Source: Gluconacetobacter tumulisoli
GTDB taxonomy: Bacteria; Pseudomonadota; Alphaproteobacteria; Acetobacterales; Acetobacteraceae
Length of the DNA stretch: 60,019 nt
Direction of reading: 5' to 3'
NCBI RefSeq assembly: GCF_014174155.1
Contig: NZ_JABEQM010000018.1
Span: forward strand, 1 to 60,019
The stretch's first letter is position 1, and each line of letters starts with the position of its first letter. The notes below the pieces were generated by a model. That model saw nothing but the letters and a program-made list of their open reading frames with translations. It searched no databases and had not been told where the DNA came from. Below, in pieces: positions 1 through 60,019 of this stretch. The position numbers and the translations under genes were made by a program.

Positions 1-2827
1 CCAGACGGGTCATGAGATCGGCATTGTCCAATGCTTCCGCGCCCTGACGGAGAATGGCTTCGGCGCAATCGGCTTGACCGAGATTGCTATAAAGCGCGGC
101 AAGGTGGCGGAATGCGGCGATATCCGTCAACCCTTGCGTCAGGACGGTATCTACTGCCTTCTGGAACCATGAGAGCGCCGGTTCCAGTTCGCCCCGTCGC
201 ACGGCGATTTCGCCCAGTCGAACCATGGGCGGCGGATAATCGGGGGCCAGGGCCAGCGCTTCGCGCGTTTGGGTCTCGGCGGCCTCCGTTTCACCCATCT
301 CCAGAAAAATGCCCGACAACAGAAGGTAGGAAGCGGGATCCTGAGGATTTTGATCGATGGCCTGGCGTGCCAGATCGACGGCCTGCGGAAATTTTTCACG
401 GCGCCGGGCGATGTCGGCGGCACGACGCAGGACCTTGATATCCCGTGGGTAGATCTGCAGCGCCCGCTCGGTCAGATTCGCCGCCATGTCCAACTGGCCC
501 GAACGCATATGCAGGTTCGCGAGGTGCAGAAGATTGCCAACCTCCGAGGGCGCGCTCTCCGCCGCGGCTTCGGCAAAGTGGAAGGCTTGCGGCATCTTGT
601 TCTGCCGTATCAAGACCTCGCTCAACCGGCGCTGGAGCAGGAACGATTCCGGCGCTATGGCCAGGGCCGTCTCGGCGGCTTCCTCGGCCGCCTGCAGATC
701 GCCGCTCCGGACATGCAGGCCCGCTTTCATGCTAGGTATCATTGCGTCGTGCGGATCGAGCGCGATAGCCCGATCCAGAAGGGCAAGAGCCGTCTCTAGA
801 TCGAATTGCCGGGCCTTGATGTCGCTCAGCGTCTTCAGGCAGACGATGTGATCGGGTTGCAGAGCCAAGGCCCGGGAAATCGCCTCCTCGGCCCCTGTCA
901 TGTCGCCTGAGCGTAGCAGAATGGTTGACAGGAAAAGATAGGATGAGATGTCGCGCGGATTCAGAGAGATAGCCTGCTGTGCCAGTTCAATGGCACGGGA
1001 AACCTGACTGCGGCGTCGGGCGATATCCGATGCACGGCGTAGAACGGTCACGTCCCGGGGAGCGTTCTTCTGGGCCAGCTCGATCAGGCTTGCGGCTATA
1101 TCCAGATCGCTCACGTTGGCGTGGAGGTTGGCGAGGTGAAGCAGGTTGCCGATATCCGCAGGCGCGGTTTCTACCGCCGCTTTGGCAATCTGGAACGCTT
1201 CCGGTGTTTTGCCCTGACGCGCCAGAACGTCGCTCAGTCGCTGTTTCAGTTGGGGCGAGGCAGGTGACAATGCCAGGGCGTGCCGGGCGGCATCCTCGGC
1301 GGCCTGCAATTCTCCGGCACGGATGTGCAGGCCGGACTTGGCGCTGGGGATCATGGCGTCGCGCGGGGCAAGCGCCATCGCCCGGTCCAGCAGGGATAGT
1401 GCCGCCTTCAGGTCGAACTGCCTGGCCTTGATGTCGCTCAGTTGCCTCAGTGCACCGACATGCTCGGGTTGCAGGGCGAGTGCTTGTTCGGCCACCCTCT
1501 CGGCTTCCGCCAGATCCCCTGAATACAGGATGATGGTTGAGAGATGGAGGTAGGACGACGCATCGAGCGGATTCAGGGCGATGGCCTTGCGGGCCAGGTC
1601 GATGGCGTGGGGGAACTGGCTTTGGCGCCGGGCGAGGTCCGATGCGCGACGCAGCACCATCACGTCGTTTGGCGAGCGTTCCATCGCCCGTTCGATCAGG
1701 CTTGCAGCCGTATCCAGTCGACCCGCGTTGGTATGAAGGTTGACGAGGTGAAACAGGCTGCCGATATCCGCAGGCGCGGCCTCTACCGCCGCTTCGGCAA
1801 GCTGGAGAGCCTCCGGCATTCTGCCCTGACGTGCCAGAACGTCGCTCAGTCGCTGTTTCAGTTGGGGCGAGGCGGGTGACAATGCCAGGGCCTGCCGGGC
1901 GGCATCCTCGGCTGCCTGCAACTCTCCGGCACGGATATGCAGGCCGGACTTGGCGCTGGCGATCATGGCGTCGCGCGGGGCAAGCGCCATCGCCCGGTCC
2001 AGCAGGGACAGCGCGGCCTTCAGGTCGAATTGCCTGGCCTTGATGTCGCTCAGTTGCCTCAGCGCGCCGATATGCTCGGGTTGCAGGGCGAGTGCGCGCG
2101 TAAGCACATTTTGCGCCTCCTCCAGTTCTCCGGCCTGCATATGCAGACGCCCGAGATGCAGATGAGACGGAATGGATTGAGGATCGTGACTGAGTGCGCT
2201 ACGGGCCAGGGTGAGCGCCCGCGACACGTCGCCGTCTCGTGCGGCTACATCGCTCATCCCGCGAAGAAGAAACGGATCCTGCGGCGCGATTTCAAGCGCC
2301 CGTGCCAATGCCGCCTCGGCGGCGGCGAAATCCTGTCGCCGCAAATGCACCTGGGCAACCGCTTGGTGGCTATACGGGTCCATCGGCGCCAGGGCGACGG
2401 CTTCCTGCGCCCGCTTCAGGGCCTGTGGCAGATCGTTGGCGGCAATCAGCAACCCGCTGAACTGGCGCAGCGCCTTGGCGGGTTCGGACGACAATTCCGC
2501 CGCCCGCGCGGCGGAGGCAACGGCCTCGTCTACTCGGCCGGTGGCGAGATACCATCTGGCGATCTGGAAATGACCGTCCGGCACGGTCGGCTGCGAGGCA
2601 ATGGCCTCGCGCAGCAAGGATCCGGCTTTATCAAAATAACCCTGTCTCTGCCGGATATCGGCCAGTCGCAGCAGCATTCCGACCGGACGGTCGTTATGGT
2701 CGATGGCTGCCTGAATGATCCGCGCCGCGGTCTCGAGATCACCCCTGGCCATCGACAAGGATGCGGCCTGAGTGGTTGCGCGAAGATCCGTCGGGTCAGG
2801 GGAAACGGTCGGGAAATGGCTTGTCAA
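1..2827 (-). CDS. Large TPR-repeat protein, C-terminus outside window
   Basis: The minus-strand frame is open from 2827 to the window edge, about 942 codons, so the gene is partial at its 3' end. After roughly 25 residues the protein is an almost unbroken run of 34-residue tetratricopeptide repeats (A-x-A-L-x-L-x-P type), a protein-protein interaction scaffold. No enzymatic domain is visible in this part. I chose a TTG start at 2827 because AAGGAG lies 9 nt upstream (2842-2837); the first in-frame ATG (2752) has no such site and would remove 25 residues. Inside the gene a unit of 612 bp (six TPRs) recurs: the copies near 1180-1500 and 1790-2110 are nearly identical, and a more diverged one lies near 600-850. 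Its neighbours upstream are an FkbM methyltransferase and a GT61 glycosyltransferase on the same strand, so a role in glycan synthesis or protein glycosylation is possible. That role is inference. Confidence 0.85.
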   Translation of the reverse strand, partial: MTSHFPTVSPDPTDLRATTQAASLSMARGDLETAARIIQAAIDHNDRPVGMLLRLADIRQRQGYFDKAGSLLREAIASQPTVPDGHFQIARWYLATGRVDEAVASAARAAELSSEPAKALRQFSGLLIAANDLPQALKRAQEAVALAPMDPYSHQAVAQVHLRRQDFAAAEAALARALEIAPQDPFLLRGMSDVAARDGDVSRALTLARSALSHDPQSIPSHLHLGRLHMQAGELEEAQNVLTRALALQPEHIGALRQLSDIKARQFDLKAALSLLDRAMALAPRDAMIASAKSGLHIRAGELQAAEDAARQALALSPASPQLKQRLSDVLARQGRMPEALQLAEAAVEAAPADIGSLFHLVNLHTNAGRLDTAASLIERAMERSPNDVMVLRRASDLARRQSQFPHAIDLARKAIALNPLDASSYLHLSTIILYSGDLAEAERVAEQALALQPEHVGALRQLSDIKARQFDLKAALSLLDRAMALAPRDAMIPSAKSGLHIRAGELQAAEDAARHALALSPASPQLKQRLSDVLARQGKTPEAFQIAKAAVETAPADIGNLLHLANLHANVSDLDIAASLIELAQKNAPRDVTVLRRASDIARRRSQVSRAIELAQQAISLNPRDISSYLFLSTILLRSGDMTGAEEAISRALALQPDHIVCLKTLSDIKARQFDLETALALLDRAIALDPHDAMIPSMKAGLHVRSGDLQAAEEAAETALAIAPESFLLQRRLSEVLIRQNKMPQAFHFAEAAAESAPSEVGNLLHLANLHMRSGQLDMAANLTERALQIYPRDIKVLRRAADIARRREKFPQAVDLARQAIDQNPQDPASYLLLSGIFLEMGETEAAETQTREALALAPDYPPPMVRLGEIAVRRGELEPALSWFQKAVDTVLTQGLTDIAAFRHLAALYSNLGQADCAEAILRQGAEALDNADLMTRL

Positions 2828-2836
2828 TACCCGGAA

Positions 2837-2842
2837 CTCCTT
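2837..2842 (-). promoter_or_regulatory. Ribosome binding site deciding a TTG start
   Basis: The minus strand reads AAGGAG here, 9 nt before TTG at 2827. It is the only strong Shine-Dalgarno match ahead of the TPR frame and is the reason for choosing the TTG start. Confidence 0.5.
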
Positions 2843-3035
2843 AGCTTGCAATTCACACTCTACAGGCTTCCGGCGCAAATCGCGATGGGTGCTTTCTGTC
2901 AGGATGAGGGTCGGATTTGTCGACGCGCATAGCCCCCAAATGTCAGGCCATTATTCACACCAAGACACAGTTTTTTGATTCGTGCAGGTACAGGTACGAT
3001 TCGGGAGGGGAAGCGCCCCACGCCCTTCCTATTCT

Positions 3036-3130
3036 ACTGCGACATGGAGTGGCTTCGTTTACGTCGCATTCGTTATCGATGCGTTCGCGAGATATATTAT
3101 CGGTAGGCGCGTCGGCCGGACTGCCTGCCA
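3036..3130 (+). pseudogene. Fragment of IS3-family transposase (OrfB, rve domain)
   Basis: About 30 codons on the plus strand translate to a segment containing GFVYVAFVIDAFAR followed by YIIGRRVGRTA. This matches the well-known conserved stretch of IS3-family OrfB integrase cores (usually D-x-T-Y-V...G-x-x-Y-V-A-F-V-I-D-x-F-A/S-R). There is no start region, the first catalytic DxTY part is already missing, and the similarity stops after the RTA residues. It is therefore a scar and not a working element. No terminal inverted repeats were recognised. It occupies the 335-bp gap between the TPR gene and the FkbM gene; nothing else in that gap was identified. Confidence 0.6.
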
Positions 3131-3162
3131 CAGCCGATCGCCGTTCCCCGTGACCGTCTCTT

Positions 3163-4023
3163 TCACGGATGCGCATCACATTTCGGTCCATGATAGCAGA
3201 ACAGATTGACATGAAACGGGGTCTGGAAATCAGGCCTCGGGAAGGACCTGATATGTGGCCACGGGTTCTTGCGGATGACGCAGATCGTATAGCCAGCCAT
3301 CATCAGGATGTTCAGCTGCTTCTCGACATTGCCGCGTGTGCGATCGTCGCCGTCATATGTCGCTTCCATGACGATATAGGGTCGGTTCTTGGAAATGACG
3401 GCGTGGGCCCCTTGCAGGGCGCGGCTTTCGTATCCCTCGATGTCCATCTTGATGAAATGAACATGCTTGATTCCCTGTTCGGCGACATAGCGATCCAGAG
3501 TCGTTGAATGGACTTCGACCGTATCGGCGGCTGCGCCGTTCACGGGGTCTTTCATGCTCCAGCCCCCCAGATTCAACCGTCCTTCCAGGACAGGCACGCC
3601 CGCCATCATCGCATGATGGCTGACCTCTGCCTTGCTTGAAAGCGCAAGCGGACTGACGACGATATTGTTGGCATTGTTCAATTCGATATTGCGCAGCAGC
3701 CGCGTGCGGCTGATTGGCATCGGTTCGAAGGCATGTACGCATCCCTCCGGCCCCACCCGGCGGCCGAGAAGCAGACTATGCCATCCGATATTGGCGCCGA
3801 TATCCAGGCAGGTCCATCCTCGCTGCACAACACTCCCCATCAAGGCGGTTTCCGCCGGTTCGTGCATGCCCTGGTTGATCAGTCGGTGCTGGAGACGGTC
3901 ATTGTCTGCAAGGAACAGACGCAGTCCTTCGGCCTCATGAAGGCTGCCGTCGAGTTCCCATGCAGCGAGGTCCGAGGGGGTCGTTCTTTCAGCCATTGCG
4001 GTCTCTTCGGTAAAATGCGTCAT
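3163..4023 (-). CDS. FkbM family methyltransferase
   Basis: The product is about 286 aa and SAM-dependent; FkbM enzymes O-methylate sugars or other small hydroxyl substrates. The SAM-binding motif I (CLDIGANIGWHS, residues about 72-83) is followed by an acidic strand end (HAFEPMP) and the characteristic FkbM motif IKMDIEGYE (about 191-199). The frame extends to a TTG at 4044. I prefer the ATG at 4023; another ATG at 3996 is also possible, and none has a strong ribosome binding site. It lies between the GT61 gene (upstream) and the TPR gene (downstream) on the same strand, which suggests modification of a surface glycan. Base composition in and around it looks less GC-rich than in the housekeeping genes further right. 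Confidence 0.85.
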   Translation of the reverse strand: MTHFTEETAMAERTTPSDLAAWELDGSLHEAEGLRLFLADNDRLQHRLINQGMHEPAETALMGSVVQRGWTCLDIGANIGWHSLLLGRRVGPEGCVHAFEPMPISRTRLLRNIELNNANNIVVSPLALSSKAEVSHHAMMAGVPVLEGRLNLGGWSMKDPVNGAAADTVEVHSTTLDRYVAEQGIKHVHFIKMDIEGYESRALQGAHAVISKNRPYIVMEATYDGDDRTRGNVEKQLNILMMAGYTICVIRKNPWPHIRSFPRPDFQTPFHVNLFCYHGPKCDAHP

Positions 4024-4188
4024 TTTGCCGGAATCTTTTTCCAACTTGATAGGGTTCGTCCGGCGACTGTCTTAGCTGCTAACAACAGCATGAATTTCGT
4101 CCTCGTGAAAGGATTGCGGCTGGGGGGCGCCCGGTTGCAAAGGAAGGACGAGTGCGGAGCGCTCAGAGCTTCGTCGGGCCAAATCGTT

Positions 4189-4209
4189 TCCGAAAGAAAT
4201 TATTTCGGA
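4189..4209. repeat. Short inverted repeat between GT61 and FkbM genes
   Basis: TCCGAAA and TTTCGGA form a perfect 7-bp stem around a 7-nt loop in the 258-bp gap downstream of the GT61 gene. No T-run follows on the minus strand, so it is at best a weak terminator. The gap is visibly AT-richer than its surroundings and probably also holds the FkbM promoter. No gene was seen in it. Confidence 0.3.
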
Positions 4210-4281
4210 GACGAATGTATCATGATGAATTGAATGGCGCGTGTTGAAATATTAAATCCAATAAAAATCGGCGTTCCTCTT

Positions 4282-5550
4282 TCAAGAGATCATCCATTTG
4301 GACAAGACGTCATGAGAAAGAAGAATGTCATGATCCCGGATATGTCGCACATCGGGGCGTAGGACGCGCGTGCCGACGGCACAACTGTATTTCATCCCTG
4401 CGGCGACGGCCGTCAGCCAGTAGGCAGGGGTTGAGTAATCGGGAGGAAAGATTTCCAGCACGCGGGCACCGGGACGGCAGAAAACCAGATTGGCCAGACC
4501 GGCCCCGTGGGCAGCGATAATGCGCCTAGCCCCCCGGAAGAGGGCGATCTGTTCGGCAAGGGTCAGGGTTTCCGGATCGATCGAAACGAAGCCATTGCGG
4601 CTCAATCGACGCTGGTCGGCGCGGGACAGGATCAGGCGGCGGGTGCGCCGGCGTTCGATGATGATATTGCGAATTCCCGCGGGTCGGATGCGCCGTGCCA
4701 GCCGGGTTTGCAAAAAATCAGCGGCCCATCGGGCCCCGCCGTGCAACGCATGGGCGTACGACGATCGTATCGTGGATGTCGCGACAAAGTGGCGGAAGGC
4801 GACAATCGGGCGGTGTGTCTGGTCCGGATCTTTGGGGATTTCGATGATCTGCCCGGGTCCGATTCCCAGGGCGTCCAGGCTCTGTCGCTGGAAGGGGGCG
4901 AGGGCACGAGGAAAGACGAAGGTATGGTCCCGCAGGTTGGCGCCCGTCTGTTCCAGCAGATGGAGCCGCGGAAGCCAATCCAGCACCCAGTGGCAGTAAT
5001 TATTGCCCACGAAATGGTCGTGAATCATCGCTACCCGTTCGATATGGATCCGCTCGCCCTTCAGGGCCGCGAGGCCTCCTTGCAGATACAGGCCGTCGTG
5101 ACCGGGGCTGGACAGCGGAACGACGACATTGCGTCCGTCCTCTGTCCGCCGCAGACAGGTGGGCAGATCGTGGCGAAATGACAGTTCGAAGCCGGAGACA
5201 TTCGACACATATCCGTCGATCGCAGGCAGATGACGCGCCGTCACATGGTCGGGCAGGGCCTGCGGGTGTTCGGGCGTCAGGCAATTCGGTGGTGGTAGTT
5301 CCGCGGTCCAGGCGTCAGTCAGCGGAACGATTTCGGCGACGTGCCGAATATCCAGAATATCAGGCGAACGGATGTCAGGTCGTGTCAGTTCCGGATGGTT
5401 AGCAAGATAATGATCGGAGAAGAGATCCGACAGATCGGCTCTATCATCGTGTCCCAGTAAACGGTTGATGGCAGGGCGTAAGCGCCGGGCAAGCGGTGGG
5501 TCCTGGGTGATCCTGGCGAAGAATTTTTCGAGGTCCGGGGGCTGAGACAC
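4282..5550 (-). CDS. Glycosyltransferase family 61 (DUF563) protein
   Basis: The product is about 422 aa. The C-terminal half carries the GT61/DUF563 signatures: HDHFVGNNYCHWVLDWLPRL in the middle (an N-x-x-H/Y-W-x-x-D/E-x-L-P-R-L pattern) and, near the end, a run with ARRIIAAHGAGLANLVFCRPG followed by a VLEIFPP motif. Family members are cytoplasmic or membrane-associated transferases that add sugars to polysaccharides or glycoproteins. The donor and acceptor cannot be read from the sequence. The frame begins with GTG at 5550; the nearby ATG is out of frame. The gene ends 258 bp before the FkbM gene, and its start is 32 bp from the 3' end of tRNA-Arg, the usual position of cargo genes at a tRNA integration site. 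Confidence 0.8.
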   Translation of the reverse strand: MSQPPDLEKFFARITQDPPLARRLRPAINRLLGHDDRADLSDLFSDHYLANHPELTRPDIRSPDILDIRHVAEIVPLTDAWTAELPPPNCLTPEHPQALPDHVTARHLPAIDGYVSNVSGFELSFRHDLPTCLRRTEDGRNVVVPLSSPGHDGLYLQGGLAALKGERIHIERVAMIHDHFVGNNYCHWVLDWLPRLHLLEQTGANLRDHTFVFPRALAPFQRQSLDALGIGPGQIIEIPKDPDQTHRPIVAFRHFVATSTIRSSYAHALHGGARWAADFLQTRLARRIRPAGIRNIIIERRRTRRLILSRADQRRLSRNGFVSIDPETLTLAEQIALFRGARRIIAAHGAGLANLVFCRPGARVLEIFPPDYSTPAYWLTAVAAGMKYSCAVGTRVLRPDVRHIRDHDILLSHDVLSKWMIS

Positions 5551-5581
5551 ATGTAGGACCTGTCAGAATTGGCGGGGTATG

Positions 5582-5883
5582 TGGTGTCCGCGGCGGGATT
5601 CGAACCCACGGCCCCAGGATTCATCCCACTTCGGCTTTCGCCGCCGCCATCGGGTGATGGCGTTCGTGGTCTGGACTGTCCCTTCACCTTGGGCCCGAGG
5701 GCCGTTAGGTGCTGCCCGTCCAGTCTCTACACCTTCCCGGCCGGAGCCGGGCTTGGCTCGGGATCGGCATGGCGCGCGGCCGCAGCGTTCCCCGAATTTG
5801 AGCAGATCCGTCACGAGGTTTCCCACCGCGACGCCCAATTTGAACCAGGAATCCTGTGCTCTATCCTGCTGAGCTACGCGGAC
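5582..5883 (-). tRNA. tRNA-Arg(CCU), interrupted by a group I intron
   Basis: The 5' half (5883 down to 5847) starts GTCCGCG and contains a standard D arm (GCTC/GAGC) and the anticodon stem CAGGA, then TTCCT. The 3' half (5621 down to 5582) resumes with AA-TCCTG, then a 5-nt variable loop, a T arm with TTCGAAT, the acceptor strand CGCGGAC, discriminator A and encoded CCA. Joining the halves gives a 77-nt tRNA with anticodon loop TTCCTAA, so the anticodon is CCU (arginine, AGG codons). The 225 nt between the halves (5846-5622) follow the last anticodon base directly. Acceptor, D, anticodon and T stems all pair; the T stem has one G-T pair. It lies between the GT61 gene and holA. Confidence 0.93.
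5622..5846 (-). ncRNA. Group I self-splicing intron (IC3-like) in tRNA-Arg
   Basis: The 225-nt insertion has the landmarks of a small group I ribozyme. The 5' exon ends in U (CCU). A GGG about 11 nt into the intron, immediately before P2, can act as the internal guide and pair with CCU, giving the obligatory G-U pair. P2 is capped by GGGAAACC. A CAAATTCGGGGAA segment fits the P3/P4 side. GCCGATCCCGAGCCAAGC resembles the Azoarcus J/P6 region. AAGGTGTAGAGACTGGACGG is the R element (P7 with the G-binding site), and AAGGGACAGTCCAG is the S element completing P7. The last intron base is G at 5622. No homing endonuclease frame is present. The order and wording of these elements closely follow the Azoarcus tRNA-Ile and Agrobacterium tRNA-Arg introns as I remember them. 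Confidence 0.88.
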
Positions 5884-5894
5884 ACACAGATGCC

Positions 5895-5923
5895 TGTCTA
5901 GACGACCACCGGGATTCGGGCAA
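5895..5923 (-). promoter_or_regulatory. Sigma-70-like promoter of tRNA-Arg
   Basis: The minus strand reads TTGCCC (5923-5918), a 17-nt spacer, then TAGACA (5900-5895). The -10 box ends 11 nt before the mature tRNA 5' end at 5883, so transcription would start a few bases ahead of the tRNA. Confidence 0.55.
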
Positions 5924-5997
5924 GCGTTCGTCGCCAAGGTTTCCGGGCGGGGAGGGACGGGCAGGGGCGATCAGCCGATGTGTGACGAGCGGAAGGC

Positions 5998-7014
5998 TTA
6001 TCGTTCCCGCCGCAGCATCATCGCGGTGCCGGCCAGGCGGGCGATGTGACGGCGGCACAAGGTGAGGTCCGGCGCGCCGGTCTGCTTGCACTCCCGTTCC
6101 AGATGCTGGGTCTGCTCGGCGGCGTCCATCAGGCGGTCGGCGGTCCAGAGCGAGAGGGCCTGGCCGAAGGCTTCGGTGCGTTTGAAAAAGACCGGGGGAC
6201 GCAGGCCGCGCATGGCATCGGCACGGCTCTGCCCCGAATCCATCGCGATTCGCGCCCGGCGCAGACGGTGCAGGTGCGAGAGTAGCGAGCGTGCGATGGC
6301 GATGGGGCTGGTGCCTTCGGCCAGGGCGCGTTCGATGGCCGTGTCGGCCGCCGCCCGGTCGCCGGCCGTCGCGGCGAAGGCCGCGTCCTCCAGCGACACG
6401 CCTGCGGCGTCGCCGATGCAGGTGCGCACGTCATCCAGCGAAAGCTGTCCGCCCCGGCCAGCATAGAGGGCCAGTTTCTCCACCTCGCCCCGCGTGGCGG
6501 CGCGGTCCGGGCCCAGAAGGCCGGCGAACCACGACAGGGCGTCCGGGTCGATCCGGATTTCCTCGGCGGCCAGCATCTGGCGGATCGATGCCTCCAGCGC
6601 CCGGCCTTCCTCGGGATAGCACGCGATGGCGGCCGCTTCGGCATGGGCCTCGACGAGCGTGCGCAGGCGCGAGCGCGAGGCCAGGCCAGGCGCTTCGACG
6701 ATCACGAGCGTATCGGAGGGTTGTCCCAGGCAGTGCTTGAGGGGGGCCGTCATCGCATCCGTGGCGTCACGGACCCAGACGACGCGCCGCCCCCCGGTCA
6801 GCGACAGCGCGAAGACCTCTTCTTCCAGCCGGTCGGGGGCGTCGCGGTCCAGGACGGCGACCCGGAACGGATCGTCCAGGTCGGGCGCCACGGCCAAGGC
6901 GGCCGTGCGGGCGCGTTCGCGGACCAGGCCGGTATCGTCGCCGTGCAGCAGGATGACGCGCAAGGCCCCCGGTTCGCGCAGGATGCGGGCGGCCGAGCGC
7001 GCGTCGACCTTCAC
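5998..7014 (-). CDS. holA: DNA polymerase III subunit delta
   Basis: The product is 338 aa, the usual length of HolA. It is the clamp-loader subunit that opens the beta sliding clamp. The N-terminal half shows the degenerate AAA+ fold of the family, with VILLHGDDTGLVRERA in place of a P-loop and RRVVWVRDATDAMTAPL further on. The middle contains the conserved LLGPDRAATRGEVEKLALYAG segment, typical of HolA (L-x-x-D-x-x-x-x-x-x-E-x-E-K-L-x-L-Y). The start codon overlaps the end of lptE by 4 nt (7011-7014), so the two are translationally coupled in the leuS-lptE-holA operon common in alphaproteobacteria. Confidence 0.93.
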   Translation of the reverse strand: MKVDARSAARILREPGALRVILLHGDDTGLVRERARTAALAVAPDLDDPFRVAVLDRDAPDRLEEEVFALSLTGGRRVVWVRDATDAMTAPLKHCLGQPSDTLVIVEAPGLASRSRLRTLVEAHAEAAAIACYPEEGRALEASIRQMLAAEEIRIDPDALSWFAGLLGPDRAATRGEVEKLALYAGRGGQLSLDDVRTCIGDAAGVSLEDAAFAATAGDRAAADTAIERALAEGTSPIAIARSLLSHLHRLRRARIAMDSGQSRADAMRGLRPPVFFKRTEAFGQALSLWTADRLMDAAEQTQHLERECKQTGAPDLTLCRRHIARLAGTAMMLRRER

Positions 7015-7757
7015 TGGTTGCCTATCGTTCCGTTCGCGGGCTGGCTCTCGCTCGTGCCCGAGGGGTTGGGGTTGGTGCGCCCGATCGCCATCGCGGGCAT
7101 GCCGTCCTCGCCCACCGATTGCTCCTGTATGTCGGTGCTGGAATTGGGCATGACGTTGGGGTCGACATAGCTGGGCCGCGGGCCTGCCACGTGCTGCTGC
7201 GGGGGCGGGGCCTTGGTCCGGAACCAGATCGCGACCTGCTGGGTGATCCGTTCGGCCAGCGCATTGGCGACCCGCCGGGCCAGTGTGGCCTGGTTCAGGT
7301 TCTGGGCGAAATATTGTTCGTAGGTTTCGTTTTCGCCGTCCATGGCCTGGGCATCGCCCTGTGCCAGCACGACCGGAGCCGGCGCCACGGTCTGCAGGAT
7401 CCAGTGGGCGTGGCCGGTGGCGCGGGTCCGGCCCGACGTATTGTCCTGATGGATGTCCAGGCTTTCGTTCATGACGAACGAACTGACCTGCAGTGTATAG
7501 CCGGTCGGGTTCTCGGGGGCCGATCCGGCCATGTCCTGTTGCAGGAACAGGCGCAGTTCCTGGCCGTACCGTTCCGGAATGCCGGCGACATAGACCTGTC
7601 GCAGCTTATCCGGAATCGTACCCCCATCCGCCGTTTCGCCGCTGCTGCCGTACAAGGGTTGAAAGCCGCATCCCCCGAGGGCCAGTAGCACAGCCGCCGC
7701 CACGGTCCGGTATGCGTACCGGAGGCAGGTCTGGCGGGACAAGGGGGAAAGGATCAT
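7011..7757 (-). CDS. lptE: LPS-assembly lipoprotein LptE
   Basis: The product is 248 aa. A signal peptide ends in the lipobox LALGGC (Cys30), followed by the GFQPLYG motif found at the mature N-terminus of LptE/RlpB proteins. LptE sits in the outer membrane as the plug of the LptD barrel and helps insert lipopolysaccharide. The core up to about residue 180 has the expected length. Residues 181-248 form an extra low-complexity tail rich in P, Q, N, S and G. The gene starts 4 nt after leuS ends and overlaps holA, which supports the assignment. Confidence 0.88.
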   Translation of the reverse strand: MILSPLSRQTCLRYAYRTVAAAVLLALGGCGFQPLYGSSGETADGGTIPDKLRQVYVAGIPERYGQELRLFLQQDMAGSAPENPTGYTLQVSSFVMNESLDIHQDNTSGRTRATGHAHWILQTVAPAPVVLAQGDAQAMDGENETYEQYFAQNLNQATLARRVANALAERITQQVAIWFRTKAPPPQQHVAGPRPSYVDPNVMPNSSTDIQEQSVGEDGMPAMAIGRTNPNPSGTSESQPANGTIGNQ

Positions 7758-7761
7758 CCGG

Positions 7762-10377
7762 TCAGCCCGCGATCACGAAATTGACGATACGGTTGGGCAC
7801 GTGGATGCGCTTGACGATCTTTCGCCCGTCCAGCAGGCGCGCGATATTCGGTTCGGCCTCGGCCTGCGCCAGGATGTCGGCGGCCGGGGCATCGGGGGGG
7901 GCATCGATCGTGGCGCGCAGCTTGCCCATGATCTGGATCGCGATGGTCACCTGTCGGGCGACCAGCAGCGCCGGGTCGGTTTCGGGCCATGCGCGCTGAA
8001 CGGCCGGCGCCTGGCCGGGCTCCAGGATCGAGAGCATTTCCTCGGCCTGGTGTGGAACCATGGGGGCCGTCAGCAGGCACAGGGTCCGCGCGGCTTCGCG
8101 GCGGGCGAAATCCATGCCGTCCTGTCCTGCCGTGCGCTCGGAATCGGCAAGGGCGGAGGTCAGTTCATGCAGGCGTGCCACGGCGACGTTGATGGCGAAT
8201 CCGTCCAGCGCGTCGCCCACCGATGCAATCGTGCGATGGGTGATGCGCCGCAGCGTGTCGGCAGCGTCGGACAGGGTTTCGGGTCGTGCCGCGACGTCGG
8301 GTACGGTCTCGGCCACCGTGCGGACCGTACGGAACAGGCGCTGCAGGAATCGCGCGGCGCCCGATACCCCGGCCTCGGTCCACTCCATGTCGCGATCCGG
8401 CGGACTGTCGGACAGGACGAACCAGCGGGCGGTGTCGGCACCGAACCGTTCGATGATGGCGACCGGGGCGACGGTGTTCCGCTTGGATTTGGACATCTTC
8501 TCGACACGGCCGACCGTGACCGGCATGCCGGTATCGCGGCGGACGGCGCCGTCTCCCCGACGTTCCACCTCATCGGGGTACAGCCAGCTGCCATCGGCGT
8601 CGCGGTAGCTTTCGTGGTTCACCATGCCCTGGGTGAACAGGCCGTCGAACGGTTCGTCCAGGCCGACATGCCCGGTCTCGCGCATCGCGCGGGTGAAGAA
8701 GCGGGCATAAAGCAGATGCAGGATCGCGTGTTCGATGCCGCCGATATACTGGTCGACCGGCAGCCAGCCGTCGGCGGCCGCGCGCACGGTGGGGGCGGCG
8801 GCATGCGGCGCGGTGAAACGCGTGAAGTACCAGGAACTGTCGACGAATGTGTCGAATGTATCGGTTTCACGCGTGGCGTCGGCCCCGCAACGGGGGCAGG
8901 CGACATGTTTCCACGTCGGGTGATGTTCCAGCGGGTTGCCGGGACGGTCGAACGTCACGTCCTCGGGCAGGACAACCGGCAACTGGTCGTCCGGCACCGG
9001 CACCGCGCCGCAGGACGCGCAATGGATGACCGGGATCGGGCAGCCCCAGTAGCGCTGGCGCGAAATGCCCCAGTCGCGCAGGCGCCAGTTCACGACGCCC
9101 CGGCCGACGCCCATCCCTTCGAGGCGGGTGATCGCCTCGGCCTTGGCCTGGACCGTGTCCAGCCCGTCGAGGAACCCGGAGTTGAACAGCGTGCCGTCGC
9201 CATCCCATGCCTTGCCGGTGATGGTGAAATTCGTCGCGTCCTCGCCGGGCGGCAACACGACCGGGCGGAACGGCAAGTGGTAGGCATGGGCGAAATCGAG
9301 ATCGCGCTGGTCGCCGCAGGGGCAGCCGAAGATTGCCCCGGTGCCATATTCCATCAGTACGAAATTCGCGATCCAGACCGGGAAGGTCTGATCGGGCGCG
9401 AAGGGATGGGATACGCGCAGGCCGGTGTCGAAACCGCGCTTTTCCGCGGTTTCGATCGCTTCCTCGGACGTGCCCAGGCGCCGGCATTCGGCAATGAAGG
9501 CGGCGGCTTCGGGGTTGGTCTGCGCGACCCGGGCGGCCAGCGGATGGTCGGCGGCGACGGCGATGAAGGCCATGCCGAACAGCGTGTCGGGACGGGTGGT
9601 GAAAACCTCGACGGAATCGAGGTCCGTGTCGAACCCGGCAGGCGGGCTGTGCAGCGCGAAGCGCACGCGCGCGCCGACCGACCGGCCGATCCAGCGTTCC
9701 TGCATGGTGCGGACCCGGTCCGGCCAGCGCGGCAGGTGCGACAGGCCGTCCAGCAGGTCGGGCGCGAACTTGGTGATCCGCAGGAACCATTGCGACAACT
9801 GCTTCTTTTCGATCAGGGCGCCCGACCGCCAGCCGCAGCCGTCGACGACCTGCTCGTTGGCCAGGACGGTGTGGTCCACCGGGTCCCAGTTCACCCAGCT
9901 TTCGCGCCGTTCCACCAGGCCGGCCTGGAGCATGTCCAGGAACAGCTTCTGTTGCTTGCCGTAATAATCGGGCAGGCAGGTCGCGATTTCACGATCCCAG
10001 TTGAACGAGAAGCCCAGGCGCTTGAGCGTTCCGCGCATGGTGGCGATATTATCCAGCGTCCAGATGCGCGGATGCACGCCGCGTTCCCGCGCCGCGTTTT
10101 CGGCGGGCAGGCCGAACGCGTCCCACCCCATCGGATGCAGGACCGAATAGCCGCGCGCGCGCTTGTAGCGCGCGACGACATCGCCCAGCGTGTAGTTGCG
10201 GACATGACCCATGTGGAGCTGTCCCGACGGGTAGGGAAACATCTCCAGCACGTAATATTTCGGCCGGTCGGCGGGGGGGACGTCGGGCACGTCGAAGGCC
10301 CCCGCCCGTTCCCATTCCGCCTGCCAGCGCGGCTCGGCGGTGCGGAAATCATATGGGGCGGGGGAGATCTCGGTCAT
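7762..10377 (-). CDS. leuS: Leucyl-tRNA synthetase
   Basis: The product is 871 aa, full length for bacterial LeuRS, a class I synthetase charging tRNA-Leu. The HIGH-type motif is seen in [15 protein letters not shown] near residue 50, followed by [16 protein letters not shown]. The editing (CP1) domain shows [12 protein letters not shown], and the KMSKS motif is present as [10 protein letters not shown]. The C-terminal anticodon-binding part ends in [18 protein letters not shown]. It is the first gene of the leuS-lptE-holA operon; the DUF3576 lipoprotein gene lies 136 bp upstream on the same strand. Confidence 0.97.
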
Positions 10378-10513
10378 GATTTCGGTCCGGGGCGCGTGGG
10401 CCCTGATAGGCGGAAGAAGGGAAGGGCGGCCAGGCGCGCGGCCGGGTCACCGGTGCGGAACGGAAAGGTCGTGGCCCCGTCCCGGTACACGCGCGCCGGG
10501 ACGGGGGACGGGA

Positions 10514-11044
10514 TCAGTGGCCGCCGCCGTCGGCGCGCAGCTGCCGCGCACGGGTCAGGATCTTGGAGGTGATGTCCGACACGGTGTTCGGCGCGACCGG
10601 CGTATCCATCCATTGCCCATCCGTCAGGGCCTGACGGAAGACCGAGACCCGGATCGCGTCGGACCGCAGGTTGCGCGACAGGACATACGCCGTGATCTTG
10701 AACCGTTCGTTCTTCGTCGCGGGCGGAGTGTACCAGTCGGTGAGGATCACCCCGCCGACGGCGTCGGCCGAGGCGAAGGGCATGAAGGACAGCGTGTCGA
10801 TCGCGCCCCGCCACAGATAGGCATTGACGCCGTTGTTGGCGAGCTGGTCGTCGCCGCCGTTCGCCGACCGGTCTTCGTTGATCAGGTGGTTGCGGGGCAG
10901 GGCCAGGCCGGTATCGCCGCGGTGCGACGAGCCCGAGCAGGCCGACAGACCGGCCATGACGGGGACGAGGAGCATGGCGGAACGCACGCGCCCCCATGGC
11001 GAGAGGGCACGGCGAATGGCGACGAATGGCGGTCGAACGGTCAT
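10514..11044 (-). CDS. DUF3576 family lipoprotein
   Basis: The product is about 176 aa. From the chosen ATG (11044) the N-terminus is a basic and hydrophobic signal sequence ending in the lipobox GLSAC (Cys36), so the protein is probably membrane-anchored in the periplasm. The mature part contains NAYLWRGAIDTLSFMPFASADAVGGVILTDWY, split here by an A/S-rich turn, and ends with ILTRARQLR; this is the pattern of DUF3576 proteins usually found just before leuS in alphaproteobacteria. The frame is open to 11185, but the extra 47 residues are arginine-rich and unlike a signal peptide. The function is unknown. A shorter start at the MLLVPV methionine is possible. Confidence 0.75.
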   Translation of the reverse strand: MTVRPPFVAIRRALSPWGRVRSAMLLVPVMAGLSACSGSSHRGDTGLALPRNHLINEDRSANGGDDQLANNGVNAYLWRGAIDTLSFMPFASADAVGGVILTDWYTPPATKNERFKITAYVLSRNLRSDAIRVSVFRQALTDGQWMDTPVAPNTVSDITSKILTRARQLRADGGGH

Positions 11045-11233
11045 GATGCCCCTGTGGCCCCCTCGGGTATGGACCCGTATATGGACCGGCCGCCGTGGCG
11101 TATCCTGCCTGCTTCGGCGACGAGCGTGCCACGGTCCTGCCGGTTTAGATGCCGCCTTCATATCCCGGCCCGCCAGCCCCGCCAAGTCGCCCGGCGATTT
11201 TCTCGATTTTCTCCTGTCGGCGCGGGGATCCGG

Positions 11234-12388
11234 CTAGGCCTGTGCGGTCCCGGATTCGGACGCCTGCGCCCACAGCACCAGCAGCAGTGCCAGAAGCGCC
11301 AGGGCCGCGCCCACGACCGGCAGCCCGCCATATGACCATGCGGTCGGCACGACCATGCCGCCGATCCAGGCCCCTACGGCATTGCCCAGGTTGAAGGCGC
11401 CCTGGTTGAGCGTGGAGGCCATGTTCGGCGCCTCGGCCGCCTGCTGCACCACCCGGTATTGCAGCGGCGGGATGAGAGTGAAGACGATCACCCCCCACAG
11501 GAACAGCGTCGCCATCGCCGGCACCGCCATCCGGCTGGTCACGAGAAAGGCCAGCAGCACGACGATCGAAGCGACCAGGGTCATGATCACCGACGGCAGC
11601 AGCTTCCAGTCCGCCAGACGGCCGCCCAGCAGGTTGCCGATGGTGATGCCGGCCCCGAACAGCAGCAGGGCGATGGTGACCAAATGCGGCGACAGGCCGG
11701 CCCGGGTCTGCAGGAACGGGGCGATATAGGTGAACACGCTGAACAGGCTGGCAGAGCAGACGGTCGAGATCACCATGGTCAGCAGCACCTGCGTCCGGCG
11801 CAGCACGCGCAGTTCGGCCAGGACGCGGGCGGGCGGATGCCCGTCGCCGCCCGGCAGCAGCGCCGCGATCGCCAGCAGGGCCACGACCCCGATGGCGCAC
11901 ACTGCCCAGAAAGTTGCGCGCCATCCTGCCCATTGGCCCAGTGCCGTGCCGAACGGCACCCCGAACACGTTGGCCAGCGTCAGCCCGGCGAAGACGAGGG
12001 ACAGCGCCTGTGCCCGCTTTTCACGGGGCACCAGGTCGGCCGCCACGATGGCGGCGGTGCCGAAGAATGCGCCGTGGCAGAATGCGGTCATCACGCGGGC
12101 CACCATCAGCAGGCCATATCCCGGCGCCAGGGCGCAGAAGAGGTTGCCGAAGATGAACATGCCCATCAGCACCAGCAGCGCAGTCTTGCGCCGCAGCGGC
12201 GCGGTGGCGACGGCCACGATCGGCGCGCCGACCGTCACCCCCAGTGCATAGCCCGAGACAAGCTGTCCCGCGGCGGGAATCGACACATGCAGGCTGGCGG
12301 ACAATTGCGGCAGCAGGCCCATGATGACGAACTCGGTCGTCCCGATACCGAAGGACGCCAAGGCAAGCGCAAGGAGGGGCAGGGGCAC
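11234..12388 (-). CDS. MFS transporter, DHA1-type drug/sugar exporter
   Basis: The product is about 384 aa with twelve hydrophobic segments. The N-terminus (ALASFGIGTTEFVIMGLLPQ) and the loop VSGYALGVTVGAPIVA are typical of the YdhP/AraJ-like DHA1 subgroup of inner-membrane H+-coupled exporters. The motif A region after TM2 is reduced (TAPLRRKTALLV). I use the GTG at 12388 because no in-frame ATG precedes the first membrane segment. The open frame itself runs on to 14722, but that extension is antisense to the GH3 gene and has no coding character. The gene is divergent from the GH3 gene, with 243 bp between them. Confidence 0.85.
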   Translation of the reverse strand: MPLPLLALALASFGIGTTEFVIMGLLPQLSASLHVSIPAAGQLVSGYALGVTVGAPIVAVATAPLRRKTALLVLMGMFIFGNLFCALAPGYGLLMVARVMTAFCHGAFFGTAAIVAADLVPREKRAQALSLVFAGLTLANVFGVPFGTALGQWAGWRATFWAVCAIGVVALLAIAALLPGGDGHPPARVLAELRVLRRTQVLLTMVISTVCSASLFSVFTYIAPFLQTRAGLSPHLVTIALLLFGAGITIGNLLGGRLADWKLLPSVIMTLVASIVVLLAFLVTSRMAVPAMATLFLWGVIVFTLIPPLQYRVVQQAAEAPNMASTLNQGAFNLGNAVGAWIGGMVVPTAWSYGGLPVVGAALALLALLLVLWAQASESGTAQA

Positions 12389-12496
12389 GATGATGGGTTC
12401 CGGAGAAGGGGCATCGCACAGGAAGGGGCGATGCGGACGTCCTTCTTCTCTGTTCCGTTTCGCTTGAAAAGAGTGTTCATGCGGCCGCGGATCGAA

Positions 12497-12527
12497 GCAT
12501 GTGGGTAGCGACGTTTTCGCCACATGC
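12497..12527. promoter_or_regulatory. Inverted repeat in divergent MFS/GH3 control region
   Basis: GCATGTGG and CCACATGC are perfect inverted copies separated by 15 nt, about 109 bp before the MFS start and 105 bp before the GH3 start. The geometry fits a dimeric regulator site serving either gene. No regulator gene is adjacent. Confidence 0.3.
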
Positions 12528-12631
12528 GCGTTGAGGCATGGGGTGTTGCGAAATGCTGCGGGGCCGGCGATGCAGGGGGCACACGGTCGAGGTGTTGCGC
12601 GCGCCTCCAATGACAAGAAAGCAGGACGAGG

Positions 12632-14629
12632 GTGGTACGGGTGACGGGCGTGAAGAGGCGGCGGGCCGGACAGGGACGTGGGTGCAGGGCCCTGGCGGTC
12701 GTGATGGCGGTCAGTGTTGCCATGATCGGGGACCGGGGGATTGCGTCGGCCGGAGGCGTCGAACGGCCGGCCAGGCTGGCGGCCCTGCTGGCGCGCCTGA
12801 CGCCGGAGGATAAGCTGGCGCTTGTGCAACTTCGCATGCCCCGTCCCCAGGCGGGCCAGCCGACCATCGTCGCCCTGCCGGGCATTCCCAGGGTCGGCCT
12901 GCCGACGGTGCGCATGGCACTGGAGGACGCAGGGGGCGCCGCATCGCCCCTGGCGCTGATGGCAAGCTGGGATGTCGGACTGGCGCATCGGGTCGGGCAG
13001 GCGTCTGCCCGATCGGTGCGGGCGACCGGGCAGGCGATCCTGCCGGTGGGGGGTGTCGGCCCGACGGGCGCCGGACGTGCGCGCGATGGCGAGGACCCGT
13101 TGCTGGCCGGCAGTGTGATGGGGGCGATGGCCGCCGGCCTGATGTCCGGCCATGTGCTGCCGTTGTTCGGGGGTGACGATGCCGGTACCGGCGCGACGCC
13201 CCCAAGCATGACCGAGGATCGGATGCTGGGCCTCTACCTGGCGATCGGACAGGCCCGTGGCGGGGGGATCCTGTGCCGGGCCGTCGTTGCCGCCGCCCAT
13301 CCGTGCGGCGACATGGACGGGATGGGGCGGACGATACGTGACGGCTGGCGATTCGGCGGCATGGTCGCCGAAGTCGCGGACCGCGAGGCCGATGGCGACG
13401 GGGCGTCGCGCCTGCCGTTCCTGCTGGCGAGCATCGCCGACGGGGTGGACCTGGAGGGGGCGCCAGCTGCGGACGGCCTGTATGTCGTGGCGCTGCGCCA
13501 GGCCCTGCGGACCGGGGCCGTGCCGTGGACCCGGCTGGATGCGATGGCGGAGCGGATCCTGCGGACCCTCGACGAATCGGGGGTGATCGATCGGCCGCCG
13601 CCTTATGTCGCCCCCCATGGCGCATCGAGCCCGGCATCCGCGCGCGACCCGCTTCTGGATGAGGAGGTGGCCGAGGGTGCGGTCCTGCTGCAGAACGAGA
13701 ATGCCGTCCTGCCGCTGGGCGGGACGCAGGCCGCGCCGGTCCTGGTGGTCGGCACGAACGGAACGCACGATGCGGCGCGCGCGGTGGCGGAGGCGATGCG
13801 GCGTACGGGCCTGGGCGTTCGTGTGGCGGCCGATTCTCCGGGTGACGGCGTGGTGGCTGCCGACGCGGCGAAGGCGGACCGTGTGCTGGTCTTTTCCGAC
13901 GGGCCCCAGGATGACCGACTGATCGCCGCGATCGCCGGCAATGGCGGCCATGTCGTAGTCGTCCTGCTGTCCGACGATCCGGATCGGCCGATGCCGTGGC
14001 TGGACCTGGTCGACGGTGTCGTGCAGGCCTGGTCGTGGCGTGGAGGCGGTGCGTCGGCGCTGGCGGCGCTTCTGACCGGGCAGAGGGATTTCGCTGGACG
14101 GCTGCCGGCGACCTTCACGGGCGGCCGTGCGCCAGCCGATTTCGGCCGGGCCGGATACAAGGCGTTCGACCGCGCGCATGTCGCGCCGCTCTTCCCCTTT
14201 GGATACGGCCTGTCGAATCGGGCGCGCTTCGCCTATTCCGATTTGCGCGTCACCCGCGACGGGACGCGGCTGGTCGTGTCGTTCGGTGTGACGAATGCCG
14301 GCAGCGGCGCCGGCCGGGACGTGCCGCAGGTCTATCTGGACCTGCCGGCCGGGGCGGGGGACGCGCCCAAGCGGCTGGTGGGCTGGCGTACGGTGCAGTT
14401 GGCGCCGGGGCAGGGCGCGCATCTGTCGGTGGGCATCGATGCGCATCTGCTGGGCCATTGGAATGCGCCGACCCTGGAATGGGTCGTGCCGGCGGGTGAT
14501 TACGCCGTCTCGCTGGGGCCCCATTCGGCCAATCTGGTGCGGCAGGTCGCCCTGCATCTGCCGGAAATGCACGTGCCCGGCACCCTGCCCCCCGTGCTGG
14601 CGGCGGATTCTACTGTCCGGGACGAATGA
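12632..14629 (+). CDS. GH3-like protein (BglX architecture), probably non-catalytic
   Basis: The product is about 665 aa from GTG at 12632 (several GTGs cluster here; AGGACGAGG precedes). A signal-like hydrophobic stretch covers residues 19-41. The order of parts is that of beta-glucosidases of family 3: an N-terminal domain with GEDPLLAGSVMGAM (about 153-166), the GH3-C domain (EEVAEGAVLLQNENAVLPLG near 345, later FAGRLPATF and LFPFGYGLS), then a fibronectin-III-like domain (NAGSGAGRDVPQVYLDLP). The expected active-site blocks are missing. Where KHF/Y and N-x-QE should stand there is LPLFGGDDAG, and where the nucleophile motif VMSDWGA should stand there is MVAEVAD (244-250). The N-terminal domain is also shortened. 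It may be a binding or structural protein in the periplasm. Its last 20 bp overlap the convergent transglycosylase gene. Confidence 0.8.
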   Translation: MVRVTGVKRRRAGQGRGCRALAVVMAVSVAMIGDRGIASAGGVERPARLAALLARLTPEDKLALVQLRMPRPQAGQPTIVALPGIPRVGLPTVRMALEDAGGAASPLALMASWDVGLAHRVGQASARSVRATGQAILPVGGVGPTGAGRARDGEDPLLAGSVMGAMAAGLMSGHVLPLFGGDDAGTGATPPSMTEDRMLGLYLAIGQARGGGILCRAVVAAAHPCGDMDGMGRTIRDGWRFGGMVAEVADREADGDGASRLPFLLASIADGVDLEGAPAADGLYVVALRQALRTGAVPWTRLDAMAERILRTLDESGVIDRPPPYVAPHGASSPASARDPLLDEEVAEGAVLLQNENAVLPLGGTQAAPVLVVGTNGTHDAARAVAEAMRRTGLGVRVAADSPGDGVVAADAAKADRVLVFSDGPQDDRLIAAIAGNGGHVVVVLLSDDPDRPMPWLDLVDGVVQAWSWRGGGASALAALLTGQRDFAGRLPATFTGGRAPADFGRAGYKAFDRAHVAPLFPFGYGLSNRARFAYSDLRVTRDGTRLVVSFGVTNAGSGAGRDVPQVYLDLPAGAGDAPKRLVGWRTVQLAPGQGAHLSVGIDAHLLGHWNAPTLEWVVPAGDYAVSLGPHSANLVRQVALHLPEMHVPGTLPPVLAADSTVRDE

Positions 14630-15893
14630 CCATGCAGGCCAGGCCCTGCTGGCGCAGCGTGGAACAGGCCGAGGCCGCGCTGCCCTGCGCAAGCCCGGAC
14701 AGGCGGGCGCGATAGAGGGCACGGCCGGCCAGGGGGACGGGCTGCACGACGCTGCGTGCGCCGTTCAGGGCGGTGAACGCCGCCTGTCGGGCCATGGTAT
14801 TGGCAAAGCGGGCCTGGCCTTCCGACGTGAAGGCGCCCACCTGGACCGCCCACTGGCCGTAATTCACGCCGTCCGACGGCAGCACGTGCGGCGCGGCGGG
14901 CATGCGGATCACGGCAGGCACGATGCGCGGCGCGGATGCGATCGGAGGGGCGAGGACTTCGGGCACGGTCGGGCTGGGCGGCGGAAGCGTCCCTGCTGGG
15001 CCTGACGCCGGCGGGCATGGCGCGTCGGGGTCATATGCCGAGTCCGGATTCTGCGCGCACCGCGCGGCGCGCCCGATCCGTGCACGGGGGACGTACGCCG
15101 CGTATTGCACGGGCTGACCGCCGGTCGGATTGGCGATGGTCGGGGTAACGACTACCGGCAGCGCGGGCGATGCGGGACGGGTGGCGGACGCCATGACGAT
15201 CGGCAGGGCCGTCGGCGAGGCCGATACCATCTGCGTGGCCCCGCCATAGGCGGCGAGCGGGCCGCTCAGGGCGACGGCATTGCCCAGGTTGGGTGTCACC
15301 GACGCCAGGTAGTTGACGGTTTCGTTCGGCAGGGCGCGCCCGGTCTGCAGATAATCGTCCAGCCGCTGGGGTCCGGCATTATAGGCCGCAAGGAAGCCCG
15401 GCGCGCCGTATCGGTCGTACATCTGACGGAGATAGGCGGTCCCCGCCAGGATATTGTCATGCGGTTCGTACGGATCGGGGCCCAGCGCGTTCTGCTGCTG
15501 CATGTCCGCGTAGGTCTGCGGCATCAGTTGCATCAGGCCCATCGCCCCGGCGGACGAGGTGATGGGCTCGCCGTCCAGATATTCGTGGCCGCCCGATTCC
15601 TGCTGGATGACCGCCCTGATCCACTCCTGCGGGACCGAGAAGCGCGATGATGCATCGAGGATATAGGGCCGCCAGGGATCCTCGGCCGGGCCGGGTGCGC
15701 GATAGGCCCCGTTGCGGGCGTAATAGCGGGAATAGCGCGACGCTGGCCCGCTGCTGCAGGCCGCCAGCGATGCCGCCGCGCACAGCAGCGACAGACGGAT
15801 CGCCGCCCCCCGCGCGACATTGCCGCGCCCGCCGGATGCACGCGGCGCGTCGGTGGGGGCGGTGCAATCGGATGGCATGGGGCGTCCGGCCAT
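14610..15893 (-). CDS. Lytic transglycosylase lipoprotein with C-terminal SPOR domain
   Basis: The product is about 427 aa. From the ATG at 15893 a signal peptide ends in the lipobox ASLAAC (Cys46). The soluble-lytic-transglycosylase domain follows: QQESGG carries the catalytic Glu (about residue 99), then SSAGAMGLMQLMPQTYADM and the AAYNAGP motif. A proline-rich spacer leads to a SPOR domain (WAVQVGAFTSEGQARFAN to the end), which binds denuded glycan strands at the septum. The enzyme would cleave peptidoglycan at division sites or around envelope complexes. The frame is open to 16190, but the added part is arginine-rich and lacks a signal sequence; ATG 15878 is an alternative start. The stop lies inside the end of the GH3 gene on the other strand. 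Confidence 0.85.
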   Translation of the reverse strand: MAGRPMPSDCTAPTDAPRASGGRGNVARGAAIRLSLLCAAASLAACSSGPASRYSRYYARNGAYRAPGPAEDPWRPYILDASSRFSVPQEWIRAVIQQESGGHEYLDGEPITSSAGAMGLMQLMPQTYADMQQQNALGPDPYEPHDNILAGTAYLRQMYDRYGAPGFLAAYNAGPQRLDDYLQTGRALPNETVNYLASVTPNLGNAVALSGPLAAYGGATQMVSASPTALPIVMASATRPASPALPVVVTPTIANPTGGQPVQYAAYVPRARIGRAARCAQNPDSAYDPDAPCPPASGPAGTLPPPSPTVPEVLAPPIASAPRIVPAVIRMPAAPHVLPSDGVNYGQWAVQVGAFTSEGQARFANTMARQAAFTALNGARSVVQPVPLAGRALYRARLSGLAQGSAASACSTLRQQGLACMVIRPGQ

Positions 15894-16006
15894 GGCGGCA
15901 TGCTGCGCCCGGGCAGCGTTTCGCGCAATCCTGCGCGCGGGGGCGGCCGGAGCCTGCTTGGAAATGCGCGTCGGATCGCCAGCTGCGCGCATTTCCAGAC
16001 AGGCGT

Positions 16007-16453
16007 TCAGATCAGGCACAGGCCGGCCAGTTCGCGGCGCAGGGCCTCGGGCAAGGCGCCGCCCGCGCCGGTCGTGCCGCCGAAATCGGCGGGCGCGTCG
16101 GCAGGGGACAGGTAGCGCCAGCCCTGGAACGGCCGCATCGGTCGCGGCGTGACCGGGACGATCGACGGGTCCAGCACCACCAGGGCGCAAGCCGCCCCAT
16201 CCTCACGCACATCGGGGCGGATGTCCACGACCCGCTGGCGGCACAGGATCATCCCGCCGATGACGCGGTAGAGCGACCCGCCAGCCAGGATGTCCTCCGC
16301 CCGGCGAGGGAACATCCGGGTCCGCAGCCAGGGACGTCCGTCCATGCGCGTGCCGTCCAGCCCGTCGCCGGCGCCGTCCATCATCGTCTGCTGCCGATGC
16401 GCCAGGTCGTCGAGGGACGTGATCCCGACCGCGAGCTTGACCAGGTGGAGCAT
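16007..16453 (-). CDS. DUF1489 family protein
   Basis: The product is 148 aa, the family's normal length. It starts MLHLVKLAVGITSLDDLA and contains TRMFPRRAEDILAGGSLYRVIGG and RPMRPFQGWRYL, all characteristic of the alphaproteobacterial DUF1489 family. No signal peptide or membrane segment is seen, so it is cytosolic. The function is unknown. It lies 17 bp downstream of the nucleoside hydrolase gene on the same strand and is probably co-transcribed with it. Confidence 0.85.
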   Translation of the reverse strand: MLHLVKLAVGITSLDDLAHRQQTMMDGAGDGLDGTRMDGRPWLRTRMFPRRAEDILAGGSLYRVIGGMILCRQRVVDIRPDVREDGAACALVVLDPSIVPVTPRPMRPFQGWRYLSPADAPADFGGTTGAGGALPEALRRELAGLCLI

Positions 16454-16470
16454 GATTGCGGGGCGTGTCC

Positions 16471-17622
16471 TCAGTGGTGGACGGGTGCGGCGTGTACTGG
16501 CACGTCACTTTGGGCCTGACGAAGGAACGTGTCGAGGAATCGCCGCGAATCGATGGACTGCACGATCCGGACCTTGCGCACGCCCATCGCCTTGGGGGCC
16601 GTCTGGTCGGGCCAGACATAGGCGTGGCCGTAATTCGGGCCCTTCGAGATATCGATGTCCATGTAGGCTTCGACCGACGCGGTGACCAGGGTGGGATCGG
16701 CGGCGATCGCGGTGGCCATCTCGTCCCACATCGGCAGCGGGTCGTAATAGGCGCCGATATAGTCGGTCATCGGCGTCTTCTTCCGCATGATCTGCTTCAG
16801 ATAGTCGCGCGTCATCATCAGGTCGTTCGACACGTTGCCGACGACCGTGATCGCCGCCCACGGCGCGGTCAGCGTGATATGGGCGGCCTCGGGGTCGAAG
16901 ATCATGTTGAAGTCGGACGCGAAATCCGCGTTCCCGGTCACCGATTTCATGCTGGTGTCCAGCAGGCCGCCCATGAACACCAGTTGCCGGGCGGTGGCGG
17001 CGAAGGTCGGGTCGATGCGGATCGCCAGCGCCAGGTTGGTCAGCGGTCCGGCGGCGACGATCGTGACCTGGTGCGGATGGGCATGGACCTGGCGGATCAG
17101 GAACAGCGCGGCGCTTTCATCGACGGGACGCATCGTCGGGTCGCCTTCCTTCTGGTGGGGCAGCGGCGGCTGGACCGACGGCGTGCCGTCGATCGATCCG
17201 ATTCCGCCCCATGCGCCTTTCCATGGGATGATGCCGAATTGCTGTTCGCGCAGGCGCATCATGGGCACGCTGTTGATCAGCGGATAGACGGCGCCGTCGG
17301 CCACGGGGACGTCGGTCCGGCCGATGATTTCCAGGAACCGGCGCAGATGGGCGGATTCCTGGTTTTCCCAGGCGTCGCCGCTGGCGATCGTGAAGCCCAG
17401 GACCTTCACGGCAGGATTGAACAGCAACGGAATGATGGATTGCTGGTCGGACCCGCCCGGACCCAGGAAATCATTGTCCTCGATCACCAATTGCGGTTCG
17501 GCGGCCCGCGCCGCCGATGATGTCCCTCCGGCCAGCAGGCCGGCGGCCAGCAATGCCGCCGCCCCCCGTCGCAGCATGTCGGGGACGGAACGATGGCGGG
17601 CGCGGGAGGGGAAGGGGGTCAT
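16471..17622 (-). CDS. Exported nucleoside hydrolase (inosine/uridine-preferring fold)
   Basis: The product is 383 aa. A twin-basic N-terminus followed by a hydrophobic stretch and an ARA-A cleavage site (about residues 18-41) indicates export. The fold is recognisable from VTIVAAGPLTNLALAI, LVFMGGLLD and ADFASDFNMIFDPEAA, the usual calcium and ribose-binding blocks of nucleoside hydrolases. These enzymes split ribonucleosides into base and ribose. The N-terminal metal motif, normally D-x-D-x-G-x-D-D, reads IEDNDFLGPGGSDQQ (48-61) and so differs. Export to the periplasm suggests nucleoside salvage from outside the cell. It is followed by the DUF1489 gene; hemW lies 43 bp upstream. Confidence 0.82.
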   Translation of the reverse strand: MTPFPSRARHRSVPDMLRRGAAALLAAGLLAGGTSSAARAAEPQLVIEDNDFLGPGGSDQQSIIPLLFNPAVKVLGFTIASGDAWENQESAHLRRFLEIIGRTDVPVADGAVYPLINSVPMMRLREQQFGIIPWKGAWGGIGSIDGTPSVQPPLPHQKEGDPTMRPVDESAALFLIRQVHAHPHQVTIVAAGPLTNLALAIRIDPTFAATARQLVFMGGLLDTSMKSVTGNADFASDFNMIFDPEAAHITLTAPWAAITVVGNVSNDLMMTRDYLKQIMRKKTPMTDYIGAYYDPLPMWDEMATAIAADPTLVTASVEAYMDIDISKGPNYGHAYVWPDQTAPKAMGVRKVRIVQSIDSRRFLDTFLRQAQSDVPVHAAPVHH

Positions 17623-17665
17623 GCGGGTCCTGTGAGACGGTGGGTGGGGCGTCGGACGGGCGCCC

Positions 17666-18868
17666 TTACAGCACCAGCGCCGCCAGCAGCGCCTCCAGCC
17701 GGAGGCGACCCGACGACGTGGCGCGCAGGATCGTCCCGTCCGGCGTTGCGTCGCGGCGAAGATAGCCTTCTTCCGTCGCCGCTTCCAGAATGGCGGGATC
17801 GAGGGCGTCCGCCATCGCGAGTCCGGTGCGCCGGGCGAATCGGGCCTCGTCGATTCCCTCGGTCAGGCGCAGGCCCATCAGCAGCATTTCGCGCGCGCGG
17901 TCGCGGGGGGACAGGATTTCGTCCTGCATCAGGCCCGTGCCGTGGCGCTCGACCCGCTCGGCCCAGGGTTCGGGCGCGCGGTGGCGGCGGGTGGCGTGCA
18001 GGTTGCCATCCAGCGTCATGCGGCCATGCGCGCCGGGACCGATACCCAGATAATCGCCATAGCGCCAGTAGGTCAGGTTATGGCGGCTCTCAGCCCCCGG
18101 CCGCGCGTAGTTCGAAACCTCATAGCCCAGCAGGCCGTGGCGGGCGGCCACGCTGGCGGTTTCCTCATACAGGCGGGCGGCGTCGTCCTCGTCGGGCAAG
18201 GCCAGCAGGCCCTGGCGGTGCAGTCCCTCGAACCGGGTGCCGGGCTCGATCGTCAGCTGGTACAGGGACAGATGGTCCGAGACGAGCGACAACGCCCGGT
18301 CCAGTTCCGCCCGCCAGTCCGCCAGGGACTGGCCGGGGCGGGCATAGATCAGGTCGAAGGAAATCCGGTCGAACAGGGTGCGCGCCAAGTCCAGCGCGGC
18401 GACGGCCTGCACCGCCGAGTGCTCCCGTCCCAGCAGGCGCAGTGCCGCCTCGTCCAGACTCTGGATCCCCAGCGAGATCCGGTTGACCCCGGCGTCGCGA
18501 AACGCGCGCAGGCGCTGGGCCTCGACGCTGGTGGGGTTGGCCTCCAGGGTGATTTCCAGGTCCGGGGCCGCGTCGAACAGGGCGCGGGCGTCCGCGATCA
18601 GGGCGGCAACGGTGTCGGGCGCCATCAGCGAGGGCGTGCCGCCGCCGAAGAAGATCGAGGCCAGCCGGCGTCGTCCGCCCTGGGCGTTCAGGCGCGCGGC
18701 CTCGTGCGCCAGTTCGCGCCGCAGCGCCGCGGCGAAGCGGGCCTGCGGGATGATGTCGCGGACATGGCTGTTGAAATCGCAATACGGGCATTTGGCCAGG
18801 CAGAATGGCCAGTGCACATAGAGCGCCAGGGGCTCGGCCCCGGCGGGCAGGATGGCGTCAGATGGCAA
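17666..18868 (-). CDS. hemW: HemW, radical-SAM heme chaperone (HemN-like)
   Basis: The product is about 400 aa. The radical-SAM motif reads [13 protein letters not shown], with the CxxxCxxC cysteines, right after ALYVHWPF, as in all HemW proteins. Then come [10 protein letters not shown], the SAM-binding EANPTS and the GIQSL motif; the typical HemW C-terminal domain ends the protein. HemW, long annotated as an oxygen-independent coproporphyrinogen oxidase, transfers heme to target enzymes. I use the TTG at 18868, which overlaps the kup stop (TTGCCATCTGA). An ATG at 18934 would overlap kup by 77 bp. Translation is probably coupled to kup. Confidence 0.9.
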
Positions 18869-20858
18869 GCCGCACGCCCAGTTCGACGACGCGGTCCGGC
18901 GGGATGCGGAAGAATTCTGTGGCGGGGGTGGCATTGCGCGCCATCAGCAGGAACAGCGACATCCGCCAGCGCGACATCTTCGGCACCGAGGAACGGACCA
19001 GCAGTTCCCGGCTGGTGAAGTAGGACGCCTGGAGCACGTCGAAATCGATGCCGTTGGCCTTCAGGTCTTCCAGCGCGCGGGGCAGGTTGGGCGTTTCCAT
19101 GAAGCCGTACCGCAGGATCACGCGATAGATGTTCGGGGCCAGTTCCTGCAACGCGACGCGATGGCCGCGCGCGGCCTCCGGCTGGTCCAGGGTCTGGACG
19201 GTCACGAACAGCACATGTTCATGCAGCACCTTGTTGTGCTTCAGATTGTGCAGCAGGCAGGTCGGTACGAATTCGGGCGTGGCGGTCATGAACACGGCGG
19301 TGCCGGGCACGCGGATGGTGCGCGATTGCGGCAGCCGGGCGAGGAACGAATTGACCGGCAGGCTGTCCAGTTTCTGCCGGCTCATGATCAGGCCGCGGCC
19401 GCGTTTCCACGTCGTCATCATCAGCGTCAGCGTGATGCCCAGCAGGACGGGCACCCAGCCGCCCTGCGGGATCTTCAGCGCGTTGGACGCGAAAAAGACG
19501 CTGTCCATGATGAAGAAGCCGCCGAACGTCGCGACGGCCGCCGGGCGCGACCAGTGATAGAGCCTGCGGAACGCCACCATCGCCAGCACGCAGGTGCACA
19601 TGAACGTGCCCGTCACCGCAATGCCGTAGGCCGAGGCAAGGGCATCCGAGCTGCGGAACGAGACGACCAGCAGCAAGGCGCCGACCATCAGGAACCGGTT
19701 GAATTCAGGCAGGTAGATCTGCCCTTCCTCGTTCTTGTTGGTATGGGTGATGCGCATGCGCGGCAGGTAGCCCAGCTGGATCAACTGCCGGCACAGGGAA
19801 AACCCGCCCGAGATCCCGGCCTGGCTGGCGATCACCGTCGCCATCGTCGACAGCACGATCATCGGGATCTGCATCCAGTGCGGACCCAGCAGGAAGAACG
19901 GATTGTTCAGCGCGGACGGGGTGGCGATGATCAGGGCCCCCTGGCCCAGGTAATTCAGGGCCAGGCAGGGCAGGACGCAGAACAGCCACGCATAGCGGAT
20001 CGGCTGCCGGCCGAAATGGCCCATGTCCGCATAGAGCGCTTCCGCGCCGGTGACCGACAGTACCACCGACCCCAGCGCGATGAACGACAGCCAGCCGTGA
20101 AACGCGATGAAGCGGATCGCGTAGACCGGGGAAATCGCCATCAGGATGCCGGGATGGCGCAGGATTTCCAGCGCGCCGAGGATGCCCAGCATGCTGAACC
20201 ACACCAGCATGACGGGTCCGAAGACGGTGCCGACCTTGCCGGTGCCGTAGGACTGCACCGAAAACAGCCCGATCAGGACCAGGATCGCCAGGGGAATCAC
20301 CAGCCCGTGGGCGGCGGGAAAGCTGACCTCCAGCCCCTCGATGGCGGACAGGACCGAAATTGCGGGGGTGATCAGCCCGTCGCCGAAGAAGAGACAGGCC
20401 CCCGCGATGCCCACCATGCCCAGGAGCAGCTTCAGCCGGTTGTTTTCAGATACGCGCTGCGCCAGCGACATCAGCGAGATGATGCCGCCTTCGCCGTTGT
20501 GGTCGGCCCGCATGACCAGCAGGACGTACTTGACGGTGACGATCAGGATCAGGGACCAGATGATCAGGCTTTCGACCCCCAGCACCTCCCACGGTTCGAT
20601 CTGGTGATGCTGCGAAACGATCATGACGGTGGAACGCAGGGCGTAGAGCGGGCTGGTGCCGATGTCGCCGAACACCACGCCCAGCACGACCATGAGGGCC
20701 GCGAAGCCGACCGGATTGGCGGCATGTTCGTGCTGGTCGGCACCGAATTCCGTAACCTGCGGAGCCTTTCTGGCCGGCGAGCTGTCCCCGGGTGCGTGCG
20801 GCCCGGCCGGGGCGGCGGGCGTGGGTCCGGGGGCGGGATCGCCCGAGGCTGGCGTCAT
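18858..20858 (-). CDS. kup: Low-affinity potassium uptake protein Kup
   Basis: The product is 666 aa with about twelve membrane segments. A 45-residue P/A-rich N-terminal tail precedes [21 protein letters not shown], the hallmark of KUP/HAK/KT transporters. [22 protein letters not shown] and [22 protein letters not shown] are further family motifs. The C-terminal cytosolic domain ends [21 protein letters not shown], as in Kup. It works as a K+/H+ symporter in the inner membrane. The ends of kup and the start of hemW overlap by 11 bp. Confidence 0.95.
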
Positions 20859-20924
20859 GTCGTGACGTCTCCGCTGTTCAGGTAGGGGGAACGGCGGGCA
20901 GGCCGACCTTGTCCTCGCATAGCG

Positions 20925-21716
20925 TCATGATCCGGGGGCGGCAAGGTGAGTTGCCGGGACCCGCCCATTCGCAGGAGCCGGAGGCCGATGGCCGAAGATC
21001 GCGCTGCCGACGCGCACATGGGTCGCCCCTGCGGCGATCGCCGCCTCGAAATCCGCGGACATGCCCATCGACAGGACGGTCAGGCCATGATGGCCGCCCA
21101 GTTCCGCCAGGTAGCGGAAATGCGCGGCGGGATCCCGGTCGGCCGGCGGGATGCACATCAGCCCGCGCACCGCGTCGCCGAACCGGCGGCGGCAGGCCGT
21201 GACGAAGGCATCGGCCTCGTTGCGCGGGACGCCGGACTTCTGGGCCTCGTCGCCGGTATTGACCTGCACCAGCAGGTCCGGCAGCCGCCCCGCGCGGTCG
21301 GCGGCACGCGCGATCGCGTCGGCCAGCGCCGGGCGGTCCAGGCTTTCGATCATGTCGGCGATCCGCACAGCATCCAGCGCCTTGTTGGTCTGCAGGCCGC
21401 CGATGACGTGCAGCCGCATGTCGGGCCATTCGGCGCGCAGGGGCGGGAATTTCGCCACGGCTTCCTGCACGCGGTTTTCGCCGAATACCATCTGGCCGGC
21501 CTGCAGGGCGGCGATGACGCTGGATTGCGGATGGAATTTCGAGACGGCGACCAGGGTCACCCCCGCGGGGTCGCGCCCCGCCTGCCGTGCCGCGGTGGCG
21601 ATCCGGGCGCGGATGTTCGCCAGCGCCCCGGCCACGGCTGTGCCGGAGGCGGCTGGTGCATCGGTCGCGGGCGCCTCGGCGACGGGCGCGGCGGGGTCGG
21701 GCAGGGACGGGATCAT
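20925..21716 (-). CDS. YggS/PLPBP family pyridoxal phosphate homeostasis protein
   Basis: The product is 263 aa from ATG 21716. An unusual 25-residue A/P-rich N-terminus precedes the standard alanine-racemase-like barrel. VTLVAVSKFHP carries the PLP-binding lysine, followed by FGENRVQE, HVIGGLQTNK, SLDRPALADAI, VQVNTGDEAQKSG and LSMGMSADFEAAI with VRVGSAIFG, the full set of YggS motifs. One note: the usual HFIGxLQxNK is HVIGGLQTNK here. The protein buffers free PLP in the cytosol. The frame continues upstream to 22268 but without family similarity. The gene is divergent from rsmB. Confidence 0.92.
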   Translation of the reverse strand: MIPSLPDPAAPVAEAPATDAPAASGTAVAGALANIRARIATAARQAGRDPAGVTLVAVSKFHPQSSVIAALQAGQMVFGENRVQEAVAKFPPLRAEWPDMRLHVIGGLQTNKALDAVRIADMIESLDRPALADAIARAADRAGRLPDLLVQVNTGDEAQKSGVPRNEADAFVTACRRRFGDAVRGLMCIPPADRDPAAHFRYLAELGGHHGLTVLSMGMSADFEAAIAAGATHVRVGSAIFGHRPPAPANGRVPATHLAAPGS

Positions 21717-21833
21717 CGCGTTACGGTTGGCCCGGCAGGGCCACGGGTCAAGGGGGCCGGGGGGTCTTTCGTGCGGCCGGGGCCGGTTTTCGGGGCTGGG
21801 GGCTGGCGGCGCCGGCCGGGTCGTGCCATCAGC

Positions 21834-21900
21834 GCACGCTTCGAACCGTCGTGCGGTGACGCACGCCTCGAACCGTCGTGCGGTGACGCACGCTCGAAAC
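21834..21900. repeat. 27-bp tandem repeat with GNRA-type hairpins
   Basis: The unit TCGAACCGTCGTGCGGTGAC plus GCACGCC starts at 21841 and again at 21868, with partial units on both sides (GCACGCT before, TCGAAAC after). Each full copy contains CGTGCG-GTGA-CGCACG, a 6-bp stem closed by a GNRA-class tetraloop. It lies in the 223-bp divergent gap between the YggS and rsmB genes, 40-100 bp before the rsmB start. Confidence 0.7.
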
Positions 21901-21939
21901 GTAATCCAGGGACTGGGAAAAGGGCGAGGCCGCAGGATC

Positions 21940-23226
21940 ATGAGCCAGGGACCAAGGAGCCGGCCGCGCGTGGCCGACACCGATCCGACGCGCGATATCG
22001 CCTTCGACATCGTCCTGGGCGTCGTCGAGCACCGGCGGATGCTGGAAACCAGCCTGGAGCATTCGCCGGCGGCGAAGGACGCGGATGCGCGCGACCGCGC
22101 GGCGGCGCACCGGCTGGCGGCCACCGTCCTGCGGCACATGGGCACGGCCGGTATGGTGCTCGAACCCTTCCTGAAGAAGGAGCCCCCTGCGCCCGTGCGC
22201 GTGGTGCTGCTGATCGGCGTCGCGCAGCTTCTGCTGCTGGACACCCCGGCGCACGCGGCCGTCGGCACGGCGGTGTCCCTGGCGCGTCGGCGGGGCCTGA
22301 CGCCATTCGCGGGCCTGGTGAATGCGGTGCTGCGCCGCGTCGCGCAGGCGGGCAGCGGCGCGCTGGAGGGGCTGGATCAGGCCCGACTGGACGTACCCCC
22401 CTGGCTGTGGAGTTCGTGGGGCGAACTGGCCCGCCCGGTGGCCGAGGCCCTGGGGCAGGAGGCTCCGCTTGACCTGACCCTGCGGCCCGGCGCCGCCGGT
22501 CCGCCCGATGGGATCATCCTGCCGACGGGCAGCGTGCGCCTGCCGGCGGGAACCCGCGTCGCCGACCTGCCGGGCTATGCCGACGGGGCGTTCTGGGTGC
22601 AGGACGCGGCGGCGGCCCTGCCGGCACGCCTGCTGGCCGTCCGCCCCGGCGAGCGGGTCGCCGACCTGTGCGCGGCGCCGGGGGGCAAGACGGCGCAGCT
22701 GGCGCTGGCCGGCGCCGACGTCACGGCGGTGGAGCGGGAGCCCGGGCGGATGGCGCGCCTGCGCGAAAATCTGGATCGGCTGGGACTGATCGAACGCGTG
22801 GTGACGGTGCAGGGCGACGCGGTCGCGTGGCGGCCGGACATCCCGCTGGACGCCGTCCTGCTGGATGCACCCTGTTCGGCAACGGGCACGGCGCGCCGGC
22901 ATCCCGACGTGCTGTGGATCAAGCGTCCGCGCGACCTGGCGGCCCTGACCGCGGGGCAGGACCGCCTGCTGGCGGCGGCGCGGGACATGCTGCGTCCCGG
23001 CGGGCGCCTGGTCTATGCCGTGTGCTCGCTCCAGCCCGAGGAAGGGCCGGAGCGCGTTCGCGCGGCGATCGCGATGGGGCTGGAGCCCGACCCTTTCACG
23101 CTGGAGGAGCTTGCGGCCCTGCCCGAGGCCCGGACGCCCGAAGGCTGGCTGCGGACACATCCCGGGCTGTGGGCGGAGCAGGGCGGCATGGACGGGTTCT
23201 TCGCCGCGCGGTTTCGCCGTCGCTAG
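21940..23226 (+). CDS. rsmB: RsmB-type 16S rRNA (cytosine-5) methyltransferase
   Basis: The product is 428 aa from ATG 21940 (AGGATC precedes). Residues about 10-140 form an N-terminal NusB-like RNA-binding domain (TRDIAFDIVLGVV...ARDRAAAHRLAATVLR...AHAAVGTAVSLARRRGL...FAGLVNAVLRR). The C-terminal half is a class I methyltransferase: VADLCAAPGGKTAQLA binds SAM, DAPCSATGT holds one conserved Cys, and YAVCSLQPEE holds the catalytic Cys of m5C-RNA methyltransferases. It is expected to modify 16S rRNA, probably C967 equivalent; the exact target is inferred. The open frame extends far upstream, but that part is antisense to the YggS gene. It is followed by rpe. Confidence 0.92.
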   Translation: MSQGPRSRPRVADTDPTRDIAFDIVLGVVEHRRMLETSLEHSPAAKDADARDRAAAHRLAATVLRHMGTAGMVLEPFLKKEPPAPVRVVLLIGVAQLLLLDTPAHAAVGTAVSLARRRGLTPFAGLVNAVLRRVAQAGSGALEGLDQARLDVPPWLWSSWGELARPVAEALGQEAPLDLTLRPGAAGPPDGIILPTGSVRLPAGTRVADLPGYADGAFWVQDAAAALPARLLAVRPGERVADLCAAPGGKTAQLALAGADVTAVEREPGRMARLRENLDRLGLIERVVTVQGDAVAWRPDIPLDAVLLDAPCSATGTARRHPDVLWIKRPRDLAALTAGQDRLLAAARDMLRPGGRLVYAVCSLQPEEGPERVRAAIAMGLEPDPFTLEELAALPEARTPEGWLRTHPGLWAEQGGMDGFFAARFRRR

Positions 23227-23269
23227 GATAACGTGATCGGGCGGTACGGCGCAGCGCGCACGCAACCGC

Positions 23270-23300
23270 TTGCACCGAGGCTGTGATTTCCTGTTACACT
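23270..23300 (+). promoter_or_regulatory. Possible promoter of rpe giving a leaderless mRNA
   Basis: TTGCAC (23270-23275) and TACACT (23295-23300) are separated by 19 nt. A start point 7 nt after the -10 box would be the ATG at 23307 itself. No Shine-Dalgarno sequence is visible before either candidate ATG. Confidence 0.35.
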
Positions 23301-23306
23301 ATGGCC

Positions 23307-23984
23307 ATGCCTGCTCATTTTCCTCCCCTCGTCGCCCCCAGTGTCCTGTCGGCCGATTTCTCCCGCATGGCCGAGGAAGTGATTGCCGTCGAACGCGCGG
23401 GTGCGGACTGGCTGCACCTGGACGTGATGGACGGCCATTTCGTGCCGAACCTGTCGTTCGGCTCGCAGTTGATCAAGGCGCTGCGGCCGCAATCCGGCCT
23501 GGTGTTCGACGTGCATCTGATGATCGCGCCGGTCGACCCGTACCTGGAAATGTTCGCCCGCGCGGGGGCCGACCATATCCATCTGCATATCGAGGCCGGG
23601 GCGCATACCCATCGGTCGCTTCAGCATGTGCGCGCGCTGGGGGTCAAGCCGGGCATCGCCCTGTGCCCCGCCACCCCGCCCGAGGCGGTGGCCGAGGTGC
23701 TGGACCTGGTGGACATGATCCTGGTCATGACGGTCAATCCGGGATTCGGCGGTCAGAAATTCCTGACCAGCCAGCTGGACAAGATCCGTACCCTGCGGCG
23801 CATGGCGGACGCGACCGGACGGGATATCCGCATCGGCGTCGATGGCGGCGTGGATGTCGAGACCGCTGCCCTGGCCACGGCGGCCGGCGCAGACATGCTC
23901 GTGGCCGGCACGTCGGTCTATGGCCAGCCGGATTACGGCCGGGCGATCACTGCCTTGCGCGAGGCGGGACGACGGCCCGAATGA
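23307..23984 (+). CDS. rpe: Ribulose-phosphate 3-epimerase
   Basis: The product is about 225 aa, the normal length, a TIM barrel of the pentose phosphate pathway that interconverts ribulose-5-P and xylulose-5-P. Family motifs run in order: VAPSVLSADF, LHLDVMDGHFVPNLSFG (metal ligands), FDVHLMI, HLHIEAGAH, VMTVNPGFGGQKF and IGVDGGVD. ATG 23301 and GTG 23283 are in-frame alternatives; I prefer 23307 for length and for the promoter spacing. It is followed 61 bp later by the heparinase-like gene on the same strand, an order seen in related bacteria. Confidence 0.95.
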   Translation: MPAHFPPLVAPSVLSADFSRMAEEVIAVERAGADWLHLDVMDGHFVPNLSFGSQLIKALRPQSGLVFDVHLMIAPVDPYLEMFARAGADHIHLHIEAGAHTHRSLQHVRALGVKPGIALCPATPPEAVAEVLDLVDMILVMTVNPGFGGQKFLTSQLDKIRTLRRMADATGRDIRIGVDGGVDVETAALATAAGADMLVAGTSVYGQPDYGRAITALREAGRRPE

Positions 23985-24045
23985 CGAAAACCGGGCTTGC
24001 GGTCGTCGGGAGGATGACCGGACGCCGTGGGATGAGAGGGGCCTG

Positions 24046-25863
24046 ATGGTCCTGCGACGATGGAGCCAGGATGCGCGCCTTTCGCTGGCGCGCCTGCCGT
24101 CCCTGGCGGGGCTGGGCCGCGTGCCGCCTGCCCCCGTTCACGCGATTCGCGACCTGTGGCCCGGCGACCCCGCGTCGGGCGCGCGCCTGGTAAAGGGCAG
24201 CCTGACCCATGCCGGCGTCACCCGCCGCATCGGTCCCGGCCGGTGGGAAGATCTCTCCTACCCCGAGCGTTTCCGTGCCCATCTGCATGGATTTACCTGG
24301 CTGCGCGACCTGCGTGCCGTTGGCACCGATTCGGCGCGGCTGCAGGCGCGGGCGTTGGTCAATGACTGGCTGTCCCACCCGCCGACCGACCCGATGGTTC
24401 GCGATTGCGCGGTGACGGGGGCCAGGCTGGCGTCCTGGCTGGGCCATTACGATTTCTTTGCCGCGTCCGCCGACGACGCCTTTCGCCAGCGCCTGATGAC
24501 GCGCCTGTTGACCGAGGGCCGGACGCTGGCCGCCCTTCTGCCGCCCGATTCGCATGACTGGCGGGTGCTGACGGCGTTCAAGGGCCTGCTGGCCGCGGCG
24601 GTCGCGATGCCGGACCATAACGGTTTCCTGGCCCGCTTCATGCGCTATATCGACGGAGAACTGGCGCGTCAGGTCCTGCAGGACGGATGTCATGTCCAGC
24701 GCAGTCCGGAGATCCAGTTCCTGGCGCTGCGCGAACTGGCGGAAATGCGGGTGATGCTGCAGGCGGCGCAGATCGCGGTGCCGGATTCCCTGGCCCTGGC
24801 CCTGGACCGGATGAGTCCGGTGCTGCGGGCGCTGCGACATGGCGATGGCGGCCTGGCGCTGTTCAACGGCAGCCATGCCGGCAGCGTCGCGATGATCGAG
24901 ATGGTCCTGTCGCAGGCGACGCGGGCGCGGGTGGTTGCGACGGCGATGCCCGATGGCGGTTTCATCCGCCTGCAGGTCGGGCGCTCGCTGCTGCTGGTCG
25001 ACGCCGCCGCACCGCCGCCGCCGGGCTTCGACGAAGAGGCCCATGCCGGTACCCTGTCGTTCGAGTTTTCGGTCGCGCGGCAGCGGCTGATCGTCAATTG
25101 CGGGGCCGGCCAACTGCCGGAATGGCGTCGTGCCCTGCGCGAGAGCGCCGCCCATTCGCTGCTGGTCCTGGAAGACAGCTCGTCCTCCGATTTCGCCCCG
25201 CAGGGCGGGATCCAGCGGCGCCCGGCGCATGTGACGGTCGAACAGTTTGCGCAGGACGGGTCCCATTGGCTGGATCTGGCCCATGACGGCTATCATGCGT
25301 CGTTCGGGGCATCATGGCGGCGACGTCTCTACCTGGGCGACGGCGGCGAGAATTTACGCGGCGAGGAGGTCGTGGAGGGTGAGCGCCTTCAGTCCTTCGT
25401 CTTGCGGTTCCATCTGCATCCGTCGGTCGAGGCCGAACTGGATGCCGACGCCCAGGTGATCGTTCTGGATGTCGGCGGACGAATCTGGCGATTCCGCGCG
25501 GATGGCGGCATCGTCGGCCTCGAGGAAAGCGTCTATTTCGGCGGGACGGCGCCGGAACGGACCCGTCAGATCGTCGTCAGGGTCCGGCCCGGCGACGGGG
25601 AGGGGCCGGCCGAGTCCCCCCCGATCGCGGTGGAGACAGAACCGGGGACCGAAATGGCTGGAGAATCGCCCGGGACCGAAAGCGCCGAAAACGGCGGGGT
25701 GGCTCCAGTTGCCACCGAGGACTCTGCATCCGAACAGCCGGCAGCCGAGGAAGCCCCCGCACCTGCGCCATCGACGCCGGAGGTTGCCGCGAGTGGTCCG
25801 ACGGAGGCCGGGGGACGGACGCGGCAGGTCGTGCGCTGGGCCCTGATGCGGACCGATGGCTAA
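24046..25863 (+). CDS. Heparinase II/III-like protein with acidic C-terminal tail
   Basis: The product is about 605 aa. The N-terminal half is an alpha/alpha toroid (KGSLTHAGVTRRIGPGRWEDL...FTWLRDLRAVG; later GCHVQRSPEIQFLALRELAEM). The C-terminal half is a beta-sandwich (FEFSVARQRLIVNCG, AHSLLVLEDSSSSDF, HDGYHASFGASWRRRLYL), which is the heparinase II/III family arrangement. Many alphaproteobacteria carry this cytosolic-looking version beside rpe; its substrate is not known. No signal peptide is visible. The last 80-90 residues (about 516 onward) are low-complexity and rich in E, P, A, G and S, ending in a basic RQVVRWALMR patch. The ATG at 24046 is chosen because similarity begins there; the frame itself is open to 23842 inside rpe. 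Confidence 0.82.
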   Translation: MVLRRWSQDARLSLARLPSLAGLGRVPPAPVHAIRDLWPGDPASGARLVKGSLTHAGVTRRIGPGRWEDLSYPERFRAHLHGFTWLRDLRAVGTDSARLQARALVNDWLSHPPTDPMVRDCAVTGARLASWLGHYDFFAASADDAFRQRLMTRLLTEGRTLAALLPPDSHDWRVLTAFKGLLAAAVAMPDHNGFLARFMRYIDGELARQVLQDGCHVQRSPEIQFLALRELAEMRVMLQAAQIAVPDSLALALDRMSPVLRALRHGDGGLALFNGSHAGSVAMIEMVLSQATRARVVATAMPDGGFIRLQVGRSLLLVDAAAPPPPGFDEEAHAGTLSFEFSVARQRLIVNCGAGQLPEWRRALRESAAHSLLVLEDSSSSDFAPQGGIQRRPAHVTVEQFAQDGSHWLDLAHDGYHASFGASWRRRLYLGDGGENLRGEEVVEGERLQSFVLRFHLHPSVEAELDADAQVIVLDVGGRIWRFRADGGIVGLEESVYFGGTAPERTRQIVVRVRPGDGEGPAESPPIAVETEPGTEMAGESPGTESAENGGVAPVATEDSASEQPAAEEAPAPAPSTPEVAASGPTEAGGRTRQVVRWALMRTDG

Positions 25864-26021
25864 GGGTCTGTCTGTAAAAGCGCACGGGCGGCGATCCGAC
25901 GTGCGTTTTCCGGGTTCCGCTCCACCCCCGTGAAATACGCGCCGGGCGTGCCACACAGCGCTGCACTTCTGCCCGGCAGGTTTTCCTGAAAAGCAGTTTC
26001 CGAGGGCCGCTTGCCGGAACG

Positions 26022-27140
26022 ATGAAGATTCTCGAGATCACGAACGTCGATTTTTCTCTGCGGCATTTCCTGCTGCCGCTGATGCGCGGCCTGCGTGCGC
26101 GCGGGCACGAGGTTGTCGGCGTCTGTGCGGATGGGGCATTGCTGGCGGATGTCCGCGCCGAGGGATTTCGGGTGGAAGCGCTGCCGATGGCGCGGTCTTT
26201 CTCGCCGCTGGCGCAGGGACGGGCGCTGATCGCGCTCATTCGCCTGATCCGACGGGAACGGCCGGACATCGTGCATGCCCACATGCCCATCAGCGGCCTG
26301 CTGGCCCGCCTGGCGGCGCGGCTGTGCGGCGTGCCGTGCGTGGCCTATACCTGCCACGGCTTCCTGTTCAACCAGCCGGGTTCACGCGTACGGCGCGGCA
26401 TGTCGCTGGTGCTGGAATGGTGCGCGGGGCGAATCACCGACCGGTATTTGACCGTGTCGTCCCAGGAAGCCGACGACGCCCGGCGCCTGCATATCCATCC
26501 GGCTGCCCTGGCGGTGGGCAACGGGCGCGATCCCGCACAGTTCCATCCGGACGCGCAGGCGCGCGCGCGCGTCCGGGCCGAACTGGGCATTCCCGACGAC
26601 GCGGTGGTCATCGTCGTCGTGTCCAGGCTGGTCCGGCATAAGGGCTATCCCGAACTGCTGGCGGCGATGGCCCATGTACCCGACGCGATGCTGTGGGTGG
26701 TCGGCGAACGCCTGGCCTCGGATCACGGGCAGGCGCTGGACGCGTGCTTTGCCGAGGCGCGGCGCGTGCTGGGGGGGCGTCTGCGCTGCCTGGGATATCG
26801 TCGGGACATTCCCGCCCTGCTGGCGGCGGCGGATATCTTCACCCTGCCGAGCCATTTCGAGGGGCTGCCCATGTCCGTGATCGAAGCGATGCTGACCGGC
26901 CTGCCTGTGGTAGCGACCGATATCAGCGGACCGCGGGAGCAGGTGGTCAACGGACGGACCGGCCTGCTGGTGCCGGCCGGCGAGGTCGATCCGCTGGCCC
27001 GGTCGCTGACGCGTCTGGTCCGCGATGCGGCATTGCGCGCCCGGATGGGGGCCGCCGGACGCGCCCGCGCGTTGGCCAGGTATGACGAGGCCCGCGTTAT
27101 CGACCGGACCCTCGACGGGTTGCTGGGCACCGTCGAGTAA
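26022..27140 (+). CDS. GT4-family glycosyltransferase
   Basis: The product is 372 aa of GT-B fold. It starts MKILEITNVDFSLRHFLLPL. The N-terminal domain has HAHMPISGLLARLAARL and YTCHGFLF. The C-terminal domain has the donor-binding blocks IVVVSRLVRHKGYPELL, LAAADIFTLPSHFEGLPMSV and the E-x7-E motif region (EGLPMSVIEAM), then GLPVVATDISGPREQVVNG. This is the capsular or exopolysaccharide type of family 4, using a nucleotide-sugar donor at the cytosolic membrane face. The acceptor is unknown. It is 158 bp after the heparinase-like gene; its 3' end faces the small exported protein gene. Confidence 0.88.
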   Translation: MKILEITNVDFSLRHFLLPLMRGLRARGHEVVGVCADGALLADVRAEGFRVEALPMARSFSPLAQGRALIALIRLIRRERPDIVHAHMPISGLLARLAARLCGVPCVAYTCHGFLFNQPGSRVRRGMSLVLEWCAGRITDRYLTVSSQEADDARRLHIHPAALAVGNGRDPAQFHPDAQARARVRAELGIPDDAVVIVVVSRLVRHKGYPELLAAMAHVPDAMLWVVGERLASDHGQALDACFAEARRVLGGRLRCLGYRRDIPALLAAADIFTLPSHFEGLPMSVIEAMLTGLPVVATDISGPREQVVNGRTGLLVPAGEVDPLARSLTRLVRDAALRARMGAAGRARALARYDEARVIDRTLDGLLGTVE

Positions 27141-27165
27141 GGCAGGTCGGGCACTGCCCGGCCCG

Positions 27166-27188
27166 GCAAGGACCTATGGGCCCTTGCC
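27166..27188. terminator. Hairpin between convergent genes
   Basis: GGCAAGG and CCTTGCC pair around a 9-nt loop in the 68-bp gap between the GT4 gene and the gene at 27209. There is no T-run on either strand, so termination is only suggested by position. Confidence 0.3.
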
Positions 27189-27208
27189 CCGCCTGCGGGA
27201 CCGGGCGG

Positions 27209-27706
27209 TTACTGCTGGCTGCCGCCCGGGCCGCCCATGGCCTGCGCCAGGGCCTGGACTGCCTGCGGGTTATTGCGGATCAGCGCCACGTTTGCAGGAT
27301 TCGGTTGCGGCGCATGCGCCTCGGCCGGCGGGGGCTGCTGGATCAGCGCCTCGGTCAGGCCGAAGGTGGTGATGCCCAACACGAACTCCCGCGGGGTAAA
27401 GCCGTGGGCGGACAGGATCGGGGACAGGCCGGGGACGGACGCGGTGCGGTCGATCGTCTGGGCCAGCGACAGGTTCGGCGCATTCGGCGGCGCGATTCGG
27501 GCGGCCTGGATAGCGCGGATCGTGGCGGTCATGCGGGGCAGGAAATCGGCGGGCAACGGATATTGTGCCGCCTCCTGCATGTCGCGCTGGAACGTTGCCT
27601 GATCCACGCCGGGGGGCAGGCCGCCCTGCTGCTGCGCCAGGGCCGGCGCGGCGGGCAGAATGGCGACGGCGAGGGCCGTCGCCAGGAGGGAGATGCGCAT
27701 TTTCAT
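27209..27706 (-). CDS. Small exported protein of unknown function
   Basis: The product is 165 aa. It begins MKMRISLLATALAVAILPAAPALAQ, a clear Sec signal peptide with an ALA cleavage site. The mature part is Q-, P- and A-rich with no cysteine and ends QALAQAMGGPGGSQQ. No family is recognised. A central stretch (HGFTPREFVLGITTFGLTEALIQ) is predicted to be helical and resembles periplasmic helical proteins. The start codon overlaps the stop of the aminopeptidase gene upstream by 4 nt (27703-27706), so the two are probably translated together. Confidence 0.7.
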   Translation of the reverse strand: MKMRISLLATALAVAILPAAPALAQQQGGLPPGVDQATFQRDMQEAAQYPLPADFLPRMTATIRAIQAARIAPPNAPNLSLAQTIDRTASVPGLSPILSAHGFTPREFVLGITTFGLTEALIQQPPPAEAHAPQPNPANVALIRNNPQAVQALAQAMGGPGGSQQ

Positions 27707-28950
27707 ACCGGATTGGCCCATTCGCCATGTCTCATCAGGGGTTCGCGACCGCCATCCTGGGTGATGGCGTCGACATTGATTTCGGCCGAACCGATCATCC
27801 AGTCGATATGGATGAAGCTGCTGTTGGCGCCCCGGGCCACGATCTGCTCGGGCGTCTGGCCGTCGGTATCGAGCATGCATTTGGTATAGGCCTGGCCCAG
27901 CGCAATGTGGCTGGACGCGTTTTCGTCGAATAGCGTGTTGCGGAACAGGATTCCGCTCCGCGAGATCGGCGAGGAATGGGGCACCAGGGCGACTTCGCCC
28001 AGGCGGCTCGCCCCTTCGTCGGTCGCCAGGATCCGCTCCAGCACCGGCAGGCCCCGGGTCGCGTGCGTCTCCACGATCCGGCCGCCTTCGAAGCGTACTT
28101 CGATCCCGTCGATCAGCGTTCCCTGGTGGAACAGCGGCTTGGTGGCGCGCACATGGCCTTCGACACGCAGGGCGTGCGGCGTGGTGAAGACTTCCTCGGT
28201 CGGGATGTTGGGGTTGCACACGATGCCGTTGCGTGCGGGTTCCGATCCGCCGGCCCAGGCGTGGCCGTCGGCCAGGCCCACGGTCAGGTCGGTGCCGGGG
28301 CCGGTGAAATGCAGGGCGGCGAACCGGCGTTCGTTCAGCCAGTCGGCGCGGCGGTGCAGTGTCGTGTTATGTTCGGTCCATGCCGCCACCGGGTCGTCCA
28401 CCGTCACGCGCGACGCCAGGAAGATCGCGTCCCACAGTCGGGCCAGGGCCACGTCCGGCGCATCGTCGGGGAAGACCTGCGCGGCCCAGGCCGGCGTTGC
28501 GCAGGCGACGATGTTCCAGTTGATGGCGAAATTGGTGATCAGTTCCATCGCCGGGCGCCCGGCCAGCGAACTGGCCTTGTTGGCGCGGGCGACGCGGTCC
28601 GGGTCCTCGTTGCTCAGCAGGACCGGGTTGCCGCCGGTAATGGCCATCCGCGCGGCGCCGTCGCGATAGGCATTGGCCATGCCGCCCTGCAGCCAGCCCG
28701 CCGCGACGTCGAAAGCGGCATCCGGCGCGTGGTGAAAGCGCGCCAGCGTCATCTCGTCGTCCGAAAAGAACGGCGTGACCAGCGATGCCCTGGCCCGATA
28801 GGCATGTTCGGTGATCCGGCGGACAAGCGGCACCGCGTCGAGCGGCGCGGTGATCAGCAATTGCTGGCCCGGTGCGATATTCAGCCCGATCCGGACCGCC
28901 ACCTCGCCCAAACGGTCCAGCAGCCGGTCATGGGATGATGAGGAAGTCAT
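27703..28950 (-). CDS. M29-family aminopeptidase
   Basis: The product is 415 aa from ATG 28950 (CAGGATGACAGG lies upstream). It is the AmpS/PepS type of metallo-aminopeptidase (peptidase family M29), cytosolic and metal-dependent. Visible blocks are the N-terminal ADV-like domain (NIAPGQQLLITAPLDAVPLVRRI), TDLTVGLADGHAWAGG, NIPTEEVFTTPHALRVEGHV with a metal-ligand Glu, GEVALVPHSSPI, NTLFDENASSHIALGQAY with the HxALG motif, and SFIHIDWMIGS. The length fits the family (about 410). The frame continues to 29343 without similarity. It is followed by the small exported protein with a 4-nt overlap. Confidence 0.9.
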   Translation of the reverse strand: MTSSSSHDRLLDRLGEVAVRIGLNIAPGQQLLITAPLDAVPLVRRITEHAYRARASLVTPFFSDDEMTLARFHHAPDAAFDVAAGWLQGGMANAYRDGAARMAITGGNPVLLSNEDPDRVARANKASSLAGRPAMELITNFAINWNIVACATPAWAAQVFPDDAPDVALARLWDAIFLASRVTVDDPVAAWTEHNTTLHRRADWLNERRFAALHFTGPGTDLTVGLADGHAWAGGSEPARNGIVCNPNIPTEEVFTTPHALRVEGHVRATKPLFHQGTLIDGIEVRFEGGRIVETHATRGLPVLERILATDEGASRLGEVALVPHSSPISRSGILFRNTLFDENASSHIALGQAYTKCMLDTDGQTPEQIVARGANSSFIHIDWMIGSAEINVDAITQDGGREPLMRHGEWANPV

Positions 28951-29046
28951 GAACCTGTCATCCTGTAATTCCTGATGTTTCCAGCGTAGCGTGATCGCTT
29001 CCGCCGGGCTAGGCAACACCCCGGCATCGGCAGGCAGGACGGGGGT

Positions 29047-29424
29047 ATGGCGCGGATGCATGGCCGAAGCATGGCGGATGTCGCGGGGGCGGAAGGCGAC
29101 GGCGTTCGGTTGTGCGGGATCGCGGCCGTTCGCGAACGGCCGGTTCGCGTCGTGATCGGCGGACAGGCGCTGGTGGTCTGGATGACATCCGACGGGGGGC
29201 CGCGCGTGTTCGCGGATCGCTGCCCGCATCGTGATGCCCGCCTGTCCGCCGGGTATGTCGCGGACGGACGGCTGGTCTGTCCCTTCCATCTGTGGGCATT
29301 CGATGAAGCGGGCCGGGCCGTGGGGCCCGATGGGGCGACCCACCCGACATGCATTGTCAGGCGATTCGACGCCCGTCTGCGCGACGGCGGGGTCTGGATC
29401 GATGCCGTAACCGAAAGGGAATGA
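29047..29424 (+). CDS. Small Rieske [2Fe-2S] protein
   Basis: The product is 125 aa, a single Rieske domain. Both cluster motifs are present: CPHRD (C-x-H) and CPFHLW (C-x-x-H), 16 residues apart. There is no signal peptide or membrane anchor, so it is a soluble ferredoxin-like electron carrier of the NirD/dioxygenase-ferredoxin type. No partner oxygenase or reductase is next to it, so its redox partner is unknown. Other in-frame ATGs follow shortly after 29047. It is convergent with the DUF4186 gene, only 9 bp apart. Confidence 0.82.
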   Translation: MARMHGRSMADVAGAEGDGVRLCGIAAVRERPVRVVIGGQALVVWMTSDGGPRVFADRCPHRDARLSAGYVADGRLVCPFHLWAFDEAGRAVGPDGATHPTCIVRRFDARLRDGGVWIDAVTERE

Positions 29425-29433
29425 CGCGAGGGC

Positions 29434-29823
29434 CTACCGGTCCTGTTCGCGGTCCAGCCAGCTTCGGATCACCGTCAGGACATAGGCCTGCTCGACCGGT
29501 GCCAGCGCGCGGCCCTTCGGCAGGCGATGCCATTTTTCCAGGCACGACCGGCAGCAGGTTGCAGTCGCATGCTGCGCCACGAAGACGGGATGGCCCCGCC
29601 ATGGGGTCTGCCGTCCGTCGCGGGCCGGATGGGCCGGGGCCAGGCGTCCGGCGATGAAATCGGCGGCATGGGACATCACCCTGGCGATGCCCTTCGCGTC
29701 GAGATAGGCGCGGTCGCGTGCGTCCAGGTGAAAGCGCGCCCGGAAGGCCGAGCGGCCGAGCTGCGCCCATAGCGCATCGGGAACGGGCGGAGGCGGGGCA
29801 GGCGGCGGTGCGTTTGTGGTCAT
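29434..29823 (-). CDS. DUF4186 family protein
   Basis: The product is 129 aa. After a proline-rich start it carries the whole family signature: FRARFHLDARDRAYLDAKG, HAADFIAGRLAPAHPA, RGHPVFVAQHATATCCRSC and LEKWHRLPKGRAL. The conserved CCxxC and His residues suggest metal binding. The function is unknown; it is likely cytosolic. It lies 25 bp upstream of the tyrS 3' end on the same strand. Confidence 0.85.
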   Translation of the reverse strand: MTTNAPPPAPPPPVPDALWAQLGRSAFRARFHLDARDRAYLDAKGIARVMSHAADFIAGRLAPAHPARDGRQTPWRGHPVFVAQHATATCCRSCLEKWHRLPKGRALAPVEQAYVLTVIRSWLDREQDR

Positions 29824-29848
29824 TGCCCCCTCCTGCGCCTCGTCCAGC

Positions 29849-31093
29849 CTATTCCGGGCGTACCAGCAAATGGTGCTTGCGGCCCGACGACAGCTTGATC
29901 GCGCCGTCCGTCAGGTCGACGGTCGAGATCACGGCGCCTTCGTCACGGACCGGGACGTCGTTGATCCGTGCGCCGCCGCCACGGATCAGGCGCCGGGCCT
30001 CGCCATTGCTGGCCGCCATCCCGCTGTCGACGAACAGGCGGAAAGCCGGGATCCCGGCCTCGAGCAAGGCGGCGGGGATCGGGCGGGTCGGCAGGTCGGC
30101 CGGCGCCGCGCCTTCCTCGAAGGTGCGGCGGGCGGCTTCCGCGGCGGCCTCGGCGGCGGCGCGGCCGTGGCACAGGGCCGTGGCCTCGGTCGCGAGGATC
30201 TTCTTGGCCTCGTTGATCTCGGCGTCCCGCAGGGCGGCGAGGCGGTCGCATTCCGCCAACGGCAGGTCGGTGAACAGGCGCAGGAAGCGGCCGACATCCG
30301 CGTCCTCGGTGTTGCGCCAGAACTGCCAGTATTCGAATACCGGCAGCTTGTCCGCCGACAGCCAGACCGCCCCGCGCGCGGACTTACCCATCTTGGCGCC
30401 CGAGGCGGTGGTCAGCAGCGGTGTCGTCAGGCCGAAGACCTGCTTCTGGTCGGTGCGGCGGACCAGGTCGATGCCCGACACGATGTTGCCCCACTGGTCG
30501 GACCCGCCCATCTGCAGGGTCACGCCCAGGGACCGGTTCAGTTCGCGAAAATCGTAGGATTGCAGGATGGAATAGTTGAATTCCAGGAAGGTCAGCCCCT
30601 GTTCGCGCTCCAGCCGCGAGCGGACGGAATCGAAGGACAGCATCCGGTTGACCGAAAAATGCACGCCCACGTCGCGAAGCAGGTCGATATAGGACAGCCG
30701 GTCCAGCCAGTCCGCGTTGTTCGCCAGAACCGCCCCGGTGCTGTCATCCGCAAAGGACAGGTACTGGCGCAGGCTGCCCTCGATGCCGCGCAGGTTGGCC
30801 GCGATGGTGTCGCCGGTCATCAGCATGCGGGCTTCCTCGCGGAACGAGGGGTCGCCGATCCGCGCGGTGCCGCCGCCCAGCAGTGCCACCGGCCGGTGGC
30901 CGTGCTTCTGCAGCAGGCGCAGCATCATGATCTGGATCAGGCTGCCGACATGCAGGCTGTCGGCCGTGGGGTCGAAGCCGATATAGCCCGCTACCGGTCC
31001 GGCCTGCATGGCGGCGTCCAGGGCCTCCATGTCCGTGCACTGGAAGATGAAGCCGCGCGCTTCGGCTTCCCGGAGGAATTCGCTCTGGGGCAT
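29849..31093 (-). CDS. tyrS: Tyrosyl-tRNA synthetase
   Basis: The product is 414 aa, class I synthetase. [17 protein letters not shown] contains the HIGH-type signature (HVGS), [14 protein letters not shown] forms the tyrosine/ATP pocket, and the KMSKS loop reads [15 protein letters not shown]-terminal S4 RNA-binding domain ([22 protein letters not shown]) is present. The length is normal. The 177-bp gap to the hydrolase gene behind it shows no leader RNA that I recognise. Confidence 0.96.
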
Positions 31094-31270
31094 GATCGGT
31101 CACTCTGGTTTCGTATCGGGCCGGCCGGGGCCGGAACGGGTCGCGCCATGCACTAGCACGCCCGTCCCGCGACATGAACCCGGCAAGGACGCCGGCATCG
31201 GCCCGGCTGGTAGTACGAAACACCGAGGAATTGCCGCCGAACGGGAATTTCACCCGTTCGGCCGGCCGTG

Positions 31271-31936
31271 TCAGTCCGCGGCCAGGGCCAGCGCGCCGCG
31301 CGTCATGACGGTACCGACATGATCTTCCAGCGCGTCGGCCACCTGGTCGGCATGGTTGGCGAAGACATGGTCGGCGCCGGCAAAGACGCGATAATCGACG
31401 GCCACGCCCTTCTGGGTGTTCAGCTTGTCGACCAGCTTGCGGATCGCGGGTTCCGGAACCAGCTCGTCGGCCTCGCCCGCGATCATCAGGCCGCCGCAGG
31501 GGCAGGGCGCGAGGAAGCCGAAATCGTAATGATTCGCCGGCGGGGCCACGCTGATCCAGCCGGTGATTTCCGGCCGGCGCATCAGCAGCTGCATGCCGAC
31601 GAACGCACCGAACGAATAGCCCGCGATCCACAGACCCTCGGCGTTCGGATTGACCATCTGCATCCAGTCCAGCGCCGCCGCGGCGTCGGAAATTTCGCCG
31701 ATGCCGCCGTCATAGCGACCCTGCGACCGGCCGACCCCACGCGAATTATAACGCATGACCGAGAAACCCATCTTCTCGAACGAGCGATACATCGCATAGG
31801 TGATGCGGTTGTTCATCGTGCCGCCATGCAGCGGATGGGGGTGGAGAACGAGGGCGAGCGGCGCATTGGGCTCGCTCGAATGGTGATAACGTCCCTCCAG
31901 GCGGCCGTCAGGGCCGGCGAACATGACCTCAGGCAT
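31271..31936 (-). CDS. Alpha/beta hydrolase
   Basis: The product is 221 aa. It has the small alpha/beta-hydrolase layout of the family often annotated as dienelactone hydrolase-like: VLHPHPLHGGTMNN (oxyanion-hole region), FSVMRYNSRGVGRSQG, the nucleophile elbow GYSFGA and late acidic and His residues (AGEADELVP, GADHVFANH). It has no signal peptide. The substrate is unknown. A strong terminator pointing the same way stands just upstream of its promoter region (32037-32082). Confidence 0.85.
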   Translation of the reverse strand: MPEVMFAGPDGRLEGRYHHSSEPNAPLALVLHPHPLHGGTMNNRITYAMYRSFEKMGFSVMRYNSRGVGRSQGRYDGGIGEISDAAAALDWMQMVNPNAEGLWIAGYSFGAFVGMQLLMRRPEITGWISVAPPANHYDFGFLAPCPCGGLMIAGEADELVPEPAIRKLVDKLNTQKGVAVDYRVFAGADHVFANHADQVADALEDHVGTVMTRGALALAAD

Positions 31937-32036
31937 TCGTATCCCGCGATGTGTCTCTCCGCGCCCATGGGCATGGCGGTGGAGTTGTTACTGTTACGGC
32001 CTGCGGATGACGATGCCCCGTCATCTGTCGGCGAAG

Positions 32037-32082
32037 AAAAAAGCCCCGTCGGGCGCCTCCGGGCCGGGAGGCGCGATCGGGC
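32037..32082 (-). terminator. Rho-independent terminator on the minus strand
   Basis: On the minus strand GCGCCTCC and GGAGGCGC form an 8-bp GC stem with a 6-nt loop, flanked by an outer GCCC/GGGC pairing and followed by GGGGC and six T (32042-32037). No annotated gene ends here; the next gene to the right is on the plus strand. Confidence 0.65.
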
Positions 32083-32424
32083 AGCCGCTTCATGTCAAAC
32101 CTGGTCATTTCGGCACCGCTGGCCCGTTGGGGCCTGGAGTGCCTTCGAAATCGTTTTTTTATTATTGTGAGGCAAGCCGCGCACCATTCAAAATGCTGGT
32201 TTGTCGGGCGTGGGATGCGTTCCTGTCAGTCATTCGGGAGGCCGGACGGGCGGGCTCGCGCGGGCCGGTTGACTTCCAGCATGACATGGCCATAGTCCAC
32301 TATCCCTTTTTCAGCCCTCCGATCGGTTCCGCCGTCGGCTTCGCGTCGGGCGGAATGGCGCGTGCAGCCATGAAAACATGTGCTTGTCCGGGAACCGGGC
32401 AGGTGCCGACCGGCCGGACAGGTG

Positions 32425-32452
32425 AGTGTATATAGCGATCCGGAATCGCCAA
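32425..32452 (-). promoter_or_regulatory. Promoter-like pair on the minus strand
   Basis: TTGGCG (32452-32447), a 16-nt spacer and TACACT (32430-32425) lie on the minus strand, facing the orphan terminator about 340 nt further on. Confidence 0.35.
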
Positions 32453-32539
32453 TTGCCAGATAAATCGTGTCGGTCGACGATGGGCGGCATGGCGCGGGCA
32501 AGGGCCGACCGTCCAGAGCAGGAGGGGGTAAACGCAAGG

Positions 32540-33709
32540 ATGCGTGGCATGGACGACGATTTTTCCTATTTCGACGCCAATGCGTCCGAACCGGTGCGCG
32601 CGTCGGCCCTGGCGGCGATGGCCGACGTGGCGGCAGTCGTGGGCAATCCGTCGTCGGTCCATCGCGCGGGACGGCGGGCGCGTGCGATTCTGGAATCGGC
32701 GCGGGAGGAGGTGGCCGCCGCGTTCGGTGGACGGGCGGAAAACTGCATCTTCACTTCCGGCGGGACCGAGGCCAACGTCCTGGCGATCGCGGGCCTGGGG
32801 GGCGGCCGGCGCCTGCTGGCCGGCGCGACCGAACATGACGCGGTGCGCGCCGCCGTGCCGGCCGGCGCGGTCATTCCGGTGGATGGGAACGGCGTCGCCC
32901 GCCTGGACGTGCTGGACCGCCTGTTGGCCGAGGACGGTGGCGGGCGTCCCGCGCTGGTCTGCCTGATGCTGGCGAATAACGAGGTCGGGACGATCCAGCC
33001 GGTGGCGGAGGCGGCGCGGGTCTGCCGGGCGCGCGGGGCGTTGCTGCATGTCGACGCGGTGCAGGCCGCGGGCCGGATTCCGGTGGATCTGGCCGCGCTG
33101 GGGGCGGACAGCATCGCGATTTCGGGGCACAAGTTCGGCGGCCCGAAAGGGGCGGGGGCCTTGTTGCTCTCCGGGGATGTCGTCCGGACCCTGCCCCCCA
33201 TGATGGCCGGCGGCGGGCAGGAGCAGGGGCGGCGCGGCGGCACGCCGGCGCTGCCCGCGATCGCGGCGATGGCGGCGGCGGCGGCCGAGGCCGTGCGGGA
33301 CATGACGGCCGGGGACGGCGTTCCGGCGCGGTGGCGCGACGCGATCGACGATGCCGCGCGGGCGGGTGGGGCCATTGTTTGCGGGGGCGGCGGGCCGCGC
33401 CTGCCCAATACCACCATGCTGGCGCTGCCTGGACGGCGGGCGGAAACGCAATTGATCGCGCTGGATCTTGCAGGGTTCTGCGTATCGGCGGGATCGGCCT
33501 GTTCGTCCGGAAAGGTCGCGCGGTCCCACGTGCTGGCGGCAATGGGGCTGGGCGCGCTGGCCGGCGAGGCGATTCGCGTCTCGCTGCCCTGGACGACGCG
33601 CACCGAAGATGTGGCACGATTCATCGCCGCCTATGCCGCGATGGCGGCACGGTTGCCGGCCCGCGTCTCGGTGCCCGAGAATGTGGGGACGGAGGAGGTG
33701 CGGGCATGA
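32540..33709 (+). CDS. Cysteine desulfurase-like protein (first paralog)
   Basis: The product is about 389 aa, a PLP-dependent class V aminotransferase-fold protein. It contains YFDANASEPV, FTSGGTEANVLAI, LMLANNEVGTIQPV, LHVDAVQAAGRIPVDL and the PLP lysine in SGHKFGGPKGAGALL. The active-site Cys loop is SAGSACSSGKVARSHVLAAMG. It would take sulfur from L-cysteine as a persulfide. Its sequence is clearly different from the next gene's product, and the N-terminal 'ATTP' motif is ANASEP. ATG 32540 follows AGGAGGGGG at some distance; ATG 32549 is an alternative. Its stop overlaps the next start (ATGA), so it belongs to the same operon. Confidence 0.88.
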   Translation: MRGMDDDFSYFDANASEPVRASALAAMADVAAVVGNPSSVHRAGRRARAILESAREEVAAAFGGRAENCIFTSGGTEANVLAIAGLGGGRRLLAGATEHDAVRAAVPAGAVIPVDGNGVARLDVLDRLLAEDGGGRPALVCLMLANNEVGTIQPVAEAARVCRARGALLHVDAVQAAGRIPVDLAALGADSIAISGHKFGGPKGAGALLLSGDVVRTLPPMMAGGGQEQGRRGGTPALPAIAAMAAAAAEAVRDMTAGDGVPARWRDAIDDAARAGGAIVCGGGGPRLPNTTMLALPGRRAETQLIALDLAGFCVSAGSACSSGKVARSHVLAAMGLGALAGEAIRVSLPWTTRTEDVARFIAAYAAMAARLPARVSVPENVGTEEVRA

Positions 33710-34941
33710 CGGCGGAACTCTATCTCGACTATCAATCCACGACGCCGTGCGATCCGGCGGTGGTCCAGGCGATGTTGCCCTGGTTCACCACCGAATTCGG
33801 CAACCCGCACAGTGCCGACCATGCGATGGGCCGGCGCGCGTGGGACGCGGTGGAGGTCGCACGCGCCGAGGTCGCGGCCCTGCTGGGGGCCGATGCGCGC
33901 GAGGTCGTGTTTACCTCGGGCGCGACCGAGGCCAACAATATCGCCATCAAGGGCGCGGTGCGCCATCTGGCGGCGCGGGGCGACACACGCCGGCGGGTCG
34001 TCACCGTGGCGACCGAGCATAAATGCGTGCTGGAGGCCGTGCGCGACCTGGCGGCGGAAGGATTCGACCCCGTCATCCTACCGGTCGGCCCGGACGGACG
34101 GCTGGATCCCGAAACCCTGCGCGCGGCACTGGCGGTCCCGACCCTGCTGGTCAGCATCATGGCCGCCAATAACGAGACCGGCGTGCTGCACGACCTGGCG
34201 GCGCTGGCGCCGATCGTGCGGGCGGCCGGCGCGCTGCTGCACAGCGACATGGCGCAGGCGGCGGGCAAGACGGCGCTGGACGTGCGGGCGATGGATGTCG
34301 ACCTGGCGTCCGTGTCGGCGCACAAGCTGTACGGGCCCAAGGGCGTGGGTGCACTGTATGTGCGCCGGCGGCCGCGCGTCCGGCTGGCCCCGCTGTTCTC
34401 GGGCGGCGGGCAGGAACGCGGGGTCCGCTCCGGCACCTTGCCGACGCCGCTGCTGGTGGGGTTCGGCGAAGCCTGCCGCATCGCACGCACTGACCGGGTG
34501 GCGGAGGCGCGGCGGATGGGCGCCCTGCGCGACGGCCTGCTGGCGCGGTTGCAGGCGGCGATCCCGGGGATCGCGGTCAACGGGTCGATGGCGCATCGCC
34601 TGCCGGCCAACCTCAACCTGTGCCTGCCCGACGTGCGGGCGCTGGACGTGATCGCCCGGGCCGAGGGACTGTGCATCTCCACCGGATCGGCGTGCTCATC
34701 GGCCGAACTGGTGCCTTCCTACGTGCTGACGGCGATGGGGCTGGACGCGGATGCGGCGGCACGGAGCTTGCGTCTGGCCGTGGGACGCTATACCTCAGCC
34801 GCCGATATGGATCGTGCGGCCGCGATCCTGTGCCGGGCGGTGGAGGATGTCCGCGCGGCGGGACGGGAGCGCGCCGCCCAATCCGCCGATGACGGTTCCA
34901 CCCAAGACGATACGGCCAGGATAGCAGAATGCCGCACATGA
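33706..34941 (+). CDS. Cysteine desulfurase (IscS/NifS type, second paralog)
   Basis: The product is 411 aa. It matches the IscS group: [60 protein letters not shown], the PLP lysine in [40 protein letters not shown] and the Cys loop [21 protein letters not shown]. It supplies sulfur for Fe-S clusters and for tRNA thiolation. It starts with an ATGA overlap with the first paralog and its end overlaps the ferredoxin start by 13 bp, so the genes are tightly coupled. The final 25 residues are polar and less conserved. Confidence 0.92.
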
Positions 34942-35243
34942 TTTTCATCGAGAGCGACGGTACGCGCCGCGAGGTCGACGCCCCGCTGGGTCTTTCGGTC
35001 CTCGAGATCGCGCACAAGCACGGGGTCGATCTGGAAGGCGCGTGCGAGGGGTCGCTGGCCTGCGCGACCTGCCACGTAGTCGTCGATCCCGACTGGGCGC
35101 CGAAGCTGGCCGAACCGACCGAGGACGAGGAAGACATGCTGGACCTGGCCTTCGGGCTGGAGAAGACGTCGCGTCTCGGCTGCCAGATCGTCATGACCGA
35201 GGCGCTGGACGGGCTGGTCGTGCGCCTGCCGCGTACGGCCTGA
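34929..35243 (+). CDS. Adrenodoxin-type [2Fe-2S] ferredoxin
   Basis: The product is 104 aa. The cluster ligands are in [11 protein letters not shown] (C-x5-C-x2-C) plus a distal Cys in SRLGCQI, with the acidic [11 protein letters not shown] segment typical of the Fdx/adrenodoxin class that serves Fe-S assembly. It is cytosolic. The start overlaps the cysteine desulfurase end by 13 bp; mnmA follows after 24 bp. It is expected to deliver electrons for cluster building on the desulfurase products. Confidence 0.92.
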
Positions 35244-35267
35244 GGAACAGGCGGAAGGACCCTGCCC

Positions 35268-36347
35268 ATGCGAATCATGGTCGCCATGTCCGGCGGCGTG
35301 GACAGCAGCGTCGTCGCGGCAAGGCTGGTGGCCGAGGGGCACGAGGTCTTCGGCGCGACGCTTCAGCTCTATGATTCGCGTGAAGGCGCGCGCAAGGGCG
35401 CGTGCTGCGCGGGGCGGGATATCCACGATGCCCGCCGCGTCGCCGACCGGCTGGGTATTCCCCATTACGTCATCGACGCCGAAAGCCGCTTCCGGCAGAG
35501 CGTGATCGAGACGTTTGCCGACGCCTATGCCGGGGGCGAAACACCCGTGCCCTGCGTCGCCTGCAACCAGGGTGTAAAATTCACCGATCTTCTGGGCATG
35601 GCGCGCGACCTGGGGGCGGATGCGATGGCCACCGGCCATTACGTGCGCCGCATCGAGGGGCCGGACGGCCCCGAACTGCATCGCCCCGTGGATGCGGAGC
35701 GCGACCAGTCCTGGTTCCTGTTCGCCACGACGCGGGCGCAGCTCGATTTCCTGCGCTTTCCGCTAGGCGATTTGTCGGACAAGGCTGCCGTGCGGGCCGA
35801 GGCCGAACGGTTCGGCCTGGCCGTTGCCGCCAAGCCCGACAGCCAGGACCTGTGCTTCGTTCCCGACGGATCCTATGCCGCCCTGGTCGAAAAACTGCGC
35901 CCCGACATGGCGGGCGGGGGCGAGATCGTGGATGCCGGCGGTCAGGTCGTAGGGCGGCATGACGGCGTCACGCGCTTTACGGTCGGGCAGAGCCGCCGCC
36001 TGGGATCGGCGGCGATGCGCGACGGCGCGCGGCAGATGGTGGTCGGCATCGAGCCCACGGCGCGGCGCGTGGTGATCGGCCCCCGGGCCGGCAGCGCGGT
36101 GCGGGACATGGTGCTGCGGGACATGAACTGGCTGATCGCGCCGCCCGAGGGCGATCTGCGCTGCAAGGTGCAGATCCGCGCGCGTGAGATCGCGCGCGAC
36201 GCGGTCGTGCGGCGGACGGCGGATGGTGCCACGGTGGTGCTGGACGAGGCCGCGATGCCGGCCCCCGGGCAGGCCTGCGTCCTGTATGACGGCAGCCGGG
36301 TCCTGGGCGGCGGGTTCATTCGACGGCGCGCGACGCAGGCGGCCTGA
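35268..36347 (+). CDS. mnmA: tRNA-specific 2-thiouridylase MnmA
   Basis: The product is 359 aa, the standard length. The PP-loop SGGVDSS (residues about 8-14) binds [41 protein letters not shown] with the first catalytic Cys, [27 protein letters not shown] and [13 protein letters not shown] with the second Cys follow. The enzyme thiolates U34 of tRNA-Lys, Glu and Gln using sulfur passed from a cysteine desulfurase. Its place directly behind the desulfurase and ferredoxin genes fits that sulfur route. Confidence 0.96.
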
Positions 36348-36376
36348 ACGGCCCGGCGCGGAAAATGGGGAACGAC

Positions 36377-37045
36377 ATGACGGACGGCAGACTGGTCATC
36401 GGAACACGGCGATATTCGTCCTGGTCGCTGCGGGGCTGGCTGGTCGTCCATGCGGCCGGCCTGGACGTCGATGAGGTCGTAATCCCTATCGCCGGCGGGG
36501 GCGGTACGGCGGGGATCAAGGCGGTGTCGCCCAACGGGCTGGTGCCCTACCTGGAACATCGGGGTGCGCGGGTCTGGGAAAGCCTGGCGATCGGCGAATA
36601 TTGCGCCGAAATCGCACCGGCCCTGTGGCCGTCCGAGCGGGTGGCGCGCGCCCATGCCCGCAGCATCGCGTCGGAAATGCATGCGGGCTTTCGCGCGCTG
36701 CGCATCGCCATGCCGATGAATCTGGGCCGTGATGCCCGCCCGCTGGCCGACGGCCTGACGCCGGATGTCGTGGCGGACACCGCGCGGATCGATACGATCC
36801 TGTCCGAAACCCGTGCGGCCTTCGGGGCGGACGGGCCCTACCTGTTCGGCCCCGTCCTGACGGTCGCGGATGCGATGTACGCGCCGATCATCGCCCGTTT
36901 CCTGTCCTATGGCGTGGCGCTGTCGCCGGTGGCGGCGGAATACGCGGCGGCGCTGCGGGCGCACCCGCTGATGGTGCAATGGTATGCCGACGCGGCGGCA
37001 GAACCGGAATCCTGGCGACTCGACCGTTACGAATCCGTTCCCTGA
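36377..37045 (+). CDS. Glutathione S-transferase-like protein
   Basis: The product is about 222 aa. The thioredoxin-like N-terminal half begins LVIGTRRYSSWSLRGWLVV, with a catalytic-Ser type SSWSLR motif, then SPNGLVPYLEH and VWESLAIGEYCAE, as in GST domains. The all-helical C-terminal half contains FGPVLTVADAMYAPIIARFL with the N-capping pattern. The start at 36377 is chosen because GGGGA lies 7 nt upstream; an ATG at 36365 is in frame. The substrate is unknown. It sits 29 bp behind mnmA and 7 bp before the next glycosyltransferase gene. Confidence 0.85.
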   Translation: MTDGRLVIGTRRYSSWSLRGWLVVHAAGLDVDEVVIPIAGGGGTAGIKAVSPNGLVPYLEHRGARVWESLAIGEYCAEIAPALWPSERVARAHARSIASEMHAGFRALRIAMPMNLGRDARPLADGLTPDVVADTARIDTILSETRAAFGADGPYLFGPVLTVADAMYAPIIARFLSYGVALSPVAAEYAAALRAHPLMVQWYADAAAEPESWRLDRYESVP

Positions 37046-37052
37046 CGGCCGG

Positions 37053-38150
37053 ATGACGGACAGGCGCCCGGTCGTAACGATCCTGCCCCCGCGCGAACGG
37101 TTCGCGCGGGGGCAGGCCGGTGCGATCGGCTTGCTGGTCCACCGCCTGGCCGGTCCGGGCGATGTGGTGGTGGGCGCGCGGGTCGATGTGCCGTTCGATG
37201 ACGTGACGTTCTCTCCGGCTGTCCCCTCATTCTGGGATGGCGGGCGCTATGTCGCTGCCGTTGCCCGGACGATCCGGACCCTGCGCCCGGCGATGATCGA
37301 GGTGCATAACCGCCCCGATATCGCCGTGACGCTGGCCCGGCGCCTTGTGGGACTGCCGATGATGCTGGTCCTGCACAACGATCCGCAGGCGATGCGCCAG
37401 GCCCGGAGCGCGGGGCAGCGCGCGGCAATCCTGCGGCGCATGCGCGTCGTCACGGTGTCCGGCTGGCTGCGCGACCGGTTCATGGACGGGGTGGCCGCCC
37501 CGGGCCACACGGTGGACGTGGCGCCGAACTGCATCGACCTGACGGTTCTGCCGCCGCCGCTGCCCGTCCCCGAGCGGGAGCGGACCATCCTGTTCGCCGG
37601 CCGGGTGGTGGCGGACAAGGGGGCCGATGCGTTCGTGGCCGCCTGCGCCGCCCTGCTGCCGGACCTGCCGGGCTGGCGGGCGGAAATGATCGGCGCGGAC
37701 CGTTTCGGGCCCGATTCGCCGGAAACCCCGTTCCTGGCTGGTCTGCGTCCGCGCGCGCGCGCGGCGGGCGTGGGCATGGCAGGTTACCAGCCGCATGATC
37801 GGGTGCTGGCGGCGATGGCCCGGGCCGCCATCGTCGTGGTGCCCAGCCGGTGGCCGGAACCCTTCGGCATGACGGCCCTGGAAGCCATGGCCTGTGGCGC
37901 GGCCCTGGTGGCGTCGCCCCGCGGCGGCCTGGCCGATGTGGTGGGCGACGCCGCCCTGCTGGCCGAGCCGGAGCCGGCGGCGGGCCTGATCGAGGCGATC
38001 GGGCGCCTGGCGGGGTCCGAGACATTGCGCACCGACCTGTCGCACCGGGGACTGGCGCGGGCACAGGCCTTCGCGCGCCCGGCGGCGCGCGCGCGCCTGG
38101 AGGATCTGCGCCGGGCCTGCATGGAAGGGGGATCACCGCCCCGCGCATGA
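37053..38150 (+). CDS. GT4-like glycosyltransferase
   Basis: The product is about 365 aa of GT-B fold. The N-terminal domain has IEVHNRPDIAVTLARRL and LVLHNDPQAMR. The C-terminal domain has ILFAGRVVADKGADAFV, a short GYQPHDRVLAAMARAAIVVVPSRW and the conserved EPFGMTALEAMACGAALVASPRGGL. It is a cytosolic-face transferase using a nucleotide sugar, related to the LPS and capsule type. The donor is unknown. It starts 7 bp after the GST gene; ATG 37053 is chosen because the frame upstream lies inside that gene. Confidence 0.85.
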   Translation: MTDRRPVVTILPPRERFARGQAGAIGLLVHRLAGPGDVVVGARVDVPFDDVTFSPAVPSFWDGGRYVAAVARTIRTLRPAMIEVHNRPDIAVTLARRLVGLPMMLVLHNDPQAMRQARSAGQRAAILRRMRVVTVSGWLRDRFMDGVAAPGHTVDVAPNCIDLTVLPPPLPVPERERTILFAGRVVADKGADAFVAACAALLPDLPGWRAEMIGADRFGPDSPETPFLAGLRPRARAAGVGMAGYQPHDRVLAAMARAAIVVVPSRWPEPFGMTALEAMACGAALVASPRGGLADVVGDAALLAEPEPAAGLIEAIGRLAGSETLRTDLSHRGLARAQAFARPAARARLEDLRRACMEGGSPPRA

Positions 38151-38231
38151 CGTTTCCTGCCCCGGGGGGATGGGACTGGTTGCCCGGCGGGCCTATATGC
38201 AGGGACGATTGGATGCATGACAGGAGAACAC

Positions 38232-39230
38232 ATGTCTGAGACCCAGCAGGCACCGCAGGCCGGGGCTAGTGACGGGCTGGTGCCGGTGACGGTGCTGACC
38301 GGCTTCCTGGGCGCGGGGAAGACCACGCTGCTCAACCACATCCTGACGGCCGAGCACGGGCGAAAATATGCCGTTGTCATCAATGAGTTCGGGGAACTCG
38401 GCGTGGACAACGACCTCGTGGTGGATGCCGACGAGGAAGTGTTCGAGATGAATAACGGCTGCATCTGCTGCACGGTGCGGGGTGACCTGATCCGCATTCT
38501 CGGCAGCCTGATGAAGCGGCGCGGGAAGTTCGACGGCATCATCGTCGAGACCACGGGCCTGGCCGATCCGGCCCCGGTCGCGCAGACTTTCTTCGTGGAC
38601 GAAGACGTGCGCGGCAAGACGCGGCTGGATGCCGTCGTGACCGTCGTGGACGCCAAGAATGTGCTCCAGACGCTGGACGAGAGCCCCGAGGCGGTGAACC
38701 AGATCGCCTTCGCCGACGTCATCATCCTGAACAAGACCGACCTGGTGGACGAGGTCGAGATCGCGACCATCGAATCGCGCATTCGCGCCATCAACGCCGT
38801 GGCGCGACTGCATCGCGCACAGCGCGGCGACGTGGCGCTGACTGACGTGCTGGACCAGGGCGGGTTCGACCTGCAACGCGCGCTGCAGCATGCCCCGCGT
38901 TTCCTGGAGGACACCAGCCACAGCCACGAGGAAAACGTGACGTCGGTGTCCTATGAGGTCGAGGAACCGCTGGATGCGGCGAAGTTCCAGGCCTGGATCG
39001 GCGCAGTGCTGCAGGAGCAGGGGCCGGACATCCTGCGCGCCAAGGGCATCCTGAATTATGCCGGCGAGGACCGGCGCTTCGCCTTCCAGGCCGTGCACAT
39101 GATGGCTGACGGCGGCTTCATCGGCCCCTGGAAGGACGGCGAGAAGCGGGAGTCCCGTCTGGTCTTCATCGGCCGGAACCTCAATCGTCCGCGCCTTCGT
39201 CGCGGTTTCGAAAGCTGCCGCGCGCAATGA
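38232..39230 (+). CDS. CobW/COG0523 family GTPase (metal chaperone type)
   Basis: The product is 332 aa of the G3E GTPase family. GFLGAGKTTLLNHIL is the P-loop, NEFGELGVDNDLV the switch region, NNGCICCTVRGDL the metal-binding CxCC motif, ETTGLADP the Walker B region and LNKTDL the base-recognition motif. A CobW-C domain follows (WIGAVLQEQGPDILRAKGILNYAGEDRRFAFQAVHMM). A HSHEE cluster between the domains could bind metal. Such proteins deliver zinc or cobalt to client enzymes. The start at 38232 has AGGAG 5-9 nt upstream; an earlier ATG at 38217 is weaker. The stop overlaps the next gene's start by 4 nt. Confidence 0.93.
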   Translation: MSETQQAPQAGASDGLVPVTVLTGFLGAGKTTLLNHILTAEHGRKYAVVINEFGELGVDNDLVVDADEEVFEMNNGCICCTVRGDLIRILGSLMKRRGKFDGIIVETTGLADPAPVAQTFFVDEDVRGKTRLDAVVTVVDAKNVLQTLDESPEAVNQIAFADVIILNKTDLVDEVEIATIESRIRAINAVARLHRAQRGDVALTDVLDQGGFDLQRALQHAPRFLEDTSHSHEENVTSVSYEVEEPLDAAKFQAWIGAVLQEQGPDILRAKGILNYAGEDRRFAFQAVHMMADGGFIGPWKDGEKRESRLVFIGRNLNRPRLRRGFESCRAQ

Positions 39231-40288
39231 GCGGGTCGGTGACGGGCGGCGCGCCGCCCGGCCTGCTGGAGACACGCGGCGCGGTGCGCGGCGTCGAGGG
39301 CCATGTCATCGGCTGCGTCGCGTCGCGCGACAGCCGGCAGTTCGCGTTCGTGACCGGCGAGGGCGATATCATCCTGGCGGCGCGCGAGGATTTCGCCGAC
39401 GCGGCGGCGTGGCAGGTACAGACCGTGCATGACGGTGCGATCCTGTCGGTTTCGGCCGATGCCGCGCCGTCGGGTTTCCTGACCGGGGGCGACGACAACA
39501 CCCTGCGCCGCGTGGGGGCTGACGGGTCGGTGACCGACCTGGTGCGTGGCCGGCGCTGGGTCGAGCATGTCGCAAGCTGGTCGGACGGCAAATTCGGGGT
39601 GATCGCCTTCGCCTCCGCCAAGCAGGTGGAACTGCGCGATGCCACGGGCACGAAGACGCTGAAGGTGCTGGAACATCCCTCGACCGTCAGCGGCATCGCC
39701 TTCGACGCCAAGGGCAAGCGGATCGGGGCGTCGCACTATAACGGCGCGTCGCTGTGGTTCGTGCATGCCAAGGTCGACACGCCCCGGCGCCTGGAATGGA
39801 AGGGTAGCCATACCGGCATCGCGATCCATCCGGGCGGTGAGGCGCTGGTGACCACCATGCAGGAAAACGACCTGCATGGCTGGCGCCTGTCCGACGGCCA
39901 CAACATGCGCATGAGCGGTTATCCGCAGAAGGTGCAGTCGATGGCGTTTTCCCGTACCGGAAAATGGCTGGTGACCAGCGGGGCGGACAGCGTCGTGATG
40001 TGGCCGTTCTTCGGCGGCGGCCCGATGGGCAAGCCGCCATCCGAACTGGCCGGCGTGCCGGGCGTGATCTGCCAGCGCGTGGCCTGCCACCCGGTGCATG
40101 AGATCGTCGCCGCGGGCTTCGCCGATGGCACGATCCTGCTGGAGGACGCCGCGGCGCAGCGCGTGCTACCGGTACGCGGCGCGGGGGACGGCCCCGTGTC
40201 GGCGCTGGCGTTCAGCCCCGACGGCTGCGCCCTGGCCTTCGGGACCGAGGACGGGCAGATCGGCGTCGTGGACCTGACGGCGCGATAA
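39227..40288 (+). CDS. WD40-repeat protein coupled to the CobW GTPase
   Basis: The product is 353 aa and consists of about seven degenerate WD40/beta-propeller repeats. Examples are VSGIAFDAKGKRIGASHYNGASLWF, split around a turn, VQSMAFSRTGKWLVTSGADSVVMW and VSALAFSPDGCALAFGTEDGQIGVV. There is no signal peptide, so it is cytosolic. It shares a 4-nt ATGA overlap with the COG0523 gene, and this pairing is common in alphaproteobacteria, so it may be the scaffold or client adaptor of the metal chaperone. That role is inference. Confidence 0.85.
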   Translation: MSGSVTGGAPPGLLETRGAVRGVEGHVIGCVASRDSRQFAFVTGEGDIILAAREDFADAAAWQVQTVHDGAILSVSADAAPSGFLTGGDDNTLRRVGADGSVTDLVRGRRWVEHVASWSDGKFGVIAFASAKQVELRDATGTKTLKVLEHPSTVSGIAFDAKGKRIGASHYNGASLWFVHAKVDTPRRLEWKGSHTGIAIHPGGEALVTTMQENDLHGWRLSDGHNMRMSGYPQKVQSMAFSRTGKWLVTSGADSVVMWPFFGGGPMGKPPSELAGVPGVICQRVACHPVHEIVAAGFADGTILLEDAAAQRVLPVRGAGDGPVSALAFSPDGCALAFGTEDGQIGVVDLTAR

Positions 40289-40296
40289 GGGGATGG

Positions 40297-40327
40297 CCGC
40301 CCTGAACGCGTATGGCGTTCAGGGCGG
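40297..40327. terminator. 13-bp perfect hairpin between convergent genes
   Basis: CCGCCCTGAACGC and GCGTTCAGGGCGG pair perfectly around GTATG in the 45-bp gap between the WD40 gene and the ClcA-type gene. No U-run follows on either side; its position suggests it ends transcription in both directions. Confidence 0.5.
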
Positions 40328-40333
40328 GACCTT

Positions 40334-41758
40334 TCAGGTCGCCTTGGGGACGGCGCGGTCCGGTAGGCCTGTCGCGTGTGCCGGCGCCGCCGTTTCGGCC
40401 TGCGGGGGCGGGGCGTTTTCCACCACGCCCAGGAATTTTTCGGCCAGCGCGCTGTAAAGCGAATGGCCGCAGATCATGCGCGACACGGCATAGGCCAGGA
40501 ACGACGTCGCCAGCAGCGCCAGGGTTACCTGCTGATTGTCCGACATTTCCATCACGATCACCGTCGCCGTCAGCGGCGCCTGTACCACGGCCGAGAAATA
40601 GGCGACGGTTCCCAGCAGAACGACGGCGCCCGGCGTCGTGTGCGGCAAGAACTGCGCCACCCATCCGCCCATCCCGGCGCCGACGGCCAGCGACGGCGCG
40701 AACAGTCCGCCCGGAATGCCGGAACAGTACGACACGATGGTGGCGACGTATTTCAGGATGAAGAACGACGCCGGGTAATGCGTCTGCCCGGCGATGATCT
40801 CGCGCGCCTGGACATAGCCGGTGCCATAGGTGATTCCCCCGGACGCGATGCCCAGGACGGCCAGGACCACGCCGCACAGCGCGGCGAAGGCGACCGGATG
40901 GCGGCTCACGAACTGTCCCAGCAGGCCGGGCAGTCCTGCCGAGGTACGGATCAGGATGGCCGAGAACGCGCCGCCGCTGACGCCGCCCAGGATGCCGCAG
41001 GCCAGCACTGCGATCCAGCTGATGCCGATCGGCACCACGACGTCGGTATGGCCGAAATAGGTATAGTTGCCGACCAGGGCGATGGCGGTGACGCCCGACA
41101 GGATGACGCCGGTCAGCATCGTGCCGCTGGTGCGCTGTTCGAAGGAATGACTCAGTTCCTCGATGGCGAAGACGATTCCGCCCAGCGGCGTGTTGAAGGC
41201 CGCCGACACGCCCGACGCGCCGCCCGCCAGGATCAGCCCCCGCCGGATGCCGATCGCAGACAGGTTCAGCCACCGGCCGAACGCATGCATGATCGCGGCC
41301 CCGACCTGTACCGTCGGCCCCTCGCGGCCGATCGAGGCGCCGGCCAGCAGGCCCAGCGTCGTCAGCAGGATCTTGCCGAATGCGATCCGCAGCGACAGCA
41401 GGCGGTCGACGACCGTGAAATCTTCCAGGTGTAGGGTGGCGATCGTCTGCGGGATGCCGCTGCCCTGCGCGCCGCGGAACAGGGTGCGGGTCAGCCAGGA
41501 CGACAATGCCAGCCCCGCCGGTGTCAGCGCCAGCACGATCCAGGGATCCCACGCGATCATGCGGGTCCGCAGGGACTCGGCTTCGTCCGCCGCGGTGGCG
41601 AAGCCCACGGCCACCAGCCCGACCAAGATCGCGGCCGTCCAGTACACCAGCTTGCGCCGCCATTGCGCCGTCGTCACCCGGGCGGACCGGCGCAACTGCC
41701 GCATGTGGCGGACGCGCATTTCAGTCAGGTCGGTCTTCATCATTCGGATGTGCGGCAT
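40334..41758 (-). CDS. ClcA-type chloride/proton antiporter
   Basis: The product is 474 aa with the CLC fold. The chloride-binding motifs are all present: GAQGSGIPQ (GSGIP), GASIGREGPTVQVGA with the external gating glutamate, YCSGIPGGLFAPSLAVGAGMGG (GIPGG-x-FAP) and, near the C-terminus, GHSLYSAL with the inner-gate Tyr. The FAIEELSHSFEQR segment retains the internal proton glutamate, so an antiporter and not a channel is expected. It lies in the inner membrane. The C-terminal 30 residues are A/P-rich. A cation diffusion facilitator gene lies 156 bp upstream on the same strand. Confidence 0.92.
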   Translation of the reverse strand: MPHIRMMKTDLTEMRVRHMRQLRRSARVTTAQWRRKLVYWTAAILVGLVAVGFATAADEAESLRTRMIAWDPWIVLALTPAGLALSSWLTRTLFRGAQGSGIPQTIATLHLEDFTVVDRLLSLRIAFGKILLTTLGLLAGASIGREGPTVQVGAAIMHAFGRWLNLSAIGIRRGLILAGGASGVSAAFNTPLGGIVFAIEELSHSFEQRTSGTMLTGVILSGVTAIALVGNYTYFGHTDVVVPIGISWIAVLACGILGGVSGGAFSAILIRTSAGLPGLLGQFVSRHPVAFAALCGVVLAVLGIASGGITYGTGYVQAREIIAGQTHYPASFFILKYVATIVSYCSGIPGGLFAPSLAVGAGMGGWVAQFLPHTTPGAVVLLGTVAYFSAVVQAPLTATVIVMEMSDNQQVTLALLATSFLAYAVSRMICGHSLYSALAEKFLGVVENAPPPQAETAAPAHATGLPDRAVPKAT

Positions 41759-41914
41759 GATGGTCCTTGCCCGCAGGGGGCAGGGTGAGTGTGCGGCGGC
41801 ATGTGCCCCTTTACCGCGGATCGTCGGCGCGGTTCCACAGGAACCCGTTCGCGACCCCTGTTTCGGGGTACAGGCTGTATTGTCCCACGCACGGGGAAGG
41901 GGCCAGCCGGCCCG

Positions 41915-42811
41915 TCAGGAGGAGATGGCGATCCCCTCATGCTTTGCCTTGCGCTCGGGCTCGACATGGATGTGGATCAGGGCCTGGCCGATGCGCGCGC
42001 GCAAGGCGGCCTCGATCCGGTCGCAGATCTCGTGGGCGGTGTCGACGCTCATGCCGCCGGGGACGACCAGGTGAAATTCGACGAACGCCATGGCGCCGAC
42101 GATGCGCGCGCGCAGGTCATGGGCCTCGATCGCGCCCTGGGCGTTGTCGGCGATGATGGTCCGGATGTCCGCTAGCGTGTCGGAATCGGGGGCCTCGTCC
42201 ATCAATCCGGCGATCGAGGTCCGCATCATGTCCCACCCGACCCGCAGGACGTTCAGCGCGATCAGGCCTGCCAGGGTCGCGTCCAGCCGGACCCATCCCG
42301 TCAGCGGGATCAGCGTGAAGCCGCAGATCAGCCCGACGGTGGTCCAGACGTCGGACATGACGTGCTGCCCCGCCGCGACCAGCGTCGGCGACCGCCGCGC
42401 CCGCCCGGCCCGCAGCAGGACCAGCGCCCAGGCCAGGTTCAGCACGCCCGCCGAACCGTTCAGCAGGATGCCCGGCAGCGGTGCGCGCGGCAGGACGGGG
42501 TGCTGCCAGTCCAGCCAGGCCTCGCGCCCGATGGCCAGTGCCGTCAGGATGACCAGGACGCCTTCGACCACCGCCGACAGATATTCGGCCTTGTAATGGC
42601 CATAGGTGTGGTTTTCGTCCGGCGGCAGGCTGGCGACGCGCAGCGCCCATAATCCGGCCAGGGCCGCGACCACGTTGATGATCGTCTCCATCGCGTCGGA
42701 ATAGAGCGCGATGCTGCCCGTCACCCGCCAGGCGGCGTATTTCAGGGCCAGCGCAACCAGGCTGACGCCCAGGCTGGTCCAGGCGATGGCGTATTTGCTG
42801 ATCTGCGGCAT
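41915..42811 (-). CDS. Cation diffusion facilitator (FieF-like)
   Basis: The product is 298 aa with six membrane segments. The metal-site helices carry SIALYSDAMETIINVVAA (TM2, S-D-x3-E in place of the more usual D-x3-D) and QHVMSDVWTTVGLI (TM5, H-x3-D). The C-terminal cytosolic domain ends with ICDRIEAAL and HIHVEPERK, as in CDF proteins. It exports divalent cations such as Zn(II) or Fe(II) in exchange for protons. It begins 3 nt after the end of the next CDF gene upstream, so both are in one operon. Confidence 0.88.
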   Translation of the reverse strand: MPQISKYAIAWTSLGVSLVALALKYAAWRVTGSIALYSDAMETIINVVAALAGLWALRVASLPPDENHTYGHYKAEYLSAVVEGVLVILTALAIGREAWLDWQHPVLPRAPLPGILLNGSAGVLNLAWALVLLRAGRARRSPTLVAAGQHVMSDVWTTVGLICGFTLIPLTGWVRLDATLAGLIALNVLRVGWDMMRTSIAGLMDEAPDSDTLADIRTIIADNAQGAIEAHDLRARIVGAMAFVEFHLVVPGGMSVDTAHEICDRIEAALRARIGQALIHIHVEPERKAKHEGIAISS

Positions 42812-42814
42812 GGA

Positions 42815-43846
42815 TCAGACCGTATGCGCGTCGGCCAGGGTACAGTGCGCGGCATCCGACAGGGTCTCGATCTGGAAGGTCGGATGGCCGATCCGAAACT
42901 GCGTCCGCAATGCCTCGGTCGCGTCGCGCAGCAGGGTGTCGTCGGTGGGTGCGGCGTCGCCGCCAGGGCAGGCGGCACGGACCAGATGCACGGTCAGGGC
43001 GGTCTCGGTGGTGCTGAGGGGCCAGATATGCAGGTCGTGCAGGTCCGTCACCCCCGGCAGCGCGCGCAGATAGGCCTCGACTCCCTGCCGGTCGATGGTG
43101 CGGGGCACGCGATCCAGCGCCATGTCCAGCGAATCGCGCAGCAGCGACCATGTGCCGGCGACGATCGCGGCCGATACCACCAGGCTGATGACCGGATCGA
43201 CGCGCAGCCAGCCCGTATAAAGGATCACCCCGCCCGCGATCACCACGGCCAGCGACATCAGCGCGTCCGCCGCCATGTGCAGGAAGGCGCCCCTGATATT
43301 CAGGTCGTCGCGGCTGCCGCTGGCGAACAGCAGGGCCGTGACCCCGTTGACCAGGATGCCGACGCCCGCGACCGCCATGATCGTGCCGCCGGCAACGGGG
43401 GCGGGGGTTGCTAGGCGCAGGATCGCCTCCCACACGATGCCGCCGGTGACCAGCAGCAGCACGATGGCGTTGGTCAGCGCGGCCAGAATGGACGACCGGC
43501 GCAGGCCATAGGTGAAATCGGCGCTGGGGGCGCGTTGTGACAGGCGCTGTGCCAGCCAGGCGGCCGCCAGGGCCAGCACGTCTGACAGGTTGTGCCCCGC
43601 GTCGGCCAGCAGCGCCAGCGCATGGGACAGCACGCCCCATGCGGCCTCTGCCGCGACATAGACCAGGTTCAGTGTGATTCCGATGGTGAAGGCCATGCCA
43701 TAGGAGGACGGGGCGTGCGCGTGATGATGCCCGAAGCCGTGACCGTGGCCATGCCCGTGGTCATGTCCATGGTGGTGATCATGGGAATGTCCCTCGTCGG
43801 CATCGTCGTGGGGATGCGTGTGGGAATGGTCGTGCGCGTCGGCCAT
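42815..43846 (-). CDS. Cation diffusion facilitator with His-rich N-terminus (CzcD/ZitB-like)
   Basis: The product is 343 aa from ATG 43846. Residues 5-45 are a striking His/Asp-rich tail, with HDHSHTHPHDD and runs of HDHGHGHGHG, followed by six membrane segments. Metal-site motifs are ALALLADAGHNLSDVLAL (H-x3-D) and AFLHMAADALMSLAVV (H-x3-D), the zinc-type pattern. The C-terminal domain contains LHDLHIWPLSTTETALTVHL. It should export Zn(II), possibly also Co or Cd, to the periplasm. It is the first gene of a two-gene CDF operon and is divergent from the FAD oxidoreductase gene. The frame open to 45361 is antisense to that gene. Confidence 0.92.
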   Translation of the reverse strand: MADAHDHSHTHPHDDADEGHSHDHHHGHDHGHGHGHGFGHHHAHAPSSYGMAFTIGITLNLVYVAAEAAWGVLSHALALLADAGHNLSDVLALAAAWLAQRLSQRAPSADFTYGLRRSSILAALTNAIVLLLVTGGIVWEAILRLATPAPVAGGTIMAVAGVGILVNGVTALLFASGSRDDLNIRGAFLHMAADALMSLAVVIAGGVILYTGWLRVDPVISLVVSAAIVAGTWSLLRDSLDMALDRVPRTIDRQGVEAYLRALPGVTDLHDLHIWPLSTTETALTVHLVRAACPGGDAAPTDDTLLRDATEALRTQFRIGHPTFQIETLSDAAHCTLADAHTV

Positions 43847-44044
43847 GGCGTCCTGGATGTCTCGATGTCCGGGGAGGGGCGGGCTTTCTCTAACAGAAGC
43901 CCGGACGGCGCGGCCAGCCCCGCGTTGCCACCCCGGGCGCGATGCGTGCGGGACGCGGCCTTTTGCCGCGGCCGGCCGTCGTGATATGGCACGCCCGGAA
44001 AGGGTGCGATCCGCCCCATTATCGATCCCCGCCCCCCAACCGAG

Positions 44045-45748
44045 ATGAATCTGGCCGCCGACATGATCAGACTGACCGAAATCAGGCTTCCCCTCGACCA
44101 TGCGCCCGACGCGCTGGCGGCGGAGATCGTGCGGCGGCTGGGCATCCCGGCCGGGGACTTGCTGGACCATACGGTATTCCGCCGGGGCTATGACGCACGG
44201 CGGCGTGGGGCGATCGTGCTGGTCTATACCGTCGATTGCGCGGTGCACGACCAGGACGCGGTGCTGGCGCGGCTGGCGGACGACCGCCATGTCGCCTTGG
44301 CGCCGGACACGGCCTATCGTTTCGTCGTGGACGACGGCGCGGCCCTGGCGGCGCGCGACGGATACCGGCGTCCGGTGGTGATCGGGGCCGGGCCGTGCGG
44401 GTTGCTGGCAGGGTTGCTGCTGGCGCAGATGGGGTTGCGGCCGCTGATCCTGGAACGCGGCAAGATCGTGCGCGAACGCACCGTCGATACGTTCGCCCTG
44501 TGGCGCAAATCGATCCTGACGCCGGAAAGCAACGTCCAGTTCGGCGAAGGCGGGGCGGGGACGTTCTCGGACGGCAAGCTCTATAGCCAGGTCAGCGACC
44601 CGCGCCATTACGGGCGCAAGGTCCTGGCGGAATTCGTGCGGGCCGGCGCGCCCGAGGAAATCCTGTACCTGTCGAAGCCGCATATCGGCACGTTCCGCCT
44701 GGTATCGATGGTCGAGCATATCCGTGCCCAGATCGAATCGCTGGGCGGCGAATATCGCTTCGGCACCCGGGTCGAGGAGATCCTGATCGTCCGCGACGCT
44801 GCCGGCGCCCGGCGGGTGGAGGGCGTGCGCCTGTCCGACGGCGGCATCGTTCCGACCGGTCATGTCGTGCTGGCCATCGGCCACAGCGCCCGCGACACGT
44901 TCGCCATGCTGCGCGACGCGGGAGTGGAGATGCGCGCGAAACCCTTTTCCATCGGCGTGCGCATCGAACATCCGCAATCGGTCATCGACATGGCCCGGTT
45001 CGGCACGCAGGCGGCCAATCCGCTGCTGGGGGCAGCGGACTACCGGCTGGTGCATCATGCCGCCAACGGGCGCGCGGTCTATTCCTTCTGCATGTGCCCG
45101 GGCGGCACCGTCGTCGCCGCGACGTCCGAGGAAGGCCGCGTCGTCACCAACGGCATGAGCCAGTATTCCCGGGCCGAGCGCAACGCCAACGCCGGCATCG
45201 TCGTGGGCGTGACGCCGGGGGTCGATTATCCGGACGACCCGCTGGCCGGCATCGCCTTCCAGCGTCACTGGGAACGCCAGGCGTTTCTTGCGGGCGGCGG
45301 CGCCTATCGCGCGCCGGCGCAGCGCGTGGGCGATTTCCTGGCCGGACGGCCATCGACCCACCTGGGCACGGTGGAACCGTCCTACCGCCCCGGCGTGACG
45401 CCGACCGATCTTGCGACCTGCCTGCCGGACTATGTCGTGGCGGCCATGCGCGAGGCCCTGCCGATGTTCGAGCGACGGTTGCGCGGCTTTTCGATGGACG
45501 ACGCGGTGATGACCGGGGTGGAAACCCGCACGTCATCGCCGCTGCGGATCCCGCGCGGTCCGGACGGGCAGAGCGTGAACACCGCCGGCCTCTATCCGGC
45601 GGGCGAGGGCGCGGGCTATGCCGGCGGCATCCTGTCGGCAGGGATCGACGGCATTCGCGTGGCCGAGGCGGTCGCCCTGACGATGGCCGGTCGCCCGGTG
45701 GACGGCCTGATCCGCGAAACGATGACCCACACCGCCGCCGCGCAGTAG
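44045..45748 (+). CDS. FAD-dependent oxidoreductase (COG2509 type)
   Basis: The product is 567 aa. An N-terminal ferredoxin-like domain (LTEIRLPLDH...VFRRGYDARRRGAIVLVYTVDC) comes first, as in this family. The FAD Rossmann motif follows: PVVIGAGPCGLLAGLLLAQMG, ILERG, then NVQFGEGGAGTFSDGKLYSQ. VVLAIGHSARDTF and, near the end, YPAGEGAGYAGGILSAGIDG close the FAD site. It is cytosolic; the substrate is unknown. ATG 44063 (MIRLTEIRLPL) is an equally likely start. The gene is alone, 198 bp from the CDF operon on the other strand. Confidence 0.9.
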   Translation: MNLAADMIRLTEIRLPLDHAPDALAAEIVRRLGIPAGDLLDHTVFRRGYDARRRGAIVLVYTVDCAVHDQDAVLARLADDRHVALAPDTAYRFVVDDGAALAARDGYRRPVVIGAGPCGLLAGLLLAQMGLRPLILERGKIVRERTVDTFALWRKSILTPESNVQFGEGGAGTFSDGKLYSQVSDPRHYGRKVLAEFVRAGAPEEILYLSKPHIGTFRLVSMVEHIRAQIESLGGEYRFGTRVEEILIVRDAAGARRVEGVRLSDGGIVPTGHVVLAIGHSARDTFAMLRDAGVEMRAKPFSIGVRIEHPQSVIDMARFGTQAANPLLGAADYRLVHHAANGRAVYSFCMCPGGTVVAATSEEGRVVTNGMSQYSRAERNANAGIVVGVTPGVDYPDDPLAGIAFQRHWERQAFLAGGGAYRAPAQRVGDFLAGRPSTHLGTVEPSYRPGVTPTDLATCLPDYVVAAMREALPMFERRLRGFSMDDAVMTGVETRTSSPLRIPRGPDGQSVNTAGLYPAGEGAGYAGGILSAGIDGIRVAEAVALTMAGRPVDGLIRETMTHTAAAQ

Positions 45749-45854
45749 CGCGGAGCGGTCGTGCGCAACAGGACGCGGGCAGAAATCGGCGCGCGGAAAT
45801 CCATGCGTGGCCCGGCTTGCACCGGCATGCCTGTGGCGCGATAGTCGCCGACAT

Positions 45855-45906
45855 GGGGATGGGGTTCCCCCATTAACCGCCCTCGCAAGGGCTGATGACT
45901 CCTGCC
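45855..45906 (+). ncRNA. Fluoride riboswitch (crcB motif)
   Basis: The segment contains GGGGATGGGGTTCCCCC, then ATTAACCGCCC, a CGCAA loop, GGGCTGATGACTCCTGCC. This is the fluoride aptamer: GGxGATGGxGTTCxCC, the AACCGCC stem and the invariant GCTGATGACTCCT end. Downstream, GGCAGG (45921-45926) can pair with CCTGCC at the aptamer's end, and a GC-rich hairpin with a CCCCCGCC arm precedes the GAGGAA ribosome binding site. A ligand-dependent switch in front of crcB is therefore likely, probably acting on translation because no U-run follows. Confidence 0.95.
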
Positions 45907-45966
45907 GTGTCAATCCAGGCGGCAGGGGTGCGTCCGGGCCCCCGCCCGCCATAATGAGGAACGGTT

Positions 45967-46401
45967 ATGTCGTTCTATACATGTCTCGTCGTGATGGTCG
46001 GTGGCGCCATCGGGACGCTTGCGCGCTATCTTGTCTCGGTGGCCACGCTGCCGATCAGCCGCTATCTGCCCCGGGGCACGATCTTCGCCATCAATACTCT
46101 CGGCTCGTTCATCATCGGTTTCTTCGGCACCCTGACGCTCGCCCACGGGCGCTATCCCCTGTCCGAAAATGCGCGCCTGTTCGTCATGATCGGTCTTTGT
46201 GGCGGCTATACGACCTTTTCGTCCTTCAGCCTGCAAACCCTCGACCTGATGCGGGGCGAAGCGTGGGGACGCGCCTTTGCCAATATCGCGCTGTCGATCC
46301 TGCTGTGCATCGGGGCGGTCTGGCTCGGCCACGTACTGGCGTCGCGGCTGAATGACGGCGCCGTGGAGATCGTACAGACATATATCGAAGAAGAGGCCTG
46401 A
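45967..46401 (+). CDS. crcB: CrcB/Fluc fluoride exporter
   Basis: The product is 144 aa with four membrane segments. Signatures are GGAIGTLARYLVS, GTIFAINTLGSFIIGFFGTL with the pore Asn, and GLCGGYTTFSSFSLQTLDLM (usually GGxTTFSTF; Ser replaces Thr in the last part). The length is slightly above the normal 125 aa because of a charged C-terminal tail (VEIVQTYIEEEA). As a dimeric channel it lets fluoride leave the cell. GAGGAA precedes the ATG. It lies directly behind the fluoride riboswitch, which confirms its role. Confidence 0.96.
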   Translation: MSFYTCLVVMVGGAIGTLARYLVSVATLPISRYLPRGTIFAINTLGSFIIGFFGTLTLAHGRYPLSENARLFVMIGLCGGYTTFSSFSLQTLDLMRGEAWGRAFANIALSILLCIGAVWLGHVLASRLNDGAVEIVQTYIEEEA

Positions 46402-46428
46402 CCAGGTTCGCCGCCGCCGTGGCCCCGG

Positions 46429-47349
46429 TTAAAGGGATTCGGCCATCATCCTGACGTCGGCGGCGGGCTGGACGCGTATCTCGTTGACATCCCGGACGGG
46501 TGGCTTGCCGAACATGCGCCGGTATTCGCGGCTGAACTGGGACGGGCTGTCATATCCGACGGCAAAGCCCACTTCCGCCGCATCGGCGCCTTCGGTCATC
46601 AGGCGCTTCCGCGCCTCCTGTAGCCTCAGGCGGGTTCGATACTGCAGGGGACTCATCATGGTGGCCGCCCGAAAATGGCGATGGAATGATGAGGGGCTCA
46701 TGCCCGCTATCCGGGCGACGGTCGCGATGTCGAACTGTTCCGCGAAATGGCGCCTGATCCAGCTGATGGCACTGTTGATCTGCGACAGATTGCTTTCGGC
46801 CGATGCGATCTGCCGCAGGACGTTGCCCTGTTCACCGTGCAGGAGCCTGTAGAGCAGTTCGCGTACGATCATGGGCGCCAGGACCGGGATGTCCTGCGGG
46901 GTATCGAGCAGGCCGACCAGCCGCGCCGCCGGATCGAGAATCTGCGGCGTCAGGGGACTGACGCCCAGGCACATGCAGCAAAGCTGGCCGTGATCCGTCC
47001 GTGCGGCGTGCATGTCCAGCAGGAGGGAGGCGATCTGGGCCGGATCGATGGACAGGCAGAGCGACAGGTAAGGCTGTTCGGGCGTCGCCTTCACGACCTG
47101 GCCGGTGACCGGAAGGTCCACGGTGGCGATCAGGTAGTTGCTGGCGTCGTAATCGAAGATCCTGTCGCACAGCATGACCTGCTTGCTGCCCTGGACGATC
47201 ATGCAGAAACGCGGTTCGTACACGCAGTCGACCGGCGTGGTCGGTGCGTCGGCGCGATAGAAGACCAGGCCGGGAATGGCGGTCCGCGCGCTGGCATCCC
47301 GGCAATGGCGGGCGATCGTGTCGCGGAGAACGGTCAATGGTTCATGCAT
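46429..47349 (-). CDS. AraC-family transcriptional regulator (AraC_N type)
   Basis: The product is 306 aa from ATG 47349 (GGGAGAATCAG upstream). The N-terminal part (ARTAIPGLVFYRADAPTTPVDCVYEPRFCMIVQGSKQVML) is the AraC_N cupin-like domain. The C-terminal third has the double helix-turn-helix: FDIATVARIAGMSPSSFHRHFRAATMMSPLQYRTRLRLQEARKRL, here interrupted only by loops, and EVGFAVGYDSPSQFSREYRRMFG. It lies back-to-back with the RND efflux operon, 612 bp away. It is the obvious candidate regulator of that operon and perhaps of itself through the repeated sites in the gap. Confidence 0.92.
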   Translation of the reverse strand: MHEPLTVLRDTIARHCRDASARTAIPGLVFYRADAPTTPVDCVYEPRFCMIVQGSKQVMLCDRIFDYDASNYLIATVDLPVTGQVVKATPEQPYLSLCLSIDPAQIASLLLDMHAARTDHGQLCCMCLGVSPLTPQILDPAARLVGLLDTPQDIPVLAPMIVRELLYRLLHGEQGNVLRQIASAESNLSQINSAISWIRRHFAEQFDIATVARIAGMSPSSFHRHFRAATMMSPLQYRTRLRLQEARKRLMTEGADAAEVGFAVGYDSPSQFSREYRRMFGKPPVRDVNEIRVQPAADVRMMAESL

Positions 47350-47422
47350 CTGATTCTCCCTGCCGAAGGTCCATTTCTCCCTAGCGCAGACGGGTGGGCT
47401 TGGCCAACGCAACGGCGCGATG

Positions 47423-47442
47423 TGATCGGATGATGCAATAAA
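47423..47442 (+). promoter_or_regulatory. Operator-like element, copy 1
   Basis: TGATCGGATGATGCAATAAA, 74 bp before the AraC-type gene's start. It matches copy 2 at 19 of 20 positions. Its palindromic half is imperfect here. Confidence 0.5.
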
Positions 47443-47561
47443 CTGAGTGGATCGTGCTATTGTCTGTGCCGATTCCATGTCGGACAAAAGCCGATTGATC
47501 ATGAATTCCGATCTGTTGTCATGCCGGCATGGCCGGGGGATGGACTGTTCGAAGTCTATTT

Positions 47562-47583
47562 CATGATCGGATCATGCAATAAA
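47562..47583 (+). promoter_or_regulatory. Operator-like element, copy 2, with perfect palindrome
   Basis: CATGATC-G-GATCATG is a perfect 7+1+7 palindrome, followed by CAATAAA as in copy 1. It lies 141 bp from copy 1, in the direct orientation. Confidence 0.55.
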
Positions 47584-47961
47584 AAGGCAGTATCGCTCTA
47601 TCGACCTTCGTCCCCTGTGTTGCATGATCCTCCCATTGAAAGCGGTCGGGCCGCGATTTTCTTTCGATGATACAACGTCGGCGGCGGTGCGTGGCGCAGA
47701 CGGGACCGGGCCATGCGCGTCGATGCGCCGTCGCACGATAGGTCGTGCGCTCGATGGAGCGGATCGCGGCCAGTCAGCTGACGTGGCCGCGCAACGGGAT
47801 GCTCTGACCAACGAAGCCGGGCGCGAAATCGGTGTGACCCGATTGCGCTGCGCCCTGGATCGAACCCGCGACATGCCTGTGGGCGTTCGCATTCTGACGG
47901 TGCGAGGGATGACCCGCGGCGATGGCCGCGTGCGTCCCGCGCCTCATGAAAAGAGAGATTT

Positions 47962-50900
47962 ATGGGAATAGTAGGTTTCGCGCTGCGACGACCCTATACG
48001 TTTCTGGTCGGCGGCGTTCTTATCCTCTTGCTGGGTGTGACAGCGATTTTCCGGACGCCCACGGACGTGTTTCCGTCCATCGACATCCCGGTGGTGACGG
48101 TCGTCTGGTATTATGACGGACTGGATGCGGCCGAGACGGAAAAACGTATCAGTACATATACGGAATTTTCCGAAAGCTTCTTCGTCAACAATCTGCGGAC
48201 GATCGAAAGCCAGACCACGCCCGGACTTGTCTTGCAAAAGCTCTATTTCCAGCCCGGCGTGAATGTCGACCTTGCGATGGCGCAGACGGTTTCGGCCACG
48301 AATTCCATTCGTGCCTTCCTGCCGCCCGGCGTCCAGCCGCCGATCATCATGCAGTACAGCGCGTCCAGCGTGCCGGTGCTGCAACTGTCGCTGTCGTCGG
48401 ACAAGCTGACCGAAAGCGATCTGTACGATTACGGTATCTATCGCGTGCGTCAGCAGCTTGCGCCGATCCCCGGCACGATGCTGCCCCCGCCCTATGGCGG
48501 CAAGATCCGGCAGGTCATGGTCGATATCGACCCGGCCAAGCTCGCCGGCACGGGGCTGACGCCGCTTGACGTGTCGAATGCGATCAACGTGCAGAACCTG
48601 ACCCTGCCGGGCGGGACGGTGAAATTCGGCCCGACGCAATATGACATGCGGATGAACGGGATGCCGGACGTGGCGGCCCGCCTCAATGACGTGCCGCTCA
48701 AGCGGGATGCGAAAACCGGGGCGATCCTGCGCATCGGGGACGTGGCGCAGGTGCGCGACGGCACGGCCGTGCAGCAGAACGTCGTGCGGCGGGAAGGGCA
48801 GCGCTCGGTCCTGCTGTCGATCATGAAGGCGGGGAATGCCTCCACGCTCGACGTGGTGAATGCGATCCGCAACACGGTCCTGCCGGTGACGCGCGCGTCC
48901 GCACCGCCGGGCATGAAGATCGACGAATTGTTCGACCAGTCGGTGTTCGTCAAGGCGGCCATCACCGGGGTGGCATCGGAAGCGGTGATCGCCGGACTGC
49001 TGACGGCGGCCATGATCCTGGCATTCCTGGCCAGCTGGCGCTCCACGCTGATCGTGGCGGTCTCGATCCCGCTTGCGATCCTGTCCTCGATCGCCGTTCT
49101 GTCGGCAACCGGCGAGACGCTGAACCTCATGACGCTGGGCGGCCTGGCGCTTGCGGTCGGTATCCTGGTGGATGACGCCACGGTGACGATCGAGAATATC
49201 CACCGCCTGCGTCACGAAGGGGCCGAACTGCGCCTGGCGGTCCTGGAAGGGGCCGCCGGGATCGCGCTGCCGACCCTGGTTTCGACCCTGGCGATTTCCA
49301 GCGTGTTCGTCTCGGTCGAATTCCTGGTCGGTCCGTCGCGCTTCCTGTTCACGCCGATGGCGCTGGCGGTGGTCTATGCCATGCTCGCCTCCTACGCGAT
49401 CAGCCGCACATTGGTGCCGATCTTCGCCGCCCTCCTGCTGCGGTCCGAGGAGCGCGAGGCCGAACGGCGGCGCGCGGCCAGCCTGCCGCCCGGCCGGATC
49501 GAACGGTTCGGCGCCTGGTTCGATCGCGGGTTCGAGCGCCTGCGCGCCGGATATATCCGCATCCTGGTCGGCCTTCTGGCGAGTGCGTGGCAGGTGCCGG
49601 CCCTGGCGCTCGTCGTCATCGTCGTGGCGGTGGGGATATCCTCCCAGGTTGGGGAGGATTTCTTCCCCAGCATCGATGCGGGTGAGTTCAAGCTGCATGT
49701 CCGTGCGCCGGCCGGGACGCGGATCGAGACGACGGAAAGGCTGTTCGACCAGGTCGAGGATACGATCCGCGAGATCGTGCCGGAGGGCGAGCGCCAGCTC
49801 TTGCTCGACAATATCGGCATTCCGTTCCGCTACAGCATGCCGTTCGACGACGGCACGACGATCGGGCCGAATGACGGCCAGATCATGGTCGCCCTGAAGG
49901 AGGATCACCACCCGACCGCGGACTATATCCGCACGTTGCGTACGGTGCTGGCCCAACGCTTTCCGGAGTGCGTGTTCTATTTCCAGCCGGCGGACATCGT
50001 GACCCAGATCCTGAATTTCGGGCTGCCCGCGCAGGTGGATATCCGCATTGCCGGATACGATGCCGTGACCGATCGCAAGGTGATGCAGGAAATCCGGCAG
50101 GAGGTGGCGCGCATCCCGGGCCTGACGGACGTGCACCTGCACCAGCAGATCGAGGCGCCGGAACTGGCGATCGCCATCGACCGGGTGCGGGCGCAGGACC
50201 TGGGGCTGACGCTGAACGACGTGGCGCGCAACGTCATGGTCTCTCTGGCGTCGTCCAACACCGTGACGCCGAATTTCTGGGTCGATCCCAATACGGGGAT
50301 CCAGTACCCGCTGGCGGTGCAGACGCCGCAATATCGCCTCAACGACCTGGGCGACCTGCGCAATACGGTCGTCTCCTCCGCCATGGGGCGGGATCGCACG
50401 CCGGCGTTGCTGAACAGCGTTGCGACCATCACGCGCGGCATGGCCCAGAACGTGATTACCCACAGCAACATCCAGCCGACGCTCGATATCGATGCCAGCG
50501 CCGAGGGGCGTGACCTGGGCAGCATCGCGCGGGATATCGACCGCGTGATCGCCCGTCATCGCGACGAACTGTCCCCCGGCAACATCGTGGAGGTGCATGG
50601 CCAGATCGAAAGCATGCACTCGGCCTTCGCACGGCTGGGCATCGGGCTGATGGTCGCGGCGGTCGCGGTCTACCTGCTGATGGCGGTGAACTTCCAGTCC
50701 TTCATGGATCCGTTCGTCGTCGTGCTGGGCCTGCCGGGGGCCATGTGCGGCATCGTGTTCATGATGTTCGTGACCGGCACGACCTTTTCCGTGCCGTCGC
50801 TGATGGGCGCGATCATGAGTGTGGGCGTGGCCAGCGCCAATTCGATCCTGCTCGTCACCTTCGCCAAGGAACGCCGGGCGGAGGGGCTGACGGCCGCCGA

Positions 50901-51147
50901 GGCGGCGCTGGCCGCCGGACAGGCGCGGCTGCGTCCGATCCTGATGACGTCGCTGGCCATGGTCATCGGCATGCTGCCGATGTCGCTGGGGCTGGGCGAT
51001 GGCGGCGAGCAGAACGCGCCCCTGGGGCGCGCGGTGATCGGCGGGCTGATGATGGGAACCTGCGCCACGCTGTTCGTGGTGCCCTGGCTCTATAGCCGCC
51101 TGCGCAGGCGCGAGAGCCGTATTCTGGAGGATTATAGCGATGTCTGA
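47962..51147 (+). CDS. RND efflux transporter, inner-membrane pump
   Basis: The product is 1061 aa with twelve membrane segments and two large periplasmic loops, the AcrB/MexB fold of the resistance-nodulation-division family. The start is FALRRPYTFLVGGVLILLLG. Conserved blocks include TDVFPSIDIPVV, SWRSTLIVAVSIPLAILSS, and the proton-relay helix GGLALAVGILVDDATVTIENI with the Asp-Asp pair. GEDFFPSIDAGEFKLHV and the late MGAIMSVGVASANSILLV follow. It uses the proton gradient to expel drugs or organic compounds. AAGAGAG precedes the ATG. The end overlaps the adaptor gene by 8 bp. Pump-first gene order is less common than adaptor-first. Confidence 0.95.
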   Translation: MGIVGFALRRPYTFLVGGVLILLLGVTAIFRTPTDVFPSIDIPVVTVVWYYDGLDAAETEKRISTYTEFSESFFVNNLRTIESQTTPGLVLQKLYFQPGVNVDLAMAQTVSATNSIRAFLPPGVQPPIIMQYSASSVPVLQLSLSSDKLTESDLYDYGIYRVRQQLAPIPGTMLPPPYGGKIRQVMVDIDPAKLAGTGLTPLDVSNAINVQNLTLPGGTVKFGPTQYDMRMNGMPDVAARLNDVPLKRDAKTGAILRIGDVAQVRDGTAVQQNVVRREGQRSVLLSIMKAGNASTLDVVNAIRNTVLPVTRASAPPGMKIDELFDQSVFVKAAITGVASEAVIAGLLTAAMILAFLASWRSTLIVAVSIPLAILSSIAVLSATGETLNLMTLGGLALAVGILVDDATVTIENIHRLRHEGAELRLAVLEGAAGIALPTLVSTLAISSVFVSVEFLVGPSRFLFTPMALAVVYAMLASYAISRTLVPIFAALLLRSEEREAERRRAASLPPGRIERFGAWFDRGFERLRAGYIRILVGLLASAWQVPALALVVIVVAVGISSQVGEDFFPSIDAGEFKLHVRAPAGTRIETTERLFDQVEDTIREIVPEGERQLLLDNIGIPFRYSMPFDDGTTIGPNDGQIMVALKEDHHPTADYIRTLRTVLAQRFPECVFYFQPADIVTQILNFGLPAQVDIRIAGYDAVTDRKVMQEIRQEVARIPGLTDVHLHQQIEAPELAIAIDRVRAQDLGLTLNDVARNVMVSLASSNTVTPNFWVDPNTGIQYPLAVQTPQYRLNDLGDLRNTVVSSAMGRDRTPALLNSVATITRGMAQNVITHSNIQPTLDIDASAEGRDLGSIARDIDRVIARHRDELSPGNIVEVHGQIESMHSAFARLGIGLMVAAVAVYLLMAVNFQSFMDPFVVVLGLPGAMCGIVFMMFVTGTTFSVPSLMGAIMSVGVASANSILLVTFAKERRAEGLTAAEAALAAGQARLRPILMTSLAMVIGMLPMSLGLGDGGEQNAPLGRAVIGGLMMGTCATLFVVPWLYSRLRRRESRILEDYSDV

Positions 51148-52309
51148 GCCTGTGTCTCCGACCACGGAAGGGCGCGCGACGGGACGCCGGACCGGGAGTT
51201 TGATCGGCCTGGGGCTGGCCGCGGCCCTGGGCTATGGGGTCTATGCCCATGTCGAACGGGGCGTGGCCGTGCGCGCCCTGGCGATGCAGAGGCAGGAACT
51301 GGTTCCCGCGGTGCGGACGATGCAGGTTCGGGAGGAGACCGATCCGGCGTTGCTCGACCTGCCGGGCGAGACGGCGCCGCTGGAAACGGCCGCGATCGGC
51401 GCGCGTGCTTCCGGCTATATCGAACGGCGCTTCGTGGATATCGGCATGCCGGTGAAGGCGGGACAGGTGCTGGCGATCATTCGCGCGCCGGAGCTGGACC
51501 AGCAGGTGGCACACGCCCAGGCCATGCTGGGACAGGCACGGGCCGACCTCGACCTGGCGCGGGTGACGGCGCGGCGGTCGGGCGGCCTTGTCGGCGGCGG
51601 CGCGGTCAGCAAGCAGAATTTCGATACCGACCGCATCATGCAGCAGGCCCGCCAGGCCGAACAGGACGCCGCGCACGCCGCCTGGGCCGAAACCGCGCAA
51701 CGCCAGGCCTATACAAGCGTGACGGCGCCGTTCGACGGGGTGGTGACGGCCCGCACGGTCGAGGCCGGGGACCTGGTGAGCGCCGACAGCACGGGCGCGC
51801 AGCCGCTGTTCGTCGTGGCGCGTACCGACCGGCTGCGCGTGCGGGTGCATGTGCCGCAGGAGGAAGCGCGTGACGTCTCGGTCGGCGCGCGGGCCGTTGT
51901 CATCGTGCCCGAGCGGCCGGGGCAGGCATTCGCCGGCACCGTCGCGCGGACGGGCCATGCGCTGGAACGCGACAGCCGGATGCTGCCGGTCGAGATCGAA
52001 CTGGACAATCGCGACGGCCGGCTGGCGGCAGGCCTGTATACGACTATCCGTTTCGCATTGCCGCGTGACACGCGCACTGTCCTGATTCCCGCCGAAGCCC
52101 TGCTTTACGAGGCGGACGGCCTGTCCGTCGCGACCGTCGATGCCGACAATCGCATCCGCATGCATCGTGTGGCGGTCGGGCGCGATTATGGCGACCGCAT
52201 CGAAATCCAGGACGGCCTGCCGGATGGCAGCCAGCTTGTGATCCATCCGCCATCGGCGTTGCACGACGGCAGCCCGGTCGCGCCCCGGCCGGACGTGAAG
52301 GGAGCATGA
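51140..52309 (+). CDS. RND efflux periplasmic adaptor (MFP/HlyD)
   Basis: The product is 389 aa. One N-terminal membrane anchor (LIGLGLAAALGYGVYAHV, residues 20-37) is followed by a lipoyl-type half (ARASGYIERRFVDIGMPVKAGQVLAII), a coiled-coil hairpin (about 115-185, QQVAHAQAMLGQARADLDLAR...QQARQAEQDAAH), the second lipoyl half (TSVTAPFDGVVTARTVEAGDLV) and a beta-barrel domain. It bridges the pump and outer-membrane channel. The start overlaps the pump gene by 8 bp, and the end overlaps the next gene by 4 bp. Confidence 0.94.
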   Translation: MSEPVSPTTEGRATGRRTGSLIGLGLAAALGYGVYAHVERGVAVRALAMQRQELVPAVRTMQVREETDPALLDLPGETAPLETAAIGARASGYIERRFVDIGMPVKAGQVLAIIRAPELDQQVAHAQAMLGQARADLDLARVTARRSGGLVGGGAVSKQNFDTDRIMQQARQAEQDAAHAAWAETAQRQAYTSVTAPFDGVVTARTVEAGDLVSADSTGAQPLFVVARTDRLRVRVHVPQEEARDVSVGARAVVIVPERPGQAFAGTVARTGHALERDSRMLPVEIELDNRDGRLAAGLYTTIRFALPRDTRTVLIPAEALLYEADGLSVATVDADNRIRMHRVAVGRDYGDRIEIQDGLPDGSQLVIHPPSALHDGSPVAPRPDVKGA

Positions 52310-53793
52310 GCGTGCGTGCGGATATCTTCGGCCGTTATGGATTGTCGGCCGCCATGGCCGTGTTCCTGTCAGGCTGCACCATGATCCCGGATTATCATCG
52401 TCCAACGGCCCCGGTGGCGGCGTCATGGCCGAAAGGGTCGGCCTACGGCGCCGACATGACAGATACCGCAACGGGTTTTCAGGATTGGAAGAAATTCTAT
52501 CGGGATCCGGTCATGCGGACGCTGATCGGCATGGCGCTGGACAACAACCGAGACCTGCGGATCGCCCAGCATCAGGCCGAGGCGGCGAGCGCCCAGTTCG
52601 ACATCGAAAATGCGGCTCTGTTTCCGACCCTGAATGGGGGGGCGGCCGCCAGTATCCAGAAGGAATATTCCCGGATCTGGAGCCTGTCGCAGAGTTCCGG
52701 CCCGTTCTACATGCGCCAGTATGCGGTGGGTTTCGGCGTTTCGGCCTATGAAATCGATCTGTGGGGCCGCATTCGCAGCGCGTCGCAGGCGGCGTTCGAC
52801 CGCTATATGGCGGACGCCCTGTCGCGCGAGAGCATGCGTATCAGTGTGATCGCCGGCGTTGCCTCGGCGATGCTGGCCTGGACGGCCGACAACCAGGCGG
52901 TGCTGGTCACGCAGGACGTGCTGGACAACCGCCGCCGCACCTATGCGCTGGTGCGGCAGACGGCGCAGGTCGGAACCGGCACGCAGCTTGACGTGGCACA
53001 GGCGGAATCCGACCTGCATGACGCCGAAACCAACCTGCAGATCTACACGCGCCAGCGGGCCGAGGCCCTGAACCAGCTGGAGTTTCTGGTCGGCGCGCCG
53101 CTGCCGGCCGAAACGATGCAGGCGCTGGCGACCAAGACATCGCTTGCCACCGTCGAAGGGTTTCCGGACGTGCCGCCCGGCCTGCCGTCGGACATGATCG
53201 CGCGCCGGCCGGACATCCTGTCGGCCGAGGGCGCGCTGCGGGCCGCCAACGACGATATCGGCGCAGCCCGGGCCGAATTCTTTCCCAAGATCCAGATCAC
53301 CGCGGCGAACGGCACGGCCAGCAACAATATCACCCGCCTTTTTCAAAGCGGCATGGGGGCCTGGAACGTGGCGCCGCAGATCACGCTGCCGCTGTTCGAT
53401 GCCGGACGCCTGACGGCCGAACTGAAGATGGCGCGGGCACGCAAGAAGGAGGAGGTCGCCCGATACGAAAAGACGATCCAGACCGCGTTCAGGGAAGTCG
53501 CGGATGCCCTGGCGGGGCGTGGCACCTATCTCGGCCAGCTTTCGGCGCAGGAGGCGCTGATCGCGTCCAGCACGCGGCAATATCGCCTCGCCCTGGCCCG
53601 CTTCCAGGCGGGATACGACCCGTACCTGGAGACATTGGTGGCGCAGCGGACCCTGTATGCGGCGCAGCTGGGCGGGATCACGACCCGGCTGCAGGCCATG
53701 TCCAACAGTGTCACGCTCTACAAGGCGCTGGGCGGCGGCTGGGCCGAGGCGGTTCCGCCCCGGAAATCCCCGGCGATCGATCATATTCTTTGA
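52306..53793 (+). CDS. Outer-membrane efflux lipoprotein (NodT/OprM type)
   Basis: The product is 495 aa. A signal peptide ends in the lipobox FLSGC (Cys24), followed by TMIPDYHRP, as in NodT-family channels. Two repeated halves each hold the long paired helices of TolC-type proteins (WKKFYRDPVMRTLIGMALDNNRDLRIAQHQAEAA; LVRQTAQVGTGTQLDVAQAE; VPPGLPSDMIARRPDI; SAQEALIASSTRQYRLALARFQAGYDPYLETL). It is the trimeric exit duct of the pump. It starts with a 4-nt overlap with the adaptor gene and closes the operon. Confidence 0.94.
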   Translation: MSVRADIFGRYGLSAAMAVFLSGCTMIPDYHRPTAPVAASWPKGSAYGADMTDTATGFQDWKKFYRDPVMRTLIGMALDNNRDLRIAQHQAEAASAQFDIENAALFPTLNGGAAASIQKEYSRIWSLSQSSGPFYMRQYAVGFGVSAYEIDLWGRIRSASQAAFDRYMADALSRESMRISVIAGVASAMLAWTADNQAVLVTQDVLDNRRRTYALVRQTAQVGTGTQLDVAQAESDLHDAETNLQIYTRQRAEALNQLEFLVGAPLPAETMQALATKTSLATVEGFPDVPPGLPSDMIARRPDILSAEGALRAANDDIGAARAEFFPKIQITAANGTASNNITRLFQSGMGAWNVAPQITLPLFDAGRLTAELKMARARKKEEVARYEKTIQTAFREVADALAGRGTYLGQLSAQEALIASSTRQYRLALARFQAGYDPYLETLVAQRTLYAAQLGGITTRLQAMSNSVTLYKALGGGWAEAVPPRKSPAIDHIL

Positions 53794-53924
53794 AGTGACA
53801 GTAACGAGGAAAGCAGATCGGGCTTTGCCCGAACCCGCCCGGGCCTGGGGCCCTGAACCCCGATCACGGATAAAACGACTGGATTTCCAAGGGGCAGTGC
53901 CCTGAAATCTGTCGAAGTGTCCCG

Positions 53925-56186
53925 TCAGAGAAACGAAACCGGGTCGATATCCACGTCGATCCGCGCCCCGCGTTCGGGTTTCACCAGCGTCAGCCAGTGA
54001 CGCAGCAACGGTTGCACCGCGACGTCGCGGCGCGTGCGCAGCAGCAGGCGCCAGCGGTGGCGGCCGCGCAGGATCGCCAGTGGGGCAGGGGCCGGGCCCA
54101 GCACCTGCAACCCTTCCCCATGCGGCGCGGCGTGACCCAGGGCGCGGGCGGTCGCGTCGGCGGCGTCGGGGGTGTCGGCGCTGACGATCAGCGCGGCCAG
54201 GCGTCCGAAGGGTGGCCAGAAGCCGGGCCGGCGCTGTTCGGCCTCCTGCCGCATGAAGGCTTCGAAATCGCCCGAGACCAGCGCCAGCATCACCGGGTGG
54301 TCGGGCGTGTAGCTTTGCAGCATGACATGCCCCGGCGCCTCGGCACGGCCGGCGCGGCCGGCGACCTGGTGCAGCAATTGCACCGTCCGTTCCGCCGCGC
54401 GCAGATCGCCGCCGCCCAGCCCCAGGTCGGCGTCGACCACGCCCACCAGCGTCAGGTGCGGGAAATGCCAGCCCTTGGCGACGATCTGCGTGCCGATCAC
54501 CAGATCGATTTCGCGCCGCGCGATCCGGGCGACGGCGTCGGCGGTGGCGGCGGGGCCGGGCAGGGTGTCGCTGGCCATCACCAGGATCCGCAGGTCGGGA
54601 AAGGTCGCGCGCGCTTCTTCCGTGATGCGTTCCACCCCCGGACCGATCGGCGTCAGGCTGGCCTCCGCATCGCATTGGGGGCAGGCCGGGGGCACCGGTT
54701 CCTGGTAGCCGCAATGATGGCAGGTCAGGATCTGGCGCACGCGATGTTCCACCAGCCACGCGGTGCAGTTCGGGCATTGCATCCGGTGCCCGCAGGTGCG
54801 GCACAGGGTCAGCGGCGCATAGCCCCGGCGGTTGAGGAACAGCATCGCCTGTTCGCCGCGCCCCGTCGCCTCGGTGATCGCCGCCGTCAGCACCGGCGAG
54901 AGGAACAACCCGCGTTCGGGCGGATGGGCGCGCATGTCGATCGTGCGCACCGCGGGCATCGTCGCCCCGCCATGCCGCGCCGTCAGGACCAGATGACGGT
55001 ACCGTCCCGCGCCGACATTGGCCAGCGTCTCCAGGCTCGGCGTCGCCGATACCAGTACCACCGGCGCGCCGGCCACGCGCGCCCGCACCACTGCCATGTC
55101 ACGGGCGTGATAGGTGACGCCGTCTTCCTGCTTGAAGGCGGTCTCGTGCTCCTCGTCCACGATGATCAGGCCGAGGTCGGGGAACGGCAGGAACAGCGCC
55201 GACCGCGCGCCGACGACGACCGCGGCCGCGCCGTCCGCCACCGCGCGCCAGGTGACGCGGCGCAGGCGGGGCCCCAGGTCGGAATGCCACAGCGCCGGTT
55301 CGGCGCCGAATCGGCGGGCGAAGCGGCCGGTCCATTGCGACGACAGCGCGATTTCCGGCAGCAGCACCAGCGCCTGTCGCCCCCGGGCGACGCAGGCGGC
55401 GATGGCTTCCATGTAGATCTCGGTCTTGCCCGATCCGGTGACGCCTTCCAGCAACGTCACCGAGAATCCGCCCTGTTCCGCCAGGGCGCGCAGGTCGCGC
55501 GCGGCGTCGGCCTGCTGTCCCGTCAGGACCGGTGGCCGATGGTTCGGGTCGGGCCGGACGAAGGCGGGTGGGGCCGCCATTGGGGCATGACGCAAGGCCC
55601 CGGCATCGGCCAATCCGCGCACGACGCCGGGGCCAACCTCGGCGCGGCGGGCGATCTCGGCCGCCGTCAGCGGGCCGTGGGCCGATACGATCTCCAGCAC
55701 CTTCCGCCGGGCGGGCGTTTCGCGCAGGCCGGGTGGTGGCGGGTCGGCGATCGTCCATCCCAGGACGGGCGCGGTGGGGATCGTCGCGGTCGTGCGCAGC
55801 GCCATCGCCAGCACCAGTCCGGGTGGCGACAGCGTATAGGCCGCGACCCAGTCGACGAATCGGCGCAGGCCGTCGGGCAGCGGGGGCAGGTCCAGCCGGG
55901 CGGCGACGGGTTTCAACCGTCCGTCCGCCACCGTCGGCATCGGGGGGGGGGCGAATTCGGGCGGCAGGACGCTGTCATGGTCCCAGACCACGCCGGTTTC
56001 CGTCCGCCGCCCCAGCGGGACGGTCACGATGTCGCCGGGGCGCAGGCCGGTGGCGGCCAGGCTGTCCGGCACGGCATAGTCGAACGGGCCGGGGAAGGGC
56101 AGCGGCAGCAGGACCCGCACGCGGGGCCGGACCGTCGTTCCCGGCTTTCGCGTCGGGTCGCGTTTGTCTAGACTCGCATGCGCCAT
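53925..56186 (-). CDS. priA: Primosomal helicase PriA
   Basis: The product is 753 aa. The N-terminal 3'-DNA-binding domain (RVLLPLPFPGPFDYAVPDSL...GDIVTVPLGRR) leads to the helicase core: Walker A EGVTGSGKTEIYMEAI, DEEH box VDEEHETAFKQ, motif III VLVSATPSLETL and FLNRRGYAPLTLCRTCG. The zinc-finger cysteines are in CRTCGHRMQCPNC and CHHCGYQEPVPPACPQC. Motif V/VI are seen in VIGTQIVAKGWHFPHLTLV and QVAGRAGRAEAPGHV. PriA restarts stalled replication forks. It is divergent from xerC, with 74 bp between them. Confidence 0.96.
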   Translation of the reverse strand: MAHASLDKRDPTRKPGTTVRPRVRVLLPLPFPGPFDYAVPDSLAATGLRPGDIVTVPLGRRTETGVVWDHDSVLPPEFAPPPMPTVADGRLKPVAARLDLPPLPDGLRRFVDWVAAYTLSPPGLVLAMALRTTATIPTAPVLGWTIADPPPPGLRETPARRKVLEIVSAHGPLTAAEIARRAEVGPGVVRGLADAGALRHAPMAAPPAFVRPDPNHRPPVLTGQQADAARDLRALAEQGGFSVTLLEGVTGSGKTEIYMEAIAACVARGRQALVLLPEIALSSQWTGRFARRFGAEPALWHSDLGPRLRRVTWRAVADGAAAVVVGARSALFLPFPDLGLIIVDEEHETAFKQEDGVTYHARDMAVVRARVAGAPVVLVSATPSLETLANVGAGRYRHLVLTARHGGATMPAVRTIDMRAHPPERGLFLSPVLTAAITEATGRGEQAMLFLNRRGYAPLTLCRTCGHRMQCPNCTAWLVEHRVRQILTCHHCGYQEPVPPACPQCDAEASLTPIGPGVERITEEARATFPDLRILVMASDTLPGPAATADAVARIARREIDLVIGTQIVAKGWHFPHLTLVGVVDADLGLGGGDLRAAERTVQLLHQVAGRAGRAEAPGHVMLQSYTPDHPVMLALVSGDFEAFMRQEAEQRRPGFWPPFGRLAALIVSADTPDAADATARALGHAAPHGEGLQVLGPAPAPLAILRGRHRWRLLLRTRRDVAVQPLLRHWLTLVKPERGARIDVDIDPVSFL

Positions 56187-56260
56187 GCCGTTTTCTATCG
56201 TTCCCTTCGCCGCGTGTCTCGCCTGCCGTCGCGGAACAGCGTGATGGTAGGGGACGCGCC

Positions 56261-57244
56261 ATGACCGGGGCCGAAGCGCGCGAGGCCTTCCTGGCCTGGC
56301 TGCATGACGAGCGGCGGGCGTCGCCCCTGACGGTCGAGGCCTATCGGGGCGATCTGGTCCGCTTTCTCGATTTCATCGGCGGCCATGTCGGGGGCGAGGT
56401 CGACCTGGACATGCTGGATCGCCTGTCGCTGACGGATCTGCGCGCGTGGCTGGCGTTCGAACACGCCGAATCGCTGCGGCCCCGTCGCGACGGCCGGGCC
56501 AGCACGCAGGATCGCGCCGCCCGCACCCGGGCGCGGCGGGTGTCGGCCATGCGGTCGTTCTTTCGCTATCTCGCGCGCCGGCATGGCGGCACCAATCCCG
56601 CGCCGCGCCTGCTGGCCGCCCCGCGCGCGAAGGCCACCCTGCCGCGTCCCCTGACCCGGGACCAGGCGCTGGAGGTCCCGCAGGGCGTGGGGGACTTGGC
56701 CGTGACGCCGTTGGCGCGCGTGCGCGACGGGGCGTTGTTCCTGTTGCTGTACGGATGCGGCCTGCGGATTTCCGAGGCCCTGGGCCTGGATGTCCGGGAC
56801 CTCGATCATGCGCTGGCGCGCGGCGGCACGCTGCTGATCCGCGGGAAGGGCGGGCGGGAACGGCTGGTGCCCGTCCTGCCGGCGGTGCGGCAGGCTCTGC
56901 TGGACTGGCGGGCGCGGCATCCCGCGCCGTTGCCCGAGGCGCCGCTGTTCCCCGGCGTGCGGGGGGGACGGCTGCAACCCGCCGTGGCGCAGCGGGCGAT
57001 GCGGACGTGGCGGCACATGGCCGGCCTGCCTGACCACGCGACGCCGCATGCGCTGCGTCATTCCTTTGCCACGCACCTGATGACGGGCGGGGCGGACCTG
57101 CGGACCATCCAGGACCTGCTCGGCCATGCCAGCCTGTCGACGACCCAGCGCTATACCCTGGCGGACGAGGCGCGGCTGATGGAGGTCTGGGCCCGCGCGC
57201 ATCCCCGCGCGGACACGCCCGACCGGGCGCCGGACCCGAAGTGA
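56261..57244 (+). CDS. xerC: Tyrosine recombinase XerC
   Basis: The product is 327 aa. The N-terminal SAM-like domain (FLAWLHDERRASPLTVEAYRGDLVRFLDF) binds DNA. The catalytic residues of tyrosine recombinases are all visible: R169 (GLRISEAL), K196 (RGKGGRERLVP), H263 and R266 (HALRHSF), H289 (LLGHASL) and Y298 (TTQRYTL). It resolves chromosome dimers at dif together with XerD. ATG 56261 is preceded by GGGGA; the long upstream frame is antisense to priA. priA-xerC as divergent neighbours is common in alphaproteobacteria. No phage or integron genes are adjacent, so it is a housekeeping Xer. Confidence 0.93.
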   Translation: MTGAEAREAFLAWLHDERRASPLTVEAYRGDLVRFLDFIGGHVGGEVDLDMLDRLSLTDLRAWLAFEHAESLRPRRDGRASTQDRAARTRARRVSAMRSFFRYLARRHGGTNPAPRLLAAPRAKATLPRPLTRDQALEVPQGVGDLAVTPLARVRDGALFLLLYGCGLRISEALGLDVRDLDHALARGGTLLIRGKGGRERLVPVLPAVRQALLDWRARHPAPLPEAPLFPGVRGGRLQPAVAQRAMRTWRHMAGLPDHATPHALRHSFATHLMTGGADLRTIQDLLGHASLSTTQRYTLADEARLMEVWARAHPRADTPDRAPDPK

Positions 57245-57253
57245 CCCACCTGA

Positions 57254-58237
<984 letters not shown>

Positions 58238-58247
58238 TGGCCGGCCG

Positions 58248-59177
58248 GTGCGGATCCGCTTGTCGGTTCTCGGCCTGTCGATCCTGATCCTGGGGTCGGG
58301 GGGCACCGGCCCGGCGCGGGCCCAGGATGGGGCCTGCGAGGTGATCCGGGTCGCGCGGGTGCCGCTGCGCGACGACGGGGGGTATCTGTCCTTTCCGGTT
58401 TCCATCGCCGGACAGGCGGTCAGCATGCTGGTCGATACCGGGTCGGAAGGCGGGTTGGTGAACGATGGGGCGGTCCGGGCCTTGCGGCTGGCGATCGATC
58501 CGGATCGTCGCACCGTCATGCATGGAACCGGCGGCCTTGCGGGGGTGGTGCCGAACGTCGTCGTCCCGGACATGCGGATCGGTGACGTGCGGCTGGGGGA
58601 CATGTCGATTCCGGTGGGCGATCTGCCGGGTCAGCCGATGATTCGCCCGGCGATCGCGGGTCTGCTGGGTGGCGACGTGCTGGCGCGTTTCGACGTGGAG
58701 CTCGACGTGGCAGGCGGATGGCTGTCGCTGTGGCGGGTGGGTGCTGGGTCGCTGGCCTGCGGCGGTCCACCGGCCTGGCGGGGGGAGTACGATACGATTC
58801 CCCTGGGGCGGGAGGGGCACCGCGTGACGATCGACGCGGAGCTGGATGGCACGGCGATGACCGCCCTGGTCGACAGCGGCGCGCGGTCGCGCATCGTTTC
58901 CACCGCCATGGCCGAACGGGTCGGGGTCGGCCCCGACCGGCTGGCGGTGGATCCAGGAGGGGAGAACAGCGGTGTGGACGGGCGCGCGATCGCTTATCGC
59001 TGGCACCGGTTCACCAGCCTGCGCATCGGCCGTGAACTGGATCGGGGGCCGGTGCTGACGGTCGCGCCGCTGCATGATCGTGCGGATATGCTGCTGGGCG
59101 CGGATTGGTTCGCCGCGCATGCTGTCTGGATTTCATACACGACCGGCCGGATGTTCGTCCGCCGGTCGCCGCACTGA
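58248..59177 (+). CDS. Exported protein with two retropepsin-like aspartyl domains
   Basis: The product is about 309 aa from GTG 58248. A Sec signal peptide (MRIRLSVLGLSILILGSGG, cleavage near ARA-Q25/26) indicates export. The mature chain holds two copies of the retropepsin catalytic motif: LVDTGSEGGLV (Asp63) and LVDSGARSRIV (Asp209), about 146 residues apart. Each is followed by the hydrophobic-hydrophobic-Gly pattern (AGLLGGDVLARFDVEL; DMLLGADWFAAHAV). Single-domain bacterial aspartyl proteases of the gag-asp type act as dimers; here both halves are in one chain, as in pepsin. The target is unknown. Confidence 0.8.
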   Translation: MRIRLSVLGLSILILGSGGTGPARAQDGACEVIRVARVPLRDDGGYLSFPVSIAGQAVSMLVDTGSEGGLVNDGAVRALRLAIDPDRRTVMHGTGGLAGVVPNVVVPDMRIGDVRLGDMSIPVGDLPGQPMIRPAIAGLLGGDVLARFDVELDVAGGWLSLWRVGAGSLACGGPPAWRGEYDTIPLGREGHRVTIDAELDGTAMTALVDSGARSRIVSTAMAERVGVGPDRLAVDPGGENSGVDGRAIAYRWHRFTSLRIGRELDRGPVLTVAPLHDRADMLLGADWFAAHAVWISYTTGRMFVRRSPH

Positions 59178-59225
59178 CGCGGGACGGCCGGCGGGACCTG
59201 GTGTCGTCCCGCCGGCGCCCGGTTG

Positions 59226-59720
59226 TCAGCCCTTCAGGCGGGCGTTGCAGACGCTGTAATAGCCGCCGCCCTTCTGGATCCATTTCAGGCCGCCATTGCC
59301 GTTGGTCGCCTTGTTGGCGTTGTACTGGTCAAGGCAGGTGTGCATCCGGGCCTTGCCGGCGGTCTCGCCGGTATATTTCGGCGACACGGCGCTCGGCAGG
59401 ACCGCGTTGCCGGCGGCGACGGGTGCCGGTGTCGCGGGTGCCGCAGGGGCGGAGGCGGCCGGTGCGGCCGCGGGGGCGGCGGCCGGTGCTGCCGCTGGCG
59501 TGGCCGGTGTCGGCGTGGCGGCGTCGGGCGTCGCGCATTGCGTCGCCTTGAACTGGGTGTAGGTCTGGCCCTGGACGGTGCCCGCCTTTCGTGCCGCGTT
59601 GAACTTCTTGTAGCACGCCTGCGCCGCGCTGACCGCGTGGGCATGATCGGGCATGAGCGAGAGGGCCGGGGCAGTCAGAAGCAGTGCGAACGCGAGGCGG
59701 CCGCGAAGAGCAATAGCCAT
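59226..59720 (-). CDS. Small secreted protein with duplicated two-cysteine module
   Basis: The product is about 164 aa from ATG 59720 (the frame runs on to 59819). The signal peptide has a clear hydrophobic core (LAFALLLTAPALSLM) and an AHA-V cleavage site. Two modules follow: one with ACYKKFNAARKAGTVQGQTYTQF then KATQC, the other near the C-terminus with CLDQYNANKATNGNGG and GYYSVCNARL. Each has a Cys, then (F/Y)NA-x-K/R-A, a glycine-rich turn, an aromatic, and a second Cys. An A/P-rich linker of about 50 residues separates them. Each module probably has one disulfide. No family name is known to me. It lies alone before the amt terminator. Confidence 0.72.
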   Translation of the reverse strand: MAIALRGRLAFALLLTAPALSLMPDHAHAVSAAQACYKKFNAARKAGTVQGQTYTQFKATQCATPDAATPTPATPAAAPAAAPAAAPAASAPAAPATPAPVAAGNAVLPSAVSPKYTGETAGKARMHTCLDQYNANKATNGNGGLKWIQKGGGYYSVCNARLKG

Positions 59721-59823
59721 GTGGAAGGCAACCCTTTCCGGTTTCGGAACGGAATCGCGAAGCAACGCGCCCCGCGAACCGGTCTGTCTGGACAGGAATC
59801 CATAACAGTTTGACATCAATACG

Positions 59824-59867
59824 GAAAGAAAAAGGCCGGTCCCGGGGTGGCTGTCCCCGGGCCGGCC
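59824..59867 (-). terminator. Rho-independent terminator of the ammonium transporter gene
   Basis: On the minus strand GGCCGG-CCCGGGG and CCCCGGG-(A)-CCGGCC form a 13-bp stem with one bulged base and a 7-nt loop. It is followed by TTTTTCTTT. It stands 42 bp behind the amt stop codon. Confidence 0.85.
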
Positions 59868-59908
59868 TTGTCCTGTCGCCCGGGGGCGTTGCCCCGGGGT
59901 AGAAGGGG

Positions 59909-60019
59909 TCAGTCGATGCGTTCGCCGTGGAGGACCATGTCGAGGCCTTCGACCTCCTGGTCCTGGGTGACGCGCAGGCCGATGGCGAGGTCGACGATCT
60001 TGAGCAGGACGAAGGTGGC
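59909..60019 (-). CDS. amtB: Ammonium transporter (Amt), C-terminal end only
   Basis: 36 codons plus TGA lie inside the window. They encode ATFVLLKIVDLAIGLRVTQD, then QEVEGLDMVLHGERID. This is the end of the last membrane helix and the cytosolic C-terminal tail of Amt proteins (usual pattern G-L-R-V-x-x-E-x-E-x-x-G-L-D-x-x-x-H-G-E). That tail is where a GlnK/PII protein would dock. The gene runs off the right edge on the minus strand. The standard symbol is given from the conserved tail only. Confidence 0.85.
   Translation of the reverse strand, partial: ATFVLLKIVDLAIGLRVTQDQEVEGLDMVLHGERID

Follow-up and report, generated by a model that had tools for sequence, protein, structure and literature searches.

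A tRNA-Arg(CCU) gene split in its anticodon loop

The window, by which we mean the whole stretch of 60,019 nt that was analysed and which is the entire contig C18 of a 3.96-Mb draft genome, carries a 77-nt tRNA-Arg(CCU) gene on its minus strand (5883..5582) with a 225-nt insert (5846..5622), as called by ARAGORN when introns were allowed. The insertion point lies between anticodon base U36 and A37, and ARAGORN run on the joined halves returned the same 77-nt tRNA-Arg(CCU). This agrees to the base with a preliminary description of this DNA, which had derived a 77-nt tRNA by removing 225 nt past the anticodon. The description had assigned the insert to the group I introns, with the anticodon loop as its site, and was right about position, boundaries and family; the motifs it listed (GGGAAACC, CAAATTCGG, GTAGAGACTGGACGG and GGGACAGTCCAG), together with the guide GGG and the terminal G, were all found (Table 1). 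At 225 nt the intron has no room for an endonuclease gene.

Upstream of the split tRNA, at a distance of 114 nt, lies a holA-like gene (7014..5998, minus strand), named by reading, as the lone Pfam match of that ORF is below the cut-off. A search of 5500-6100 turned up neither a sigma-70-like promoter nor a terminator, and this counts against the reading given below. At default settings ARAGORN found no tRNA in the window.

Table 1. Coordinates of the split tRNA gene, the elements of its intron and an integrase match on the same contig
Feature	Position	Strand	Basis or remark
tRNA-Arg(CCU) 5' half, 37 nt, ends in anticodon CCU (bases 34-36)	5847..5883	-	ARAGORN with introns allowed, and with halves joined
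Group I intron, 225 nt, terminal G = base 5622	5622..5846	-	ARAGORN, RF00028, covariation, model R2
tRNA-Arg(CCU) 3' half, 40 nt, CCA encoded	5582..5621	-	ARAGORN
Internal guide GGG in P1, pairs with exon CCU, U-G wobble at 5' splice site	5834..5836	-	Sequence reading
P3 5' strand CTGCTC	5800..5805	-	5/6 pairs vary on both sides, 99.5% of cells paired, 31 introns
P3 3' strand GGGCAG	5712..5717	-	Covariation count
P4 5' strand TCGGG	5791..5795	-	100% paired; 4/5 pairs invariant, one varies on both sides
P4 3' strand CCCGA	5758..5762	-	Covariation count
P7 5' strand GACTG (guanosine-binding helix, R element)	5721..5725	-	100% paired; 4/5 pairs invariant
P7 3' strand CAGTC (S element)	5674..5678	-	Covariation count
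P8 hairpin CACCT...AGGTG	5685..5711	-	Innermost pair broken in 13/31 sequences
Phage_integrase domain match	56717-57169	+	51 kb from tRNA

The insert has the core of a group I intron

The Rfam group I model RF00028 matched positions 5852..5663 (27 bits, E 7.9e-5 in 651 nt), leaving the last 41 nt uncovered, and in the whole genome this locus was its sole match (E 1.1e-4). The score lies below the Rfam gathering threshold of 50, which is a threshold for detection and not a structural feature, and a gathering scan of the window therefore omitted the intron. The Infernal match that the preliminary description had anticipated over 5622-5846 thus covers most of that interval, but under the curated cut-off. 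Since default ARAGORN and the Rfam cut-off both miss the gene, the genome would seem to be without a tRNA-Arg(CCU). A covariance model (R2) that excluded Arg introns and was trained on 11 from tRNAs for Leu, Lys and Thr gave a single match in the window, at 5810..5665, with 140 bits and an E value of 1.1e-30, the window intron fitting this model across its full length.

We counted covariation in 31 distinct cores of introns from this genome and its relatives (one intron containing N was excluded), treating P7 as a pseudoknot and leaving P1, P2 and P9 outside the count. Across these introns 96.7% of the cells pair, and 18 of the 35 pairs show changes on both sides; cells with such two-sided changes number 101, as compared with a mean of 24.4 in shuffled sets, and none of 500 shuffles reached 101. 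Sliding the partners out of register lowered pairing to 28-49%, in a control that favours the window, the structure having been set on the window's own row. Helices P3, P4, P6, P7 and P8 are conserved in the core, with covariation seen in P3, P4, P6a, P7 and P8; P6 proper consists of two pairs that are invariant across the 31 introns, so that the covariation there is that of P6a. The variable pair of P7 is G-C in 24 introns, A-U in four and U-A in three.

Introns of subgroup IC3 are marked by GAAA loops on P2 and P9, the absence of a large P5 extension and a tRNA host. GAAA loops were read by eye on P2 and P9 of the window intron, a candidate member of this subgroup. The window intron also ends in G, as do all 94 distinct Arg-class introns, a count that is uninformative because the script demanded G at that position. 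The whole precursor folds more stably than shuffled sequences (z -2.9, with 0 of 100 shuffles as good); the intron folded alone has no clear excess of stability (z -1.2, with 26 of 200 shuffles equally good), which, like the RF00028 score under its cut-off, we count against the reading.

The intron belongs to an alphaproteobacterial family

In a DNA search, each of the 13 genus mates had the full 302-nt gene, with 90-96% identity. With a second covariance model, R1, which includes the window sequence, the intron family was found in 14/14 Gluconacetobacter genomes. Within the host's family, the Acetobacteraceae, R1 detected it in 148 of 297 genomes and 51 of 91 genera; among 387 genomes sampled from the Alphaproteobacteria, some of which belong to the host's own family, 49 had it. 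The two large R1 searches used stricter filters and lost weak matches. Six relatives (L078, L079, L095, L096, L098 and L099) have a tRNA-Arg(CCU) gene without the intron, in which the predicted junction falls within the anticodon loop, and the presence of the intron is therefore patchy above the genus.

Over aligned positions, the window intron is 84% identical to one from Bartonella tamiae. In a 62-row tree, for which the large classes were represented by random samples and nine loci flagged in a quicker tree were set aside, 17 of the 18 sampled Arg introns, that of the window included, form one clade (support 99/95) that takes in Bartonella, Mesorhizobium and Skermanella; the remaining one, L072, whose host belongs to a different family of the Alphaproteobacteria, lies outside it. 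Group I introns in alphaproteobacterial tRNA-Arg(CCU) genes were reportedly described by Reinhold-Hurek and Shub in 1992 and by Paquin et al. in 1999, and the window intron is a further member of this published family: it lies in the same tRNA at the same site after CCU, is of similar size and falls in one clade with the introns of B. tamiae and Mesorhizobium. Group I introns are also known from tRNA-Ile of Azoarcus and from cyanobacterial tRNA-Leu(UAA) and tRNA-fMet. These likewise lie in or near the anticodon, and tRNA-Leu(UAA) is a host among the window's relatives as well; the tRNAs are otherwise different ones, and the likeness is one of description, not of sequence.

PMC7717549 names Agrobacterium as the source in which the family was first discovered, and reports that the intron of B. 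bacilliformis tRNA-Arg(CCU) (BbgpI) splices both in vivo and in vitro; these are other species, to which the window intron is likened by description and not by sequence. According to a table note in PMC4596401, Gluconacetobacter diazotrophicus and other acetic acid bacteria have one tRNA-Arg that is interrupted by a homologue of a group I intron. The split tRNA-Arg of G. diazotrophicus PAl 5 belongs to the same genus and is very probably the orthologous locus, the identity of the site being our reading of that note (PMC4596401). The suggestion that the present case would extend the known set hence does not hold in kind, a split tRNA-Arg being on record for G. diazotrophicus in that same table note (PMC4596401), and we regard the window case as a well-bounded addition to the known tRNA-Arg(CCU) intron family. 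Other papers describe interrupted tRNA-Leu(UAA) and tRNA-Arg(UCU) in Thiomargarita and the BOGUAY genome (PMC4853749), introns in tRNA-Ile2 and fMet (PMC8450103), rRNA introns alone (PMC8155191) and general background on tRNA introns (PMC4033280, PMC3984707).

Predicted splicing and its alternatives

In the proposed reaction, the precursor tRNA would be transcribed with the intron inside the anticodon loop, and the guide GGG would pair with the anticodon CCU, so that a U-G wobble marks the 5' splice site. The first attack, after U36, would come from a free guanosine bound in P7, the freed exon end would then attack past the intron's terminal G so as to join U36 to A37, and the product would be a normal 77-nt tRNA-Arg(CCU). 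We hold with high confidence that the insert is a self-splicing group I intron yielding this tRNA. Its position, boundaries, covarying core and guide pairing, the empty sites in relatives and its placement in the clade are direct observations; the window intron very probably splices itself, judging by its family membership, and we infer that the gene is transcribed, that the intron is catalytically active and that the tRNA, once spliced, is charged and put to use.

When all 49 further tRNA matches in the genome were read for their anticodons, none had CCU, so that no second, intact tRNA-Arg(CCU), which the preliminary description had named as grounds for giving up its proposal, was found among them. 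Arg(UCU), Arg(CCG) and Arg(ACG) tRNAs were found, and AGG occurs 0, 0, 0, 2 and 2 times in five window genes counted. A tRNA-Arg(UCU) could read AGG through wobble. CCU is missing from the other 49 tRNA matches, but with tRNA-Arg(UCU) present the idea that all AGG decoding may depend on splicing is too strong.

These same data allow another explanation, namely that the intron is a decayed one that has lost splicing, leaving a dead tRNA gene, and that tRNA-Arg(UCU) reads AGG; the existence of that tRNA and the rarity of AGG in the five genes would fit. It is nonetheless very unlikely, considering that the window copy matches R2 over its full length with 140 bits, that the tRNA halves still join to a whole tRNA, that the intron is kept in 14/14 genomes of the genus and that CCU is absent from the other 49 tRNA matches. 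Removal by a protein endonuclease in the archaeal manner would suit a site near the anticodon, which resembles the canonical archaeal and eukaryotic site as given in PMC4033280, but the insert has the core of a group I intron, in which P3, P4, P6a, P7 and P8 covary, and boundaries that obey group I rules (U before the intron, G at its end), and we give this alternative almost no weight. That a mobile fragment or an assembly artefact lies in the tRNA by chance might be thought from the tRNA's 3'-side flank, which is unlike that of all 13 genus mates, but the same intron, site and holA-side flank occur in those 13 genomes, making chance insertion or misassembly extremely improbable.

Host tRNAs and guides among related introns

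Among 244 loci, several of which share the same place, 181 distinct introns were called: 94 in Arg(CCU) after base 36, 52 in Leu(UAA) after base 34, 20 in Lys(UUU) after base 34, five in Thr(GGU) after base 36, four in Leu(CAA) after base 34, three in Lys(UUU) after base 35 and three in uncertain other hosts. One scan required an exact 21-nt stretch and only the matches listed were used, so that these host counts are lower bounds and not frequencies. There was no host call for 21 of the 244 loci, among them uninterrupted, truncated and unrelated pieces; L129, L185, L198, L217, L267 and L269 have neither a host call nor an explanation. A set of 28 further loci included two introns in Lys(CUU) after base 35 and four loci without a host call. 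By our reading, L183, automatically called selenocysteine, is Lys(UUU), while L317 and L318, called Met, are Arg(CCU); L320 was discarded as spurious, and the exact anticodon of L172 and L258 (Leu CAG/UAG) is uncertain. At least 15 of the 20 Lys(UUU) introns after base 34 are from Actinomycetota, while L074 is alphaproteobacterial. Several Actinomycetota tRNA-Lys(UUU) introns (L107, L108, L128, L133, L152, L170 and others) carry the exact 21-nt R-element stretch of the alphaproteobacterial introns.

Guides were compared with exons in a matrix of 197 introns, six doubtful loci excluded, which is partly circular because splice sites had been chosen with a bonus for P1 pairing. In five of the seven host classes the guide pairs with its host's own exon. 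All 96 Arg guides make at least three pairs with their own exon (mean 3.01), compared with means of 1.36-2.04 for six other exons, and own-exon pairing was seen in 5/5 Thr, 63/66 Leu(UAA), 20/20 Lys(UUU) after base 34 and 2/2 Lys(CUU) introns. Against a clean rule that the guide fits the host, at least three strict pairs with the own exon were made by none of the four Leu(CAA) and none of the three Lys(UUU) introns after base 35. The last three, two from Gluconacetobacter and one from another member of the family, have a guide that fits another tRNA better. Guides of the Lys(UUU) introns after base 34 average 4.00 pairs with the Lys(CUU) exon versus 3.05 with their own, and the Arg exon is also fitted by guides of Lys(UUU) after base 35 and Lys(CUU) introns (4.00) and of Leu(CAA) introns (3.00). 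In the Leu(CAA) introns L154, L166, L259 and L262 the 5' exon ends in C, and a C-G pair would replace the usual U-G at the splice site.

In the quick tree, made from 195 cores without the guide region (six rows skipped), the eight host classes require 11 changes, versus 85.8 when shuffled. The 62-row tree puts the Arg introns in an open fork with Leu(UAA) introns, on a joining branch of 89/89, and supports a Leu(CAA/yAG) group (100/98) and a group of Lys(UUU) introns after base 35, Lys(CUU) introns and L074 (99/91). This placement suggests, but with 89/89 support and no fixed root does not prove, that the Arg family derives from Leu introns. We lean slightly towards a single lineage that, through changes in its guide, has repeatedly switched host tRNA within and beyond the Alphaproteobacteria, the Arg(CCU) family coming from Leu(UAA) introns.

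The host range of the relatives (Leu, Lys and Thr tRNAs) is the less expected part of these results and worth following. Group I introns of bacterial tRNA-Lys or tRNA-Thr were not reported among the matches listed from a mainly open-access literature, nor were Lys(UUU), Lys(CUU), Thr(GGU) or Leu(CAA) hosts among the matches listed from open-access papers. The wider survey provides a natural series, with one ribozyme lineage across different anticodon loops, and thereby makes the host switching of tRNA introns directly testable through guide/exon swaps. At L085 335-786, in genus mate G010, the 3' half of an intron-bearing tRNA-Lys(UUU) occurs again some 120-130 nt beyond that gene, a repeat that resembles the trace of integration at an uninterrupted tRNA.

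Flanks of the split tRNA

On its holA side the locus resembles that of 13/13 genus mates, at 76-91% identity, as well as that of one further member of the family (72%). For the first 1.5 kb beyond the tRNA 3' end, none of the 21 loci compared gave a match; 11 of the 13 genus mates have a 3'-side flank in common, and the other two share a different one. Positions 1-5581 of the window form a lineage-specific segment of lower GC that starts at the tRNA 3' end, with GC of 0.56-0.65 in 1-5000 versus 0.66-0.73 in 6001-14000. The segment encodes a glycosyltransferase 61, an FkbM methyltransferase and part of a long repeat-rich protein, in an open-ended ORF of at least 959 aa.

The relatives' usual flank was located in part on contig C3 of the host genome, where a search of 19.5 kb for a tRNA remnant gave only chance-level matches of 11-12 nt. 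Searched for with a tolerance of three mismatches, a 21-nt pattern from the 3' end of the tRNA occurs once genome-wide and is thus not repeated. Five integrase matches were found in the genome, one of them on the window contig (Table 1), and none adjoining the tRNA. The possible island next to the tRNA, raised in the preliminary description, accordingly has in its favour a lineage-specific 3' flank of lower GC; with no tRNA-end repeat and no adjacent integrase found, insertion driven by an integrase is unsupported, the left end of the segment lying beyond the contig. Elsewhere in the window, a fluoride riboswitch (RF01734, 56.6 bits) lies at 45846-45911 on the plus strand.
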